A program made the translations under genes and the position numbers. A DNA stretch of 40,304 bases from Actinomycetota bacterium. Lineage in GTDB: Bacteria > Actinomycetota > AC-67. Positions within the stretch are counted from its first letter, which is position 1. Each line of letters begins with the position of its first letter. The notes below the pieces were generated by a model. The model was not told where the DNA came from and did no database searches. It worked only from the letters and a program-made list of their open reading frames with translations. The DNA is taken from assembly GCA_040905475.1 (NCBI GenBank), contig JBBDRM010000052.1, positions 1 to 40,304 on the forward strand, given 5' to 3'. This document shows, in pieces, positions 1-40,304 of this stretch.

Positions 1-299
1 TCGCAGAGCCCGGCCTCGATCGCGCCGACCGCGTGATGGACGAAGAACTCCCACGACGACCCGCCGACCTGCGTCCCGTCCACGTAACCGGGCCGCAGGC
101 CCAGGTACTCGCCGAGCACGATCGGATGCATCAGATCAGGACCGCACGAGAACAACCCATCCACGTCGCCCGGAGCGAGACCGGCGTCGGCGAGCGCGAG
201 CGCCGCCGCTTCCTGATGGAGCTGCAGCGCGGTCGCGTCGGGGACCTCGCCGAAGCGGGACTCGGCGACACCGGCGATGACGACCTTGCGACGAGGCAT
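1..299 (-). CDS. Thiolase family protein (SCP-x/lipid-transfer-like acetyl-CoA acetyltransferase), N-terminal part
   Basis: The minus strand opens with an ATG at 299 and reads MPRRKVVIAGVAESRFGEVP, then LHQEAAALALADAGL and DGLFSCGPD, before leaving the window at base 1 after 99 codons. This is the N-terminal pattern of the SCP-x/nonspecific lipid-transfer branch of the thiolases, which cleave or form 3-ketoacyl-CoA in beta-oxidation of fatty acids, sterol side chains and related acids. The active-site cysteine region lies beyond the edge, so catalytic competence cannot be judged. It diverges from the ligase operon starting at 359. A TAGCCT hexamer (308-313, minus strand) sits 8 nt before the ATG, which fits leaderless transcription, and its outer half lies inside a long palindrome. 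Family assignment is firm; substrate is unknown. Confidence 0.8.
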   Translation of the reverse strand, partial: MPRRKVVIAGVAESRFGEVPDATALQLHQEAAALALADAGLAPGDVDGLFSCGPDLMHPIVLGEYLGLRPGYVDGTQVGGSSWEFFVHHAVGAIEAGLC

Positions 300-307
300 C
301 GATCGTC

Positions 308-351
308 AGGCTAACCGAAAGTGTTCAGCGCCGAACACTTTCGATTAGGTT
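308..351. promoter_or_regulatory. Divergent leaderless promoter pair with a 38-bp palindromic operator
   Basis: Bases 311-348 form an inverted repeat: CTAACCGAAAGTGTTC (311-326), six-base centre AGCGCC, and GAACACTTTCGATTAG (333-348). The 16-bp arms have a single mismatch (315/344). The outer ends supply a -10-like hexamer on each strand: TAGCCT (minus, 308-313), 8 nt before the thiolase ATG, and TAGGTT (plus, 346-351), 7 nt before the GTG at 359. A dimeric repressor here would cover both core promoters at once. The repeat is seen directly; that it is an operator is inference. A TetR-family ligand-responsive regulator is plausible, but none is encoded next to it. Confidence 0.7.
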
Positions 352-358
352 GCGATCC

Positions 359-1627
359 GTGCGCGACGAGCGGACCACCGGCTGGCTCGACCCGAACGAG
401 GCGCTGGACGAAAACGGCCGCCGCGCCCATCTCTCCGGGATCCTGAAGCGGACCGTCGAGATCTGCTGGGAGCACTCTCCTCACTACCGCGGCAAGCTCG
501 AGGAAGCAGGGTTGAAGCCCGGCGACATCACCAGCATGGACGATCTCAGCCGGATCCCGATCACATCCAAGAAGGAGACGATCGGCTCCACAGGCGTCGG
601 CACCGGAACGATCCCGTTGAACGAGGCCAAGCGCATCTACGTCTCGCCCGGCCCGATGTTCTACGCGTCGCAGCGCCGCACCGACACGCCGGCCGAGCGC
701 GGCAAGTCGCCGCTCGCGCTCGCCTATCACGCGATGGGGTTCCGCGAGGGCGACATCGTGCTCAACACGTTCAGCTACCACCTCGTTCCGGCCGGATTCG
801 GGCTCGAGGACCAGCTCCACGCGATGGGCTGCGCGGTGATCCCCGCCGGGCCGCAGAACTCGGAGCTCCAGGCGGAGATCCTCGCGAAGCTTCCGGTCGC
901 CGGATACGTGGGAACGCCGACCTTCCTGAAGCTGCTCTGCGACAAGGCGTCGGAGCTCGGCCTCGACACGCGCAGGGACTGGAAGCTCGAGGTCGCGTTC
1001 GTCACCGCCGAACGTCTCCCCGAAGGGCTTCGCGCCGAGCTCGAAGATCGGACGGGCGCGCGCGTCCGGCAGATCTACGGTTCGGCCGACGGCTTGATGC
1101 CGGCGTACGAGTGCTGGGCTTCGCAGGGGATGCATCTCCATCCCGATCAGATCCTCGAGGTCCTCGACGTCGAGACGCACGAGCCGGTGCCGAACGGCAC
1201 GCCCGGCGAAGTCGTCGCGACCGTCGCCAACGCGAACCGTCCCCTGCTCCGCCTCGCGAACCAAGATCTCGTCTCGCTCCGCGACGATCCCTGCCCGTGC
1301 GGCCGCACCGGTCCCAGGATCGGGCGGTTCGTCGGCCGGACCGACGAATCCACCAAGGTGCGCGGGATGTTCCTGTACCCCGAGGAGATCGCACAGGCCC
1401 TAACCCGGTTCCCCGAGGTCGCTCGCTGGCAAGCCGTCGTCGGGCGTGAGCCCCGTGGTACCGACGACCTGCGCCTCAAGATCGAGCTCAACGCCGACGA
1501 CTCTCCGGAGCTCCGCGAGCGGATCGCGGACGCCGTGAAGGGCCGCGCCCGGCTCCGCGCCGAGATCGACGTCGTTCCGTCGGGCACGATCCCCGAAGGA
1601 GCGAAGCGGCTCGAGGACACGCGGTGA
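359..1627 (+). CDS. PaaK-like phenylacetate-CoA ligase family protein lacking the usual P-loop
   Basis: About 422 aa of the phenylacetate-CoA ligase (PaaK) branch of adenylate-forming enzymes. Family marks are the N-terminal WEHSPHYRGKLEEAGL, ETIGSTG, the adenine-site YGSADGL, and a C-terminal CPCGRTGPRIGRFVGRTDE followed by KVRGMFLYPEEI. The normal SSGTTGKPT phosphate loop is absent: the equivalent stretch reads YVSPGPMFYAS around residues 94-104. I recall other bacterial PaaK-like proteins with an SPGP motif, so this may be a distinct subfamily, not a broken gene. I chose GTG 359 over an in-frame TTG at 350 because TAGGTT lies 7 nt upstream and no Shine-Dalgarno is visible. Its stop overlaps the next start by GTGA. 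It probably activates an aromatic or aliphatic acid; substrate is unknown. Confidence 0.78.
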   Translation: MRDERTTGWLDPNEALDENGRRAHLSGILKRTVEICWEHSPHYRGKLEEAGLKPGDITSMDDLSRIPITSKKETIGSTGVGTGTIPLNEAKRIYVSPGPMFYASQRRTDTPAERGKSPLALAYHAMGFREGDIVLNTFSYHLVPAGFGLEDQLHAMGCAVIPAGPQNSELQAEILAKLPVAGYVGTPTFLKLLCDKASELGLDTRRDWKLEVAFVTAERLPEGLRAELEDRTGARVRQIYGSADGLMPAYECWASQGMHLHPDQILEVLDVETHEPVPNGTPGEVVATVANANRPLLRLANQDLVSLRDDPCPCGRTGPRIGRFVGRTDESTKVRGMFLYPEEIAQALTRFPEVARWQAVVGREPRGTDDLRLKIELNADDSPELRERIADAVKGRARLRAEIDVVPSGTIPEGAKRLEDTR

Positions 1628-3126
1628 GCACCGCCGAGCTCGGGGTCGCGGCGCACGCGCGCGCCCGGCCCGAGAAGCCGGCGATCATCGCCGGCAACCG
1701 GCGCCTTTCCTACGCCGAGCTCGACGGCCGGGCGAACCAGGCCGCCCGCGCTTTCCAACGACTCGGCGTCGTCGCCGAGGATCGCGTCGTGGTCGCGCTA
1801 CGGAACCGGATCGAGTTCCTCGAATCCGCCACGGCCGCCGCGCGCCTGGGCGCAACCGTGATCCCGCTGTCGTGGCGATTCAAGCGCGAGGAGGTCCGAG
1901 CGATCGTCGAGGACGCCGACGCGCGTCTCATCGTCGCCGAGCCCGACGCGGCGGAAACGATGGCCGGCCTCCCGGCGCTTCACCTCGGCGGTCCGTACGA
2001 AGCGGCCGTCACCGCGGAGCAGGAAACGCCGGCCGACCATTCGCTGGACCCGGCGCCGGTGTTCTTCCGCTACTACACGTCGGGGACCACGGGCGTGCCG
2101 AAGGCGATCCGGCGGCCGGATCCCTCCCGCGAGGCATATCTCGCGAACGCGACGTCCTATCCGCAGCTCGCCGGTTTGACCGACCCGGGCGAGGTGCATC
2201 TCGCGTGCGGGCCGCTCTACCACACGGCCCCGTGCGCGTTCGCAAACTTCGCGCTGCTGCTCGGTCACACAGTTGTGCTGATGGAGCACTTCGACGCGGG
2301 AACATGCTTGCAACTGATCGATGGGGAGCGCGTCACCTGGAGCCACATGGTTCCCATCAACTTCATCCGCATCCTCGCGCTGCCGGACGAGGCTCGAAGC
2401 AACCGCGATCTGTCGAGCATCAAGCGCATCTTGCATGCGGCCGCGCCGTGTCCGGTCGACGTCAAGCGCCGCATCATCGATCTCTTCCCCGCGGACACGG
2501 TCTGGGAGTACTACGGGATGACCGAAGGGCTTGCCACGATCATCCCGCCGGATGAGTGGCTCGCGAAGCCGGGCTCGGTCGGTCGCGCCGCGCCGGGCAT
2601 CGAGATGTGGATCCTCGACGAGCGCGGCAAGGAGGTGTCCCGAGGTCAGGTCGGCCTCGTCTACGTCTCGCCGATGGGCGGCGTGCGTTTCGAGTACGGC
2701 GGAGCCCCCGACAAGACCGCGCAGGCGTGGCTCGGCGACCGCTACACGGTGGGTGACATGGGGTACCTCGACGACGACGGGTACCTGTTCCTCACCGATC
2801 GCAAAGTCGACCTGATCATCTCCGGCGGAGCGAACATCTACCCGGCCGAGGTCGAAGCCGTCCTCTACCGCCATCCCGCGGTGGGCGACTGCGCCGTGAT
2901 CGGCATCCCTGACGAAGAGTGGGGTGAGGCGGTGCTGGCGGTGGTCGAGCCGCGCGCCCCCGTCGAGCCGGAGGACCTGATCGCCTTCTGCCGGGAGAAC
3001 CTCGCTCACTACAAGTGTCCGAGCCGGGTCGAGCTGGTCGACAAGCTGCCGCGGGACGAGAGCGGCAAGGTCCGCAAACGCGAGCTCCGGGACCCCTTTT
3101 GGGAGGGACGCATCCGCAAGATCTGA
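1624..3126 (+). CDS. Acyl-CoA synthetase (AMP-forming, FadD-like)
   Basis: 500 aa, a full-length ANL-superfamily ligase that converts a carboxylic acid, ATP and CoA to acyl-CoA, AMP and pyrophosphate. The phosphate-loop motif is YYTSGTTGVPK (about residues 150-160), followed by YYGMTEG, GSVGRAAPGIEMWILDE, the hinge region DRKVDLIISGGANIYPAEVE and a C-terminal LPRDESGKVRKRELRD carrying the catalytic lysine. The GTG start overlaps the TGA of the PaaK-like gene (GTGA), so the two are translationally coupled. Being followed by a Liv-type ABC importer, it probably activates the imported acid, with the PaaK-like protein acting on the same or a related substrate. Chain length and ring preference cannot be read from the sequence. 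Confidence 0.88.
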   Translation: MSTAELGVAAHARARPEKPAIIAGNRRLSYAELDGRANQAARAFQRLGVVAEDRVVVALRNRIEFLESATAAARLGATVIPLSWRFKREEVRAIVEDADARLIVAEPDAAETMAGLPALHLGGPYEAAVTAEQETPADHSLDPAPVFFRYYTSGTTGVPKAIRRPDPSREAYLANATSYPQLAGLTDPGEVHLACGPLYHTAPCAFANFALLLGHTVVLMEHFDAGTCLQLIDGERVTWSHMVPINFIRILALPDEARSNRDLSSIKRILHAAAPCPVDVKRRIIDLFPADTVWEYYGMTEGLATIIPPDEWLAKPGSVGRAAPGIEMWILDERGKEVSRGQVGLVYVSPMGGVRFEYGGAPDKTAQAWLGDRYTVGDMGYLDDDGYLFLTDRKVDLIISGGANIYPAEVEAVLYRHPAVGDCAVIGIPDEEWGEAVLAVVEPRAPVEPEDLIAFCRENLAHYKCPSRVELVDKLPRDESGKVRKRELRDPFWEGRIRKI

Positions 3127-3158
3127 CCGAGGTTTCAAACATCCCTTTCTCCGTCCCG

Positions 3159-3177
3159 GGCTCCCGTGGCAGGAGCC
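3159..3177 (+). promoter_or_regulatory. Weak stem-loop in the gap before the solute-binding protein gene
   Basis: GGCTCC (3159-3164) and GGAGCC (3172-3177) can form a 6-bp stem with a 7-nt loop in the 109-nt gap between the synthetase and the binding-protein gene. No T-run follows. It could stabilise the 5' end of the binding-protein message or cause partial termination; it may also be chance in such GC-rich DNA. Confidence 0.25.
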
Positions 3178-3235
3178 GCCCCCGGCGAGTTGAATAAGCA
3201 GAGGAGGGAGCGGGAAGAGGACAACCCAGGGAGCC

Positions 3236-4798
3236 ATGAACCGAACCTTCCGCATCGCCGCATTCGTGCTGCTGCTGGTGCTCGTTGCCGCAGCGTGTGG
3301 CTCGCGCGTGGTCCCGCTGGACGCCGGCCTCCTCGGCCAGGGTCAGCCGACCGCCAACCCGACCAGCACCACGACGGCGGTGCCCACCGCGACCGGAACG
3401 GTGGGCGGCCCGAACGGCGTGAACCAGATCCCAGGCATCCAGGGGCCCGGCTCAAATCCAAACTGTCGTGGGGGCGCTACGGACAAAGGTGTGACCGCTA
3501 GCACGATCAAGGTGGGGATGATCTCCGCCAAGACCGGATCCTTCCCCGGTCAGTTCGACCCGAATATCGAGGCGGTCGACGCCTACCTCAAGCTCGTCAA
3601 CTCGCAGGGCGGCATATGCAATCGCAAGTTCCAGCTCTTCATCCGCGACGATCAAGGCGTCAAGGCGAACAACCAGACCGCGGCGCTCGAGCTCGCGAAA
3701 GAGATCGGGGTTTTCGCGTTCGTCGGAAGCATCTCCGCGCCGGACACCGACGGTCCGACGGCGGAGACGGCCCAGCAGTACGGCATCCCCGACATCGGCT
3801 TCCCGCTCAGCTACGAACGTTCGCGAGGGAAGCTCACCTACGGCGTCCCCGGCCAGCTCCAGCCGCATCTGATCGGCGTTGCCGCGAGCGGCTCCGAGTA
3901 CGTCAACCGGATCAACGGGATCAAGCAAGTTGCGGTCTTCTCGGTCGGCGAGTCGCTTGTCTCGAAGGCGAACGCGTGGGCCTTCCAAGCCGCGATGCTC
4001 AAATCCAGCGAGGCATACCCCACCGGCCAGGTCACGATCTGCTTCGAGCAAGAAGCCAACGTCTTCGACAACAACTTCAACAGCTACGCGAACCGGATGA
4101 GCGGCCAGTGCCCGCCGAGCAAGGGCCCGCTCGCCGTTTACACCACCATGGAGAACTTCAACAACATCAAGCTCGCCGACGCGATGCTCAGCCAGAACGT
4201 CGAGCACGACGTGTACGCCCCGACCTTCACCTCGTACCTTCCGTCGTTCCTCCGTGACGAGACCGGGAAGCCGCGGAAGTCGACCGAAGGGGCGTACATG
4301 GCGATGCCGCAGATCCCGTTCGAGCGGTGCGCGGGCTTCGACAGCAAGGGCCGTCCGGTTCCGCCGTGCAGCCATCCGGAGCTCGACCGGTACGTGAGTG
4401 CGCTCCGTCGATTCGTTCCCGGCTTCAAGGTTCCCGGCAGCTTCGGGGCTCCGGGGTGGGGACAAGCGGCGCTGTTCGTTCAGGCGGTCTCGGCCTGCGG
4501 CGCGAACCTGACCCGCAAATGCGTTCTCAAGAACGTCGATTCGCTGCCGTCCTTCTCCGCGAACGGCTTCCTTTCTCCGACCAGGCCGAGCGAGCACGTC
4601 ATCTACTCCTCCGACCTGCTCGTGCAGGTTCGCAACGGCAAGTTCGTGGAGCTCCGCCCGAACGACAAGAGCGGTCCTGCCGGCGCCCCAGACTTCTGGG
4701 ACAAAAGCCACCTCTTCAACTGGTGGGAGTACTTCTGCGCGAACCAACTGAAGTTCCCGAACGCCGACGAGATCAGGGATTTCGTGACGACATGCTGA
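3236..4798 (+). CDS. Branched-chain amino acid-type ABC transporter substrate-binding lipoprotein
   Basis: 520 aa. The N terminus MNRTFRIAAF is followed by a hydrophobic stretch and a lipobox VAAAC with the lipidated cysteine at about residue 21, so it should be anchored to the outer face of the membrane. A Thr/Pro-rich linker (PTSTTTAVPTATGTVGG) precedes the periplasmic-binding fold, which starts at STIKVGMISAKTGSFPG. The length is above the 380-450 aa usual for LivJ/LivK proteins. Liv-type binding proteins in acid-degrading bacteria often bind aromatic or aliphatic acids instead of amino acids, and the two upstream ligases suggest that here. Upstream (3127-3235) is an untranslated gap with a weak GGCTCC/GGAGCC stem (3159-3177), which could act as an attenuator or processing site. 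An AGGGAG lies directly before the ATG. Confidence 0.9.
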   Translation: MNRTFRIAAFVLLLVLVAAACGSRVVPLDAGLLGQGQPTANPTSTTTAVPTATGTVGGPNGVNQIPGIQGPGSNPNCRGGATDKGVTASTIKVGMISAKTGSFPGQFDPNIEAVDAYLKLVNSQGGICNRKFQLFIRDDQGVKANNQTAALELAKEIGVFAFVGSISAPDTDGPTAETAQQYGIPDIGFPLSYERSRGKLTYGVPGQLQPHLIGVAASGSEYVNRINGIKQVAVFSVGESLVSKANAWAFQAAMLKSSEAYPTGQVTICFEQEANVFDNNFNSYANRMSGQCPPSKGPLAVYTTMENFNNIKLADAMLSQNVEHDVYAPTFTSYLPSFLRDETGKPRKSTEGAYMAMPQIPFERCAGFDSKGRPVPPCSHPELDRYVSALRRFVPGFKVPGSFGAPGWGQAALFVQAVSACGANLTRKCVLKNVDSLPSFSANGFLSPTRPSEHVIYSSDLLVQVRNGKFVELRPNDKSGPAGAPDFWDKSHLFNWWEYFCANQLKFPNADEIRDFVTTC

Positions 4799-4821
4799 GG
4801 CCGGCGATCGTGCGCCCATCC

Positions 4822-4853
4822 ATCCTCCTGATCGTTGGACTCATCAGGAGGGT
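4822..4853 (+). promoter_or_regulatory. Hairpin that would sequester the Shine-Dalgarno of the next gene
   Basis: CCTCCTGAT (4824-4832) and ATCAGGAGG (4843-4851) are perfect 9-bp complements separated by a 10-nt loop; an A-T pair and a G-T pair extend the stem outward. The 3' arm contains AGGAGG, which is the ribosome binding site of the gene starting at 4857. Folding would bury that site. It lies between the binding-protein stop and the next start, so it could lower translation of the downstream genes relative to the binding protein, or respond to a factor. Structure is seen directly; regulation is inference. Confidence 0.65.
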
Positions 4854-4856
4854 CCC

Positions 4857-6356
4857 ATGACCGCAGGCAGGCGCGTCGCCGCAGCGAGCGTCGCGGCGTG
4901 CCTCGCGTGCGCGCTGATGTTCGCCGCCGCCGTTTCATCGTCCGCCGGCACGCCGATCGAGAGCTACCGCGCGACCGGGGAGGCTCGCGGGCTCGACGTC
5001 GCGTTCGGGTTCGCGGGGAGCCTCTTCGAGCGGCTGGTAGACCTCGGCCTCCCGTTCGCGCGCAGCGACCTCAACTCGGAAGCCGGTGGAGCGGCGCGCG
5101 GGTCCGCTGCGCAGCTCTTCCCCGGGGACCTCCTCGTTGGCGCGCTCGGCGAGGGGATGCCCTTCTACCGGCAGGCGGTCTACCCGCCGACGGATGCCGA
5201 TCCGGAGCCGGTCGACGAGGCGCACACCACCGAACGCGTGCCGCAGTCGGGCGTGATCTCGGCCGGACCGCTGCTGACGATCGAGAACTCCCTCCTGCGG
5301 GCCACGGCGTCCGCGGGTGAGAGCAGCGGGCACGTCACGACCAATAGGGTCTCGCTCGGGTTCATCACCATCAAGCATCTGGAGGCGACCAGCGAAGGCC
5401 ACCGTTCGGCCGACCGGGTCTCCCACCTCGCGCGGAGTGTCGCGCGGGACATCTCGATCGTGGTCAGCCCCGAGCTGACCGTGAACATCGGGGCCGTGAT
5501 CTCGGAGGTCAAGACCTCCTCCGACGGCGCCGAGCCCACCGCCGAGTCCAAGCTCACCGTGTCCGACGTCGTGGTGCTGATGAGCGGACAGCGGTACGGA
5601 GCAACGATCGACGACGCGGGGATCCATCTGGACGGCGTCTCGGAGCCGGTCCCGGGGGCTATTACACAAGATCTCAGCCAGTTCCTCGAGGTCAAACTCG
5701 CTGACGCGGGGATCAAGATCGCCACCGCTGAAACGTCGCCGAAGATCGAAGACGTGACCGGTGACGCCTCGATGGGCGGCCTGCTCATCACCGTCGCGGG
5801 TACCGTCCCGGCCGTCTTCACGCCGCAGATAGTCAACGACGTCATCTACGGTCAGATCGAGCCCAAGCTCCCTCCGGAGATCCAGGAGCTCACCCGGAAG
5901 TCGATCTGCCTGAAGGAAGACGTCATGCCGCTGCTGCCGGAGGAGTTCACCTCGAGCTTCCCAGATCTTCCCCTGTGCGTAAGTCAGAACATCGTGCCCG
6001 GTCCCGGTTCGGGCGGGACCGCCACCTTCGCCATCGGGAGCGTCCGGTCGCTCAGCGCAGCCGTGAAAGCTGTGCCGTCCATCGTGCCGCCACCGCCGCC
6101 ACCGCCGCCACCGCCGGGCGACGATGGGTTCGTCCCGGGTCCAGACCTCGACGCCGGGCCGGTCTTCGTCGATCCCGGTATCGCCCCCCAACCCGTACTG
6201 CCGTCGCAGCCGGGCCCGGCCCGGGTGCGGTACGGGCTGGTGGCGCGCATGCCATCCGAAGCGCTCCTCGGGTCCGGCATCGGCTTCCTCGTTCTTGCGA
6301 TCGGGGTGGCGATGGGCCCATCGTTACGGAGATGGCGGGTGACCCAGACACCGTGA
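4857..6356 (+). CDS. Exported Pro-rich protein of unknown function, C-terminally membrane-anchored
   Basis: 499 aa, no recognised family. An N-terminal signal (MTAGRRVAAASVAACLACAL, ending near SSAGTP) is followed by a roughly 380-residue soluble region rich in beta-prone stretches. A run of ten prolines (residues 411-420) and a Pro/Gly/Asp-rich linker come next, then one hydrophobic segment (LLGSGIGFLVLAIGVAMGPS) with a short basic tail RRWRVTQTP. This is the layout of a protein held on the outer face by a C-terminal helix with a Pro-rich stalk. Only two Cys are visible in the mature part (SICLKED and PLCVSQN), which could pair. It lies inside the ABC transporter operon between the binding protein and the permease, so an accessory role in substrate capture is possible but unproven. 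Its ribosome binding site is in a hairpin. Confidence 0.72.
   Translation: MTAGRRVAAASVAACLACALMFAAAVSSSAGTPIESYRATGEARGLDVAFGFAGSLFERLVDLGLPFARSDLNSEAGGAARGSAAQLFPGDLLVGALGEGMPFYRQAVYPPTDADPEPVDEAHTTERVPQSGVISAGPLLTIENSLLRATASAGESSGHVTTNRVSLGFITIKHLEATSEGHRSADRVSHLARSVARDISIVVSPELTVNIGAVISEVKTSSDGAEPTAESKLTVSDVVVLMSGQRYGATIDDAGIHLDGVSEPVPGAITQDLSQFLEVKLADAGIKIATAETSPKIEDVTGDASMGGLLITVAGTVPAVFTPQIVNDVIYGQIEPKLPPEIQELTRKSICLKEDVMPLLPEEFTSSFPDLPLCVSQNIVPGPGSGGTATFAIGSVRSLSAAVKAVPSIVPPPPPPPPPPGDDGFVPGPDLDAGPVFVDPGIAPQPVLPSQPGPARVRYGLVARMPSEALLGSGIGFLVLAIGVAMGPSLRRWRVTQTP
6087..6116 (+). repeat. Proline-codon repeat: three exact 9-bp copies
   Basis: A CCG codon followed by three tandem copies of CCACCGCCG (6090-6116) encodes ten consecutive prolines in the exported protein. 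Such a tract is prone to slippage in units of 3 or 9 bp, so stalk length may vary between strains. Ten prolines in a row would also be expected to stall ribosomes without EF-P. Confidence 0.85.
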
Positions 6357-6958
6357 ATCCCTCCCCAGAGGTGAGTCGCCTGCGGCGCGTGGGTCGCCGC
6401 CGCAAGAACGCGGCCGGCCAGGAGGCGGTCCCGCAGGAGGCGGTCGCGCAGGACGCTGCGCCGACGATCGCGAGCCCGAAGGCGCAGGAGCGCTCGCGAG
6501 CCGACACCGCGACGTTCCTCCGCGAAAACGCGCGCATCCTGCTTGCCTTGGGGCTGCTCGCGCTCGGCGTCGTGCTGGTGCTGCTCGGCTGGTACGGCGC
6601 GGCGAACACGAACATCCTCACCGAGCAGATCCCCTATCTGATCTCGGGCGGACTGCTCGGCATGGCGCTGATCATCGTCGCCGGCATCGTCGGCTCCTCC
6701 GCGTCGCTGTCGCGCGAGAACCGAGAGATGCACGCCGACCTCACGAACGTGATCGGCTCCGCGTCGGCCGGGCCGCTCCGCAGCGTTCCGTCTCCGCGGC
6801 GAGCTGCGAACGACGCAGGCGTCCACCTCGTCCCGGGCGGCCACAGCTACCACCAGCCGGGATGTCCGATCGTCGAAGGGAAGCAAGGCACGGAGCTGCC
6901 GCTCGACGAGGCGATCGGCGCCGGCTACACGACCTGCAAGCTCTGCGGGCCCGACTAG
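6353..6958 (+). CDS. Two-helix membrane protein with a C-terminal His/Cys motif, unknown function
   Basis: About 201 aa from a GTG at 6353 that overlaps the previous stop as GTGA; an in-frame ATG at 6332 is the alternative. A basic N-terminal segment (RRVGRRRKN) and an Ala/Gln-rich region precede two transmembrane helices (about 62-84 and 95-117). The C terminus has GGHSYHQPGCPIVEGK followed by AGYTTCKLCGPD. The spacing of His/Cys (about 164, 167, 171, 195, 198) and the GYxxCKxC ending resemble the metal-binding motif found in Ada-type zinc modules and in small surface domains, suggesting a bound metal. The gene sits between the exported Pro-rich gene and the permease in a tight operon, so both may be accessory parts of the transporter. 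No function can be named. Confidence 0.68.
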   Translation: MNPSPEVSRLRRVGRRRKNAAGQEAVPQEAVAQDAAPTIASPKAQERSRADTATFLRENARILLALGLLALGVVLVLLGWYGAANTNILTEQIPYLISGGLLGMALIIVAGIVGSSASLSRENREMHADLTNVIGSASAGPLRSVPSPRRAANDAGVHLVPGGHSYHQPGCPIVEGKQGTELPLDEAIGAGYTTCKLCGPD

Positions 6959-6976
6959 ACGTCCGGTTCCGCGCCA

Positions 6977-8899
6977 ATGGAGGACTTTCTCCGCACTCTC
7001 CTCATCGGGCTCGCGACCGGAAGCGTCTACGCCCTCGCCTCCGTCGGCCTGGTTCTCACCTACAAGACGTCGCGGATCCTGAACCTCGGGTACGGCGCGC
7101 TCGCCATGTTCACGACCTTCGTGTACTGGCAGCTCACCGTCCAGTGGGGCGTGCCCCTTTGGCTGTCGGCGCTGATCGTGATCCTGGTGATCGCGCCGCT
7201 GCTCGGCCTCTTCCTCGACGCCCAGCTCTTCCGGCGCTTGGAAGGCCAGCCGATCGTCATCGGCCTGATCGCGACCGTGGGCTTGAGCGTTCTCCTGCAG
7301 GGGATCGTGATCAAGATCTGGACGGCCGAGACGCGGACGGTGCCGTCGCTGTTCCCGCAGACCCCGATCAAGATCGTGGGCGGCGCCACGCTCGGCACCG
7401 ATCAGGTGCTGATCTTGGTGATCTCCCTCGGAGCCGCAGCGGCGCTCGCGGCGATGCTCCGGTTCACGCGCATCGGGGTTGCGTTCCGCGCGGTGGTCGA
7501 CAACCGAGCGGTCGCCGGGCTGATGTCGATCAACACCAACCTCATCTCCGGGCTCGCATGGGCGCTCGGCACGTCGTTCGCCGCGCTCACCGGCATCCTG
7601 CTGGCGCCCCGCCTCTTCCTCGACCCGATCACGTTGCCGTTCTTCATCATCGCCTTCCTGCTCGGCGCCGCCATCGTCGGATACCTCGAGAGCATGCCGC
7701 TCGCGTTCGCCGGCGGTTTGCTGATCGGCGTCGCCCAGGCGTTCCTGGTCCAGTACGGAACCTTCCGAGGGGTGATCGGGAACCTGGACAACGCAACCCC
7801 GTTTCTGATCGTGACGATCATGCTGTTGTTCGCCCCTCGCAGGCTCCGCCGGGCTGCGACGGGAGGCAGCTTCGTCGTCCGCACCCGGGAGCTGGCCGAG
7901 CACGCATCCCCTGTGGCTCGCATGGGCGTGGCGGTCGCCCTGTTCTCGTTCATCGCGCTGTTCCCGGTGCTCTCGGATTCGATCTCGTGGCAGAGATCGC
8001 TGACGTTCGGCCTCATCCACGCGCTGATCTTCCTGTCGCTCGTGATCCTGACGGGTTTCTCGGGGCAGATCTCCCTCGGGCACACCGCGTTCCTCGGCAT
8101 CGCGTCCTTTTCCGCCGCGCACTTCGTGTCGGACCTCGGCTGGCCGGTCTGGCTCGCGTTCATCGTCGGCGCCTTCGCGGCGGTTCCGGCGGGCGCGTTG
8201 CTCGGGTTGGTCGCCGTGCGCCTGCACGGCCTCTTCCTTGGTCTGGTGACGCTGGCCTTCGCCTTCATGGCGCACGACCTCTTCTTCACCGAGCCGTTCG
8301 TTTCGGGCCGTGAGGGTTCGGTGCGGCTGCCCCGGCCGCCGGGAGGGGAGAGCGATCTGGCGTTCTACTACGTCGTCTTGGCTTTTCTGGTGCTGTTCGT
8401 CGTCGTCGCGGCGAACCTCCGCTCCGGCCGGACCGGACGGGTGCTCGCCGCGCTCCGCGACAGCGAAACCGCCGGCCGTTCCCTCGGGATCAACGTCGTC
8501 AAGTACAAGGTGTTCATCTTCAGCCTGTCCGCCTTCATCGCAGCCTTCGGCGGGATCCTCGCGGGCATGCAGAAAGAAAGCGCGAACCGGCTCGACTTCA
8601 TCCCCTTCTACGCGATCGTCTATCTCACGGTGGCGGTGCTCGGCGGCGTGTTCCACATCGGAGGCGCGATCGCGGCCGGACTCTTCTACGGCCTCTACCG
8701 GCAGGTGTTTCGCAACGTCCCCTTCATGCTCGACATCCAGCTCATCCTGTTCGGCCTCGGCGCGACGCTCGCGCTGGCCCAGAACCCCGAGGGCATGTTC
8801 GGCGAGATGCGACGCGGGGGGAACGCCGTCCTGCGCGCGTTCGGCCACCGACGCCCACCGGCCGCCGAGCCGCTTCCCGTCGCCGGAGGCCGGGAATGA
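6977..8899 (+). CDS. Fused LivH-LivM branched-chain amino acid-type ABC permease
   Basis: 640 aa, about twice the size of one Liv permease. Residues 1 to about 287 are LivH-like (LLIGLATGSVYALASVGLVL, then SRILNLGYGALAMF), with multiple membrane helices. A basic linker (about 288-318) leads to a LivM-like half containing ILTGFSGQISLGHTAFLGI and, later, LRDSETAGRSLGINVVKYKV. A single polypeptide thus supplies both permease halves normally made from two genes, enforcing 1:1 stoichiometry. It ends in an ATGA overlap with livG. The substrate is probably an organic acid or amino acid delivered by the lipoprotein at 3236. Such fusions are known in actinobacteria and some proteobacteria. Confidence 0.9.
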   Translation: MEDFLRTLLIGLATGSVYALASVGLVLTYKTSRILNLGYGALAMFTTFVYWQLTVQWGVPLWLSALIVILVIAPLLGLFLDAQLFRRLEGQPIVIGLIATVGLSVLLQGIVIKIWTAETRTVPSLFPQTPIKIVGGATLGTDQVLILVISLGAAAALAAMLRFTRIGVAFRAVVDNRAVAGLMSINTNLISGLAWALGTSFAALTGILLAPRLFLDPITLPFFIIAFLLGAAIVGYLESMPLAFAGGLLIGVAQAFLVQYGTFRGVIGNLDNATPFLIVTIMLLFAPRRLRRAATGGSFVVRTRELAEHASPVARMGVAVALFSFIALFPVLSDSISWQRSLTFGLIHALIFLSLVILTGFSGQISLGHTAFLGIASFSAAHFVSDLGWPVWLAFIVGAFAAVPAGALLGLVAVRLHGLFLGLVTLAFAFMAHDLFFTEPFVSGREGSVRLPRPPGGESDLAFYYVVLAFLVLFVVVAANLRSGRTGRVLAALRDSETAGRSLGINVVKYKVFIFSLSAFIAAFGGILAGMQKESANRLDFIPFYAIVYLTVAVLGGVFHIGGAIAAGLFYGLYRQVFRNVPFMLDIQLILFGLGATLALAQNPEGMFGEMRRGGNAVLRAFGHRRPPAAEPLPVAGGRE

Positions 8900-9693
8900 G
8901 CACCCTCCGGACCGAAGACGTCACCGTGCGTTTCGGCGGGCTCGTCGCCGTCGACGGCGCGTCGATAACCGTAGGCGACGCCGGCTTCGTCGGGCTGATC
9001 GGCCCGAACGGCGCCGGGAAGACCACCATGTTCAACGCGATCTGCGGGTACATCGCCCCGGCTCGGGGCCGTGTAACCTTCGACGACCGCGACATCACCA
9101 CCATGGCGCCGTCTCGCCGGGCGAAGCTCGGGATCGGGCGCACGTTCCAGAAGCTCGAGCTGTTCCACCGCATGAGCGCCTTCGACAACCTCCTCGTCGC
9201 GGCCGAAACGGCGGCGAGCAAGCTCGACCTCGTCTCCGATCTCCTGCATCTGCCCCGCCGTCCGCGCGAGGAGCGGCGATGCACCGAGATCGCCGAGCGC
9301 GTGATGAACGAGCTCGGCCTGGGCTGGGCTCGCGACCGCCGCGCCTCGGACCTGCCCGTCGGTACCGCGCGGATCCTGGAGCTCGGCCGGGCGCTCTGCA
9401 CCGGCCCGAAGACGCTGTTGCTCGACGAGCCGTCGTCAGGGCTTGATTCCTCCGAGACGAGAGCGTTCGGCAAGCTGCTGCAGCGGATCAACGAGGAACG
9501 AGGCGTGAGCATCCTGCTCGTCGAGCACGACATGGATCTGGTGATGGAGGTCTGCAAGGAGATCTACGTGCTCGACTTCGGGCGCTTGATCGCGCACGGG
9601 ACGCCGAAGGAGATCGCCGGCAACCCCGCCGTCCGCACCGCTTATCTGGGAGAGGAGGACGATGCGACCCCTGCTCCGGCTGCGGAACGTTGA
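8896..9693 (+). CDS. livG: LivG-type ABC transporter ATP-binding protein
   Basis: 265 aa. Walker A is GPNGAGKT (residues 36-43), the Q-loop region is GIGRTFQKLELF, Walker B is LLLDEPSSGLD and the switch histidine is in LLVEHDMD. The ABC signature is unusual: where LivG proteins normally have a YG.QRRLE or SGGQ-like sequence, this reads LPVGTARILELGRAL, without the second Gly/Gln. The long insert after the Q-loop (AETAASKLDLVSDLLHLP) is typical of LivG. Its start overlaps the permease stop by 4 nt and its 3' end overlaps livF by 32 nt, so the three are translationally coupled. It powers the import complex with LivF. Confidence 0.88.
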   Translation: MSTLRTEDVTVRFGGLVAVDGASITVGDAGFVGLIGPNGAGKTTMFNAICGYIAPARGRVTFDDRDITTMAPSRRAKLGIGRTFQKLELFHRMSAFDNLLVAAETAASKLDLVSDLLHLPRRPREERRCTEIAERVMNELGLGWARDRRASDLPVGTARILELGRALCTGPKTLLLDEPSSGLDSSETRAFGKLLQRINEERGVSILLVEHDMDLVMEVCKEIYVLDFGRLIAHGTPKEIAGNPAVRTAYLGEEDDATPAPAAER

Positions 9694-10390
9694 CGCAAGC
9701 TACGGGCGCTTCGTCGCGCTCTCGAACGTGTCGCTCGTCGTCCCCGAAGGCGCCGTCGTCGCACTGCTCGGCCCGAACGGCGCCGGGAAGACCACGATGC
9801 TCCGCACGATCTCGGGGATGCTCCCTGCCGCTGCGGGCGAGATCACGTTCGACGGAGCGCGGATCGACCGCCTTGCCGACCATCGGATCGCGAAGCTGGG
9901 ACTCGCGCACATCCCCGAAGGGCGCGGTATCTTCCCCGGCCTCACGGTGCGCGAGAACCTGCTCATGGCGAGCCACGCCGGACGCAACGGCGGCGATCGC
10001 CTGGGCCGCGTGTTCGAGCTCTTCCCGGTGCTCGAGAGCCGTCGGTCGCAGACGGCCGGCACGCTTTCGGGCGGGGAGCAGCAGATGCTCTCACTCGCGC
10101 GCGCGGTCATCACCGACCCGCGGATGCTGATGATCGACGAGCTGTCGCTCGGCCTGGCGCCCCGGCTCGTGTCACAGCTCTTCGACAACGTGCAAGCGAT
10201 CCGCGAGTACGGTACGACGATCCTGCTCGTCGAGCAGTACGTCCGTCACGCGCTGCGCCTCGCCGACATCGTGGTGATCCTGCACAAGGGGAAGGTTCGG
10301 TTCATCGGCGAGCCCGGCGAGCTGCAGCACGACGAGACGCTGGTCGAGTCCTACCTGGGAACGTCGGGCGCCGAGAGCCTCTCGTCCTAA
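9662..10390 (+). CDS. livF: LivF-type ABC transporter ATP-binding protein
   Basis: 242 aa. Walker A GPNGAGKT (residues 37-44), signature LSGGEQQMLSLARA, Walker B MLMIDELSLGLAP and switch LLVEQYV are all intact, so this subunit has the canonical signature that LivG lacks. The ATG at 9662 follows a strong GAGGAGG within the end of livG and overlaps it by 32 nt. It completes the set binding protein, fused permease, LivG and LivF. It is the last gene of the operon; a hairpin (10430-10459) lies in the convergent gap beyond. Confidence 0.9.
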   Translation: MRPLLRLRNVDASYGRFVALSNVSLVVPEGAVVALLGPNGAGKTTMLRTISGMLPAAAGEITFDGARIDRLADHRIAKLGLAHIPEGRGIFPGLTVRENLLMASHAGRNGGDRLGRVFELFPVLESRRSQTAGTLSGGEQQMLSLARAVITDPRMLMIDELSLGLAPRLVSQLFDNVQAIREYGTTILLVEQYVRHALRLADIVVILHKGKVRFIGEPGELQHDETLVESYLGTSGAESLSS

Positions 10391-10429
10391 CGAAGGATCG
10401 CGCAGTCCGCCGGCACCTCTCGCGGGCCC

Positions 10430-10459
10430 GTCGGACAAGGCGACGTCAACTTGTCTGAC
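10430..10459. terminator. Candidate bidirectional terminator hairpin between convergent operons
   Basis: GTCGGACAAG (10430-10439) and CTTGTCTGAC (10450-10459) pair over 10 bp with one G-T pair and a 10-nt loop, GCGACGTCAA. It lies in the 105-nt gap between the 3' ends of livF (plus) and the crotonase gene (minus). There is no T-run on either side, so it may be a structure-only terminator or an RNA stability element. Confidence 0.45.
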
Positions 10460-10495
10460 ACCGCTCGAGCGCACATGTGGACCCAAAGATCACGG

Positions 10496-11305
10496 TCAGC
10501 GCAGGCGCCACTTCGGGCGGTCGCCGCGCTCGAACGAGCGCTGGCCTTCGCGCAGCGAGTCCTGGTTGGTGCCCATCTTCACGTACGTGTAGCCGAGCTC
10601 GAGCGCCTGCGAGCGCGGCAGGTCGCGAGCGGCCCACAGGGCACGCAAGGTGCCCTGCACCGCGAGCGGCGGCTTCTCGGCGATGCGCTCGGCGACCCAG
10701 CCGGCCGCCTCGGGAAGCTGTTCGAGCGGCACGACCTCGCTTACGAGCCCGATCTCGTAGGCGCGCTTGGCCGACAGCCGCTCGTCGTTGCCGAGCAGCT
10801 GCATCCGCACGACCTCGCCGAACGGCATCTTGTAGACCATGTGCATCGACTCGAAGGACGCGGTCATCCCGTAGGTGACGTGCGGATCGAAGAAGGTCGC
10901 GTTCTCGGACGCGACGATGATGTCGCACTCGCCGAGCATGTAGAAGGCGCCGCCGCACGCGATCCCGTTGACCGCGGCGATGACCGGCTTCCACAGATCG
11001 TTGGTCTTCGGGCCGACCGCTTCGCCGGGATCGTCGAACATGAACGGCGAGTCGCCGGGCGATCCGACCGGCTTGTCGTCTCGGTCGGTGACCGCCTCCA
11101 TCCGGTCGATGCCGGTGCAGAACGCTTTCTCGCCGGCTCCGGTGAGCACCGCGACGCGGATCGCGTCGTTGCCCCGCAGCGACCGCCACACCTCCGATAG
11201 CTCGCCCATCATCACGCCGTTGAACGCGTTGAGCTTGTCGGGCCGGTTGAGCGTCACCCACGCGACCGCGTCGCGCTCCTCGTAGATCAGCGTCTCGTAA
11301 GCCAT
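10496..11305 (-). CDS. Enoyl-CoA hydratase/isomerase (crotonase) family protein with altered active-site glutamates
   Basis: 269 aa of the crotonase fold: VAWVTLNRPDKLNAFN, an oxyanion-hole segment KPVIAAVNGIACGGAFYML, and the C-terminal trimerisation region. Aligned by eye to rat mitochondrial hydratase, the residue equal to Glu144 is His (FFDPHVTYG) and that equal to Glu164 is Arg (VVRMQLLG). Classic syn-hydration is therefore doubtful. Other crotonase reactions (isomerase, hydrolase, ring cleavage) or a CoA-thioester-binding role are alternatives. I chose the ATG at 11305, 10 nt downstream of the ligase gene it follows on the minus strand; the frame is open further upstream but that overlaps the ligase. 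The residue assignments come from an unaided alignment. Confidence 0.83.
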   Translation of the reverse strand: MAYETLIYEERDAVAWVTLNRPDKLNAFNGVMMGELSEVWRSLRGNDAIRVAVLTGAGEKAFCTGIDRMEAVTDRDDKPVGSPGDSPFMFDDPGEAVGPKTNDLWKPVIAAVNGIACGGAFYMLGECDIIVASENATFFDPHVTYGMTASFESMHMVYKMPFGEVVRMQLLGNDERLSAKRAYEIGLVSEVVPLEQLPEAAGWVAERIAEKPPLAVQGTLRALWAARDLPRSQALELGYTYVKMGTNQDSLREGQRSFERGDRPKWRLR

Positions 11306-11315
11306 CGGCGGAACC

Positions 11316-12551
11316 CTACTCGTCCACCACGGGCGCGGGCTTGTACGCCGGTCGCGGCAATGCGCCCGCTTCGAGCAGCTCCAGCCGGACCGGTACGCCG
11401 AGCCCTTCCTCGAGGCCCGACGCGACGCCCCGCTCCAGCCCGGGGCCCGGCTGCGTGGTCTCCACCCGGACGCGCAGGACCGACGTGTCGGCCGTGCGCA
11501 CGAGCTGGTACTCGACCGCCGGCCGGGCGACTTCCTCGATGCCTCGGAGCACGAGCCACACGTCCATCGGGAGGAGCTCGCGCTCCCCTGCTCGAACGAC
11601 GTCCTTCGCGCGGCCGTCCCAGAACGCACGAAGGTGCGTCTCGCCGCACGGGCATGGTGAGCGGTCGAGCCGCACCAGGTCTTCGAGGTCGTAGCGGAGC
11701 AGGAAATTGTCCTTCGTCAGCGTCGTGACGACCAACGAGCCGCGCTCACCGTCCGGCACCTGCTCGCCGGTCGCCGGGTCGACAGCCTCCACGATCGCCT
11801 CGTCCTCGCACACGTGCGCGCCGTTCATCTCGGCGCACGCGGAGCCGAGGAACGCGAAGCACTCGAGCCCGGCCGACACGGTACGCCACGGCGGTAGCTC
11901 TCCGGGGGGCGGCATCCCCAGATCCGCGGCCGGGTCGAGCCCCATCTCCTTGGCGGTCTCCCAGAAGGTGTGGAGCGCCGGTCCGAACATCTCGTAGTGG
12001 TGCGGCTTCATCTCCCGCCACAACGTGACGGCACGTTCCGCGTCGGCCTTCGACATCGGCGGGCCGACCGAGACGTTGAGGCACCCGTACGCCTCGATCG
12101 CACCCCCGAGCAGCGCCGCGCCGCCGTTCAGGCCACCGGGGTGCGCGTGCGTGATGATCTCGCCGGGCACGTAGCCCTGGCGGGCGAACGACCGGCACGC
12201 GGCGTCGTACTCCACCGACAGGTCGTGGGGCGTGAACAAGGTGATCGTCGGTCGTCCGGTGGTGCCGGTGGAAGTCGAAAGGCGCACCGAACGCTCGATG
12301 GATGCGCCGCGGTAGTCCCCCAACGGCGGGACCGAATCCTCGGAATCGCGGAGATCCTGCTTCGTGATACGCGGCACGCGGAGCAGATCATCGAGCGACT
12401 TTACGTCGTCGGCGCCGATCCCCGCGCTCTCGAGTATCCGTCGGAAGAACGGCACGTCGAACGAGCGCTCGACGAGCGCGCGGAGCCGTATCTCTTGGAG
12501 GATGCGGATCTCATGCCTCGGGAGCGTCTGGATGTCGGGACGGTAGAACAC
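11316..12551 (-). CDS. PaaK-like phenylacetate-CoA ligase family protein
   Basis: 411 aa from a GTG at 12551. Unlike the ligase at 359, it keeps a phosphate loop, LSTSTGTTGRPT (residues 91-102). Other family marks are the N-terminal ERSFDVPFFRRILESAGI, the FLGSACAEMNG adenine-site region, and DRSPCPCGETHLRAFWDGR followed by a C-terminal lid. It should form an acyl adenylate and CoA thioester from an aromatic or alicyclic acid. A TAGACT hexamer (12558-12563, minus strand) lies 6 nt before the GTG with no Shine-Dalgarno, which fits a leaderless transcript. It forms an operon with the crotonase-like gene 10 nt downstream. Confidence 0.83.
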   Translation of the reverse strand: MFYRPDIQTLPRHEIRILQEIRLRALVERSFDVPFFRRILESAGIGADDVKSLDDLLRVPRITKQDLRDSEDSVPPLGDYRGASIERSVRLSTSTGTTGRPTITLFTPHDLSVEYDAACRSFARQGYVPGEIITHAHPGGLNGGAALLGGAIEAYGCLNVSVGPPMSKADAERAVTLWREMKPHHYEMFGPALHTFWETAKEMGLDPAADLGMPPPGELPPWRTVSAGLECFAFLGSACAEMNGAHVCEDEAIVEAVDPATGEQVPDGERGSLVVTTLTKDNFLLRYDLEDLVRLDRSPCPCGETHLRAFWDGRAKDVVRAGERELLPMDVWLVLRGIEEVARPAVEYQLVRTADTSVLRVRVETTQPGPGLERGVASGLEEGLGVPVRLELLEAGALPRPAYKPAPVVDE

Positions 12552-12557
12552 GCGGGG

Positions 12558-12563
12558 AGTCTA
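12558..12563 (-). promoter_or_regulatory. Candidate leaderless -10 element (TAGACT) of the second PaaK-like ligase
   Basis: On the minus strand TAGACT is followed by 6 nt and then the GTG start at 12551. The TANNNT pattern at this distance is the usual mark of leaderless actinobacterial promoters. No convincing -35 hexamer is seen. Confidence 0.45.
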
Positions 12564-12648
12564 GCCCGAACAAGCAGTTGGCCTCATGGTTCGCGATCGA
12601 GTCGCATTCGGGCGCGCGGCACGCACCTCCGTGCTATTTCCTGCCGCA

Positions 12649-13593
12649 ATGAGTCGCGCACACGACGACTCCGCGCAACGGGAAGGGTTCGACAAGCGCA
12701 TCGCGCAGGTGGCCGCTTCGCAGCACGGCGCCTTCAGCCGTGAGCAAGCGCTGCACGCCGGAGCTACGAAGGATGTGATCTACCGTCGAGTGAAGCGCGG
12801 TCGCTGGGAGCACGTCGGCCCGAGCGTCTATCGCATCGCCGGAGGCGTCGCGTCGTGGCGCCAATCGCTGCTCGTGGCGTGTCTATCCTGGGGTGAGGGA
12901 GCCGTTGTCTCGCATCGCGGGGGCGCGCCTCTATGGAAGCTGGCCGGCTTCGCCCCCGGGCCGGTCGAGTTGACGGTCCCCCGAAGCCGTCACCGTGCCG
13001 CTCCCGGGATCGTGCACCGGGGCTGGCTCCCCGCCGTCGACGTAACGGTGGTAGACGCGATCCCGGCGACGACGCCGGCGCGGACGCTCATCGACCTTGC
13101 GTCGGTGGTCCCGCTCGAGGCCGTGGAGGAGGCGCTGGACGACGCACTCCGCAGAGGGATCGTCTCGATCCCCCGGCTCCACTGGCGACTTAGAGAACTG
13201 CGGCGTCGGGGACGTCCCGGGATCACGGTGATGCGCCGCCTGCTCGAAGAACGCGACCGGTCGGCGCCCGTGCCCGACAGCGTGTTCGAGCGGAGGCTGC
13301 TCCGGACGCTTCGGCGAGGCGGCCTCCCGGAACCCGTGCTCCAGTACGAGGTCCGGATCGGAGCCCGGCTCGTCGCCGCGATCGACTTCGCTTACCCGTC
13401 CGTCCGCCTCGCGATCGAGGCCGACGGGTACCGCTGGCACTCAGGGCGCGGCCGGTGGGACCGCGACCGAGCGCGTGGGAACCAGCTCACCCTTCTCGGC
13501 TGGCGCGTCATCCACGTCACCTGGACGGATCTGACACAGCGACCGGCGACCGTGATCGAGGCAGTTCGAACGGGGTTGACCGCGCCGCGGTGA
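12649..13593 (+). CDS. AbiEi-like N-terminal domain plus DUF559 endonuclease-fold protein
   Basis: 314 aa from the ATG at 12649; a longer start at 12586 is possible. The N terminus (FDKRIAQVAASQHGAFSREQALHAG, then RRVKRGRWEHVGPSVYRI) is the winged-helix AbiEi-antitoxin type. The C terminus (VRLAIEADGYRWHSGRGRWDRDRARGNQL, then GWRVIHVTWTDL) is the DUF559/Vsr-like nuclease fold with the E-D...H pattern. Proteins of this layout are abundant as solitary genes in actinobacteria and have no established function; defence or DNA repair is often guessed. No AbiEii toxin gene is next to it, so a toxin-antitoxin role is not supported here. It is flanked by unrelated metabolic genes on the opposite strand. 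Confidence 0.8.
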   Translation: MSRAHDDSAQREGFDKRIAQVAASQHGAFSREQALHAGATKDVIYRRVKRGRWEHVGPSVYRIAGGVASWRQSLLVACLSWGEGAVVSHRGGAPLWKLAGFAPGPVELTVPRSRHRAAPGIVHRGWLPAVDVTVVDAIPATTPARTLIDLASVVPLEAVEEALDDALRRGIVSIPRLHWRLRELRRRGRPGITVMRRLLEERDRSAPVPDSVFERRLLRTLRRGGLPEPVLQYEVRIGARLVAAIDFAYPSVRLAIEADGYRWHSGRGRWDRDRARGNQLTLLGWRVIHVTWTDLTQRPATVIEAVRTGLTAPR

Positions 13594-13623
13594 CCCTCAG
13601 GGGGGACGTGCTGCGCGGGCGGG

Positions 13624-14061
13624 CTAGCCCCGGCTCGGAAGCGCCGCCGTCGCGGTGCCGGTGACGATGACCGCGCCCTGATCGTCGGTGACCTTGAGCT
13701 CCGCGTCGATGCGCTTCTCGTCCTTCTCCTTGTACTTGCGCGTCACCTTCGCCGTCAGCGTCAGCGTACGTCCCGGGTAGAGCTGCCCCTTGAACTGGAC
13801 GCCGTACTTGCGGAGGTTCCCGACGCCGACCCAGTCGGCCAGGTAGTGGCCGAGGACGCCGGCGGTGAACATGCCGTGGCCGAACACGCTCGGGTAGCCG
13901 ACCTTGGTCGCGACCGTGTCGTCGTGGTGCATCGGATTGAAGTCACCCGACGCGCCCGCGTAGCGAACGAAGTGCGACCGCGACACGTTCTCGACCGGCG
14001 GCCAGTCGCTGATCTCGTCGCCTTCCTGAACGTCCTCGAAATGGATGTTGATCCGCTCCAT
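13624..14061 (-). CDS. MaoC-like (R)-hydratase subunit, HadB-type
   Basis: 145 aa hot-dog-fold protein. It carries the hydratase-2 motif YAGASGDFNPMHHDD with the catalytic Asp and His, followed by GHGMFTAGVLGHYL. This is the catalytic subunit pattern of HadB-like dehydratases. The ATG at 14061 sits 12 nt after the stop of the partner gene at 14073, with GGAG before it. Together with the upstream subunit it should hydrate or dehydrate an enoyl-/3-hydroxyacyl thioester. In actinobacteria such pairs act in beta-oxidation of sterol or branched acids as well as in mycolate synthesis; the degradation context here favours the former. Confidence 0.87.
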   Translation of the reverse strand: MERINIHFEDVQEGDEISDWPPVENVSRSHFVRYAGASGDFNPMHHDDTVATKVGYPSVFGHGMFTAGVLGHYLADWVGVGNLRKYGVQFKGQLYPGRTLTLTAKVTRKYKEKDEKRIDAELKVTDDQGAVIVTGTATAALPSRG

Positions 14062-14072
14062 GATCTCCGCTC

Positions 14073-14516
14073 CTAGCTCGCTGCTTTGGACGTCTGCACG
14101 AGGATCGTGCGGGCGATCAGAACGTCCTCGCCGCGCTGGTTCGTGAACGTCGTCTCGGAGGTTACGAACGTGAGCGTCCCCCCGCGCTTCCCCTCTTTCT
14201 CGTACACGTCCGAGATGCGCGAACGGGTCGAGAGCTTGTCGCCTTCCTTGATCTCGCCGAGATACTCGTACTCCTGCCCGCCGTGCAGGACGCGCAGCAG
14301 ATCGAGGCCGAGCTTCGACAGTCCCGAGCCCTGCCCGCCCGAGGGAGCCGGCCAGTGGGCCATCGCCATCGTGAACGTCGGTGGCACCGGTGGATCGTCG
14401 CCTTCGTACGCGGGATCGTCGTCGAGGATCGCCTTGGCGAACTCGCGGATCTTGCCGCGCTCGACCATCATCCACGACCCGCCCATCTCGGTACCGACGA
14501 TGGATTTGTCGACCAT
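14073..14516 (-). CDS. MaoC-like N-terminal dehydratase subunit, HadA-type
   Basis: 147 aa, related to the MaoC N-terminal hot-dog domain: VPPTFTMAMAHW near residue 45, VLHGGQEYEYLGEIKEGDKLSTRSRISDVYEKEGKRGG in the middle (broken here as VLHGGQEYEY and GDKLSTRSRISDVYEKEG) and TFTNQRGEDVLIARTILVQ at the end. It lacks the full Asp/His motif of the partner gene, as expected of a substrate-binding subunit in a HadAB-like heterodimer. A GGAGGG lies before its ATG at 14516. Its promoter region, shared with the divergent crotonase, contains an inverted repeat at 14537-14560 overlapping a TATGCT hexamer. Confidence 0.83.
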   Translation of the reverse strand: MVDKSIVGTEMGGSWMMVERGKIREFAKAILDDDPAYEGDDPPVPPTFTMAMAHWPAPSGGQGSGLSKLGLDLLRVLHGGQEYEYLGEIKEGDKLSTRSRISDVYEKEGKRGGTLTFVTSETTFTNQRGEDVLIARTILVQTSKAAS

Positions 14517-14536
14517 GAGCCACCCTCCTGAAGATG

Positions 14537-14560
14537 TAGGCTGACGCGAGAGTCAGCATA
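14537..14560. promoter_or_regulatory. Inverted-repeat operator between the dehydratase pair and the crotonase operon
   Basis: TAGGCTGAC (14537-14545) and GTCAGCATA (14552-14560) are 9-bp arms with one mismatch around a 6-nt centre, GCGAGA. On the minus strand the outer end forms TATGCT, a candidate -10 for the dehydratase genes, so a bound repressor would block it. It is in the 85-bp gap between divergent genes. A TetR-type regulator is plausible. The CTGAC/GTCAG half-sites resemble those near 29870 but the spacing differs. Confidence 0.55.
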
Positions 14561-14601
14561 CCGGTGCCCTCACCGGACCCCGAAACCGAAAGGATCGAAC
14601 C

Positions 14602-15396
14602 GTGGCCATCGAGGTCGTCTCCGACGCCGGCATCACCACCATCACGATCAACCGTCCCGAGCGACGGAACGCGCTCGACATGGAGCACTTCGGTCTGCTC
14701 GCCAAAGCGTGGATCGACTTCCGCGACGACCCCGACGCCAGTGTCGCGATCATCACCGGCACCGGAAACTCCTTCTGCGTCGGCGCAGATCTGAAAAGCT
14801 TCGTCCCGACAGTCACCGAGAACATCGAGGCGCTCGCCAAGGGCGAGTCCGACATCCCCGCCGACGCCGGCCTGATCGCCGTCCTCCGTGAATTCGACCT
14901 CTTCAAGCCGGTGATCGCGGCGGTCAACGGCATCTGCACCGCCGGCGGGATGGAGATGCTGCTCGGAACCGACCTGCGCGTCGCTTCAACTGATGCGTCC
15001 TTCGGGATCGCCGAGCCAAAACGGGGTCTTTTCCCCGGCGGCGGCACGACCGTACGTCTGCCGCGGCAGATCCCGTTCCCGTGGGCGATGGAGATCCTGC
15101 TCACCGCCGAGCAGGTCGACCCCGAAACCGCTCTGCGGATGGGCCTCGTGAATGCGGTCGTGGCACCCGGCGACCTCTTGAATACCGCGCGCTCCTACGC
15201 CGAACGGATCCTCGTGAACGCGCCGCTCGCGATCCAGGCGGTGAAACGATCGGTCTTGACCGGCCTGCGCCTCAACCTCAAGGAAGCCTTCGAGCAAGAG
15301 CTCGCGCTCGCCGCCGAGGTCTTCATGAGCGAGGACGCCAAGGAAGGTCCACGCGCGTTCGCGGAGAAGAGAAAGCCCGTATGGCAAGGCAGATAG
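14602..15396 (+). CDS. Enoyl-CoA hydratase/isomerase (crotonase)
   Basis: 264 aa from GTG 14602, with a GAAAGG seven bases earlier. The fold marks are TTITINRPERRNALDMEH, TGTGNSFCVGADLKSF (oxyanion hole), KPVIAAVNGICTAGGMEMLL and FGIAEPKRGLFPGGGT. The two catalytic glutamates are retained by eye alignment: one in IAEPKRG and one in AMEILLTA. It should hydrate an enoyl-CoA or act on a related CoA ester in the cytoplasm. It leads an operon with an AMP ligase (16-nt overlap), an isochorismatase-like gene and a CoA-transferase. Confidence 0.87.
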   Translation: MAIEVVSDAGITTITINRPERRNALDMEHFGLLAKAWIDFRDDPDASVAIITGTGNSFCVGADLKSFVPTVTENIEALAKGESDIPADAGLIAVLREFDLFKPVIAAVNGICTAGGMEMLLGTDLRVASTDASFGIAEPKRGLFPGGGTTVRLPRQIPFPWAMEILLTAEQVDPETALRMGLVNAVVAPGDLLNTARSYAERILVNAPLAIQAVKRSVLTGLRLNLKEAFEQELALAAEVFMSEDAKEGPRAFAEKRKPVWQGR

Positions 15397-17117
15397 ACGA
15401 TCCGCCCGGAGGCCCGCTCACGCTCGACTACACCGAGCCGGCATGGGCAGACCGCCGCAGGGTATTCATCCGCGAGCGGAACCGATTCAACTTCGCCACC
15501 TGGCTCGACCGTCTCGTCGATCTCTACGGCGATCGAACCGCGTTCGCCCTCGACCACACCATCGACTACCCGGGGTTCTCCGGCGACGTTCTTTCGTACC
15601 GCGACGTCGGACGCCTCGTGAACCGGATGGCGCACGTGCTCCGCGAGCTCGGCGTCCGCAAGGGCGACCGTGTCGGCCTGATCACCGTCAACCGGATCGA
15701 GATGGCCTTCGTGAACTTCGCCGCCGGCAAGATCGGGGCCGTCCCCGTGCCGATGAACTTCATGCTCCGTCCGTCGGAGATCGATTACATCATGCGGCGC
15801 TCCGGCGCCGAGCTCCTCGTCTGCGATCGCACCGTCTTCGACAACACGATCCGGAACGCGGCGGAGGTTCCCGCGGTGAAGCGGTGGGCGATGATCGGCG
15901 AAGAGGACGCTCCGGAGCCGTGCGTCTCGTTCCGCCGCCTGATGGAAGACGCGCCCGAGCACATCGACCCGGTCGAGCCGCGGTCCGAAGACGACGTAGC
16001 ACTGCTGTTCTTCACCTCGGGCACGACGGGGTTCCCGAAAGGCGCGGTGCTCACGCACACCGCCGCCATGGTCGGCGTGCGGAACCATGGTCGCGTCTAC
16101 GCCATGAAGCCCCGCCTCAAGCCGGAGCTCTCGCTGCTCGTCATGCCGGTCGCGCACGCCGGCGGCTACGCCGCGATGCTGCTGCACCTCGCGCTCGGCA
16201 CGCCGTCGTTCTTCATGTCTCGCTTCGACCCGGCGTCGATCCTCGAGACGATCGCCCGGCAGCGGATCACGCTCTTCGCGGGGACGCCGGCCATGTTCCG
16301 GATGCTGCTCGACGCCGGCGCGCGCGCGGCCGACCTCTCGTCTATCCGCATGTGGGGCGGCGGGGCCGACCTTTTCCCCGACGAGCTCATCGGGACGTTC
16401 CGGGACCTGGCGGCGCGGCCGGGGCCGCTCGGTCGCCCCAAGAGGCCGATGTTCATGCGCGGCTACGGCATGGCCGAGGCGAACTCCTACGTCACCATGA
16501 CGCCGCCGTTCGAGTGCGGCGACGGCTGCGTCGGCTGGGTGATGCCGCCGGTGAAGTTCCGGCTCGTCGACGAGGAAGGGCGCGACGTTCCGCGTGGGCA
16601 ACCCGGCGAGCTGCTGCTCTCCGGCCCGACGATCACGCGCGAGTACTGGAACGATCCCGAGGCCACGGCAGCCGGGATGGAGAACGGCTGGCTGCGCACC
16701 GGCGACGTCCTCCGCCAGGGGAAGTGGCGGATGCTCTACTTCGTCGCGCGCTCGAAGGAGATCATCAAGACCGGCGGCTACAAGGTCGCCGCGGCCGAGA
16801 TCGACCAGATCCTCCGCAGACACCCCGACGTCGAGCAGGTCGCGACCGTCGGCGTGCCCGACGCGCGCAAAGGTGAGCGCCCGATGGCCGCGATCGTCCT
16901 GCGGCCGGGCTCGTCCGCGACGGCCGAGGACGTGCTTGCGTGGGCGCAGGAGCAGATCGCGCCCTACAAATGCCCGCGCCGGATCTTCGTGCTCGACGCC
17001 CTGCCGTTCACCTTCAGCATGAAGCCGAAGCGGATGGAGGTGCGCGAGCAGATCCTCGCGATCCTCGAGGACGAGGGCGCCCCGTCCGCTCAGGACGACG
17101 CGCCGATCCAGAAGTGA
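15381..17117 (+). CDS. AMP-dependent acyl-CoA synthetase/ligase
   Basis: 578 aa from the ATG at 15381, overlapping the crotonase gene by 16 nt; the frame is open further upstream but that reads through the crotonase. The phosphate loop is FFTSGTTGFPKGAVL (about residue 210), then RGYGMAEANSY, the GWLRTGDVL box, and ARSKEIIKTGGYKVAAAEI at the hinge. The C-terminal lysine region reads LPFTFSMKPKRMEVREQ and not the standard GK-R pattern, with Lys at the equivalent site. It activates a carboxylic acid; the neighbours suggest that the product is passed to the crotonase and CoA-transferase. It ends in GTGA with the next gene. Confidence 0.87.
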   Translation: MARQIDDPPGGPLTLDYTEPAWADRRRVFIRERNRFNFATWLDRLVDLYGDRTAFALDHTIDYPGFSGDVLSYRDVGRLVNRMAHVLRELGVRKGDRVGLITVNRIEMAFVNFAAGKIGAVPVPMNFMLRPSEIDYIMRRSGAELLVCDRTVFDNTIRNAAEVPAVKRWAMIGEEDAPEPCVSFRRLMEDAPEHIDPVEPRSEDDVALLFFTSGTTGFPKGAVLTHTAAMVGVRNHGRVYAMKPRLKPELSLLVMPVAHAGGYAAMLLHLALGTPSFFMSRFDPASILETIARQRITLFAGTPAMFRMLLDAGARAADLSSIRMWGGGADLFPDELIGTFRDLAARPGPLGRPKRPMFMRGYGMAEANSYVTMTPPFECGDGCVGWVMPPVKFRLVDEEGRDVPRGQPGELLLSGPTITREYWNDPEATAAGMENGWLRTGDVLRQGKWRMLYFVARSKEIIKTGGYKVAAAEIDQILRRHPDVEQVATVGVPDARKGERPMAAIVLRPGSSATAEDVLAWAQEQIAPYKCPRRIFVLDALPFTFSMKPKRMEVREQILAILEDEGAPSAQDDAPIQK

Positions 17118-17734
17118 GCCTCGAGCCCCTCGACCGTGGGGCCACGGCGATGCTCGTGGTCGAGCTTCAGAACGACCTCGTTCACCCCTCGCTCGTCGGC
17201 GCGAAAGGACTTTCGGGGAAGCTGGCGGAGGCGGTGCAGAGCCGCGGACTCCTTCCCAGACTTGCGTCGCTGCTCGCACGCTGCCGCGTCGCAGGTGTTC
17301 CGGTTCTGTACGCGACCAAAGAGCGGCACCCCTCACTACCGGTGCCGGAACACCCCGCCATCTACCGGGCCGCGCGCAGCGGCGGGTCGAAACTCGTCGC
17401 CGGAACCTGGGGCGCGCAGGTGCTCGACGAGATCGCACCGCAGGAGGGCGACGTCGTGCTCGCGCGGTACACATCGCTCGATCCGTCGCACGGCACGGAG
17501 ATCTGGAACGTGCTCCGGAACATCGGTGCTACCACGCTCGTCGTCGCGGGGATCTCGACCACGATCGCTGTGGAGGGTGTGGTTCGCGCCGCGGCCAACC
17601 GCGGACTGCGCGTCATCGTCGTCGAAGACTGTTGCGCGTCCTACCCTGAAGCCTGGCATCGGTTCTCCGCCGACAACGTGCTCCCGTTGCTCGCCGACGT
17701 CGTCCCAGCCACCGAGGTCGAGGCGGCGCTGTAA
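17114..17734 (+). CDS. Isochorismatase-fold protein lacking the catalytic Asp and Cys
   Basis: 206 aa from GTG 17114 (GTGA overlap with the ligase). The isochorismatase/nicotinamidase fold is recognisable in AMLVVELQNDLVHP, LYATKERHPSL and LVVAGISTTIAVEGVVRAAANRG. In active members the N-terminal motif is DMQNDF-like with catalytic Asp and the later motif has Cys after GVxTxx. Here these positions read Glu (VVELQND, residue 17) and Ala (STTIAVEG), while a Lys is kept. It may therefore use different chemistry, bind a ligand, or be a regulatory pseudo-enzyme. The second copy at 38201 shows the same two substitutions. It lies between a CoA ligase and a CoA-transferase. Confidence 0.75.
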   Translation: MSLEPLDRGATAMLVVELQNDLVHPSLVGAKGLSGKLAEAVQSRGLLPRLASLLARCRVAGVPVLYATKERHPSLPVPEHPAIYRAARSGGSKLVAGTWGAQVLDEIAPQEGDVVLARYTSLDPSHGTEIWNVLRNIGATTLVVAGISTTIAVEGVVRAAANRGLRVIVVEDCCASYPEAWHRFSADNVLPLLADVVPATEVEAAL

Positions 17735-17738
17735 AGGG

Positions 17739-20060
17739 ATGGACGCGACCCCGTTCCTCGAGGGGATCAAGGTCGTCGACCTCAGCGACGCGCCGGGCTG
17801 GCTGTGCGGCCGGATCCTCGCCGACCTCGGCGCCGATGTGGCGATGGTCGAACCGGAAGGGGGGCATCCGGAGCGCGCTCGTCGCTACGCCTTCGCCGCC
17901 CTGAACGCGGGCAAGCGCAGCGTGATCGCTCAGGATCCGGTCGCGTTGATCGAGCAAGCAGACGTCGTGATCGCATCGGAAGGACCCAGGAGCCTCGATC
18001 AGCACCCCCGCCTTGTCTGGTGCGCGATCACGCCCTTCGGGCTTACCGGCCCGAAAGCGGCCTGGCGCGCGTCCGACCTCGGCGTGCTCGCGCAGGCGGG
18101 GACGATGTACATGACCGGCGAGCCCGGCCGCGCGCCGCTGAGATGCTCGTTCCCCACGTCCTGGTACCACGGCGGTGCCGAAGCGGCCACGGCGATCCTC
18201 GCGGCGCTGCACCAGCGCGACTCGAGCGGACGCGGACAGCTGGTCGACGTCTCGCTGCAAGAGACGCATCTGATGGCCACGATGGGCCGCGTCGGCGCCT
18301 ACTCGTTGACGCGACAACGAGGCTCGCGCGCAGGTGCGCTGATGCGGGTCGGTCGCACGACCCAGCGTGAGATCTGGCCCTGCGCGGACGGGTTCGTGTC
18401 GTTCGGCCTTCGCGGCGGCCCTGCCCGCATCCCGGGCCTCAAACGCCTCGTCTCGTGGATGACCGAAGAGGGCTTCGCACCCCCCGCGCTCACCGAGCGC
18501 GACTGGGACTCCTACACGCACACGACGCTGACGAATGACGACGTGGACGCGATCTCCGAGCCGATCGCCGCCTTCTTCGCGATCAAGACGATGACCGAGC
18601 TCTACGACAACGCGTTGGAACGCGGACTGATGCTGGCGCCGGCCAACACCGCGCGCGAGATCCTCGCGAGCCGCCAGTACAACGCGCGGGAACTCTTCAC
18701 GGAGGTCGATGATCCGGAGCTCGGCCGTATCCCGATCCCGCGGCGGTTCGTCGTGTCCGACGGAGCACCCGGCGCAACACGCCCCGCGCCGCGGCCCGGC
18801 GAGTACGACCCGCCCGACCGGTGGCGCGTCTTCGCCGGGAAGAACATCGCCACGAGCGCGCAAGCGTTCCTCGGCCTGAAGGTCCTGGAGTTCGGCGCGG
18901 GCGCGGCAGGGCCGCTCGCGACCCGATACTTCGGCGACCATGGCGCGACCGTGATCCGCATCGAGTCCAAGGTCCGGCCCGACTTCCTGAGACTCTACGC
19001 CATCACGGCAGATCAGAAGAGTCTCGACGCCAGCCCGATGTTCGCGTCGTTCAACGCCAACAAGCTCGCCGTCACGCTGAACATGAAGCATCCCGAGTCG
19101 AAGAGGATCGCGATCCGCCTCATCAAGTGGGCCGACGTCGTGGCCGAGAACTTCGCGCCCGGCGCGATGAGCCGATGGGGGCTCGCCTACGACGACTTGA
19201 AGAAGGTGAAGCCCGACCTCGTGATGATCTCGACCTGCCTTCACGGACAGACCGGCCCCGAGCGCGAGTACCCGGGCTTCGGCGGCCAGGGCTCGGCGTT
19301 GTCGGGGTTCAACCATCTGACCGGCTGGCCCGACCGCGAGCCGCTGGGCCCGTACGGCACGATCACCGACTCGCTTGCGCCGCGTTTCGCCGCCGCGGCG
19401 GTCGCCGCCGCGCTGCTCCGCCGGAAGCGCACCGGGCTGGGCGCCTCCCTCGACCTCTCGCAGGTCGAGTGCGCCGTGTATTCGCTCGGCGAGACGATCG
19501 TCGAGCACGCGGTGACCGGCGCGCCTCCCGGCCGTCTCGGTAACCGCTCGCGCGAAGCCGCGCCGCACGGCGCCTTCCGGTGCACCGGCGAGGACCGGTG
19601 GATCGCGATCGCCGCATGGAACGACGACGAATGGCGCACCCTGGTCGACGTCATGGGGAGCCCGGCGTGGGCGAACGAACGGTTCGCCACCGTTGCCGGC
19701 CGCCTCGCGAACGTCGACGATCTCGAGAGACACTTCGAGCAGTGGACCAGCACCCAGGATCGCGACGCGCTCTCCGCGCGGCTCCGGCAAGCTGGGCTCG
19801 AGGCATGCCCGGTCCAAGACCTCGAGGACTGCTCCAACGACCCGCAGCTCGCATACCGCGAGCACTTCCGTCCGATGGATCATCCGGCGCTCGGCCGTCA
19901 CGACCACGAAGCGCTCGGCTTCCGACTCGCCGACTCACCGCCGAGCTTCACCCGGCCCGGCCCGACGCTCGGTCGCGACAACGAAGAGGTCTACAAAGGG
20001 ATCCTCGGCCTGGACGACGCCGAGTTCGAGCGCCTCTCCGAAGCCGGCGTCTTCGACTAG
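17739..20060 (+). CDS. Tandem-domain CaiB/BaiF family CoA-transferase
   Basis: 773 aa, about double a single family III CoA-transferase. Domain 1 (about 1-365) has VVDLSDAPGWLCGRILADLG and GQLVDVSLQETHL; domain 2 (about 380-773) has KVLEFGAGAAGPLATRYFGDHG, NMKHPESKRIAIRL, AENFAPGAMSRWGL and SLDLSQVECAVYSLGE. Family III enzymes move CoA between acids through an Asp-bound anhydride. The equivalent position is Glu in both halves (E175 and E577 by eye), which some family members also have. The proteins usually form interlocked dimers, so this fusion may be an intramolecular pair. The ATG at 17739 is preceded by AAGGG. Its 3' end overlaps the minus-strand GMC gene by 4 nt. Substrate unknown. Confidence 0.87.
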   Translation: MDATPFLEGIKVVDLSDAPGWLCGRILADLGADVAMVEPEGGHPERARRYAFAALNAGKRSVIAQDPVALIEQADVVIASEGPRSLDQHPRLVWCAITPFGLTGPKAAWRASDLGVLAQAGTMYMTGEPGRAPLRCSFPTSWYHGGAEAATAILAALHQRDSSGRGQLVDVSLQETHLMATMGRVGAYSLTRQRGSRAGALMRVGRTTQREIWPCADGFVSFGLRGGPARIPGLKRLVSWMTEEGFAPPALTERDWDSYTHTTLTNDDVDAISEPIAAFFAIKTMTELYDNALERGLMLAPANTAREILASRQYNARELFTEVDDPELGRIPIPRRFVVSDGAPGATRPAPRPGEYDPPDRWRVFAGKNIATSAQAFLGLKVLEFGAGAAGPLATRYFGDHGATVIRIESKVRPDFLRLYAITADQKSLDASPMFASFNANKLAVTLNMKHPESKRIAIRLIKWADVVAENFAPGAMSRWGLAYDDLKKVKPDLVMISTCLHGQTGPEREYPGFGGQGSALSGFNHLTGWPDREPLGPYGTITDSLAPRFAAAAVAAALLRRKRTGLGASLDLSQVECAVYSLGETIVEHAVTGAPPGRLGNRSREAAPHGAFRCTGEDRWIAIAAWNDDEWRTLVDVMGSPAWANERFATVAGRLANVDDLERHFEQWTSTQDRDALSARLRQAGLEACPVQDLEDCSNDPQLAYREHFRPMDHPALGRHDHEALGFRLADSPPSFTRPGPTLGRDNEEVYKGILGLDDAEFERLSEAGVFD

Positions 20061-21529
20061 CCGGGGTCCGAGTCCAGCAGCTCCACGAAACGCTCCGCGA
20101 CCATCATCGTCGGGAAGTTGGTGTTGGCCCGCGGGATGTCGGGCATGACGGACGCGTCGCAGACACGCAGACCTTCGACGCCGAGGACGCGCAGATGCGC
20201 GTCGACGACCCCGCCCATCGCGCACGTGCCCACCGGATGGTGATCGGTGAGCGATCCCATCCGGATCATCTCGCGGATCTCGTCGTCGGTCGCGTCCGGC
20301 GCCGGGAACAGCACCTGCTCGGTGACCTTGGCCAACGACGGCTGCGCGAGCAGCTCGTGGATCGCGCGCACGGTGCGGAGCATGACCTCGACGTCGCCGG
20401 GCTCCGCGAAGTAGTTCAGCGTGATCCGCGGGGCGTCGCCCGGATCGGCGGACCGCAGCCGCACCGTGCCGCGCGATCGCGGCTTCGCGCCGAACCCGGC
20501 GATCACGAACCCTTCGGGCGGCATCGCCTCGCCCACCGAGGTGCGGGTGAACGGCCCGAAGATGTGCGCGTCCTCCTCGCCCGTGCGCCCATCGAACGAG
20601 ATCCGGAGCATGAACCGTTGCGTCAGGGGAACCGCCGCATCGGCCGCGTCGCGCGCGACGCAGTACACGCCGGGCAACGCGGGATGATCCATGAGCCCGT
20701 CGCCGACGGGCAAGTCGATCAGCGTCTCGATCCCGGAGTCGCGAAGGTGCGCCGCCGGGCCGATCCCCGAGCGCATCAACACCGCCGGCGAGCCGTAGGT
20801 GCCGGCCGCGACGACGACCAGGTCCGCGCGCAGGTCCTCTCCGCCCGCGATCACTCCGATCGCTCGCCCGGCCGCGACGGCGACCCGGTCCACGAGAACG
20901 TCCCCGCGTACCTCGAGCCCACTTAGCGTTCGCGCCTCACGCAAGTAGGTCACCAGCGTCGACTGCCGGACTCCGTTGCCGACGTTCGCCGGCTGGGCGC
21001 CCGCGCCGGTCGCCCCCGGCGAGTTCTGATCGGGGCACGACGCGTACCCGGCCGTCTCGCACGCCTCGAGCGCCGCGCTCGAGATCCGGCCCAACTCGCC
21101 GCGCTCCACGCGGATCGGTCCGCCGGCGCCGTGATACGGCTGGGAACCGTAGTCGGCGTCGTCCTCGAAGCGGCACATCGCGGGAAGGCACGCGTCCCAC
21201 GACCACTCGGGGAATCCCCACGCATCGAGATCGGCCGGCTGCGGCCGCACCGCCGCGATCGAGTTCACCGCCGACGAGCCGCCCACGAGCCTGCCGCGCG
21301 GCAAGGGGATCTGCCGGTCGCCCTCGCTCACGTAGCCCCAGTCGTGCGGCACCGACGTCGCGCTGTGCTCGGTCGTGTAGACCGGCGGGATCGCAGCCGG
21401 GTCCGCGAAATCGGGACCGGCCTCGAGCAACAGGACACTGCGCCCTCGCTCGGCCAGCCGCGTCGCAACGATCGCTCCGGCCGAGCCGGCGCCGACGACG
21501 ATCGCGTCCCAGCGCCGAGCGGGACTCAC
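20057..21529 (-). CDS. GMC-family FAD-dependent oxidoreductase
   Basis: 490 aa. The FAD-binding motif is at the N terminus (VVGAGSAGAIVATRLAERG, residues 11-29, then LLLEAG). GMC signature 1 is near LPRGRLVGGSSAVNS, and the C-terminal catalytic region contains TDHHPVGTCAMGG with the active-site His and NTNFPTMMVAERF. GMC enzymes oxidise alcohols (choline, long-chain or cyclic alcohols). It is the last gene of a minus operon behind the ThDP enzyme (10-nt gap), whose first gene is a 2-hydroxyacid dehydrogenase. No signal peptide is seen, so it should be cytoplasmic. Substrate unknown. Confidence 0.9.
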   Translation of the reverse strand: MSPARRWDAIVVGAGSAGAIVATRLAERGRSVLLLEAGPDFADPAAIPPVYTTEHSATSVPHDWGYVSEGDRQIPLPRGRLVGGSSAVNSIAAVRPQPADLDAWGFPEWSWDACLPAMCRFEDDADYGSQPYHGAGGPIRVERGELGRISSAALEACETAGYASCPDQNSPGATGAGAQPANVGNGVRQSTLVTYLREARTLSGLEVRGDVLVDRVAVAAGRAIGVIAGGEDLRADLVVVAAGTYGSPAVLMRSGIGPAAHLRDSGIETLIDLPVGDGLMDHPALPGVYCVARDAADAAVPLTQRFMLRISFDGRTGEEDAHIFGPFTRTSVGEAMPPEGFVIAGFGAKPRSRGTVRLRSADPGDAPRITLNYFAEPGDVEVMLRTVRAIHELLAQPSLAKVTEQVLFPAPDATDDEIREMIRMGSLTDHHPVGTCAMGGVVDAHLRVLGVEGLRVCDASVMPDIPRANTNFPTMMVAERFVELLDSDPG

Positions 21530-21539
21530 CGAACGAGGC

Positions 21540-23177
21540 TCACAGCATCGACATCATGTCGCCGACCATCTTCGTGATCTCGCTCACCACGCCCGGCTGG
21601 GTGATCACGTTGACGACGGCGGGCTTCCCGGAGTCGATCGCACGCCGGATCGCCGGCCCGACCTGCGCGGCATCCTCGACGCGCTCCCCGTGGCCGCCGA
21701 ACGCCTCCGCCATCTTCTCGTACGAGGCGACCGAGAGCTGCGTCGCGCCGGTCTGCTTGAACTGACGGCCCTGCTCGTGGCGGATGTTCCCCCAGGCGCC
21801 GTTGTTCATGATCACGGCGGTGAACGGGAGGTTATGCCGCACGGCCGTCTCGAGCTCCATCGCGCCGAATCCGAACGAGCCGTCGCCGATGCAGAGGACG
21901 ACCGGGCGATCGGGTGCGGCGGCCTTGGCACCGAGCGCGTACGGAACGCCGACGCCGATCGTTCCCAGCGAGTCGTGTGTGTGCAGGTACGAACCGGGCC
22001 GGTAGGCGGGGAACGTCGTGATGCACCAGGTGTGGGAGTCTCCCCCGTCGGAGACGAGGATGGCCTCGCGTCCGGCCTCGGCCGGCACCTCGCGCGCAAC
22101 ACGGCCGGGCGGTACCGGCGACCCCTCTCCCGCGGTCATCGCCGCCCAGGCCTCGTGCATCTGGCCGCCGGCCTCCTTCGCCTGGCGGCACCACGCGTCC
22201 TTGGGCTTGGCGTCCCAGCCGTCGGCGAGTTGTGTCAGCACGATGCGCGCGTCACCGATCAGTGCGAGATCCGGCATCCGGTTCAGACCGATCGACGTGG
22301 CCTCGATGTCGACCTGGATGATCTTCTCGTTGCCGGACAGCAGCGGCGGTCCGCCGAACGTCACGCTGACGTCGAACTTCGTGCCGACGATCAGGACCAC
22401 GTCGGCCTGCACCAGCGCGATACCGGCGTCGGCGAGCGACCCCACGCACGACTCGTGCCCGTCCGGGAGCAAGCCTCGCGCGGCGTTGAGCGTGGCGACC
22501 GGGATCATCGTGCGTTCCGCGAACCCCCGCAGCGCCTCGGCGGCGCCCGACCAGAACGCGCCGCTGCCGCAAACGACCATCGGGCGCTCGGCTTCACCGA
22601 GCATCTTCAATGCCGTTGCCAATGCGCCGGGGGACGCGCCGGGCGGCTCGGCGAACCGCACGGTCGAGACCGCTGCCTCGGCCTCTGCCTTGAGGACGTC
22701 GTGCGGGAGCTCGAGGAACACCGCGCCCGGCCGGCCGCCGACCATCCGGCGCCAGGCGGCCTCGAGGTAGGTCGGGATCCGCTCGGCGTCGAAAACGGTG
22801 TCGCTCCACTTGGTGACCGGCGCCGTGATCGGGCGCCCGTCTACGTCCTGGAACGTTCCCGAGAGACGCTTCTTCGTGGAGGTTCGTCCGGACAGCAGCA
22901 TCACCGGGCTCCCGCAGGTGTTCGCCACCGCGAGCCCGGTCACCGCGTTGGTGACGCCGGGCCCGGCCGTGACGACCGCGACGCCGGGCTTCCCGGTCAC
23001 GCGCGCGTAGGCCTCGGCGGCGAGCACCGCGCCCTGCTCGTGCCGGGTCGCGATGACCTCGATCCCTTCCTCGGCGCAGCCGTCGAACACGGGCAGGACG
23101 TGCTCGCCGGTGAGCGCGAACAACTTGTCGACCCCTTGCGCCTTGAGCCATGCGGCGACGATCCGTCCACCCAGCAT
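21540..23177 (-). CDS. Thiamine diphosphate-dependent enzyme, acetolactate synthase/2-hydroxyacyl-CoA lyase superfamily
   Basis: 545 aa with the three-domain layout of the ALS/pyruvate oxidase superfamily. The cofactor-activating Glu is in ATRHEQGA (E47), followed by VVTAGPGVTNAVTGLAVAN. The diphosphate/Mg motif starts at GDGSFGFGAMELETAVRHNLP and ends in the MNNGAWGN region. The phrase FGFGAMELET..RHNLP is closer to what I recall from oxalyl-CoA decarboxylase and 2-hydroxyacyl-CoA lyase than from anabolic ALS, but this is not decisive. There is no ALS small subunit nearby. An AGGAGG precedes the ATG. With a 2-hydroxyacid dehydrogenase upstream and a GMC oxidase downstream, a role in carbon-carbon cleavage of a 2-hydroxy or 2-oxo acid derivative is a reasonable inference. 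Confidence 0.85.
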   Translation of the reverse strand: MLGGRIVAAWLKAQGVDKLFALTGEHVLPVFDGCAEEGIEVIATRHEQGAVLAAEAYARVTGKPGVAVVTAGPGVTNAVTGLAVANTCGSPVMLLSGRTSTKKRLSGTFQDVDGRPITAPVTKWSDTVFDAERIPTYLEAAWRRMVGGRPGAVFLELPHDVLKAEAEAAVSTVRFAEPPGASPGALATALKMLGEAERPMVVCGSGAFWSGAAEALRGFAERTMIPVATLNAARGLLPDGHESCVGSLADAGIALVQADVVLIVGTKFDVSVTFGGPPLLSGNEKIIQVDIEATSIGLNRMPDLALIGDARIVLTQLADGWDAKPKDAWCRQAKEAGGQMHEAWAAMTAGEGSPVPPGRVAREVPAEAGREAILVSDGGDSHTWCITTFPAYRPGSYLHTHDSLGTIGVGVPYALGAKAAAPDRPVVLCIGDGSFGFGAMELETAVRHNLPFTAVIMNNGAWGNIRHEQGRQFKQTGATQLSVASYEKMAEAFGGHGERVEDAAQVGPAIRRAIDSGKPAVVNVITQPGVVSEITKMVGDMMSML

Positions 23178-23203
23178 GCGAGCCTCCTAAGGGTTGCGTG
23201 TGG

Positions 23204-24193
23204 TCAGTGTGACGAGCCTTCGGTCACCACGTCCAACGGATCCTCCCCGCGCGCTACCCGGCGGCAGTTCTCCATCGCGGCCGCGATGATCCGCAAGATC
23301 GACTCGCCCGTGACGCCCGCCAAGTGCGGCTGGAGCACGACGTTGTCGAGCTCGTAGAGCGGCAGATCGGGCGGCGGCGGCTCGGGATCGAACACGTCGA
23401 TGGCCGCGGCGCGGATCGTGCCGTCTCGCAACGCCCGGGCGAGCGCGGCGGCGTCGACGAGCGGCCCGCGAGCGGTGTTGACCAGGACGGCCATCGGCTT
23501 CATCAGCCCGAGCGTGCGGTCGTTGATCAACCCGCGCGTCTCGGGCGTGAGCGGCGCGTGCAACGAGACGACGTCCGCCTCGCCGAGCAAGGCGTCGAGC
23601 TCGCGGAACTCGACCCCGACCTCGCGCTCTTGCTCGGGCGGGAGCCGGAACACGTCGTGGTAGATCACGCGCATGTCGAACGCGCGCGCGCGTTTGGCGA
23701 CCTCGCGTCCGATACGGCCGAGCCCGACCAAGCCGATCGTCTTGCCGGCGAGTTCGAAGATGCCGCCCTGCAGCATCGTCAGGGTTCCCCAACGCCCTTC
23801 GCGCACCGCGCGGTCGCCGGGGAGGATCCGCCGGCTCGCCGCGCCGGCGAGCAGGATCGCCATCTCGGCGACCGTGTGCGCCTCAGCGCCCGAGGAAGCG
23901 ACGGTCGCGACGGACACCCCCGCCGCGGTCGCGGCTGCCACGTCGACGTGGTCGAACCCATGGCCGGGCACCTGGATCAGCCGGAGCTTGGGCATCCGAG
24001 ACAACGCCGCGGCGTCGATCGTCCCGGACCCCGGCGGGAGCACCAAGAATTCCGCCTCGGCGGCGACGTCGTCGGGGATGTCGCGAGGGTCGTTGTACGC
24101 CTCGACCGTCCAACCCTCGCCGAGCATCCCGCCGTACGCCGCGGACGCGAGCGACGGGTCGGCGGGCGGCGGAACGATCCCGATCAGCAGCAT
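23204..24193 (-). CDS. D-2-hydroxyacid dehydrogenase (NAD-dependent)
   Basis: 329 aa. The Rossmann motif is KTIGLVGLGRIGREVAKRA (Gly-rich loop at residues 157-162). The catalytic Arg lies in NTARGPLVD, Glu in DVFDPEPPP and His in VVLQPHLAGVTGES. The family reversibly oxidises D-2-hydroxyacids to 2-oxoacids and includes phosphoglycerate, glycerate and formate dehydrogenases. It is the first gene of the minus operon; a GGGGGCCCTTGG stretch precedes the ATG at 24193 and TATGGA (minus strand, about 24219-24224) is a weak -10 candidate. The 26-nt spacing to the ThDP enzyme suggests linked substrates, for example supply of a 2-oxoacid or removal of a 2-hydroxyacid. Confidence 0.9.
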   Translation of the reverse strand: MLLIGIVPPPADPSLASAAYGGMLGEGWTVEAYNDPRDIPDDVAAEAEFLVLPPGSGTIDAAALSRMPKLRLIQVPGHGFDHVDVAAATAAGVSVATVASSGAEAHTVAEMAILLAGAASRRILPGDRAVREGRWGTLTMLQGGIFELAGKTIGLVGLGRIGREVAKRARAFDMRVIYHDVFRLPPEQEREVGVEFRELDALLGEADVVSLHAPLTPETRGLINDRTLGLMKPMAVLVNTARGPLVDAAALARALRDGTIRAAAIDVFDPEPPPPDLPLYELDNVVLQPHLAGVTGESILRIIAAAMENCRRVARGEDPLDVVTEGSSH

Positions 24194-24306
24194 CCAAGGG
24201 CCCCCGAGGATCGAGAAGTTCGTGACATTCCATAGGAAACACGACCGTGGCCGTCGAATGCCAACCCACGCCGGCGGTTCGGCCGGTTCGGGTGAGAGGG
24301 GGATCC

Positions 24307-25071
24307 ATGCGGTTCCGTGCGTTGCTCATGATGGTGGCGTTCGCGGTGGTCGGCGGCGTCCTGGTTCTCGGAGGGTCGGCCAGCGCCCACGAGTGCACCG
24401 ACGATCCCGAGACCGAGCAGACCCCCGATGAATGCCACGAGACGCCGGTCCAGCCGAACTGGCGCGGCACCTACATCCCGCTGTTCGACCTCGAAGATCG
24501 CGAAGACGAATCGCAACGGTACGACGCCCAGCGCTGGCGCGACGAGTGCAACACCGGAGATCCCAACTCGGATACGTACCAGAGCCGGCAGCTATGCGCC
24601 TGGTTCTACGGCGGAACCAGCGGCTCGCCGGGTGAGGACGGCGAGCTGGCGCCGAACGAGCTGCACGCCGGCTTCGCGGCGACCCACTGCTTCCTGTTCG
24701 AGGCGGCGCACCAGTGCGAAGATGGCCACGACGGCTCCATCCAGGGCGAAGGCGTGCACGACGCCCATGGTGGCGCGACGTATGTGGACGTGTGCCTGCA
24801 GCCCAATCCCGACAGCAAGTACTGCAACGACGGGATGGAGGACACCCAGGCCGGCGTGACGGTGATGGACCACTTCGCGTGCGGCACGGTTGTTCCGGTC
24901 GCGTCCTGCACCGACGAGTACCACGTCGTGCGCCCCCTCGACCAGGAGTACACGCAGGCGCAGATGGACAACTCCGTGGAGCAGACGCAGGAGATCGCCG
25001 ACGATCCGTATACCTGGCTCTGTGGGTACGGCGAGTACGGCGGAGACGACTGCATCGTTCCGCAGCCCTAA
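24307..25071 (+). CDS. Secreted 12-cysteine protein of unknown function
   Basis: 254 aa from the ATG at 24307, which follows GAGAGGGGG. A clear signal peptide (MRFRALLMMVAFAVVGGVLV, cleaved after about SASA) leads into an acidic mature chain beginning HECTDDPETEQTPDECHE. Twelve Cys are spread evenly through the mature part, an even number compatible with six disulfides. It is rich in Asp, Glu, Gln and His (ATHCFLFEAAHQCEDGHDGS, VHDAHGGATYVD), and I do not recognise a family. The His/Asp-rich centre could bind metal. It is alone in its unit, divergent from the hydroxyacid dehydrogenase and followed by a strong hairpin. No function is proposed. Confidence 0.78.
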   Translation: MRFRALLMMVAFAVVGGVLVLGGSASAHECTDDPETEQTPDECHETPVQPNWRGTYIPLFDLEDREDESQRYDAQRWRDECNTGDPNSDTYQSRQLCAWFYGGTSGSPGEDGELAPNELHAGFAATHCFLFEAAHQCEDGHDGSIQGEGVHDAHGGATYVDVCLQPNPDSKYCNDGMEDTQAGVTVMDHFACGTVVPVASCTDEYHVVRPLDQEYTQAQMDNSVEQTQEIADDPYTWLCGYGEYGGDDCIVPQP

Positions 25072-25085
25072 CGCTCAGCCGTGGT

Positions 25086-25123
25086 GACTATCCGGGCCGC
25101 CCTTCGGGCGGCCCGGATAGTCT
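25086..25123 (+). terminator. Strong 17-bp hairpin terminator whose 3' arm carries the chrA -10 element
   Basis: Bases 25086-25102 and 25106-25122 are perfect complements with a TTC loop closed by C-G, the cTTCGg type. It begins 15 nt after the stop of the secreted-protein gene, with only a short TCTCT after the stem, so it probably ends that transcript. The end of the 3' arm, TAGTCT (25118-25123), lies 8 nt before the ATG of the transporter gene and fits a leaderless -10. The same bases may therefore terminate one transcript and start the next. Confidence 0.75.
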
Positions 25124-25131
25124 CTGCGCCG

Positions 25132-26319
25132 ATGCCGGACGCGACCGGGCCGCCGACGATCTCACGCGCGCGGATCTTCACGCGGTTCCTCCGCTTCGGG
25201 ACGCTCGCCTTCGGCGGCCCGGTGGCGCAGATCGCGATGATCCGCGACGAGCTCGTCGAGCGCGAGCGCTGGATCACTCGGGAGCGCTTCAACCGCACGC
25301 TCGCGGTCTATCAGGCGCTGCCCGGCCCCGAAGCGCACGAGCTGTGCGTCTACTTCGGAACGATCGCCGGCGGACGGACCGGCGGCGTGCTCGCCGGGCT
25401 GGGCTTCATGTTGCCGGGGTTCGTGCTCGTGCTCGTCGTTGCCGCCCTGTACGTCCGCTACGGCGCGTCCTCCGTGTGGATGGCCGCGGCATTGAGCGGG
25501 CTCCAGCCTGCCGTCGGTGCGCTGATCGTCCGGGCCGTGATCCGGATCGCCCGCCACGCGCTGACGCATCCGTGGCTCTGGTTCGTCGCGGCCGGTACGG
25601 CGGTCGCTCAGCTGCTCGATGCTCCGTTCTGGATCCCGCTGCTGACCGCGGGCGTCTCCCATGCGTTCGCCGCGCGGGGCGCGTACCCGGCCGCCGGAGC
25701 GTCCGTCGTCGCGGGTGCGATCGCCATCGCGTTCACGGCGGATCCCTCGGGGATCGAGCTCGACCCGCTCACCGTCGCCACCGGCGCGGCGCCCGGCCTC
25801 GCCGCGCTGCTCGTCACCGGGTTGAAGGCGGGCCTGCTCACGTTCGGCGGGGCCTACACCGCGATCCCCTTCGTGCGCGGCGACGCCGTCGTCACCGGGC
25901 GCTGGCTCACCGACGCGCAGTTCCTCGACTCGCTGGCGCTGTCGGGGGTCCTGCCGGCGCCGCTGATCATCTTCGGCACGTTCGTCGGGTACCTCGGCGC
26001 CGGGCTCGACGGCGCCCTGATGGTGACGCTGGGGATCTTCGCCCCCGCGTTCGCGTTCACGCTCGTGGGTCACGGCCAACTCGAGCGGCTCGTGAACGAG
26101 CCGCGCACGCACGCACTCCTCGACGGCGTCGCCGCGGCGGTCGTCGGACTGATCGCGGTGACCGCAGTGCGCCTGCTCCCCGAAGCGATCCCCGACGCGA
26201 GCGCGGCCGGCATCTTCGCCGGGACGCTTCTCGCGGTCGTGCTATGGCGTGCGCGCTGGAGCGTCTTGGGGATCATGGTCACAGCCGGGATCGCGGGGAT
26301 CGTCCTGGACCGGCTCTGA
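25132..26319 (+). CDS. chrA: ChrA-type chromate transporter (CHR family)
   Basis: 395 aa, the size of a two-domain CHR protein. Each half repeats the FGG motif: LRFGTLAFGGPVAQIAMIRD with ALPGPEAHELCVYFG in the first, and GLLTFGGAYTAIPFVR with LSGVLPAPLIIFGTFVGYLG in the second. About ten hydrophobic segments are present. CHR proteins export chromate or related oxyanions driven by the proton gradient; many homologues are untested and may carry sulfate or other anions. The ATG at 25132 is chosen because a hairpin occupies the sequence upstream and an earlier GTG at 25081 would be inside it. No other metal-resistance gene is nearby. Confidence 0.87.
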   Translation: MPDATGPPTISRARIFTRFLRFGTLAFGGPVAQIAMIRDELVERERWITRERFNRTLAVYQALPGPEAHELCVYFGTIAGGRTGGVLAGLGFMLPGFVLVLVVAALYVRYGASSVWMAAALSGLQPAVGALIVRAVIRIARHALTHPWLWFVAAGTAVAQLLDAPFWIPLLTAGVSHAFAARGAYPAAGASVVAGAIAIAFTADPSGIELDPLTVATGAAPGLAALLVTGLKAGLLTFGGAYTAIPFVRGDAVVTGRWLTDAQFLDSLALSGVLPAPLIIFGTFVGYLGAGLDGALMVTLGIFAPAFAFTLVGHGQLERLVNEPRTHALLDGVAAAVVGLIAVTAVRLLPEAIPDASAAGIFAGTLLAVVLWRARWSVLGIMVTAGIAGIVLDRL

Positions 26320-26348
26320 CCGGTCGACGCTCGTCCGAGGGTCGCCGT

Positions 26349-26354
26349 TAGAAT
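26349..26354 (+). promoter_or_regulatory. Candidate -10 element (TAGAAT)
   Basis: TAGAAT matches the consensus at five of six positions and lies in the 63-nt gap between chrA and the next ligase gene, 28 nt before its GTG. It would give a short leader containing GGGGGTGAG as ribosome binding site. No clear -35 is found. Confidence 0.4.
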
Positions 26355-26382
26355 CGGCGGTCCGTACAGCCGGGGGTGAGTC

Positions 26383-28016
<1,634 letters not shown>

Positions 28017-28020
<4 letters not shown>

Positions 28021-28661
28021 CGCTTCCGGCGCGAGGGCTTCGAACGCGCGGTGCGCAGGAGCGGCGCGAGGTGCCGCTCCGCGTATCGGCGCGCCGCGGC
28101 GTCGGTTCCCAGATCGGACACCGCCGCCGGGGTGAGCAAGAACGAGGCGACGAGCCGAACGAAGATCTCTCCGATCGCCGCGACGTCGGCCTCCTCGTAG
28201 CCCGCGGCCTGCTCGCGCGTGTAGGAAACCAGGAACGCGCATGCCGCCTGGAGGAACGGCCCGCCGCGAACCGTCAGCTCGGGCAGGAGCACTTCGGGCT
28301 CGGTCGCCAGGATCCGTGTGATCAGCGGATGCGAACGCGCGGCGCGCAAGGTGACGACGAAGCCCTCGACGAGCTTGTCCTCGAGCGTCGGCAGAGGGGA
28401 GACGATCGCGTCGAACTCCTTGAGGAAGCGCGACAGCTCACGGAGCAGCAGCCCTTGGATCAGGTCGCTCTTGCGGCCGAACCGGCGGTGGACGGTGACG
28501 CGGGTGACGCCGGCGCGAACGGCGACGTCCTCGACCGTCGTCCGCCGCAAGCCGAAGTCGAGGAACTGCGCCATCGCGGCGTCGAGGATCCGCGCGGCCG
28601 TCTCATCGGCAGATGCGTGCTCGGCCGCGAGCCTGAACAGCTCCGCCGTCGTCGCGCTCAC
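28017..28661 (-). CDS. TetR-family transcriptional regulator of the MpaB-type oxygenase operon
   Basis: 214 aa from GTG 28661, which overlaps the stop of the oxygenase gene as GTGA. The N-terminal HTH is RTTVEDVAVRAGVTRVTVHR with the usual YxxFxxK-like RFGRKSDLI after it; the C-terminal half is the variable ligand domain, ending in a basic tail. Co-transcription with the oxygenase and an inverted repeat in the operon promoter (29550-29566) suggest autoregulation and a ligand related to the oxygenase substrate. Binding to that site is inference. A frame running further upstream exists but would read deep into the oxygenase gene. Confidence 0.85.
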
Positions 28662-29518
28662 GACGCGCGCGCCGCTTTCCGAGCCTTGTACGCGAGCGGG
28701 AGGTACCGCAGGCGCTCGGGGAGACGAGGCATCACCTCGGCGATCGCGCGTCCGACCCGACGGAGCTTCCGCTCGTCGTCTTCGGTCCACTCGAGGTCGA
28801 ACATCTTCCGGATGGCCGGGGGAAAGGTCCCGACCGTGATGAACCGCTGGAACGTGCCCGCCGAAAGCCCGAACGGCTTCCAGATGGCCTCCATCGCCGC
28901 CGGGAACCACTTCGGCCGCGGTGTCCGAGTCATGCGCTCGAGCACGTCGACCGCCGTCGGATGCGCCTCGAGCTTGGACGCGACCATCTCGTCGAAGTAC
29001 GCCCAGTAGTCCTCGACCGTCGGCGGCAGCGCGTGCTCCGGCACCTGCAGGATCCGGCCGAGCTGCAACACCTCCTGGTAGAGGGCGCGCTCGTCGGCCC
29101 GCTGCCCGGGCAACGTGAAGTACCGCTCGAACGTGATCCCCCGCTCGTAGGCGGTCAGGTGCACCCATGCCCACGGTTCGGGGTCGAGGGCCGAGTACGT
29201 CGTGCCCTGATCGTCGACGCCGCGGAACGCCTTATGCATCGCGCGCAGCCGTTCGCCTTCCGCGAACGATCCCTCGCCGGCGTACACCCACTTCTGGAGC
29301 GAGTCGAGGCTCCGTTCGAGCCGTCCCCACGGATCGGTCTTGTAGACGGACCGCGCGGCCACCGCGTGACCGATCGAGGGATGCATCGTCTGCATGATGA
29401 GCGCGCCGCCGAGTACGAGCAGGATCCGGCGGTCGCCGATGCTCTCCCACAAGAGCGAGCCGGGCCCGAACGGCTCCGGCGGAGCGACCGTACGCTCGTC
29501 GTGCCGAACCTCGGCCAT
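28658..29518 (-). CDS. MpaB/Lcp-type oxygenase family protein (DUF2236)
   Basis: 286 aa from the ATG at 29518, preceded by GGAGGGG. The N-terminal GPGSLLWESIGDRRILLVLG, MHPSIGHAVAARSVYKTDPWGRL and the central LRAMHKAFRGVD, WAWVHLTAYE and later YFDEM pattern are those of the DUF2236 family. It includes fungal MpaB, which cleaves an isoprenoid chain, and the heme-b rubber oxygenase Lcp. The conserved His (for example in AMHK and WVHLT) are candidates for heme or iron binding. It is shorter than Lcp and has no signal peptide, so it is probably cytoplasmic. Members beside TetR genes are common in actinobacteria; the substrate, possibly an unsaturated lipid, is unknown. Confidence 0.82.
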   Translation of the reverse strand: MAEVRHDERTVAPPEPFGPGSLLWESIGDRRILLVLGGALIMQTMHPSIGHAVAARSVYKTDPWGRLERSLDSLQKWVYAGEGSFAEGERLRAMHKAFRGVDDQGTTYSALDPEPWAWVHLTAYERGITFERYFTLPGQRADERALYQEVLQLGRILQVPEHALPPTVEDYWAYFDEMVASKLEAHPTAVDVLERMTRTPRPKWFPAAMEAIWKPFGLSAGTFQRFITVGTFPPAIRKMFDLEWTEDDERKLRRVGRAIAEVMPRLPERLRYLPLAYKARKAARAS

Positions 29519-29541
29519 CGAAACCCCTCCGTTTCGTCGGC

Positions 29542-29566
29542 GATACAAAGATACGGAAACTGTATC
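29542..29566 (-). promoter_or_regulatory. GATAC/GTATC inverted repeat in the oxygenase-TetR promoter
   Basis: GATAC (29550-29554) and GTATC (29562-29566) form an inverted repeat with a 7-nt centre, and another GATACA (29542-29547) faces the same TGTATC at longer spacing. On the minus strand these bases include the -10 candidates TACAGT (29559-29564) and TATCTT (29548-29553). The site lies 24-48 nt before the oxygenase start. It is the likely operator of the co-transcribed TetR protein; this is inference. Confidence 0.6.
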
Positions 29567-29598
29567 ACCGACTCTTTCGCACCGCCAGGCGCGTGCCG

Positions 29599-29640
29599 AA
29601 AAAAGCCGCGAGCCCGGCCTCAGACCGGCCGGGCTCGCGT
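29599..29640 (-). terminator. Rho-independent terminator for the 44-aa Cys-pair gene
   Basis: On the minus strand a 12-bp GC-rich stem, GCGAGCCCGGCC with GGCCGGGCTCGC (29608-29619 and 29627-29638), with a 7-nt loop, is followed after a few bases by six T (complement of AAAAAA, 29599-29604). It starts 15 nt after the stop of the small gene at 29653 and is one of the best textbook terminators in the window. Its presence right after such a short frame supports that the frame is a real gene with its own transcript. Confidence 0.85.
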
Positions 29641-29652
29641 CGGTTCCGATCG

Positions 29653-29787
29653 CTAGTCCGTGCAGCACTTCCCGTCGGGCGACTCTGCGCGGTGTTCCGC
29701 TGCGGTCATGCCGCCTTCGCAGCACATCTTCTCGTCCTTCTTCTCCTCGGCCTTGGGTTGCTGCTCCAACGTCTTCTGATCTGCCAT
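29653..29787 (-). CDS. Small 44-aa Cys-pair protein of unknown function
   Basis: A 45-codon frame from the ATG at 29787 to TAG at 29653. An AGGAGGAGG (29794-29802, minus strand) lies 6 nt before the start, and a rho-independent terminator follows 15 nt after the stop, so it is a monocistronic gene. The first 20 residues are almost all polar and charged (LEQQPKAEEKKDEK); two Cys pairs follow, in KMCCEGG near residues 22-23 and GKCCTD at 41-42, with a His between. A metallothionein-like, zinc or copper-binding peptide, or a RiPP precursor, are possibilities; no modification enzyme is next to it. TAGAAC (29821-29826, minus strand) is a candidate -10. I recognise no family. Confidence 0.75.
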   Translation of the reverse strand: MADQKTLEQQPKAEEKKDEKMCCEGGMTAAEHRAESPDGKCCTD

Positions 29788-29859
29788 CTTGGACCTCCTC
29801 CTGATGGGATCGTTGCCCTTGTTCTACCCACTAGGCGCGGCTCGACGCTTGCTCGGCTG

Positions 29860-29903
29860 TTGACCTGACGGAGCGTCAGGTGTTACAACTGACACGCGCG
29901 TCA
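29860..29903 (+). promoter_or_regulatory. Promoter of the HTH gene with two TGAC/GTCA palindromes
   Basis: TTGACC (29860-29865) and TACAAC (29884-29889) are a -35/-10 pair with an 18-nt spacer. The spacer is filled by ACCTGACG-GAG-CGTCAGGT (29863-29881), a perfect 8-bp inverted repeat. A second, imperfect palindrome, TGACACGCGCGTCA (29890-29903), covers the expected start of transcription. Both contain TGAC and GTCA half-sites. Repressor binding at either would block RNA polymerase, so the gene at 29926 is probably autoregulated or controlled by another regulator. Confidence 0.65.
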
Positions 29904-29906
29904 CAT

Positions 29907-29917
29907 CCTCCGGGAGG
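29907..29917 (+). promoter_or_regulatory. Palindromic ribosome binding site of the HTH gene
   Basis: CCTCCGGGAGG holds the Shine-Dalgarno GGGAGG (29912-29917), 8 nt before the GTG at 29926, opposite a complementary CCTCC. Only a 4-bp stem with a 3-nt loop is possible within one RNA, so any effect on translation would be mild. Confidence 0.4.
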
Positions 29918-29925
29918 CTAGTCCC

Positions 29926-30663
29926 GTGCGAGCGATCCCCATCGACAGCTTCTTCGAAGACCTTGAAGGCAAGCGCGCCGTCGCGGCCGATGAGGCCGTC
30001 AACGACGCCTCGCTCGATTGGGGCCGGATCGTCGCCGAGGGGCGCGCCGCCCGCACCACCGTCGACGGAGGCAGCTGGCGGATCGGTCGGCTCGCTCTTC
30101 TGATCGAGCGTCGTTACGCCGCCGGAGCAGTCCAGCGATTCGCCGAGGCGATCGGCGAGTCCTACGGCACCGTCCGCCGCTACCGCTGGGTCGCCAAGGC
30201 CTACGACCCGGACATCGGGCTCCGGCTCCCCGGCCTCTCTTTCTCTCATTTCCAGGCCGTGGCCGGGCTCCCCGACCGCCTCACCTGGCTGCAGCGAGCG
30301 GCGCGGGGGAACTGGAGCGTAGACCGCCTGACGCGCGAGTCCCGCGGGACCAAGCCGGCCGCGCCGCAGCGACGGAACGCGCAGGCGCTCGACCGGATGC
30401 GCTCGACGATCGGCGGGCTTCGCCGCTCGATCCCGTCCACGTCCGAGCTGGACGATGCCGCGATCGCGACGGCCGGCAAGAAGTGGCTGGCGGAAGCGCT
30501 CGACGATCTCTCCCGTGAGATCGAGGAGCTCCGTGAGCGCGTGCGGCGCGCTACCCGCGCCGTTGAAGCACGACGGCCCTTGAAGGTTGCTCGGGAACGA
30601 GGCGCCGCGGCCGCGAAGCCGCGCACGCCCACCGCGCTCAAAGCGCGCGCGATCGGACGCTAG
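29926..30663 (+). CDS. Helix-turn-helix DNA-binding protein of unknown family
   Basis: 245 aa. A putative HTH is at about residues 70-93 (QRFAEAIGESYGTVRRYRWV), followed by SFSHFQAVAGLPDRLTWLQR and then a predicted coiled region (DDLSREIEELRERVRRATRA) and a basic, Ala/Arg-rich tail ending KALKARAIGR-like. The layout (HTH, an SFSH module that recalls ParB-like or DUF3102/DUF6192-type proteins, coiled coil, basic tail) suggests a DNA-binding protein that oligomerises, but I cannot assign a family. The gene stands alone with its own promoter, two TGAC/GTCA palindromes in front and a 34-bp palindrome of the same half-sites behind. The GTG start is set by GGGAGG 8 nt upstream. Confidence 0.75.
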   Translation: MRAIPIDSFFEDLEGKRAVAADEAVNDASLDWGRIVAEGRAARTTVDGGSWRIGRLALLIERRYAAGAVQRFAEAIGESYGTVRRYRWVAKAYDPDIGLRLPGLSFSHFQAVAGLPDRLTWLQRAARGNWSVDRLTRESRGTKPAAPQRRNAQALDRMRSTIGGLRRSIPSTSELDDAAIATAGKKWLAEALDDLSREIEELRERVRRATRAVEARRPLKVARERGAAAAKPRTPTALKARAIGR

Positions 30664-30715
30664 ACCCCCGCGCGAAGGCGGGCGAGCGCCCGGGTCGCCA
30701 CCGTTCACGGAGCCC

Positions 30716-30749
30716 GGCTGACATGGCTGACATGTCAGCCATGTCAGCC
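30716..30749. repeat. Perfect 34-bp palindrome of TGACAT repeats
   Basis: Two direct GGCTGACAT units are followed by their exact reverse complement, so bases 30716-30732 and 30733-30749 are perfect mirror arms with no spacer. The centre is TGACATGTCA. It lies in the 114-nt gap between the HTH gene (plus) and the acyl-CoA dehydrogenase gene (minus), so it could end both transcripts, though no T-run follows on either side. The TGAC/GTCA half-sites match those in the HTH gene promoter, which makes a cluster of regulator binding sites the alternative. A 17-bp stem with no loop also makes cruciform extrusion possible. Confidence 0.9.
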
Positions 30750-30777
30750 ACCTACGGGATGCGCCATGCGGACGGCG

Positions 30778-31962
30778 TCAGAAGACTTCGTTCGACCCCT
30801 GCCGGTCGAGCAGGCGGGCGATCAGGTTCTTCTGGATCTCGACCGTGCCGGCGCCGATCGCCAGACCGCGGACGTCGCGGAACATCCGCTCCACCGGGAA
30901 CTCGCGCGTGTAGCCGTAGCCGCCGTGGATCTGGATCGCCTCGTTTGAAACCTCTTGGGCCACGATGTTCGCATACCACTTCGCCTTGACCACCATCATC
31001 GGGTCCGGCTCGTGGATGCCGCCGATGTGCTCGCCCGTGCTGCACGCACGCCAGACCATCAGGCGTGCCGCGTCCACCTTCGTCGCCATCTCGGCGAGCT
31101 TGTGCGCGATCGCCTGAACGTCGATCAGCCGCTTCCCCCCGACCTTGCGCTCCTGCGCGTAGCGGATCGACTCGTCGAGCGCCCCCGCCGCGACGCCGAC
31201 GCACATCGACGCGTTGCCGAGCCGCTCGTGGTTGAACTGGGCAAGGATCGTCCGCATCGCCGACCCTTTCGCATCGCCTTCGAGCAGCACGTCTGAGTCG
31301 GCGACCGGCGCATCGTCGAACGCGACCTCGGCCTCGGCCGCGCCGCGCAGCCCCATCTTCTTGTGCACCTTCGACACCGACACGCCCGGCGCGTCGGCCG
31401 GCACCATCACGGCCCCGAGCGCCTTCGAGGAGTCGTCCGCCGGGAAACGCGCCACGACGAAGAAGGCTTGCGCCTTGTGCCCGCCGGTCACCATGTTCTT
31501 GTAACCCTCGAGCCGCCAGCCGCCGTCGACGCGCCGCAGCTTCGCGCGCATCGCCATCGCGTCCGACCCGGCATCCGGTTCGGTCATGCCGATCCCGATC
31601 AGACACTCACCGCCCGCGACCTGCGGCAGGTAGCGCTCCTTCAGGTCCTCGCTGCCGAATGCCGCGATCGCGCGCGGGGGGCCGTTCAGGAAGAGCTGGC
31701 ACACGACCGCGGTCGATAGGCACACCCGACCGATCTGTTCGAGCACGAGCCCCGCTTCCAGGTCGCCGAGCCCCAGCCCGCCGTACTTCTCCGGAACGCT
31801 CAAGCCCGTGAGGCCTTGGCGCCCGAGGATCTCGAGGTTCTCGGACGGGAACTCCTCGTTCTCGTCCCAGCGGGCGGCGCGCGGACGGAACTCGCGCTCG
31901 GCGAGCTCGCGCGTCGCGCGGCGCAGCTCTCGCTGCTCGTCGGTGAGCGTGAAGTCGACCAC
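30778..31962 (-). CDS. Acyl-CoA dehydrogenase, isovaleryl/long-chain type by active-site position
   Basis: 394 aa from a GTG at 31962. The family marks are EKYGGLGLGDLEAGL, IGIGMTEPDAGSDAMAMRA (FAD-binding loop), and YEAIQIHGGYGYT-like EAIQIHGGYGYTREFP. The catalytic Glu of medium-chain enzymes, in the EGT motif near residue 376, is Ala here (IGAGTVEIQ, residue 371). A Glu is present at NHERL (E246), where isovaleryl- and long-chain dehydrogenases keep their base. It should therefore oxidise a branched or long acyl-CoA to enoyl-CoA, passing electrons to ETF. TAGGCT (31972-31977, minus strand) lies 9 nt before the GTG, so it may have its own leaderless promoter besides read-through from the upstream alcohol dehydrogenase. 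Confidence 0.88.
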   Translation of the reverse strand: MVDFTLTDEQRELRRATRELAEREFRPRAARWDENEEFPSENLEILGRQGLTGLSVPEKYGGLGLGDLEAGLVLEQIGRVCLSTAVVCQLFLNGPPRAIAAFGSEDLKERYLPQVAGGECLIGIGMTEPDAGSDAMAMRAKLRRVDGGWRLEGYKNMVTGGHKAQAFFVVARFPADDSSKALGAVMVPADAPGVSVSKVHKKMGLRGAAEAEVAFDDAPVADSDVLLEGDAKGSAMRTILAQFNHERLGNASMCVGVAAGALDESIRYAQERKVGGKRLIDVQAIAHKLAEMATKVDAARLMVWRACSTGEHIGGIHEPDPMMVVKAKWYANIVAQEVSNEAIQIHGGYGYTREFPVERMFRDVRGLAIGAGTVEIQKNLIARLLDRQGSNEVF

Positions 31963-31971
31963 GGCGAGCCC

Positions 31972-31977
31972 AGCCTA
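31972..31977 (-). promoter_or_regulatory. Candidate leaderless -10 element (TAGGCT) of the acyl-CoA dehydrogenase
   Basis: On the minus strand TAGGCT stands 9 nt before the GTG at 31962, in the 29-nt gap after the alcohol dehydrogenase stop. No Shine-Dalgarno is visible. It matches the TANNNT pattern but has no clear -35. Confidence 0.35.
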
Positions 31978-31991
31978 CCGGGCCGACCGGC

Positions 31992-32948
31992 TCACACGGA
32001 CTTCCTCGGATCGACCACGACCTTGCCGTCGGCCGGCCGGGTGGTGAGCTCCTCGAACGCGTTCGGAAGTTCGTCGAGCGTCACTCGCTTGGTGATGATG
32101 TCCGCGATCTCCGGGTGGTCCGCGAGAAGCTCGATCGCGGCACGGAAGTCGGCCTCGCTCGAGGAGATACTGCCGACCACACTCTGCTCGCGCGTCACCC
32201 ACACCATCGGAACGACGCTCGCTTCCGACATCGGAACGCCGAGAAGGATCGCGACCCCGCCGGGCGCGAGCAGGTTCGTCGACTGCTGGAGCAGCTCCGG
32301 GCGACCGGTGCACTCGAGCACCAGCGTGGTGCCGGCCGGCGCGTCCTCGATGCGCTCGTGAACGGTACCGGCGCCGAGCCTCTCCGCGAGCGTCCGCCGA
32401 ACCATCACGGGATCGACCCCGACGACGTTCGCGCAGCCGCGGGCGCGAAGCGCCGCGACGGCGAGGAGGCCGATCGGCCCGAGCCCGACCACCGTCGCCT
32501 CGTCCGGCACGAACCCGGCGCGCTCGACCCCGTGGATCGAGACTGAGGTCGGCTCGACCAAGCACGCGTTCGCGACGTCGAGCCCGGCCGGCAGACCGTG
32601 CACGCAGGACTTCGGGACGGCGACCAACTCGGCGAAGGCGCCGTCCCGCACGCCGCCGGGCCCGCGCGTGAGCGCCTCGACGCAGCGATAGGACGCGCCG
32701 TTCCGGCAGTCGGCGCAGGCGCCGCACGGCATCTTCGGGTCCACGACGACCGGATCGCCGTCGACGAACCCGGAGAACTCGTGCCCGAGCACCGACCCGG
32801 AGAAGACGCCGGTCTTGTAGCAGGACAGATCCGAGCCGCAGATCCCGGCGGCGGCGACCCGGACGAGCACCTCGCCGTCGCCGGGGTCGGGGTCGGGCAG
32901 CTCGAGCACCTCGAGCCGTTTCGCGCCGGCGAGGCGGACGGCGCGCAC
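31992..32948 (-). CDS. Zinc-dependent medium-chain alcohol/polyol dehydrogenase
   Basis: 318 aa from GTG 32948, 1 nt after the stop of the ThDP gene. The catalytic zinc ligands Cys37 (GICGSD) and His56-Glu57 (LGHEFSG) and the four structural-zinc Cys (C75, C78, C81, C89 in CGACADCRNGASYRC) are present, followed by the Rossmann motif VVGLGPIGLLAV. It is shorter than most family members (about 340-380 aa), mainly through a compact central region. It reduces or oxidises an alcohol/aldehyde with NAD(P). Following the ThDP enzyme directly, it may handle an aldehyde or acyloin produced by it. The downstream gene is an acyl-CoA dehydrogenase. Confidence 0.88.
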   Translation of the reverse strand: MRAVRLAGAKRLEVLELPDPDPGDGEVLVRVAAAGICGSDLSCYKTGVFSGSVLGHEFSGFVDGDPVVVDPKMPCGACADCRNGASYRCVEALTRGPGGVRDGAFAELVAVPKSCVHGLPAGLDVANACLVEPTSVSIHGVERAGFVPDEATVVGLGPIGLLAVAALRARGCANVVGVDPVMVRRTLAERLGAGTVHERIEDAPAGTTLVLECTGRPELLQQSTNLLAPGGVAILLGVPMSEASVVPMVWVTREQSVVGSISSSEADFRAAIELLADHPEIADIITKRVTLDELPNAFEELTTRPADGKVVVDPRKSV

Positions 32949-32949
32949 G

Positions 32950-34680
32950 CTACATCAGCCCGAGCGGGCCGAGGTTGCGGAGGAGCTCGGAGAGGATCTC
33001 TGGGTCGGTCTGGACGTTGATCACCGACGCGACGCCGGAATCGAGGGACCGCTCCAGGGCCGGCCGCAGCTCGGCGAGCGTCGTCACGTGCTCGCCGTGG
33101 CCGCCGAACGCCTCCGCGACCTTGTCGTAGCGCGAGTCGCCGAGGTCGCTGGCGGTGCGGCGCCCCTTCCCGTACCACGCGTCCTGCTCGTGGCTGACAT
33201 CGCGCCATCCGGCGTTGTTCGACACGATCGTGATCACGGGGAGGCCGTGCCGCACCGCGGTGTCGACCTCCATCGCGCACAATCCGAACGAGCCGTCGCC
33301 GATCACGCAGAAGACGGGCTCGCCGGGCCGCGCGGCCTTCGCCGCGATCGAGAACGGCAGGCCGACGCCGAGCGTCCCGAGCGCGGTCGTCGTGCTCAAG
33401 AAGCGTCCCGGCCGCTCCGCGTACCCGTACGCGAGCATCCAGGTGAGCGCGTCCCCGCCGTCGGAGACGAACGTGACGGCGTCTCCGGCCACGTCGCGGG
33501 CGAACGCCGCGACCTCACGGGCCATCGCGCCGGCGTGCACGCGCTCGCCCGTGTGTGCGTCGACCTGCGCGTCCCACGTCGCTCGCGCGAACGCGGAAAG
33601 GTCCTTCGCTTGCTGGAGCCAGACATCACGTCCCGGTGCCGACTTCTGCCACGCGTCGGTCAGCTCGGTAATCACCCGGGTCGCGTCTCCGACCACCGCG
33701 ATGTCGGGCCGGCGGTTGCCGCCGATCCGGTCGCCCGAGATGTCGACCTGGATCACCGTCTGCCCCGTGGGAGCGAACAGCGGTGCGCTGCCGTACATCA
33801 CGTTGGCGTTGAACGCGCTTCCGAGGACGAGCACGACGTCGGCGCCCGGCACCGCGATCCCCGAGTGAACCATCGAGCCGAGACACCACGGATGGGAATC
33901 GGGGACCAGACCGCGCGACGAACTCGTCGTCACGACCGGGATCTCCGCGCGCTCGGCGAAGCGCGCCAGTGCCTCGCCGGCGCCCGACCAGAACGCGCCG
34001 CCCCCGGCGAGGACGAGCGGGCGCTCCGCGCGTTGCAGCGCGTCGAGCGCACGATCGAGATCGACCGGGTCGGGCGAGGGCACCGGCGGAACCGCCGGGA
34101 ATCCGCCGGCCGCGTCCGTCAAGAGGGCCGGCGCGCTCGCCATGAAGATGTCTTGGGGGATCTCGAGGTACACGGGGCCCGGCGTTCCGGCGCGCGACCG
34201 CGCGAGCGCCTCGGCGACGTAGCGCGGGATCCGCTCGGTCTGATGGCAGGCCTCGGCCCATTTCGCGACCGGGGCGACCATCGCGCGCTGGTCGACGTCC
34301 ATCACCGCGCCGCGGCCGCGCTGCTGCAGCCCGGTGCGCCCCGCGAAGAGGAGCAGCGGAACGTTCCACGCCGCGGCGTCGACGAACCCGGTGAGCGAGT
34401 TCGCGAAGCCGGGGCCCGCGGTCACCGCCGCCACCCCGGTGCGGCCGGTCGCGAGCGACCATCCCTCGGCTGCGAGTGTCGCCGCTCCCTCGTGCCGGGT
34501 GTCGATCACGCGGATCCCGACGTCGAGACAGCCGTCGAGCAACCCGAGGATGTGGCCGCCGCACAGGCCGAAGATCGTGTCGACGCCGGCCTCCTTGAGG
34601 GCCTGCGCCATGAGGAGGCCGCCGTGCGTCCCGCCTTCCGATGCGGAGGGCTGGATGAAGCCGGGAACGAACTCGGGCAT
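32950..34680 (-). CDS. Thiamine diphosphate-dependent enzyme, acetolactate synthase/2-hydroxyacyl-CoA lyase superfamily (second copy)
   Basis: 576 aa. The cofactor-activating Glu is in DTRHEGAATLA (E64), followed by VTAGPGFANSLTGF. The diphosphate motif begins GDGSFGLCAMEVDTAVRHGLP and ends VSNNAGWRDV. Relative to the copy at 21540, the N terminus is extended (MPEFVPGFIQPSASEGGTHG) and the central stretch differs, so the two are paralogues of different age, not recent duplicates. No ALS regulatory subunit is present. TACCGT (34687-34692, minus strand) is 6 nt before the ATG, fitting a leaderless start. The alcohol dehydrogenase follows 1 nt after its stop, which suggests that an aldehyde or hydroxyketone is the product. 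Confidence 0.85.
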   Translation of the reverse strand: MPEFVPGFIQPSASEGGTHGGLLMAQALKEAGVDTIFGLCGGHILGLLDGCLDVGIRVIDTRHEGAATLAAEGWSLATGRTGVAAVTAGPGFANSLTGFVDAAAWNVPLLLFAGRTGLQQRGRGAVMDVDQRAMVAPVAKWAEACHQTERIPRYVAEALARSRAGTPGPVYLEIPQDIFMASAPALLTDAAGGFPAVPPVPSPDPVDLDRALDALQRAERPLVLAGGGAFWSGAGEALARFAERAEIPVVTTSSSRGLVPDSHPWCLGSMVHSGIAVPGADVVLVLGSAFNANVMYGSAPLFAPTGQTVIQVDISGDRIGGNRRPDIAVVGDATRVITELTDAWQKSAPGRDVWLQQAKDLSAFARATWDAQVDAHTGERVHAGAMAREVAAFARDVAGDAVTFVSDGGDALTWMLAYGYAERPGRFLSTTTALGTLGVGLPFSIAAKAARPGEPVFCVIGDGSFGLCAMEVDTAVRHGLPVITIVSNNAGWRDVSHEQDAWYGKGRRTASDLGDSRYDKVAEAFGGHGEHVTTLAELRPALERSLDSGVASVINVQTDPEILSELLRNLGPLGLM

Positions 34681-34686
34681 GCGAGA

Positions 34687-34696
34687 ACGGTAGCAT
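34687..34696. promoter_or_regulatory. Overlapping back-to-back leaderless -10 elements
   Basis: In the 23-bp gap between divergent genes, the minus strand has TACCGT (34687-34692), 6 nt before the ThDP gene ATG at 34680. The plus strand has TAGCAT (34691-34696), 7 nt before the ATG at 34704. The two share bases 34691-34692. Neither gene has a Shine-Dalgarno. RNA polymerase could occupy only one at a time. Confidence 0.55.
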
Positions 34697-34703
34697 CAGC
34701 CCC

Positions 34704-35312
34704 ATGCCTGACGCCCTGACGGTCTACTTCGACTTCACCTGCGGCTACTCGTACCGGGCGATGCATTGGCTCGCCCTGATCCCCGACCTGACCGTCGAGT
34801 GGCGGACCTTCTCGCTCAAGGAAGTGAACCGGGAGCCGGGGGAGTCCTGGCTCGAGGCCACGTCGCCGCCGAGCGTCTCGGTCTTCGCGCAGGCCCTCGC
34901 GCACGCCGCTCGGGCCGGCGACTACGACCGGTACCACCACGCCGTGTTCGAGGCGATGCACGGCGAGCACCTACGCCTCTCAGAAGAAGGATTCCTCGAG
35001 ATCGCGGCCGACGCCGGCGCCGACGTGGACGCGTTCAACCAAGACCGCGGCGCCTGGGTCGCGAGGGTCGGGGCCGAGCACTACGACGCGGTCGAGCGGC
35101 TGGGCGCCTTCGGGACGCCGACCGTCGTGCTCGATGGCGCGGCCGCCTATTTGCGGCTCGCGGAGGTCCCCCCGAGCGAAGCGGACGCGCGGACCATCGT
35201 CGGCGGTCTCCGCAGCCTCGCTTCCTCGACGGCGAACCTGGTCGAGGTCTTCCGTCCCGAGGGCCCACATCCGACTCCGATAGCGCTTTCACCGCCGAGC
35301 GATTCACGGTAG
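34704..35312 (+). CDS. DsbA/2-hydroxychromene-2-carboxylate isomerase-fold protein
   Basis: 202 aa. The N terminus YFDFTCGYSYRAMHWL is the thioredoxin-like start of the DSBA family (where FrnE and DsbA have C-P-x-C or C-P-x-S), here C13-G-Y-S16, so only the first active-site Cys remains. The insertion helical domain (AQALAHAARAGDYDRYHHAVFEAMH) and the cis-Pro loop GAFGTPTVVLDG are present. No signal peptide, so it acts in the cytoplasm, probably as a glutathione- or mycothiol-linked oxidoreductase or isomerase. It starts 23 nt from the divergent ThDP gene and is followed by two tRNA genes. Exact reaction unknown. Confidence 0.82.
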   Translation: MPDALTVYFDFTCGYSYRAMHWLALIPDLTVEWRTFSLKEVNREPGESWLEATSPPSVSVFAQALAHAARAGDYDRYHHAVFEAMHGEHLRLSEEGFLEIAADAGADVDAFNQDRGAWVARVGAEHYDAVERLGAFGTPTVVLDGAAAYLRLAEVPPSEADARTIVGGLRSLASSTANLVEVFRPEGPHPTPIALSPPSDSR

Positions 35313-35345
35313 AGATCAACGGTCCTCGCCACTCCTCGGGGTTGC

Positions 35346-35351
35346 TACACT
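35346..35351 (+). promoter_or_regulatory. Candidate -10 element (TACACT) of the tRNA genes
   Basis: TACACT ends 10 nt before the first base of tRNA-Asp, the expected distance for a short 5' leader. No clear -35 hexamer is found. Confidence 0.4.
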
Positions 35352-35361
35352 GGCGGCGCCT

Positions 35362-35436
35362 GCCGGCGTGGAGCAGCTTGGAGTGCTCGTCACCCTGTCA
35401 AGGTGAAGGTCGCCGGTTCAAGTCCGGTCGCCGGCG
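35362..35436 (+). tRNA. tRNA-Asp (anticodon GTC)
   Basis: A 75-nt cloverleaf: acceptor GCCGGCG pairs with CGCCGGC, D-stem GAGC/GCTC, anticodon stem TCACC/GGTGA with loop CTGTCAA (anticodon GTC), T-stem GCCGG/CCGGT around TTCAAGT, and G as discriminator base, the identity base expected for tRNA-Asp. The 3' CCA is not encoded, so it must be added by the nucleotidyltransferase. The tRNA-Phe gene follows 15 nt later, so both are likely from one transcript. Confidence 0.95.
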
Positions 35437-35451
35437 CAGGAGCACCATCCC

Positions 35452-35524
35452 GCCCAGGTAGCTCAGTTGGCAGAGCACGGGTCTGAAGAACCCGGTGTCG
35501 CTGGTTCGATTCCGGCCCTGGGCA
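35452..35524 (+). tRNA. tRNA-Phe (anticodon GAA)
   Basis: A 73-nt cloverleaf: acceptor GCCCAGG pairs with CCTGGGC, D-stem GCTC/GAGC, anticodon stem CGGGT/ACCCG with loop CTGAAGA (anticodon GAA), T-stem GCTGG/CCGGC around TTCGATT, discriminator A. CCA is not encoded. An Asp-Phe order is common in actinobacteria, often after a tRNA-Glu, which is absent from this cluster. Confidence 0.95.
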
Positions 35525-35533
35525 CTCTCCAAA

Positions 35534-35567
35534 GAGAACCGCTCGGGATCGGTTCTTCCCGAGCGGT
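35534..35567. terminator. Bidirectional terminator region with two exclusive hairpins
   Basis: ACCGCTCGGGA (35538-35548) pairs with TCCCGAGCGGT (35557-35567), an 11-bp stem with an 8-nt loop. AGAACC (35535-35540) can pair instead with GGTTCT (35551-35556), which shares bases with the first stem and loop. On the minus strand the main stem is followed by TTCTCTTT, a fair T-rich tail, so it probably ends the beta-propeller gene; on the plus strand it would end the tRNA transcript. Confidence 0.6.
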
Positions 35568-35584
35568 CCGCGTAGAACGAATCT

Positions 35585-36517
35585 CTAGTTCTCGACGATC
35601 ACGACCTCGTACTCCTCGGCGGTGGGCGGGAACCCCGTGTCGAAGTGGGCGTTCACGACGGCCAGCCGGCTACCGAACAGCGCCGCAGTGGCCGGGATGT
35701 GGAAGCGGCTGCTCGTGATCACGTGGTCGATCCTGCCGGAGCTGAGATCCGGCTTCAGTCGAACCGCCGAGATCTGGTTGCTGAAGTTCTGCACCGCCCA
35801 CAGCCACTTGCCGCGCAAGACGATGCCGTCGACGTTGGGAACGCTCACGCCCTCGATCAGCGCGCTTTCGCCTGTGGTCGGATCGACGGTGTAGAGCTCG
35901 CCGTTCCCGCTGTGCACGACGATGAGCGTGCCGCCGTCGGGCGTGGCGACGATGCCGTTGTTGTTGAAGTCCTTGCTCGTATCGGCCGCAGGCCCCGACA
36001 ACGACAGCGTCTCGAACGTGCCCGGTTCTGCGTCGAACGCCACGAAGTAGAGGACGGGCGCCGTCGTGTTGGTGAACCAGGCGCCCTCATTCGTCAGCGC
36101 GACGTCGTTCACGAGCGGACCGATCGCGGGGTCCGCGAACTGGTACGCGGCGACCGTGGTGGCCGTCCTCGTGTCGTACACGTACGCCTGCCCGGTGAAC
36201 CCGCCGGCCACCCACAGTAGGCCGGTGGAGCCGTCGAAGGTCATGCCGACCGCCTGCCGCCCGTCCGGGGCATCGATGAAGAGTGCGGCCGTTCCTTCCT
36301 GGATGTCTCCTCGGAAGATGTCGCCCGCGAAGAGGTCCCCCGCGAAGAAGGTCGACCCATACCCCCGGGCGATCCCCTCCGCCGAAGTCGCGCCGGGGAG
36401 CACGATCACGTCCGACGCCGGCTCGGCGACGGCCGCCGTCCCGGGAAGAGCGAGCGCCGCGACCAGTGCCACGATCGTGGCCAGCCGCGTGCGAGTCGTC
36501 CGTTGGTTTGCTGTCAT
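35585..36517 (-). CDS. Secreted SMP-30/gluconolactonase-like beta-propeller protein
   Basis: 310 aa from the ATG at 36517, preceded by GGGGGTCG. A signal peptide (TRLATIVALVAALALPGTAA, cleaved near AVA-EP) is followed by repeated blades such as GRQAVGMTFDGSTGLLWVAG, PLVNDVALTNEGAWFTN, GGTLIVVHSGNGELYTVDP and NVDGIVLRGKWLWAVQN. This is the blade pattern of the SMP-30/NHL-type propellers. Related secreted actinobacterial proteins have no assigned reaction; sugar-lactone hydrolysis is only a label for the fold. It diverges from another secreted propeller at 36624, so both may be made for the same extracellular role. No metal ligands can be called with confidence. Confidence 0.8.
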   Translation of the reverse strand: MTANQRTTRTRLATIVALVAALALPGTAAVAEPASDVIVLPGATSAEGIARGYGSTFFAGDLFAGDIFRGDIQEGTAALFIDAPDGRQAVGMTFDGSTGLLWVAGGFTGQAYVYDTRTATTVAAYQFADPAIGPLVNDVALTNEGAWFTNTTAPVLYFVAFDAEPGTFETLSLSGPAADTSKDFNNNGIVATPDGGTLIVVHSGNGELYTVDPTTGESALIEGVSVPNVDGIVLRGKWLWAVQNFSNQISAVRLKPDLSSGRIDHVITSSRFHIPATAALFGSRLAVVNAHFDTGFPPTAEEYEVVIVEN

Positions 36518-36623
36518 GGCGACCCCCTTTCGATGGGTCGTATCTTGGCTCTCCCCCACGCTCGGTGTCCAAACCGGCACAAACCAAGCAGGGAACCCAC
36601 AACTGACGCCGAAGTCATCCCCC

Positions 36624-38180
36624 ATGCGCCGCGCTCTGAGCCTCGTGGTCGTCGCGTTGATCGCGATGACATCACTCGGCGCCGAAGCCGGACCCGACTG
36701 CATCTGGGAGCAGTACGGGAACGACGCCGGCCATTCGTTCGCCCAGTCGTCCGACTGCAGCTCGATCACGCCGTTCAGCCTCACCACGATGATCCCGAAG
36801 TGGTTGGTCCAGACCGGGTCTCCGGTAACGGCCTCGCCGGCCGTGGCCGACGGAACCGTCTACGTGGGGGCCAACGACGGCACCTTCTACGCGATCGACG
36901 CAGCCGACGGCGCGGTGCGTTGGACCTTCGAGGTCGACGACACGAACCAGATCTACGTCGGTCTGGTCTCCTCCGCCGCCGTGCCCGAGATCGATGGGCA
37001 GCGCGTGGTCCTCTTCGGCCGCGGCGGGACGCTGTACATGCTCGACGGCGACACCGGCGGCGTGCTCGCGCGTGCGTGCGTGGACCCACGGGCGGAGACC
37101 GAGACACGCTGCGCAGGGTCGGACGATGACATCCAGATCGAGTCCTCACCGGCGTTCGTCTGGGTCGACGGCGAACCCTGGGTCGTCGTCGGGATGGACG
37201 TGCACAACAACCCGGATGTCGGCCGGACCGGCGTGATCGCGCTCCGGATCGGCCACGAAGCCGATACGTGGTCGCTCGAGCCGCTGTGGAAGTTCGACCC
37301 CGAGAACCTTCAGACGTACACGGGGCTCGACATGCTCACGACCGGCCACGGCACCGGCGACGGGTGCGGCGGCGTCTGGTCCTCGCCGTCCGTCGACGTC
37401 GACGGCGACATGGTCTTCTTCGGCACCTCGAGCTGCTCGGTCGGCGACGGGACCAACGGCCCGTGGAGCGGCGAGTCGCTGTTCGGGGTCCGGCTGCGCA
37501 GCGGCGCGTTCGAGTGGCAGTACAACCCGCGGATGGACCGCGGCGAGTCCACCCGGCTGGACGACGACTTCGGCGCGAGCACGAACCTGCTTCCGGACGG
37601 CCGCGTCGGCGCGGGCAGCAAGGACGGCTGGTACTACGGCCTCAAGCGGGACCGAGCCGACGGCAGCGAGATCGCGGCCGACGAGTGGGCCTCGCACGCC
37701 GGTCAGGCCGGGCACGCCGGTCAGGGCTTCGCCGTCGGGGGGATGATCGGCACCGCGGCGGTCGGCGAATGGTTCGACGAACCGGCGATCTTCGCGACGA
37801 CCGCCATCTCGACGCCGCTGAACGAGGACAGCAACGGGATCGATCTCACCCTCCTCGAGGACCCCGGCCGCCTGTTCTCGCTCCACGCGATCAGCGCGAT
37901 CGACGGGCGGATCCTCTGGCGCTCACCGCTGTCGCGCCAGTCCTACGGCGCGCCCACCTACGCGCGGGGGCTCGTGTTCGTCCCGTCCACGGTCGGGTTC
38001 GGCGTGTACGTGTTCAGCGCGGACTCGGGGCTTTTGCTTCGGGTGCTCCCGCTCAACGGCGCGCCTGCATCGGCACCGGCGATCGTGGGCGACTCGATCT
38101 ACGTGGGCGCCGGCACGACGCAAGAAGGCATCCCTATCGAGCGGCTGAGCGGGATCTGGGCCTTCCGCACGCTGCTGTAG
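36624..38180 (+). CDS. Secreted PQQ-type beta-propeller protein
   Basis: 518 aa. A signal peptide (MRRALSLVVVALIAMTSLGA) leads to a mature chain starting CIWEQYGNDAGHSFAQSSDC, which has the typical W-x-x-YG-x-D-x-x-x-S-F start of polyvinyl-alcohol-dehydrogenase-like and PQQ-repeat proteins. Blade repeats include ADGTVYVGANDGTFYAIDA, GRGGTLYMLDGDTGGVLARA, VWSSPSVDVDGDMVFFGTSS and VFSADSGLLLRVLPLNG. No CxxCH heme site and no clear PQQ-binding W-x-D pattern are visible, so an enzyme is uncertain; adhesion or scaffold is equally possible. The frame is open upstream to 36066 but that region is the other gene's antisense, and ATG 36624 gives a proper signal peptide. Confidence 0.82.
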   Translation: MRRALSLVVVALIAMTSLGAEAGPDCIWEQYGNDAGHSFAQSSDCSSITPFSLTTMIPKWLVQTGSPVTASPAVADGTVYVGANDGTFYAIDAADGAVRWTFEVDDTNQIYVGLVSSAAVPEIDGQRVVLFGRGGTLYMLDGDTGGVLARACVDPRAETETRCAGSDDDIQIESSPAFVWVDGEPWVVVGMDVHNNPDVGRTGVIALRIGHEADTWSLEPLWKFDPENLQTYTGLDMLTTGHGTGDGCGGVWSSPSVDVDGDMVFFGTSSCSVGDGTNGPWSGESLFGVRLRSGAFEWQYNPRMDRGESTRLDDDFGASTNLLPDGRVGAGSKDGWYYGLKRDRADGSEIAADEWASHAGQAGHAGQGFAVGGMIGTAAVGEWFDEPAIFATTAISTPLNEDSNGIDLTLLEDPGRLFSLHAISAIDGRILWRSPLSRQSYGAPTYARGLVFVPSTVGFGVYVFSADSGLLLRVLPLNGAPASAPAIVGDSIYVGAGTTQEGIPIERLSGIWAFRTLL

Positions 38181-38200
38181 AGAGGCTCTTCAGCTCCCAT

Positions 38201-38785
38201 ATGACCGTCGCCGTCGTCACCAACGAATGCCAGCGTGGGGCGATCGGCGATCACGCGCTATGGCCGGCGCTCGTCGATTCGGCGAAACCGATGGTCGTGG
38301 CGCTGGCGCGGTTGCTCGACGCCGCACGTGATCGCGGCGTCCCGGTCGTCCACTGCGTGGCCGTTCGGCGCGCCGACCTGCGCGGCGCCAACACCAACGC
38401 TCCCCTCTTCGAGGTGGCCAACCGCTCCGGCGGCTTGCGCGCCGGGACACCGGCCGTCGAGCTGATGCCCGAGCTGGGCCCGGCCGCGAGCGATCTCGTC
38501 TTGCCGAAGACGCACGGCGTGGCATCGCTCGGCTCGACCGGAGCCGACGCGGCCCTGCGGAACCTCGGCGTCGACGAGATCATCCTCACCGGGGTTTCGG
38601 TGAACGTCGCGATCCCGGCGCTCGCGTTCGAGGCGGTGAACCGCGGATACCACGTCACGATCCCACGGGACGCCGTGGCCGGCGTTCCTCCCTCCTATGC
38701 CGAGGAAGTGCTGGAAAGGACGCTCTCCCTCGTCGCAACGCTCACGACCGTCGACGATTGGATCGCAGGGTTGCCTCCCGCGTAG
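38201..38785 (+). CDS. Isochorismatase-fold protein lacking the catalytic Asp and Cys (second copy)
   Basis: 194 aa. The fold is seen in AVVTNECQRGAIG, ARDRGVPVVHCVAVRR, SDLVLPKTHGVASLGSTG and LTGVSVNVAIPALAFEAVNRGY. The catalytic Asp position is Glu (NECQRG) and the catalytic Cys position is Ala (VNVAIPA), the same two changes as in the gene at 17114, while the Lys (LPKTHG) remains. I recall actinobacterial cysteine-hydrolase annotations with this GVSVNVAI pattern, so it may be a widespread non-canonical subfamily. It begins 20 nt after the PQQ-type gene and precedes TetR and P450. Confidence 0.77.
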   Translation: MTVAVVTNECQRGAIGDHALWPALVDSAKPMVVALARLLDAARDRGVPVVHCVAVRRADLRGANTNAPLFEVANRSGGLRAGTPAVELMPELGPAASDLVLPKTHGVASLGSTGADAALRNLGVDEIILTGVSVNVAIPALAFEAVNRGYHVTIPRDAVAGVPPSYAEEVLERTLSLVATLTTVDDWIAGLPPA

Positions 38786-38816
38786 AGGCTGGTCTAGTGT
38801 CTGGACACATGTCCAG
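38771..38816 (+). promoter_or_regulatory. Leaderless promoter and operator of the TetR-P450 operon
   Basis: TTGCCT (38771-38776) and TAGTGT (38795-38800) are a -35/-10 pair with an 18-nt spacer; the ATG at 38809 follows 8 nt later. CTGGACA (38801-38807) and TGTCCAG (38810-38816) form a 7-bp inverted repeat with a CA centre that covers the expected start site and the start codon. The bases TGTC and GACA recur on the upstream side (38798-38805). This is the placement of a TetR autorepressor operator; binding is inferred. Confidence 0.65.
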
Positions 38817-39393
38817 TCCCGCAGAGGCCGTCGAGGCGCCCCGACGCCTCCTCACACAGCGGCAGGCACAGGTCGTGGAGCGGCTCACCGAGGCGGCCCT
38901 CCGTCAGATCCGGGCCGGGGGTCATGAAGGGCTCACCGTCCGCAACGTCGCCGCCCGGGCCGGCGTGGCTCCAGCCACCGCGTACACCTACTTCGCCTCC
39001 AAGGATCATCTGATCGCCGAGGTGTTCTGGCGCCGGGTCCACGCTTTGCCCGAGCCGCGCATCGATAGACGCCGCGCGGCGTCGATCCGCGTGAAAGCCG
39101 CACTCAAGGACCTCACCGCCCTGCTCGCGAGCGAGCCCGAGCTGGCTGCGGCGAGCACCACCGCGATGCTCGCCGCCGATCCCGACGTGAAGCACATCCG
39201 CGACCGCGTGGGCGCCGAGATCCGCCGCCGTCTGGAGGCGGCGCTGGGCGACGACGACGGGGAACAGATCCTGACCGCGCTCGAGCTCGCCGTCGCTGGA
39301 GCCATGATCCGCGCCGGGATGGGCCACCTCGCGTACGCGGAGCTCCCGGAGCGCATCGCCGACGTCGCCGGGCTCCTCTTGAAGGGGCGCTGA
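38809..39393 (+). CDS. TetR-family transcriptional regulator next to a P450 gene
   Basis: 194 aa from the ATG at 38809 (an in-frame start at 38758 is possible but would precede the promoter). The HTH is LTVRNVAARAGVAPATAYTYF (split as LTVRNVAARAGV and APATAYTYF) with SKDHLIAEVFWRR after it. The C-terminal ligand domain includes LLASEPELAAAST and a GMGHLAYAEL stretch. Its stop shares bases with the P450 start (TGATG), so the two are translationally coupled, and an inverted repeat covers its own start. It probably represses the operon until a P450 substrate or product binds. Confidence 0.87.
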   Translation: MSSPAEAVEAPRRLLTQRQAQVVERLTEAALRQIRAGGHEGLTVRNVAARAGVAPATAYTYFASKDHLIAEVFWRRVHALPEPRIDRRRAASIRVKAALKDLTALLASEPELAAASTTAMLAADPDVKHIRDRVGAEIRRRLEAALGDDDGEQILTALELAVAGAMIRAGMGHLAYAELPERIADVAGLLLKGR

Positions 39394-40304
39394 TGCTGAC
39401 CGCCGTCCGCTACAGCCCCTACGACTACGAGATCCACGAGGACCCCTACCCCACCTACGCCCGGCTCCGCGAGGAAGCGCCGGTATATCGCAACGACGAG
39501 ATCGATTTCTGGGCTCTGTCGCGCCACGCAGACGTGAGCGATGCGTTCCGCGACTCGACGCTCTTCTCGAGCGCGAACGGCGTGTCGCTCGAGCCGATGG
39601 CGACCGGGCCGAACGCCTGGCGATCGATGTCGTTCCTCGCGATGGATCCCCCACGCCACGGCCTCATCCGCAGCATCATCTCGCGCGGGTTCACGGTCCG
39701 GCGGATCACCGACATGGAGCCGCACATCCTCGAGCTCACCCGTCGGCACCTCGAGCCCGCCCTCGAGCAGAGGAGCTTCGACTTCGTCACCGACTTCGCC
39801 GGCAAGCTTCCGATGGACGTCCTGTCGGAGATGATCGGCTTCCCGCCGGCCGACCGCGCGGAGGTCCGGCGTCTCGCCGACCTGCTCGTCCACCGCGAGG
39901 AAGGCGTCTTCGACGTCCCGCAAGCCGGGATCGAGGCGGCGCTCACGCTCGCGAAGTACTTCGCCGACATGATCGCGGAGCGACGGAAGCGCCGGTCCGA
40001 CGACCTGACCTCGGCGCTGCTCGACGCGGAGCTCGAGGGCGAGAAGCTCAACGATGCGGACATCATCAGCTTCCTGTTCCTCATCGTGGTCGCCGGCAAC
40101 GAGACGACGGCGAAGCTGCTCGCCAATGCCTGGTACTGGGCCTGGCGCAACCCTGACGAGCGCGCGAAGCCCTTCAGCGACCCCGGCCGCATCGAGAGCT
40201 GGATCGACGAGACCTTGCGCTTCGACGGCTCGTCGCAGATGCTCGCCCGCACCGTGACCAAATACGTCGAGCTCCACGGCGTTCGAATCCCGGCCGGCGG
40301 TCGC
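39393..40304 (+). CDS. Cytochrome P450, 5' part
   Basis: 304 codons from ATG 39393 to the window edge. The N terminus has YSPYDYEIHEDPYPTYARLREEAPVYRN (as YDYEIHEDPYPTYARLREEA), then FLAMDPPRHGLIRSIISRGFT, the I-helix AGNETT (residues 234-239) with the proton-relay Thr, and the ExxR motif in DETLRF (273-276). The heme-binding Cys loop lies beyond the edge. This is a class I bacterial P450; the sequence just after the start resembles CYP families that hydroxylate terpenoids or sterols, but subfamily cannot be set. It needs a ferredoxin and a reductase, neither visible here. Confidence 0.9.
   Translation, partial: MLTAVRYSPYDYEIHEDPYPTYARLREEAPVYRNDEIDFWALSRHADVSDAFRDSTLFSSANGVSLEPMATGPNAWRSMSFLAMDPPRHGLIRSIISRGFTVRRITDMEPHILELTRRHLEPALEQRSFDFVTDFAGKLPMDVLSEMIGFPPADRAEVRRLADLLVHREEGVFDVPQAGIEAALTLAKYFADMIAERRKRRSDDLTSALLDAELEGEKLNDADIISFLFLIVVAGNETTAKLLANAWYWAWRNPDERAKPFSDPGRIESWIDETLRFDGSSQMLARTVTKYVELHGVRIPAGGR

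Follow-up and report, generated by a model that had tools for sequence, protein, structure and literature searches.

A remote LmbU relative with a candidate autoregulatory operator beside a dispersed 9-bp palindromic array in an actinobacterial genome

Regulators of the LmbU type have so far been known mainly from antibiotic clusters. LmbU, with its HTH domain in the centre, has CGCCGGCG as palindromic site and acts as a repressor of its own gene, and an N-terminal auto-inhibitory domain occurs in the homologues within antibiotic clusters and not in those outside (PMC6510168). Among dispersed elements, REPs occupy the gaps between genes in tandem or convergent order, past the ends of coding regions (PMC3733652). 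We compared with these systems, and with ParB, Noc and SopB, an HTH gene and the palindromes around it. The window, i.e. the whole stretch of DNA that was analysed, is an entire contig (C52) of 40,304 bp from a 4.24-Mb draft genome of 173 contigs and 97% completeness. In the window Rfam found two tRNAs and nothing else. The features of the locus are the following.

28017-29518, minus strand: MPAB-type oxygenase gene and TetR gene
29653-29787, minus strand: small cysteine-rich ORF
29860-29889, plus strand: putative promoter read from the sequence, TTGACC (29860-29865), 18 nt, TACAAC (29884-29889)
29863-29881, no strand: palindrome 1, ACCTGACGgagCGTCAGGT, operator-type; its core recurs before acyl-CoA metabolism genes
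29890-29903, no strand: palindrome 2, TGACACGCGCGTCA, candidate autoregulatory operator; compensating changes at the orthologues, unique in the genome
29926-30663, plus strand: LmbU-like HTH regulator gene, 245 aa, GTG start; ORF with coding-type codon use, NCBIfam match and orthologues
30019-30342, plus strand: predicted DNA-binding core (about residues 32-139), a ParB/Noc/SopB-like helical domain including the HTH and the SFSH segment; AlphaFold2 and PDB fold matches
30445-30612, plus strand: predicted C-terminal long helix or coiled coil (residues 174-229), followed by a basic tail; AlphaFold2 secondary structure at low to moderate confidence
30715-30750, no strand: four-unit 9-bp palindromic array of the TGnCnGnCA intergenic repeat family, containing a perfect 34-bp palindrome (30716-30749, palindrome 3)
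30778-31962, convergent to the HTH gene: acyl-CoA dehydrogenase gene

Beyond the HTH gene follow, in order, the convergent acyl-CoA dehydrogenase, a zinc alcohol dehydrogenase and a TPP enzyme. Coordinates and sequence confirm the layout given in a preliminary description of this DNA, with three palindromes and the HTH gene between them, which that description had joined into one self-regulating module. In our judgement the locus is probably a chance neighbourhood of two things, an LmbU-type regulator that would bind palindrome 2 and a dispersed, genome-specific array element; three look-alike palindromes that a reading of the sequence can merge into one module are thereby told apart.

That the gene encodes a DNA-binding protein of HTH type, as proposed earlier, is borne out by an LmbU-family match and by a ParB-like predicted fold. 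NCBIfam NF038070 (LmbU_fam_TF) matches residues 39-159 with an E-value of 1.2e-13 and 51.3 bits (cut-off 125), and the orthologue P0001 shows the same sub-cut-off behaviour. BLASTP aligns the regulator at E 7e-9 with L004, a bona fide LmbU member from its phylum (198 bits), over the HTH and the SFSH/WLQRA..WS segment. The central HTH and the segment LSF-H-VA-L...W-RA--WS are what it has in common with LmbU of Streptomyces lincolnensis and its family, and the SFSH module singled out in the preliminary description corresponds to the LSFxHH segment of LmbU. Judged by sequence, the regulator is a divergent outlier or remote relative of the LmbU family which, being below the cut-off (51 bits against 125), is not filed as a member; to call it an undescribed regulator family, as was suggested, is too strong. 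Unlike the family, it does not lie in an evident antibiotic cluster, and its sequence contains no cysteine that could form the LmbU disulphide dimer, a coiled coil being predicted instead. The N-terminus is short (about 30 residues) and of low modelling confidence. A Pfam search of the regulator gave a weak HTH_58 match and nothing else, a PDB search by sequence gave weak matches only, the best of them to a designed coiled coil, and comparison with phage protein families gave nothing notable. The finding would extend LmbU-type regulators to a soil actinobacterial lineage, with the gene set amid lipid-metabolism genes.

An AlphaFold2 model of moderate quality (mean pLDDT 61.8, built on a three-sequence alignment) has a core block with pLDDT mostly of 70-89 and a dip at residues 91-100. 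In a Foldseek comparison with the PDB, ranks 1-22 were all ParB/Spo0J/Noc chains (E 0.011 to 0.8) and SopB stood at rank 24; the best match had an E-value of 0.011 and a probability of 1.00, and no fold match reached 0.001. The core is therefore predicted by the model to share the fold of the ParB/Noc/SopB DNA-binding domain. Unlike ParB, the regulator has no match to the N-terminal (CTPase) domain PF02195 at E-values up to 1, and because that domain is absent it is not a ParB. The structural comparison with ParB-like proteins that had been proposed earlier thus holds for the DNA-binding domain and not for the protein as a whole, and the suggested role in segregation is unsupported, since the ParB N-terminal domain is missing and the nearest named family is LmbU, a regulator of antibiotic clusters. 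The coiled coil read from the sequence reappears in the model as a long C-terminal helix of low to moderate confidence, with the basic tail after it.

Orthologues were found in two of the approximately 200 nearest relatives, with 51% and 61% identity. Their hosts are two soil MAGs labelled 'Actinobacteria bacterium' (G003 and G004), both in the family of the host genome, and searches of genome collections with the protein or its alignment gave no further relatives beyond the same two soil MAG contigs. From these labels the host is taken to be an actinobacterium whose family is otherwise thinly sampled. The C-terminus is shorter in the orthologue than in the regulator. The orthologue in G003 is truncated by the contig end, and the region behind the gene is readable in G004 only.

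The regulator gene has the Shine-Dalgarno sequence GGGAGG (29912-29917). A strict consensus promoter scan did not flag 29860-29889, and we infer a promoter there. Palindrome 2 lies just downstream of its putative -10 element and consists of outer TGAC/GTCA half-sites plus CGCG, with one mismatched pair type. At the same place both orthologue promoters carry TGACGCCCGTGTCA, with compensating changes at mirrored positions, and a comparison of ACTGACGCCCGTGTCACATC in the orthologue promoters with ACTGACACGCGCGTCACATC here shows that the half-sites are kept and the inner bases differ; as the two orthologue promoters are nearly identical, this conservation amounts to essentially one independent comparison. 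In its own genome palindrome 2 has no other copy at up to one mismatch, and at up to two mismatches the matches do not exceed the control. A unique, conserved palindrome by the -10 element of a regulator gene has the classical look of an autoregulatory operator, and palindrome 2 is, as far as sequence goes, the best candidate for the self-regulation site. Most likely the regulator would bind it and repress its own transcription, as LmbU does with its own gene. The LmbU site CGCCGGCG is not present in the regulator promoter. In this respect the proposal of a self-regulating module survives for palindrome 2, which is kept with compensating changes at two orthologues, while palindromes 1 and 3 are separate.

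Palindrome 1 is built of the arms ACCTGACG and CGTCAGGT (8 bp each) around the 3-nt spacer gag. Its core CTGACGnnnCGTCAG is present in 11 copies in the genome versus none in the reversed control, in 3-5 copies in G003 and G004 and in 15 copies in one distant 9.2-Mb genome (G026). The ten other copies in the own genome lie mostly just upstream of acyl-CoA metabolism genes, which comprise three acyl-CoA dehydrogenases, an enoyl-CoA hydratase, acyl-CoA ligases, a thiolase, an OB-fold partner and similar genes, the names being read off the sequences without a family search. These copies conform to (A/T)TCTGACGnnnCGTCAGA(A/T) and are located as follows.

C58:31140, 34425 and 37889: operator family, own genome
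C85:53740, 56276, 92652 and 114393: operator family, own genome
C98:13086, C122:14366 and C144:17873: operator family, own genome

By sequence this operator family probably marks a conserved lipid-catabolism regulon, for which we suspect a regulator of TetR type. Palindrome 1 shares the core with these operators and differs from them in its outer bases, ACC...GGT versus the usual (A/T)TC...GA(A/T), i.e. C for T. Its sequence is not kept at the orthologues, whose promoters carry a different inverted repeat, AGTGTTAAGTagcACTTAACACT. Because the core recurs before acyl-CoA metabolism genes, palindrome 1 probably belongs to another regulator, and the earlier view of it as the protein's own site is not supported; most likely it is an operator of a lipid-metabolism regulator that acts on the HTH gene. 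Situated in the spacer between the -35 and -10 elements, it would be bound by the factor that controls acyl-CoA metabolism genes via ATCTGACGnnnCGTCAGAT-type operators, and with its deviating outer bases it may belong to yet another factor.

Palindrome 3 is GGCTGACATGGCTGACATGTCAGCCATGTCAGCC, with zero spacer. The array that contains it consists of the units CGGCTGACA, TGGCTGACA, TGTCAGCCA and TGTCAGCCA and lies 51 bp past the regulator stop and 27 bp past the stop of the acyl-CoA dehydrogenase gene; since it is situated between two convergent genes, it is equally "behind" the latter. In 0.69 Mb of the genome no zero-spacer palindrome is longer than palindrome 3 and only one other is as long, a length far beyond chance; that other one repeats its sequence elsewhere in the genome, an indication of a dispersed repeat and not of a site that goes with this gene. 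Genome-wide, TGGCTGACATGTCAGCCA occurs in exactly five copies and CTGACATGTCAG in 13, the latter versus 0-1 in 60 relatives. The skeleton TGNCNGNCATGNCNGNCA has 41 matches in the genome and none in the reversed control; unit positions 2, 4, 6 and 8 are part of the search pattern, so that their invariance is partly due to selection, and the n positions are free. Each other relative has 0-7 matches to it, mostly of a GC-rich chance type, and many have control matches too. With a stricter W-centred skeleton, 40 matches were obtained here, whereas each of 396 further genomes from the phylum had 0-2. Once merged, the matches make up 30 arrays of 2-7 units and 18-63 bp, or 29 if one GC-rich chance match is left out; the main units are TGACAGACA, TGGCTGACA, TGCCTGACA, TGTCAGACA and CGTCTGACA or their complements. 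Two exact array sequences were searched in viral contigs and not found there, and a literature search for array sequences found no record. The family is apparently undescribed and expanded in this genome only among those searched, and we consider this REP-like family a more interesting find than the module idea. No close same-genus relative was among the genomes searched, which bears on the age and mobility of the arrays.

Several further matches came up in these searches. Array-like matches in G003 and G004 were rejected, as they share a conserved flank that reads as coding DNA and are not palindromic, and a match at G000:C56 was rejected as chance, being GC-rich and not palindromic. Three genomes of one other family (G376, G368 and G286) share a single palindrome, TGACTGACATGTCAGTCA, possibly an operator, and have no expanded array family. 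Another 9-bp array (L071:13126-13152) lies 31 bp behind the gene L071:13184-14014, which encodes a protein with the ParB N-terminal domain (PF02195).

The only feature common to all three palindromes is the TGAC/GTCA tetramer, which the array unit has for itself and the two operator-like palindromes have independently of it. The regulator might in principle bind TGAC...GTCA sites both in its promoter and in the array, so that the approximately 29 arrays would be the genome-wide sites of a nucleoid-organising or segregation-type protein. The tetramer in all three palindromes, the ParB-like DNA-binding fold and the spread of the arrays over the chromosome without sense-strand bias, as expected of a DNA-level element, are consistent with this idea. 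We nevertheless regard it as very unlikely: the unit TGnCnGnCA is present in neither promoter palindrome, the genomes G003 and G004 have no arrays above background and none behind the readable orthologue, the arrays stand behind stop codons and not at promoters, and their n bases vary between arrays and are complementary within them, which argues for pairing and not for recognition by one protein. That the downstream palindrome belongs to the module to which it had been assigned is not supported; it is a dispersed repeat by unrelated genes. The preliminary description had suggested counting such palindromes and held that sites unique and not conserved would speak against its idea. The count is approximately 29 arrays for the downstream type, which is a separate element, and 11 copies for the core of palindrome 1, and the outcome is mixed, since palindrome 3 is not unique, palindrome 1 is shared and palindrome 2 is unique yet conserved at the orthologues.

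The information in an array sits in its free n positions, which are complementary between the left and the right arm, and the summed folding energy of the arrays is -485.8 kcal/mol versus -404.9 +/- 27.0 with units randomly flipped and reordered and -331.0 +/- 17.7 with n bases redrawn. The eight flanking bases on each side pair at 111 of 232 positions, whereas shuffling the letters gives 70.8 +/- 6.7 and swapping the partners 94.9 +/- 6.5. Because arms and flanks pair, each array amounts to an extended hairpin with the structure ..GGAG-(units)-(complement units)-CTCC.., and its sequence is free to change so long as pairing persists. We propose that the array is a dispersed extragenic palindrome with 9-bp units TGnCnGnCA head to head and complementary GGAG/CTCC-type flanks, which would have multiplied in this lineage and would occupy, like a REP, the space behind stop codons, where as a hairpin at the 3' end it would have no effect or a slight benefit.

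The arrays are placed in the manner of REPs. All 30 are outside predicted genes, apart from an overlap with a stop codon in one or two cases, and for 22 of them a stop codon is no more than 60 bp away. The distance behind the stop is mostly 15-55 bp. Using a simple codon-usage gene caller trained on the window for stretches outside it, we counted 19 tandem, 7 convergent and 4 divergent array gaps, whereas the full set of gaps no shorter than 90 bp divides 119:18:58. The genes next to the arrays bear no relation to each other (hisB, dnaK, uppS, folE, Ku, cyclophilin, thiolase, NDH-2, MFS and others); since the arrays stand behind and not before functionally unrelated genes, the regulon of one transcription factor was rejected as an explanation. 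Possible uses of the arrays include transcription end, protection of mRNA ends and a barrier between convergent genes. It is conceivable, if somewhat doubtful, that they are the lineage's bidirectional terminators, independent of a U-tract, with the sequence shared via gene conversion or copying: they are concentrated behind stops and in convergent gaps (7/30 versus 18/195) and form strong hairpins of up to -69 kcal/mol with flanks. However, several arrays have no predicted stop near them, a terminator scan did not flag the array, and unlike Rho-independent terminators the array hairpins have no T-rich tract on either side (mean 1.6, maximum 4 T in 10 nt), yet a canonical terminator with TTTTTT stands nearby on the minus strand (29607-29639), after the cysteine-rich ORF. 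In the 18 tandem cases there is no sense-strand G-U excess (30 versus 28) and no strand-wise stability bias, the sense strand being more stable in 8 and less stable in 9. With neither a T-run nor a G-U excess on the transcribed strand, a function at the RNA level is no more than a possibility, and because there is no strand bias selection for pairing could have acted on the DNA just as on the RNA. The variable yet complementary n positions make it directly testable whether a transcript hairpin or a DNA structure is at work.

The dispersed array resembles the REPs of the GTAG and CGTC super-families in being short, intergenic, located behind genes in tandem and convergent gaps and expanded in one lineage (PMC3733652). 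REPs measure 20-40 bp and have many copies, whereas the copy number here is low for a REP (29-30 arrays, 18-63 bp), and the arrays are modular (9-bp units, 2-7 copies), with a zero-spacer centre and n bases that are variable but mutually complementary. Their REP-like placement (PMC3733652) and lineage-specific expansion would also fit a mobile element of REP/REPIN type moved by a RAYT-like transposase. We find this quite unlikely, as the arrays vary in unit number and sequence, have no fixed ends and lack the unpaired GTAG tag, their flanks being GGAG/CTCC-like and mutually complementary and CGTC occurring only inside the T-type unit. A RAYT-type Y1 transposase (PF01797) was not found in the genome by a search that matches 5 of 14 control genomes, although in a draft of 173 contigs and 97% completeness a transposase could have been missed. 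It is also possible, but unlikely, that the arrays constitute a new class of extragenic palindromes with a self-complementary TGnCnGnCA skeleton and varying, complementary n bases, which would grow by addition of units and not by transposition within one actinobacterial lineage and serve as DNA-level boundaries, cruciform or protein-bound, behind genes.

Other structures were seen in the window. An inverted repeat at 25086-25122 with 17-bp arms and a 3-nt spacer (GACTATCCGGGCCGCCC/GGGCGGCCCGGATAGTC) lies between two plus-strand genes and forms a strong intergenic hairpin with no T-run behind it. The cysteine-rich ORF on the minus strand (MADQKTLEQQPKAEEKKDEKMCCEGGMTAAEHRAESPDGKCCTD; 29653-29787) is divergent from the HTH gene and has no family assignment. 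Ahead of the MPAB oxygenase-TetR gene pair lies the inverted repeat GTCGGCGATACA...TGTATCACCGAC (29536-29572), which is likely the operator of the TetR protein (28017-28661).
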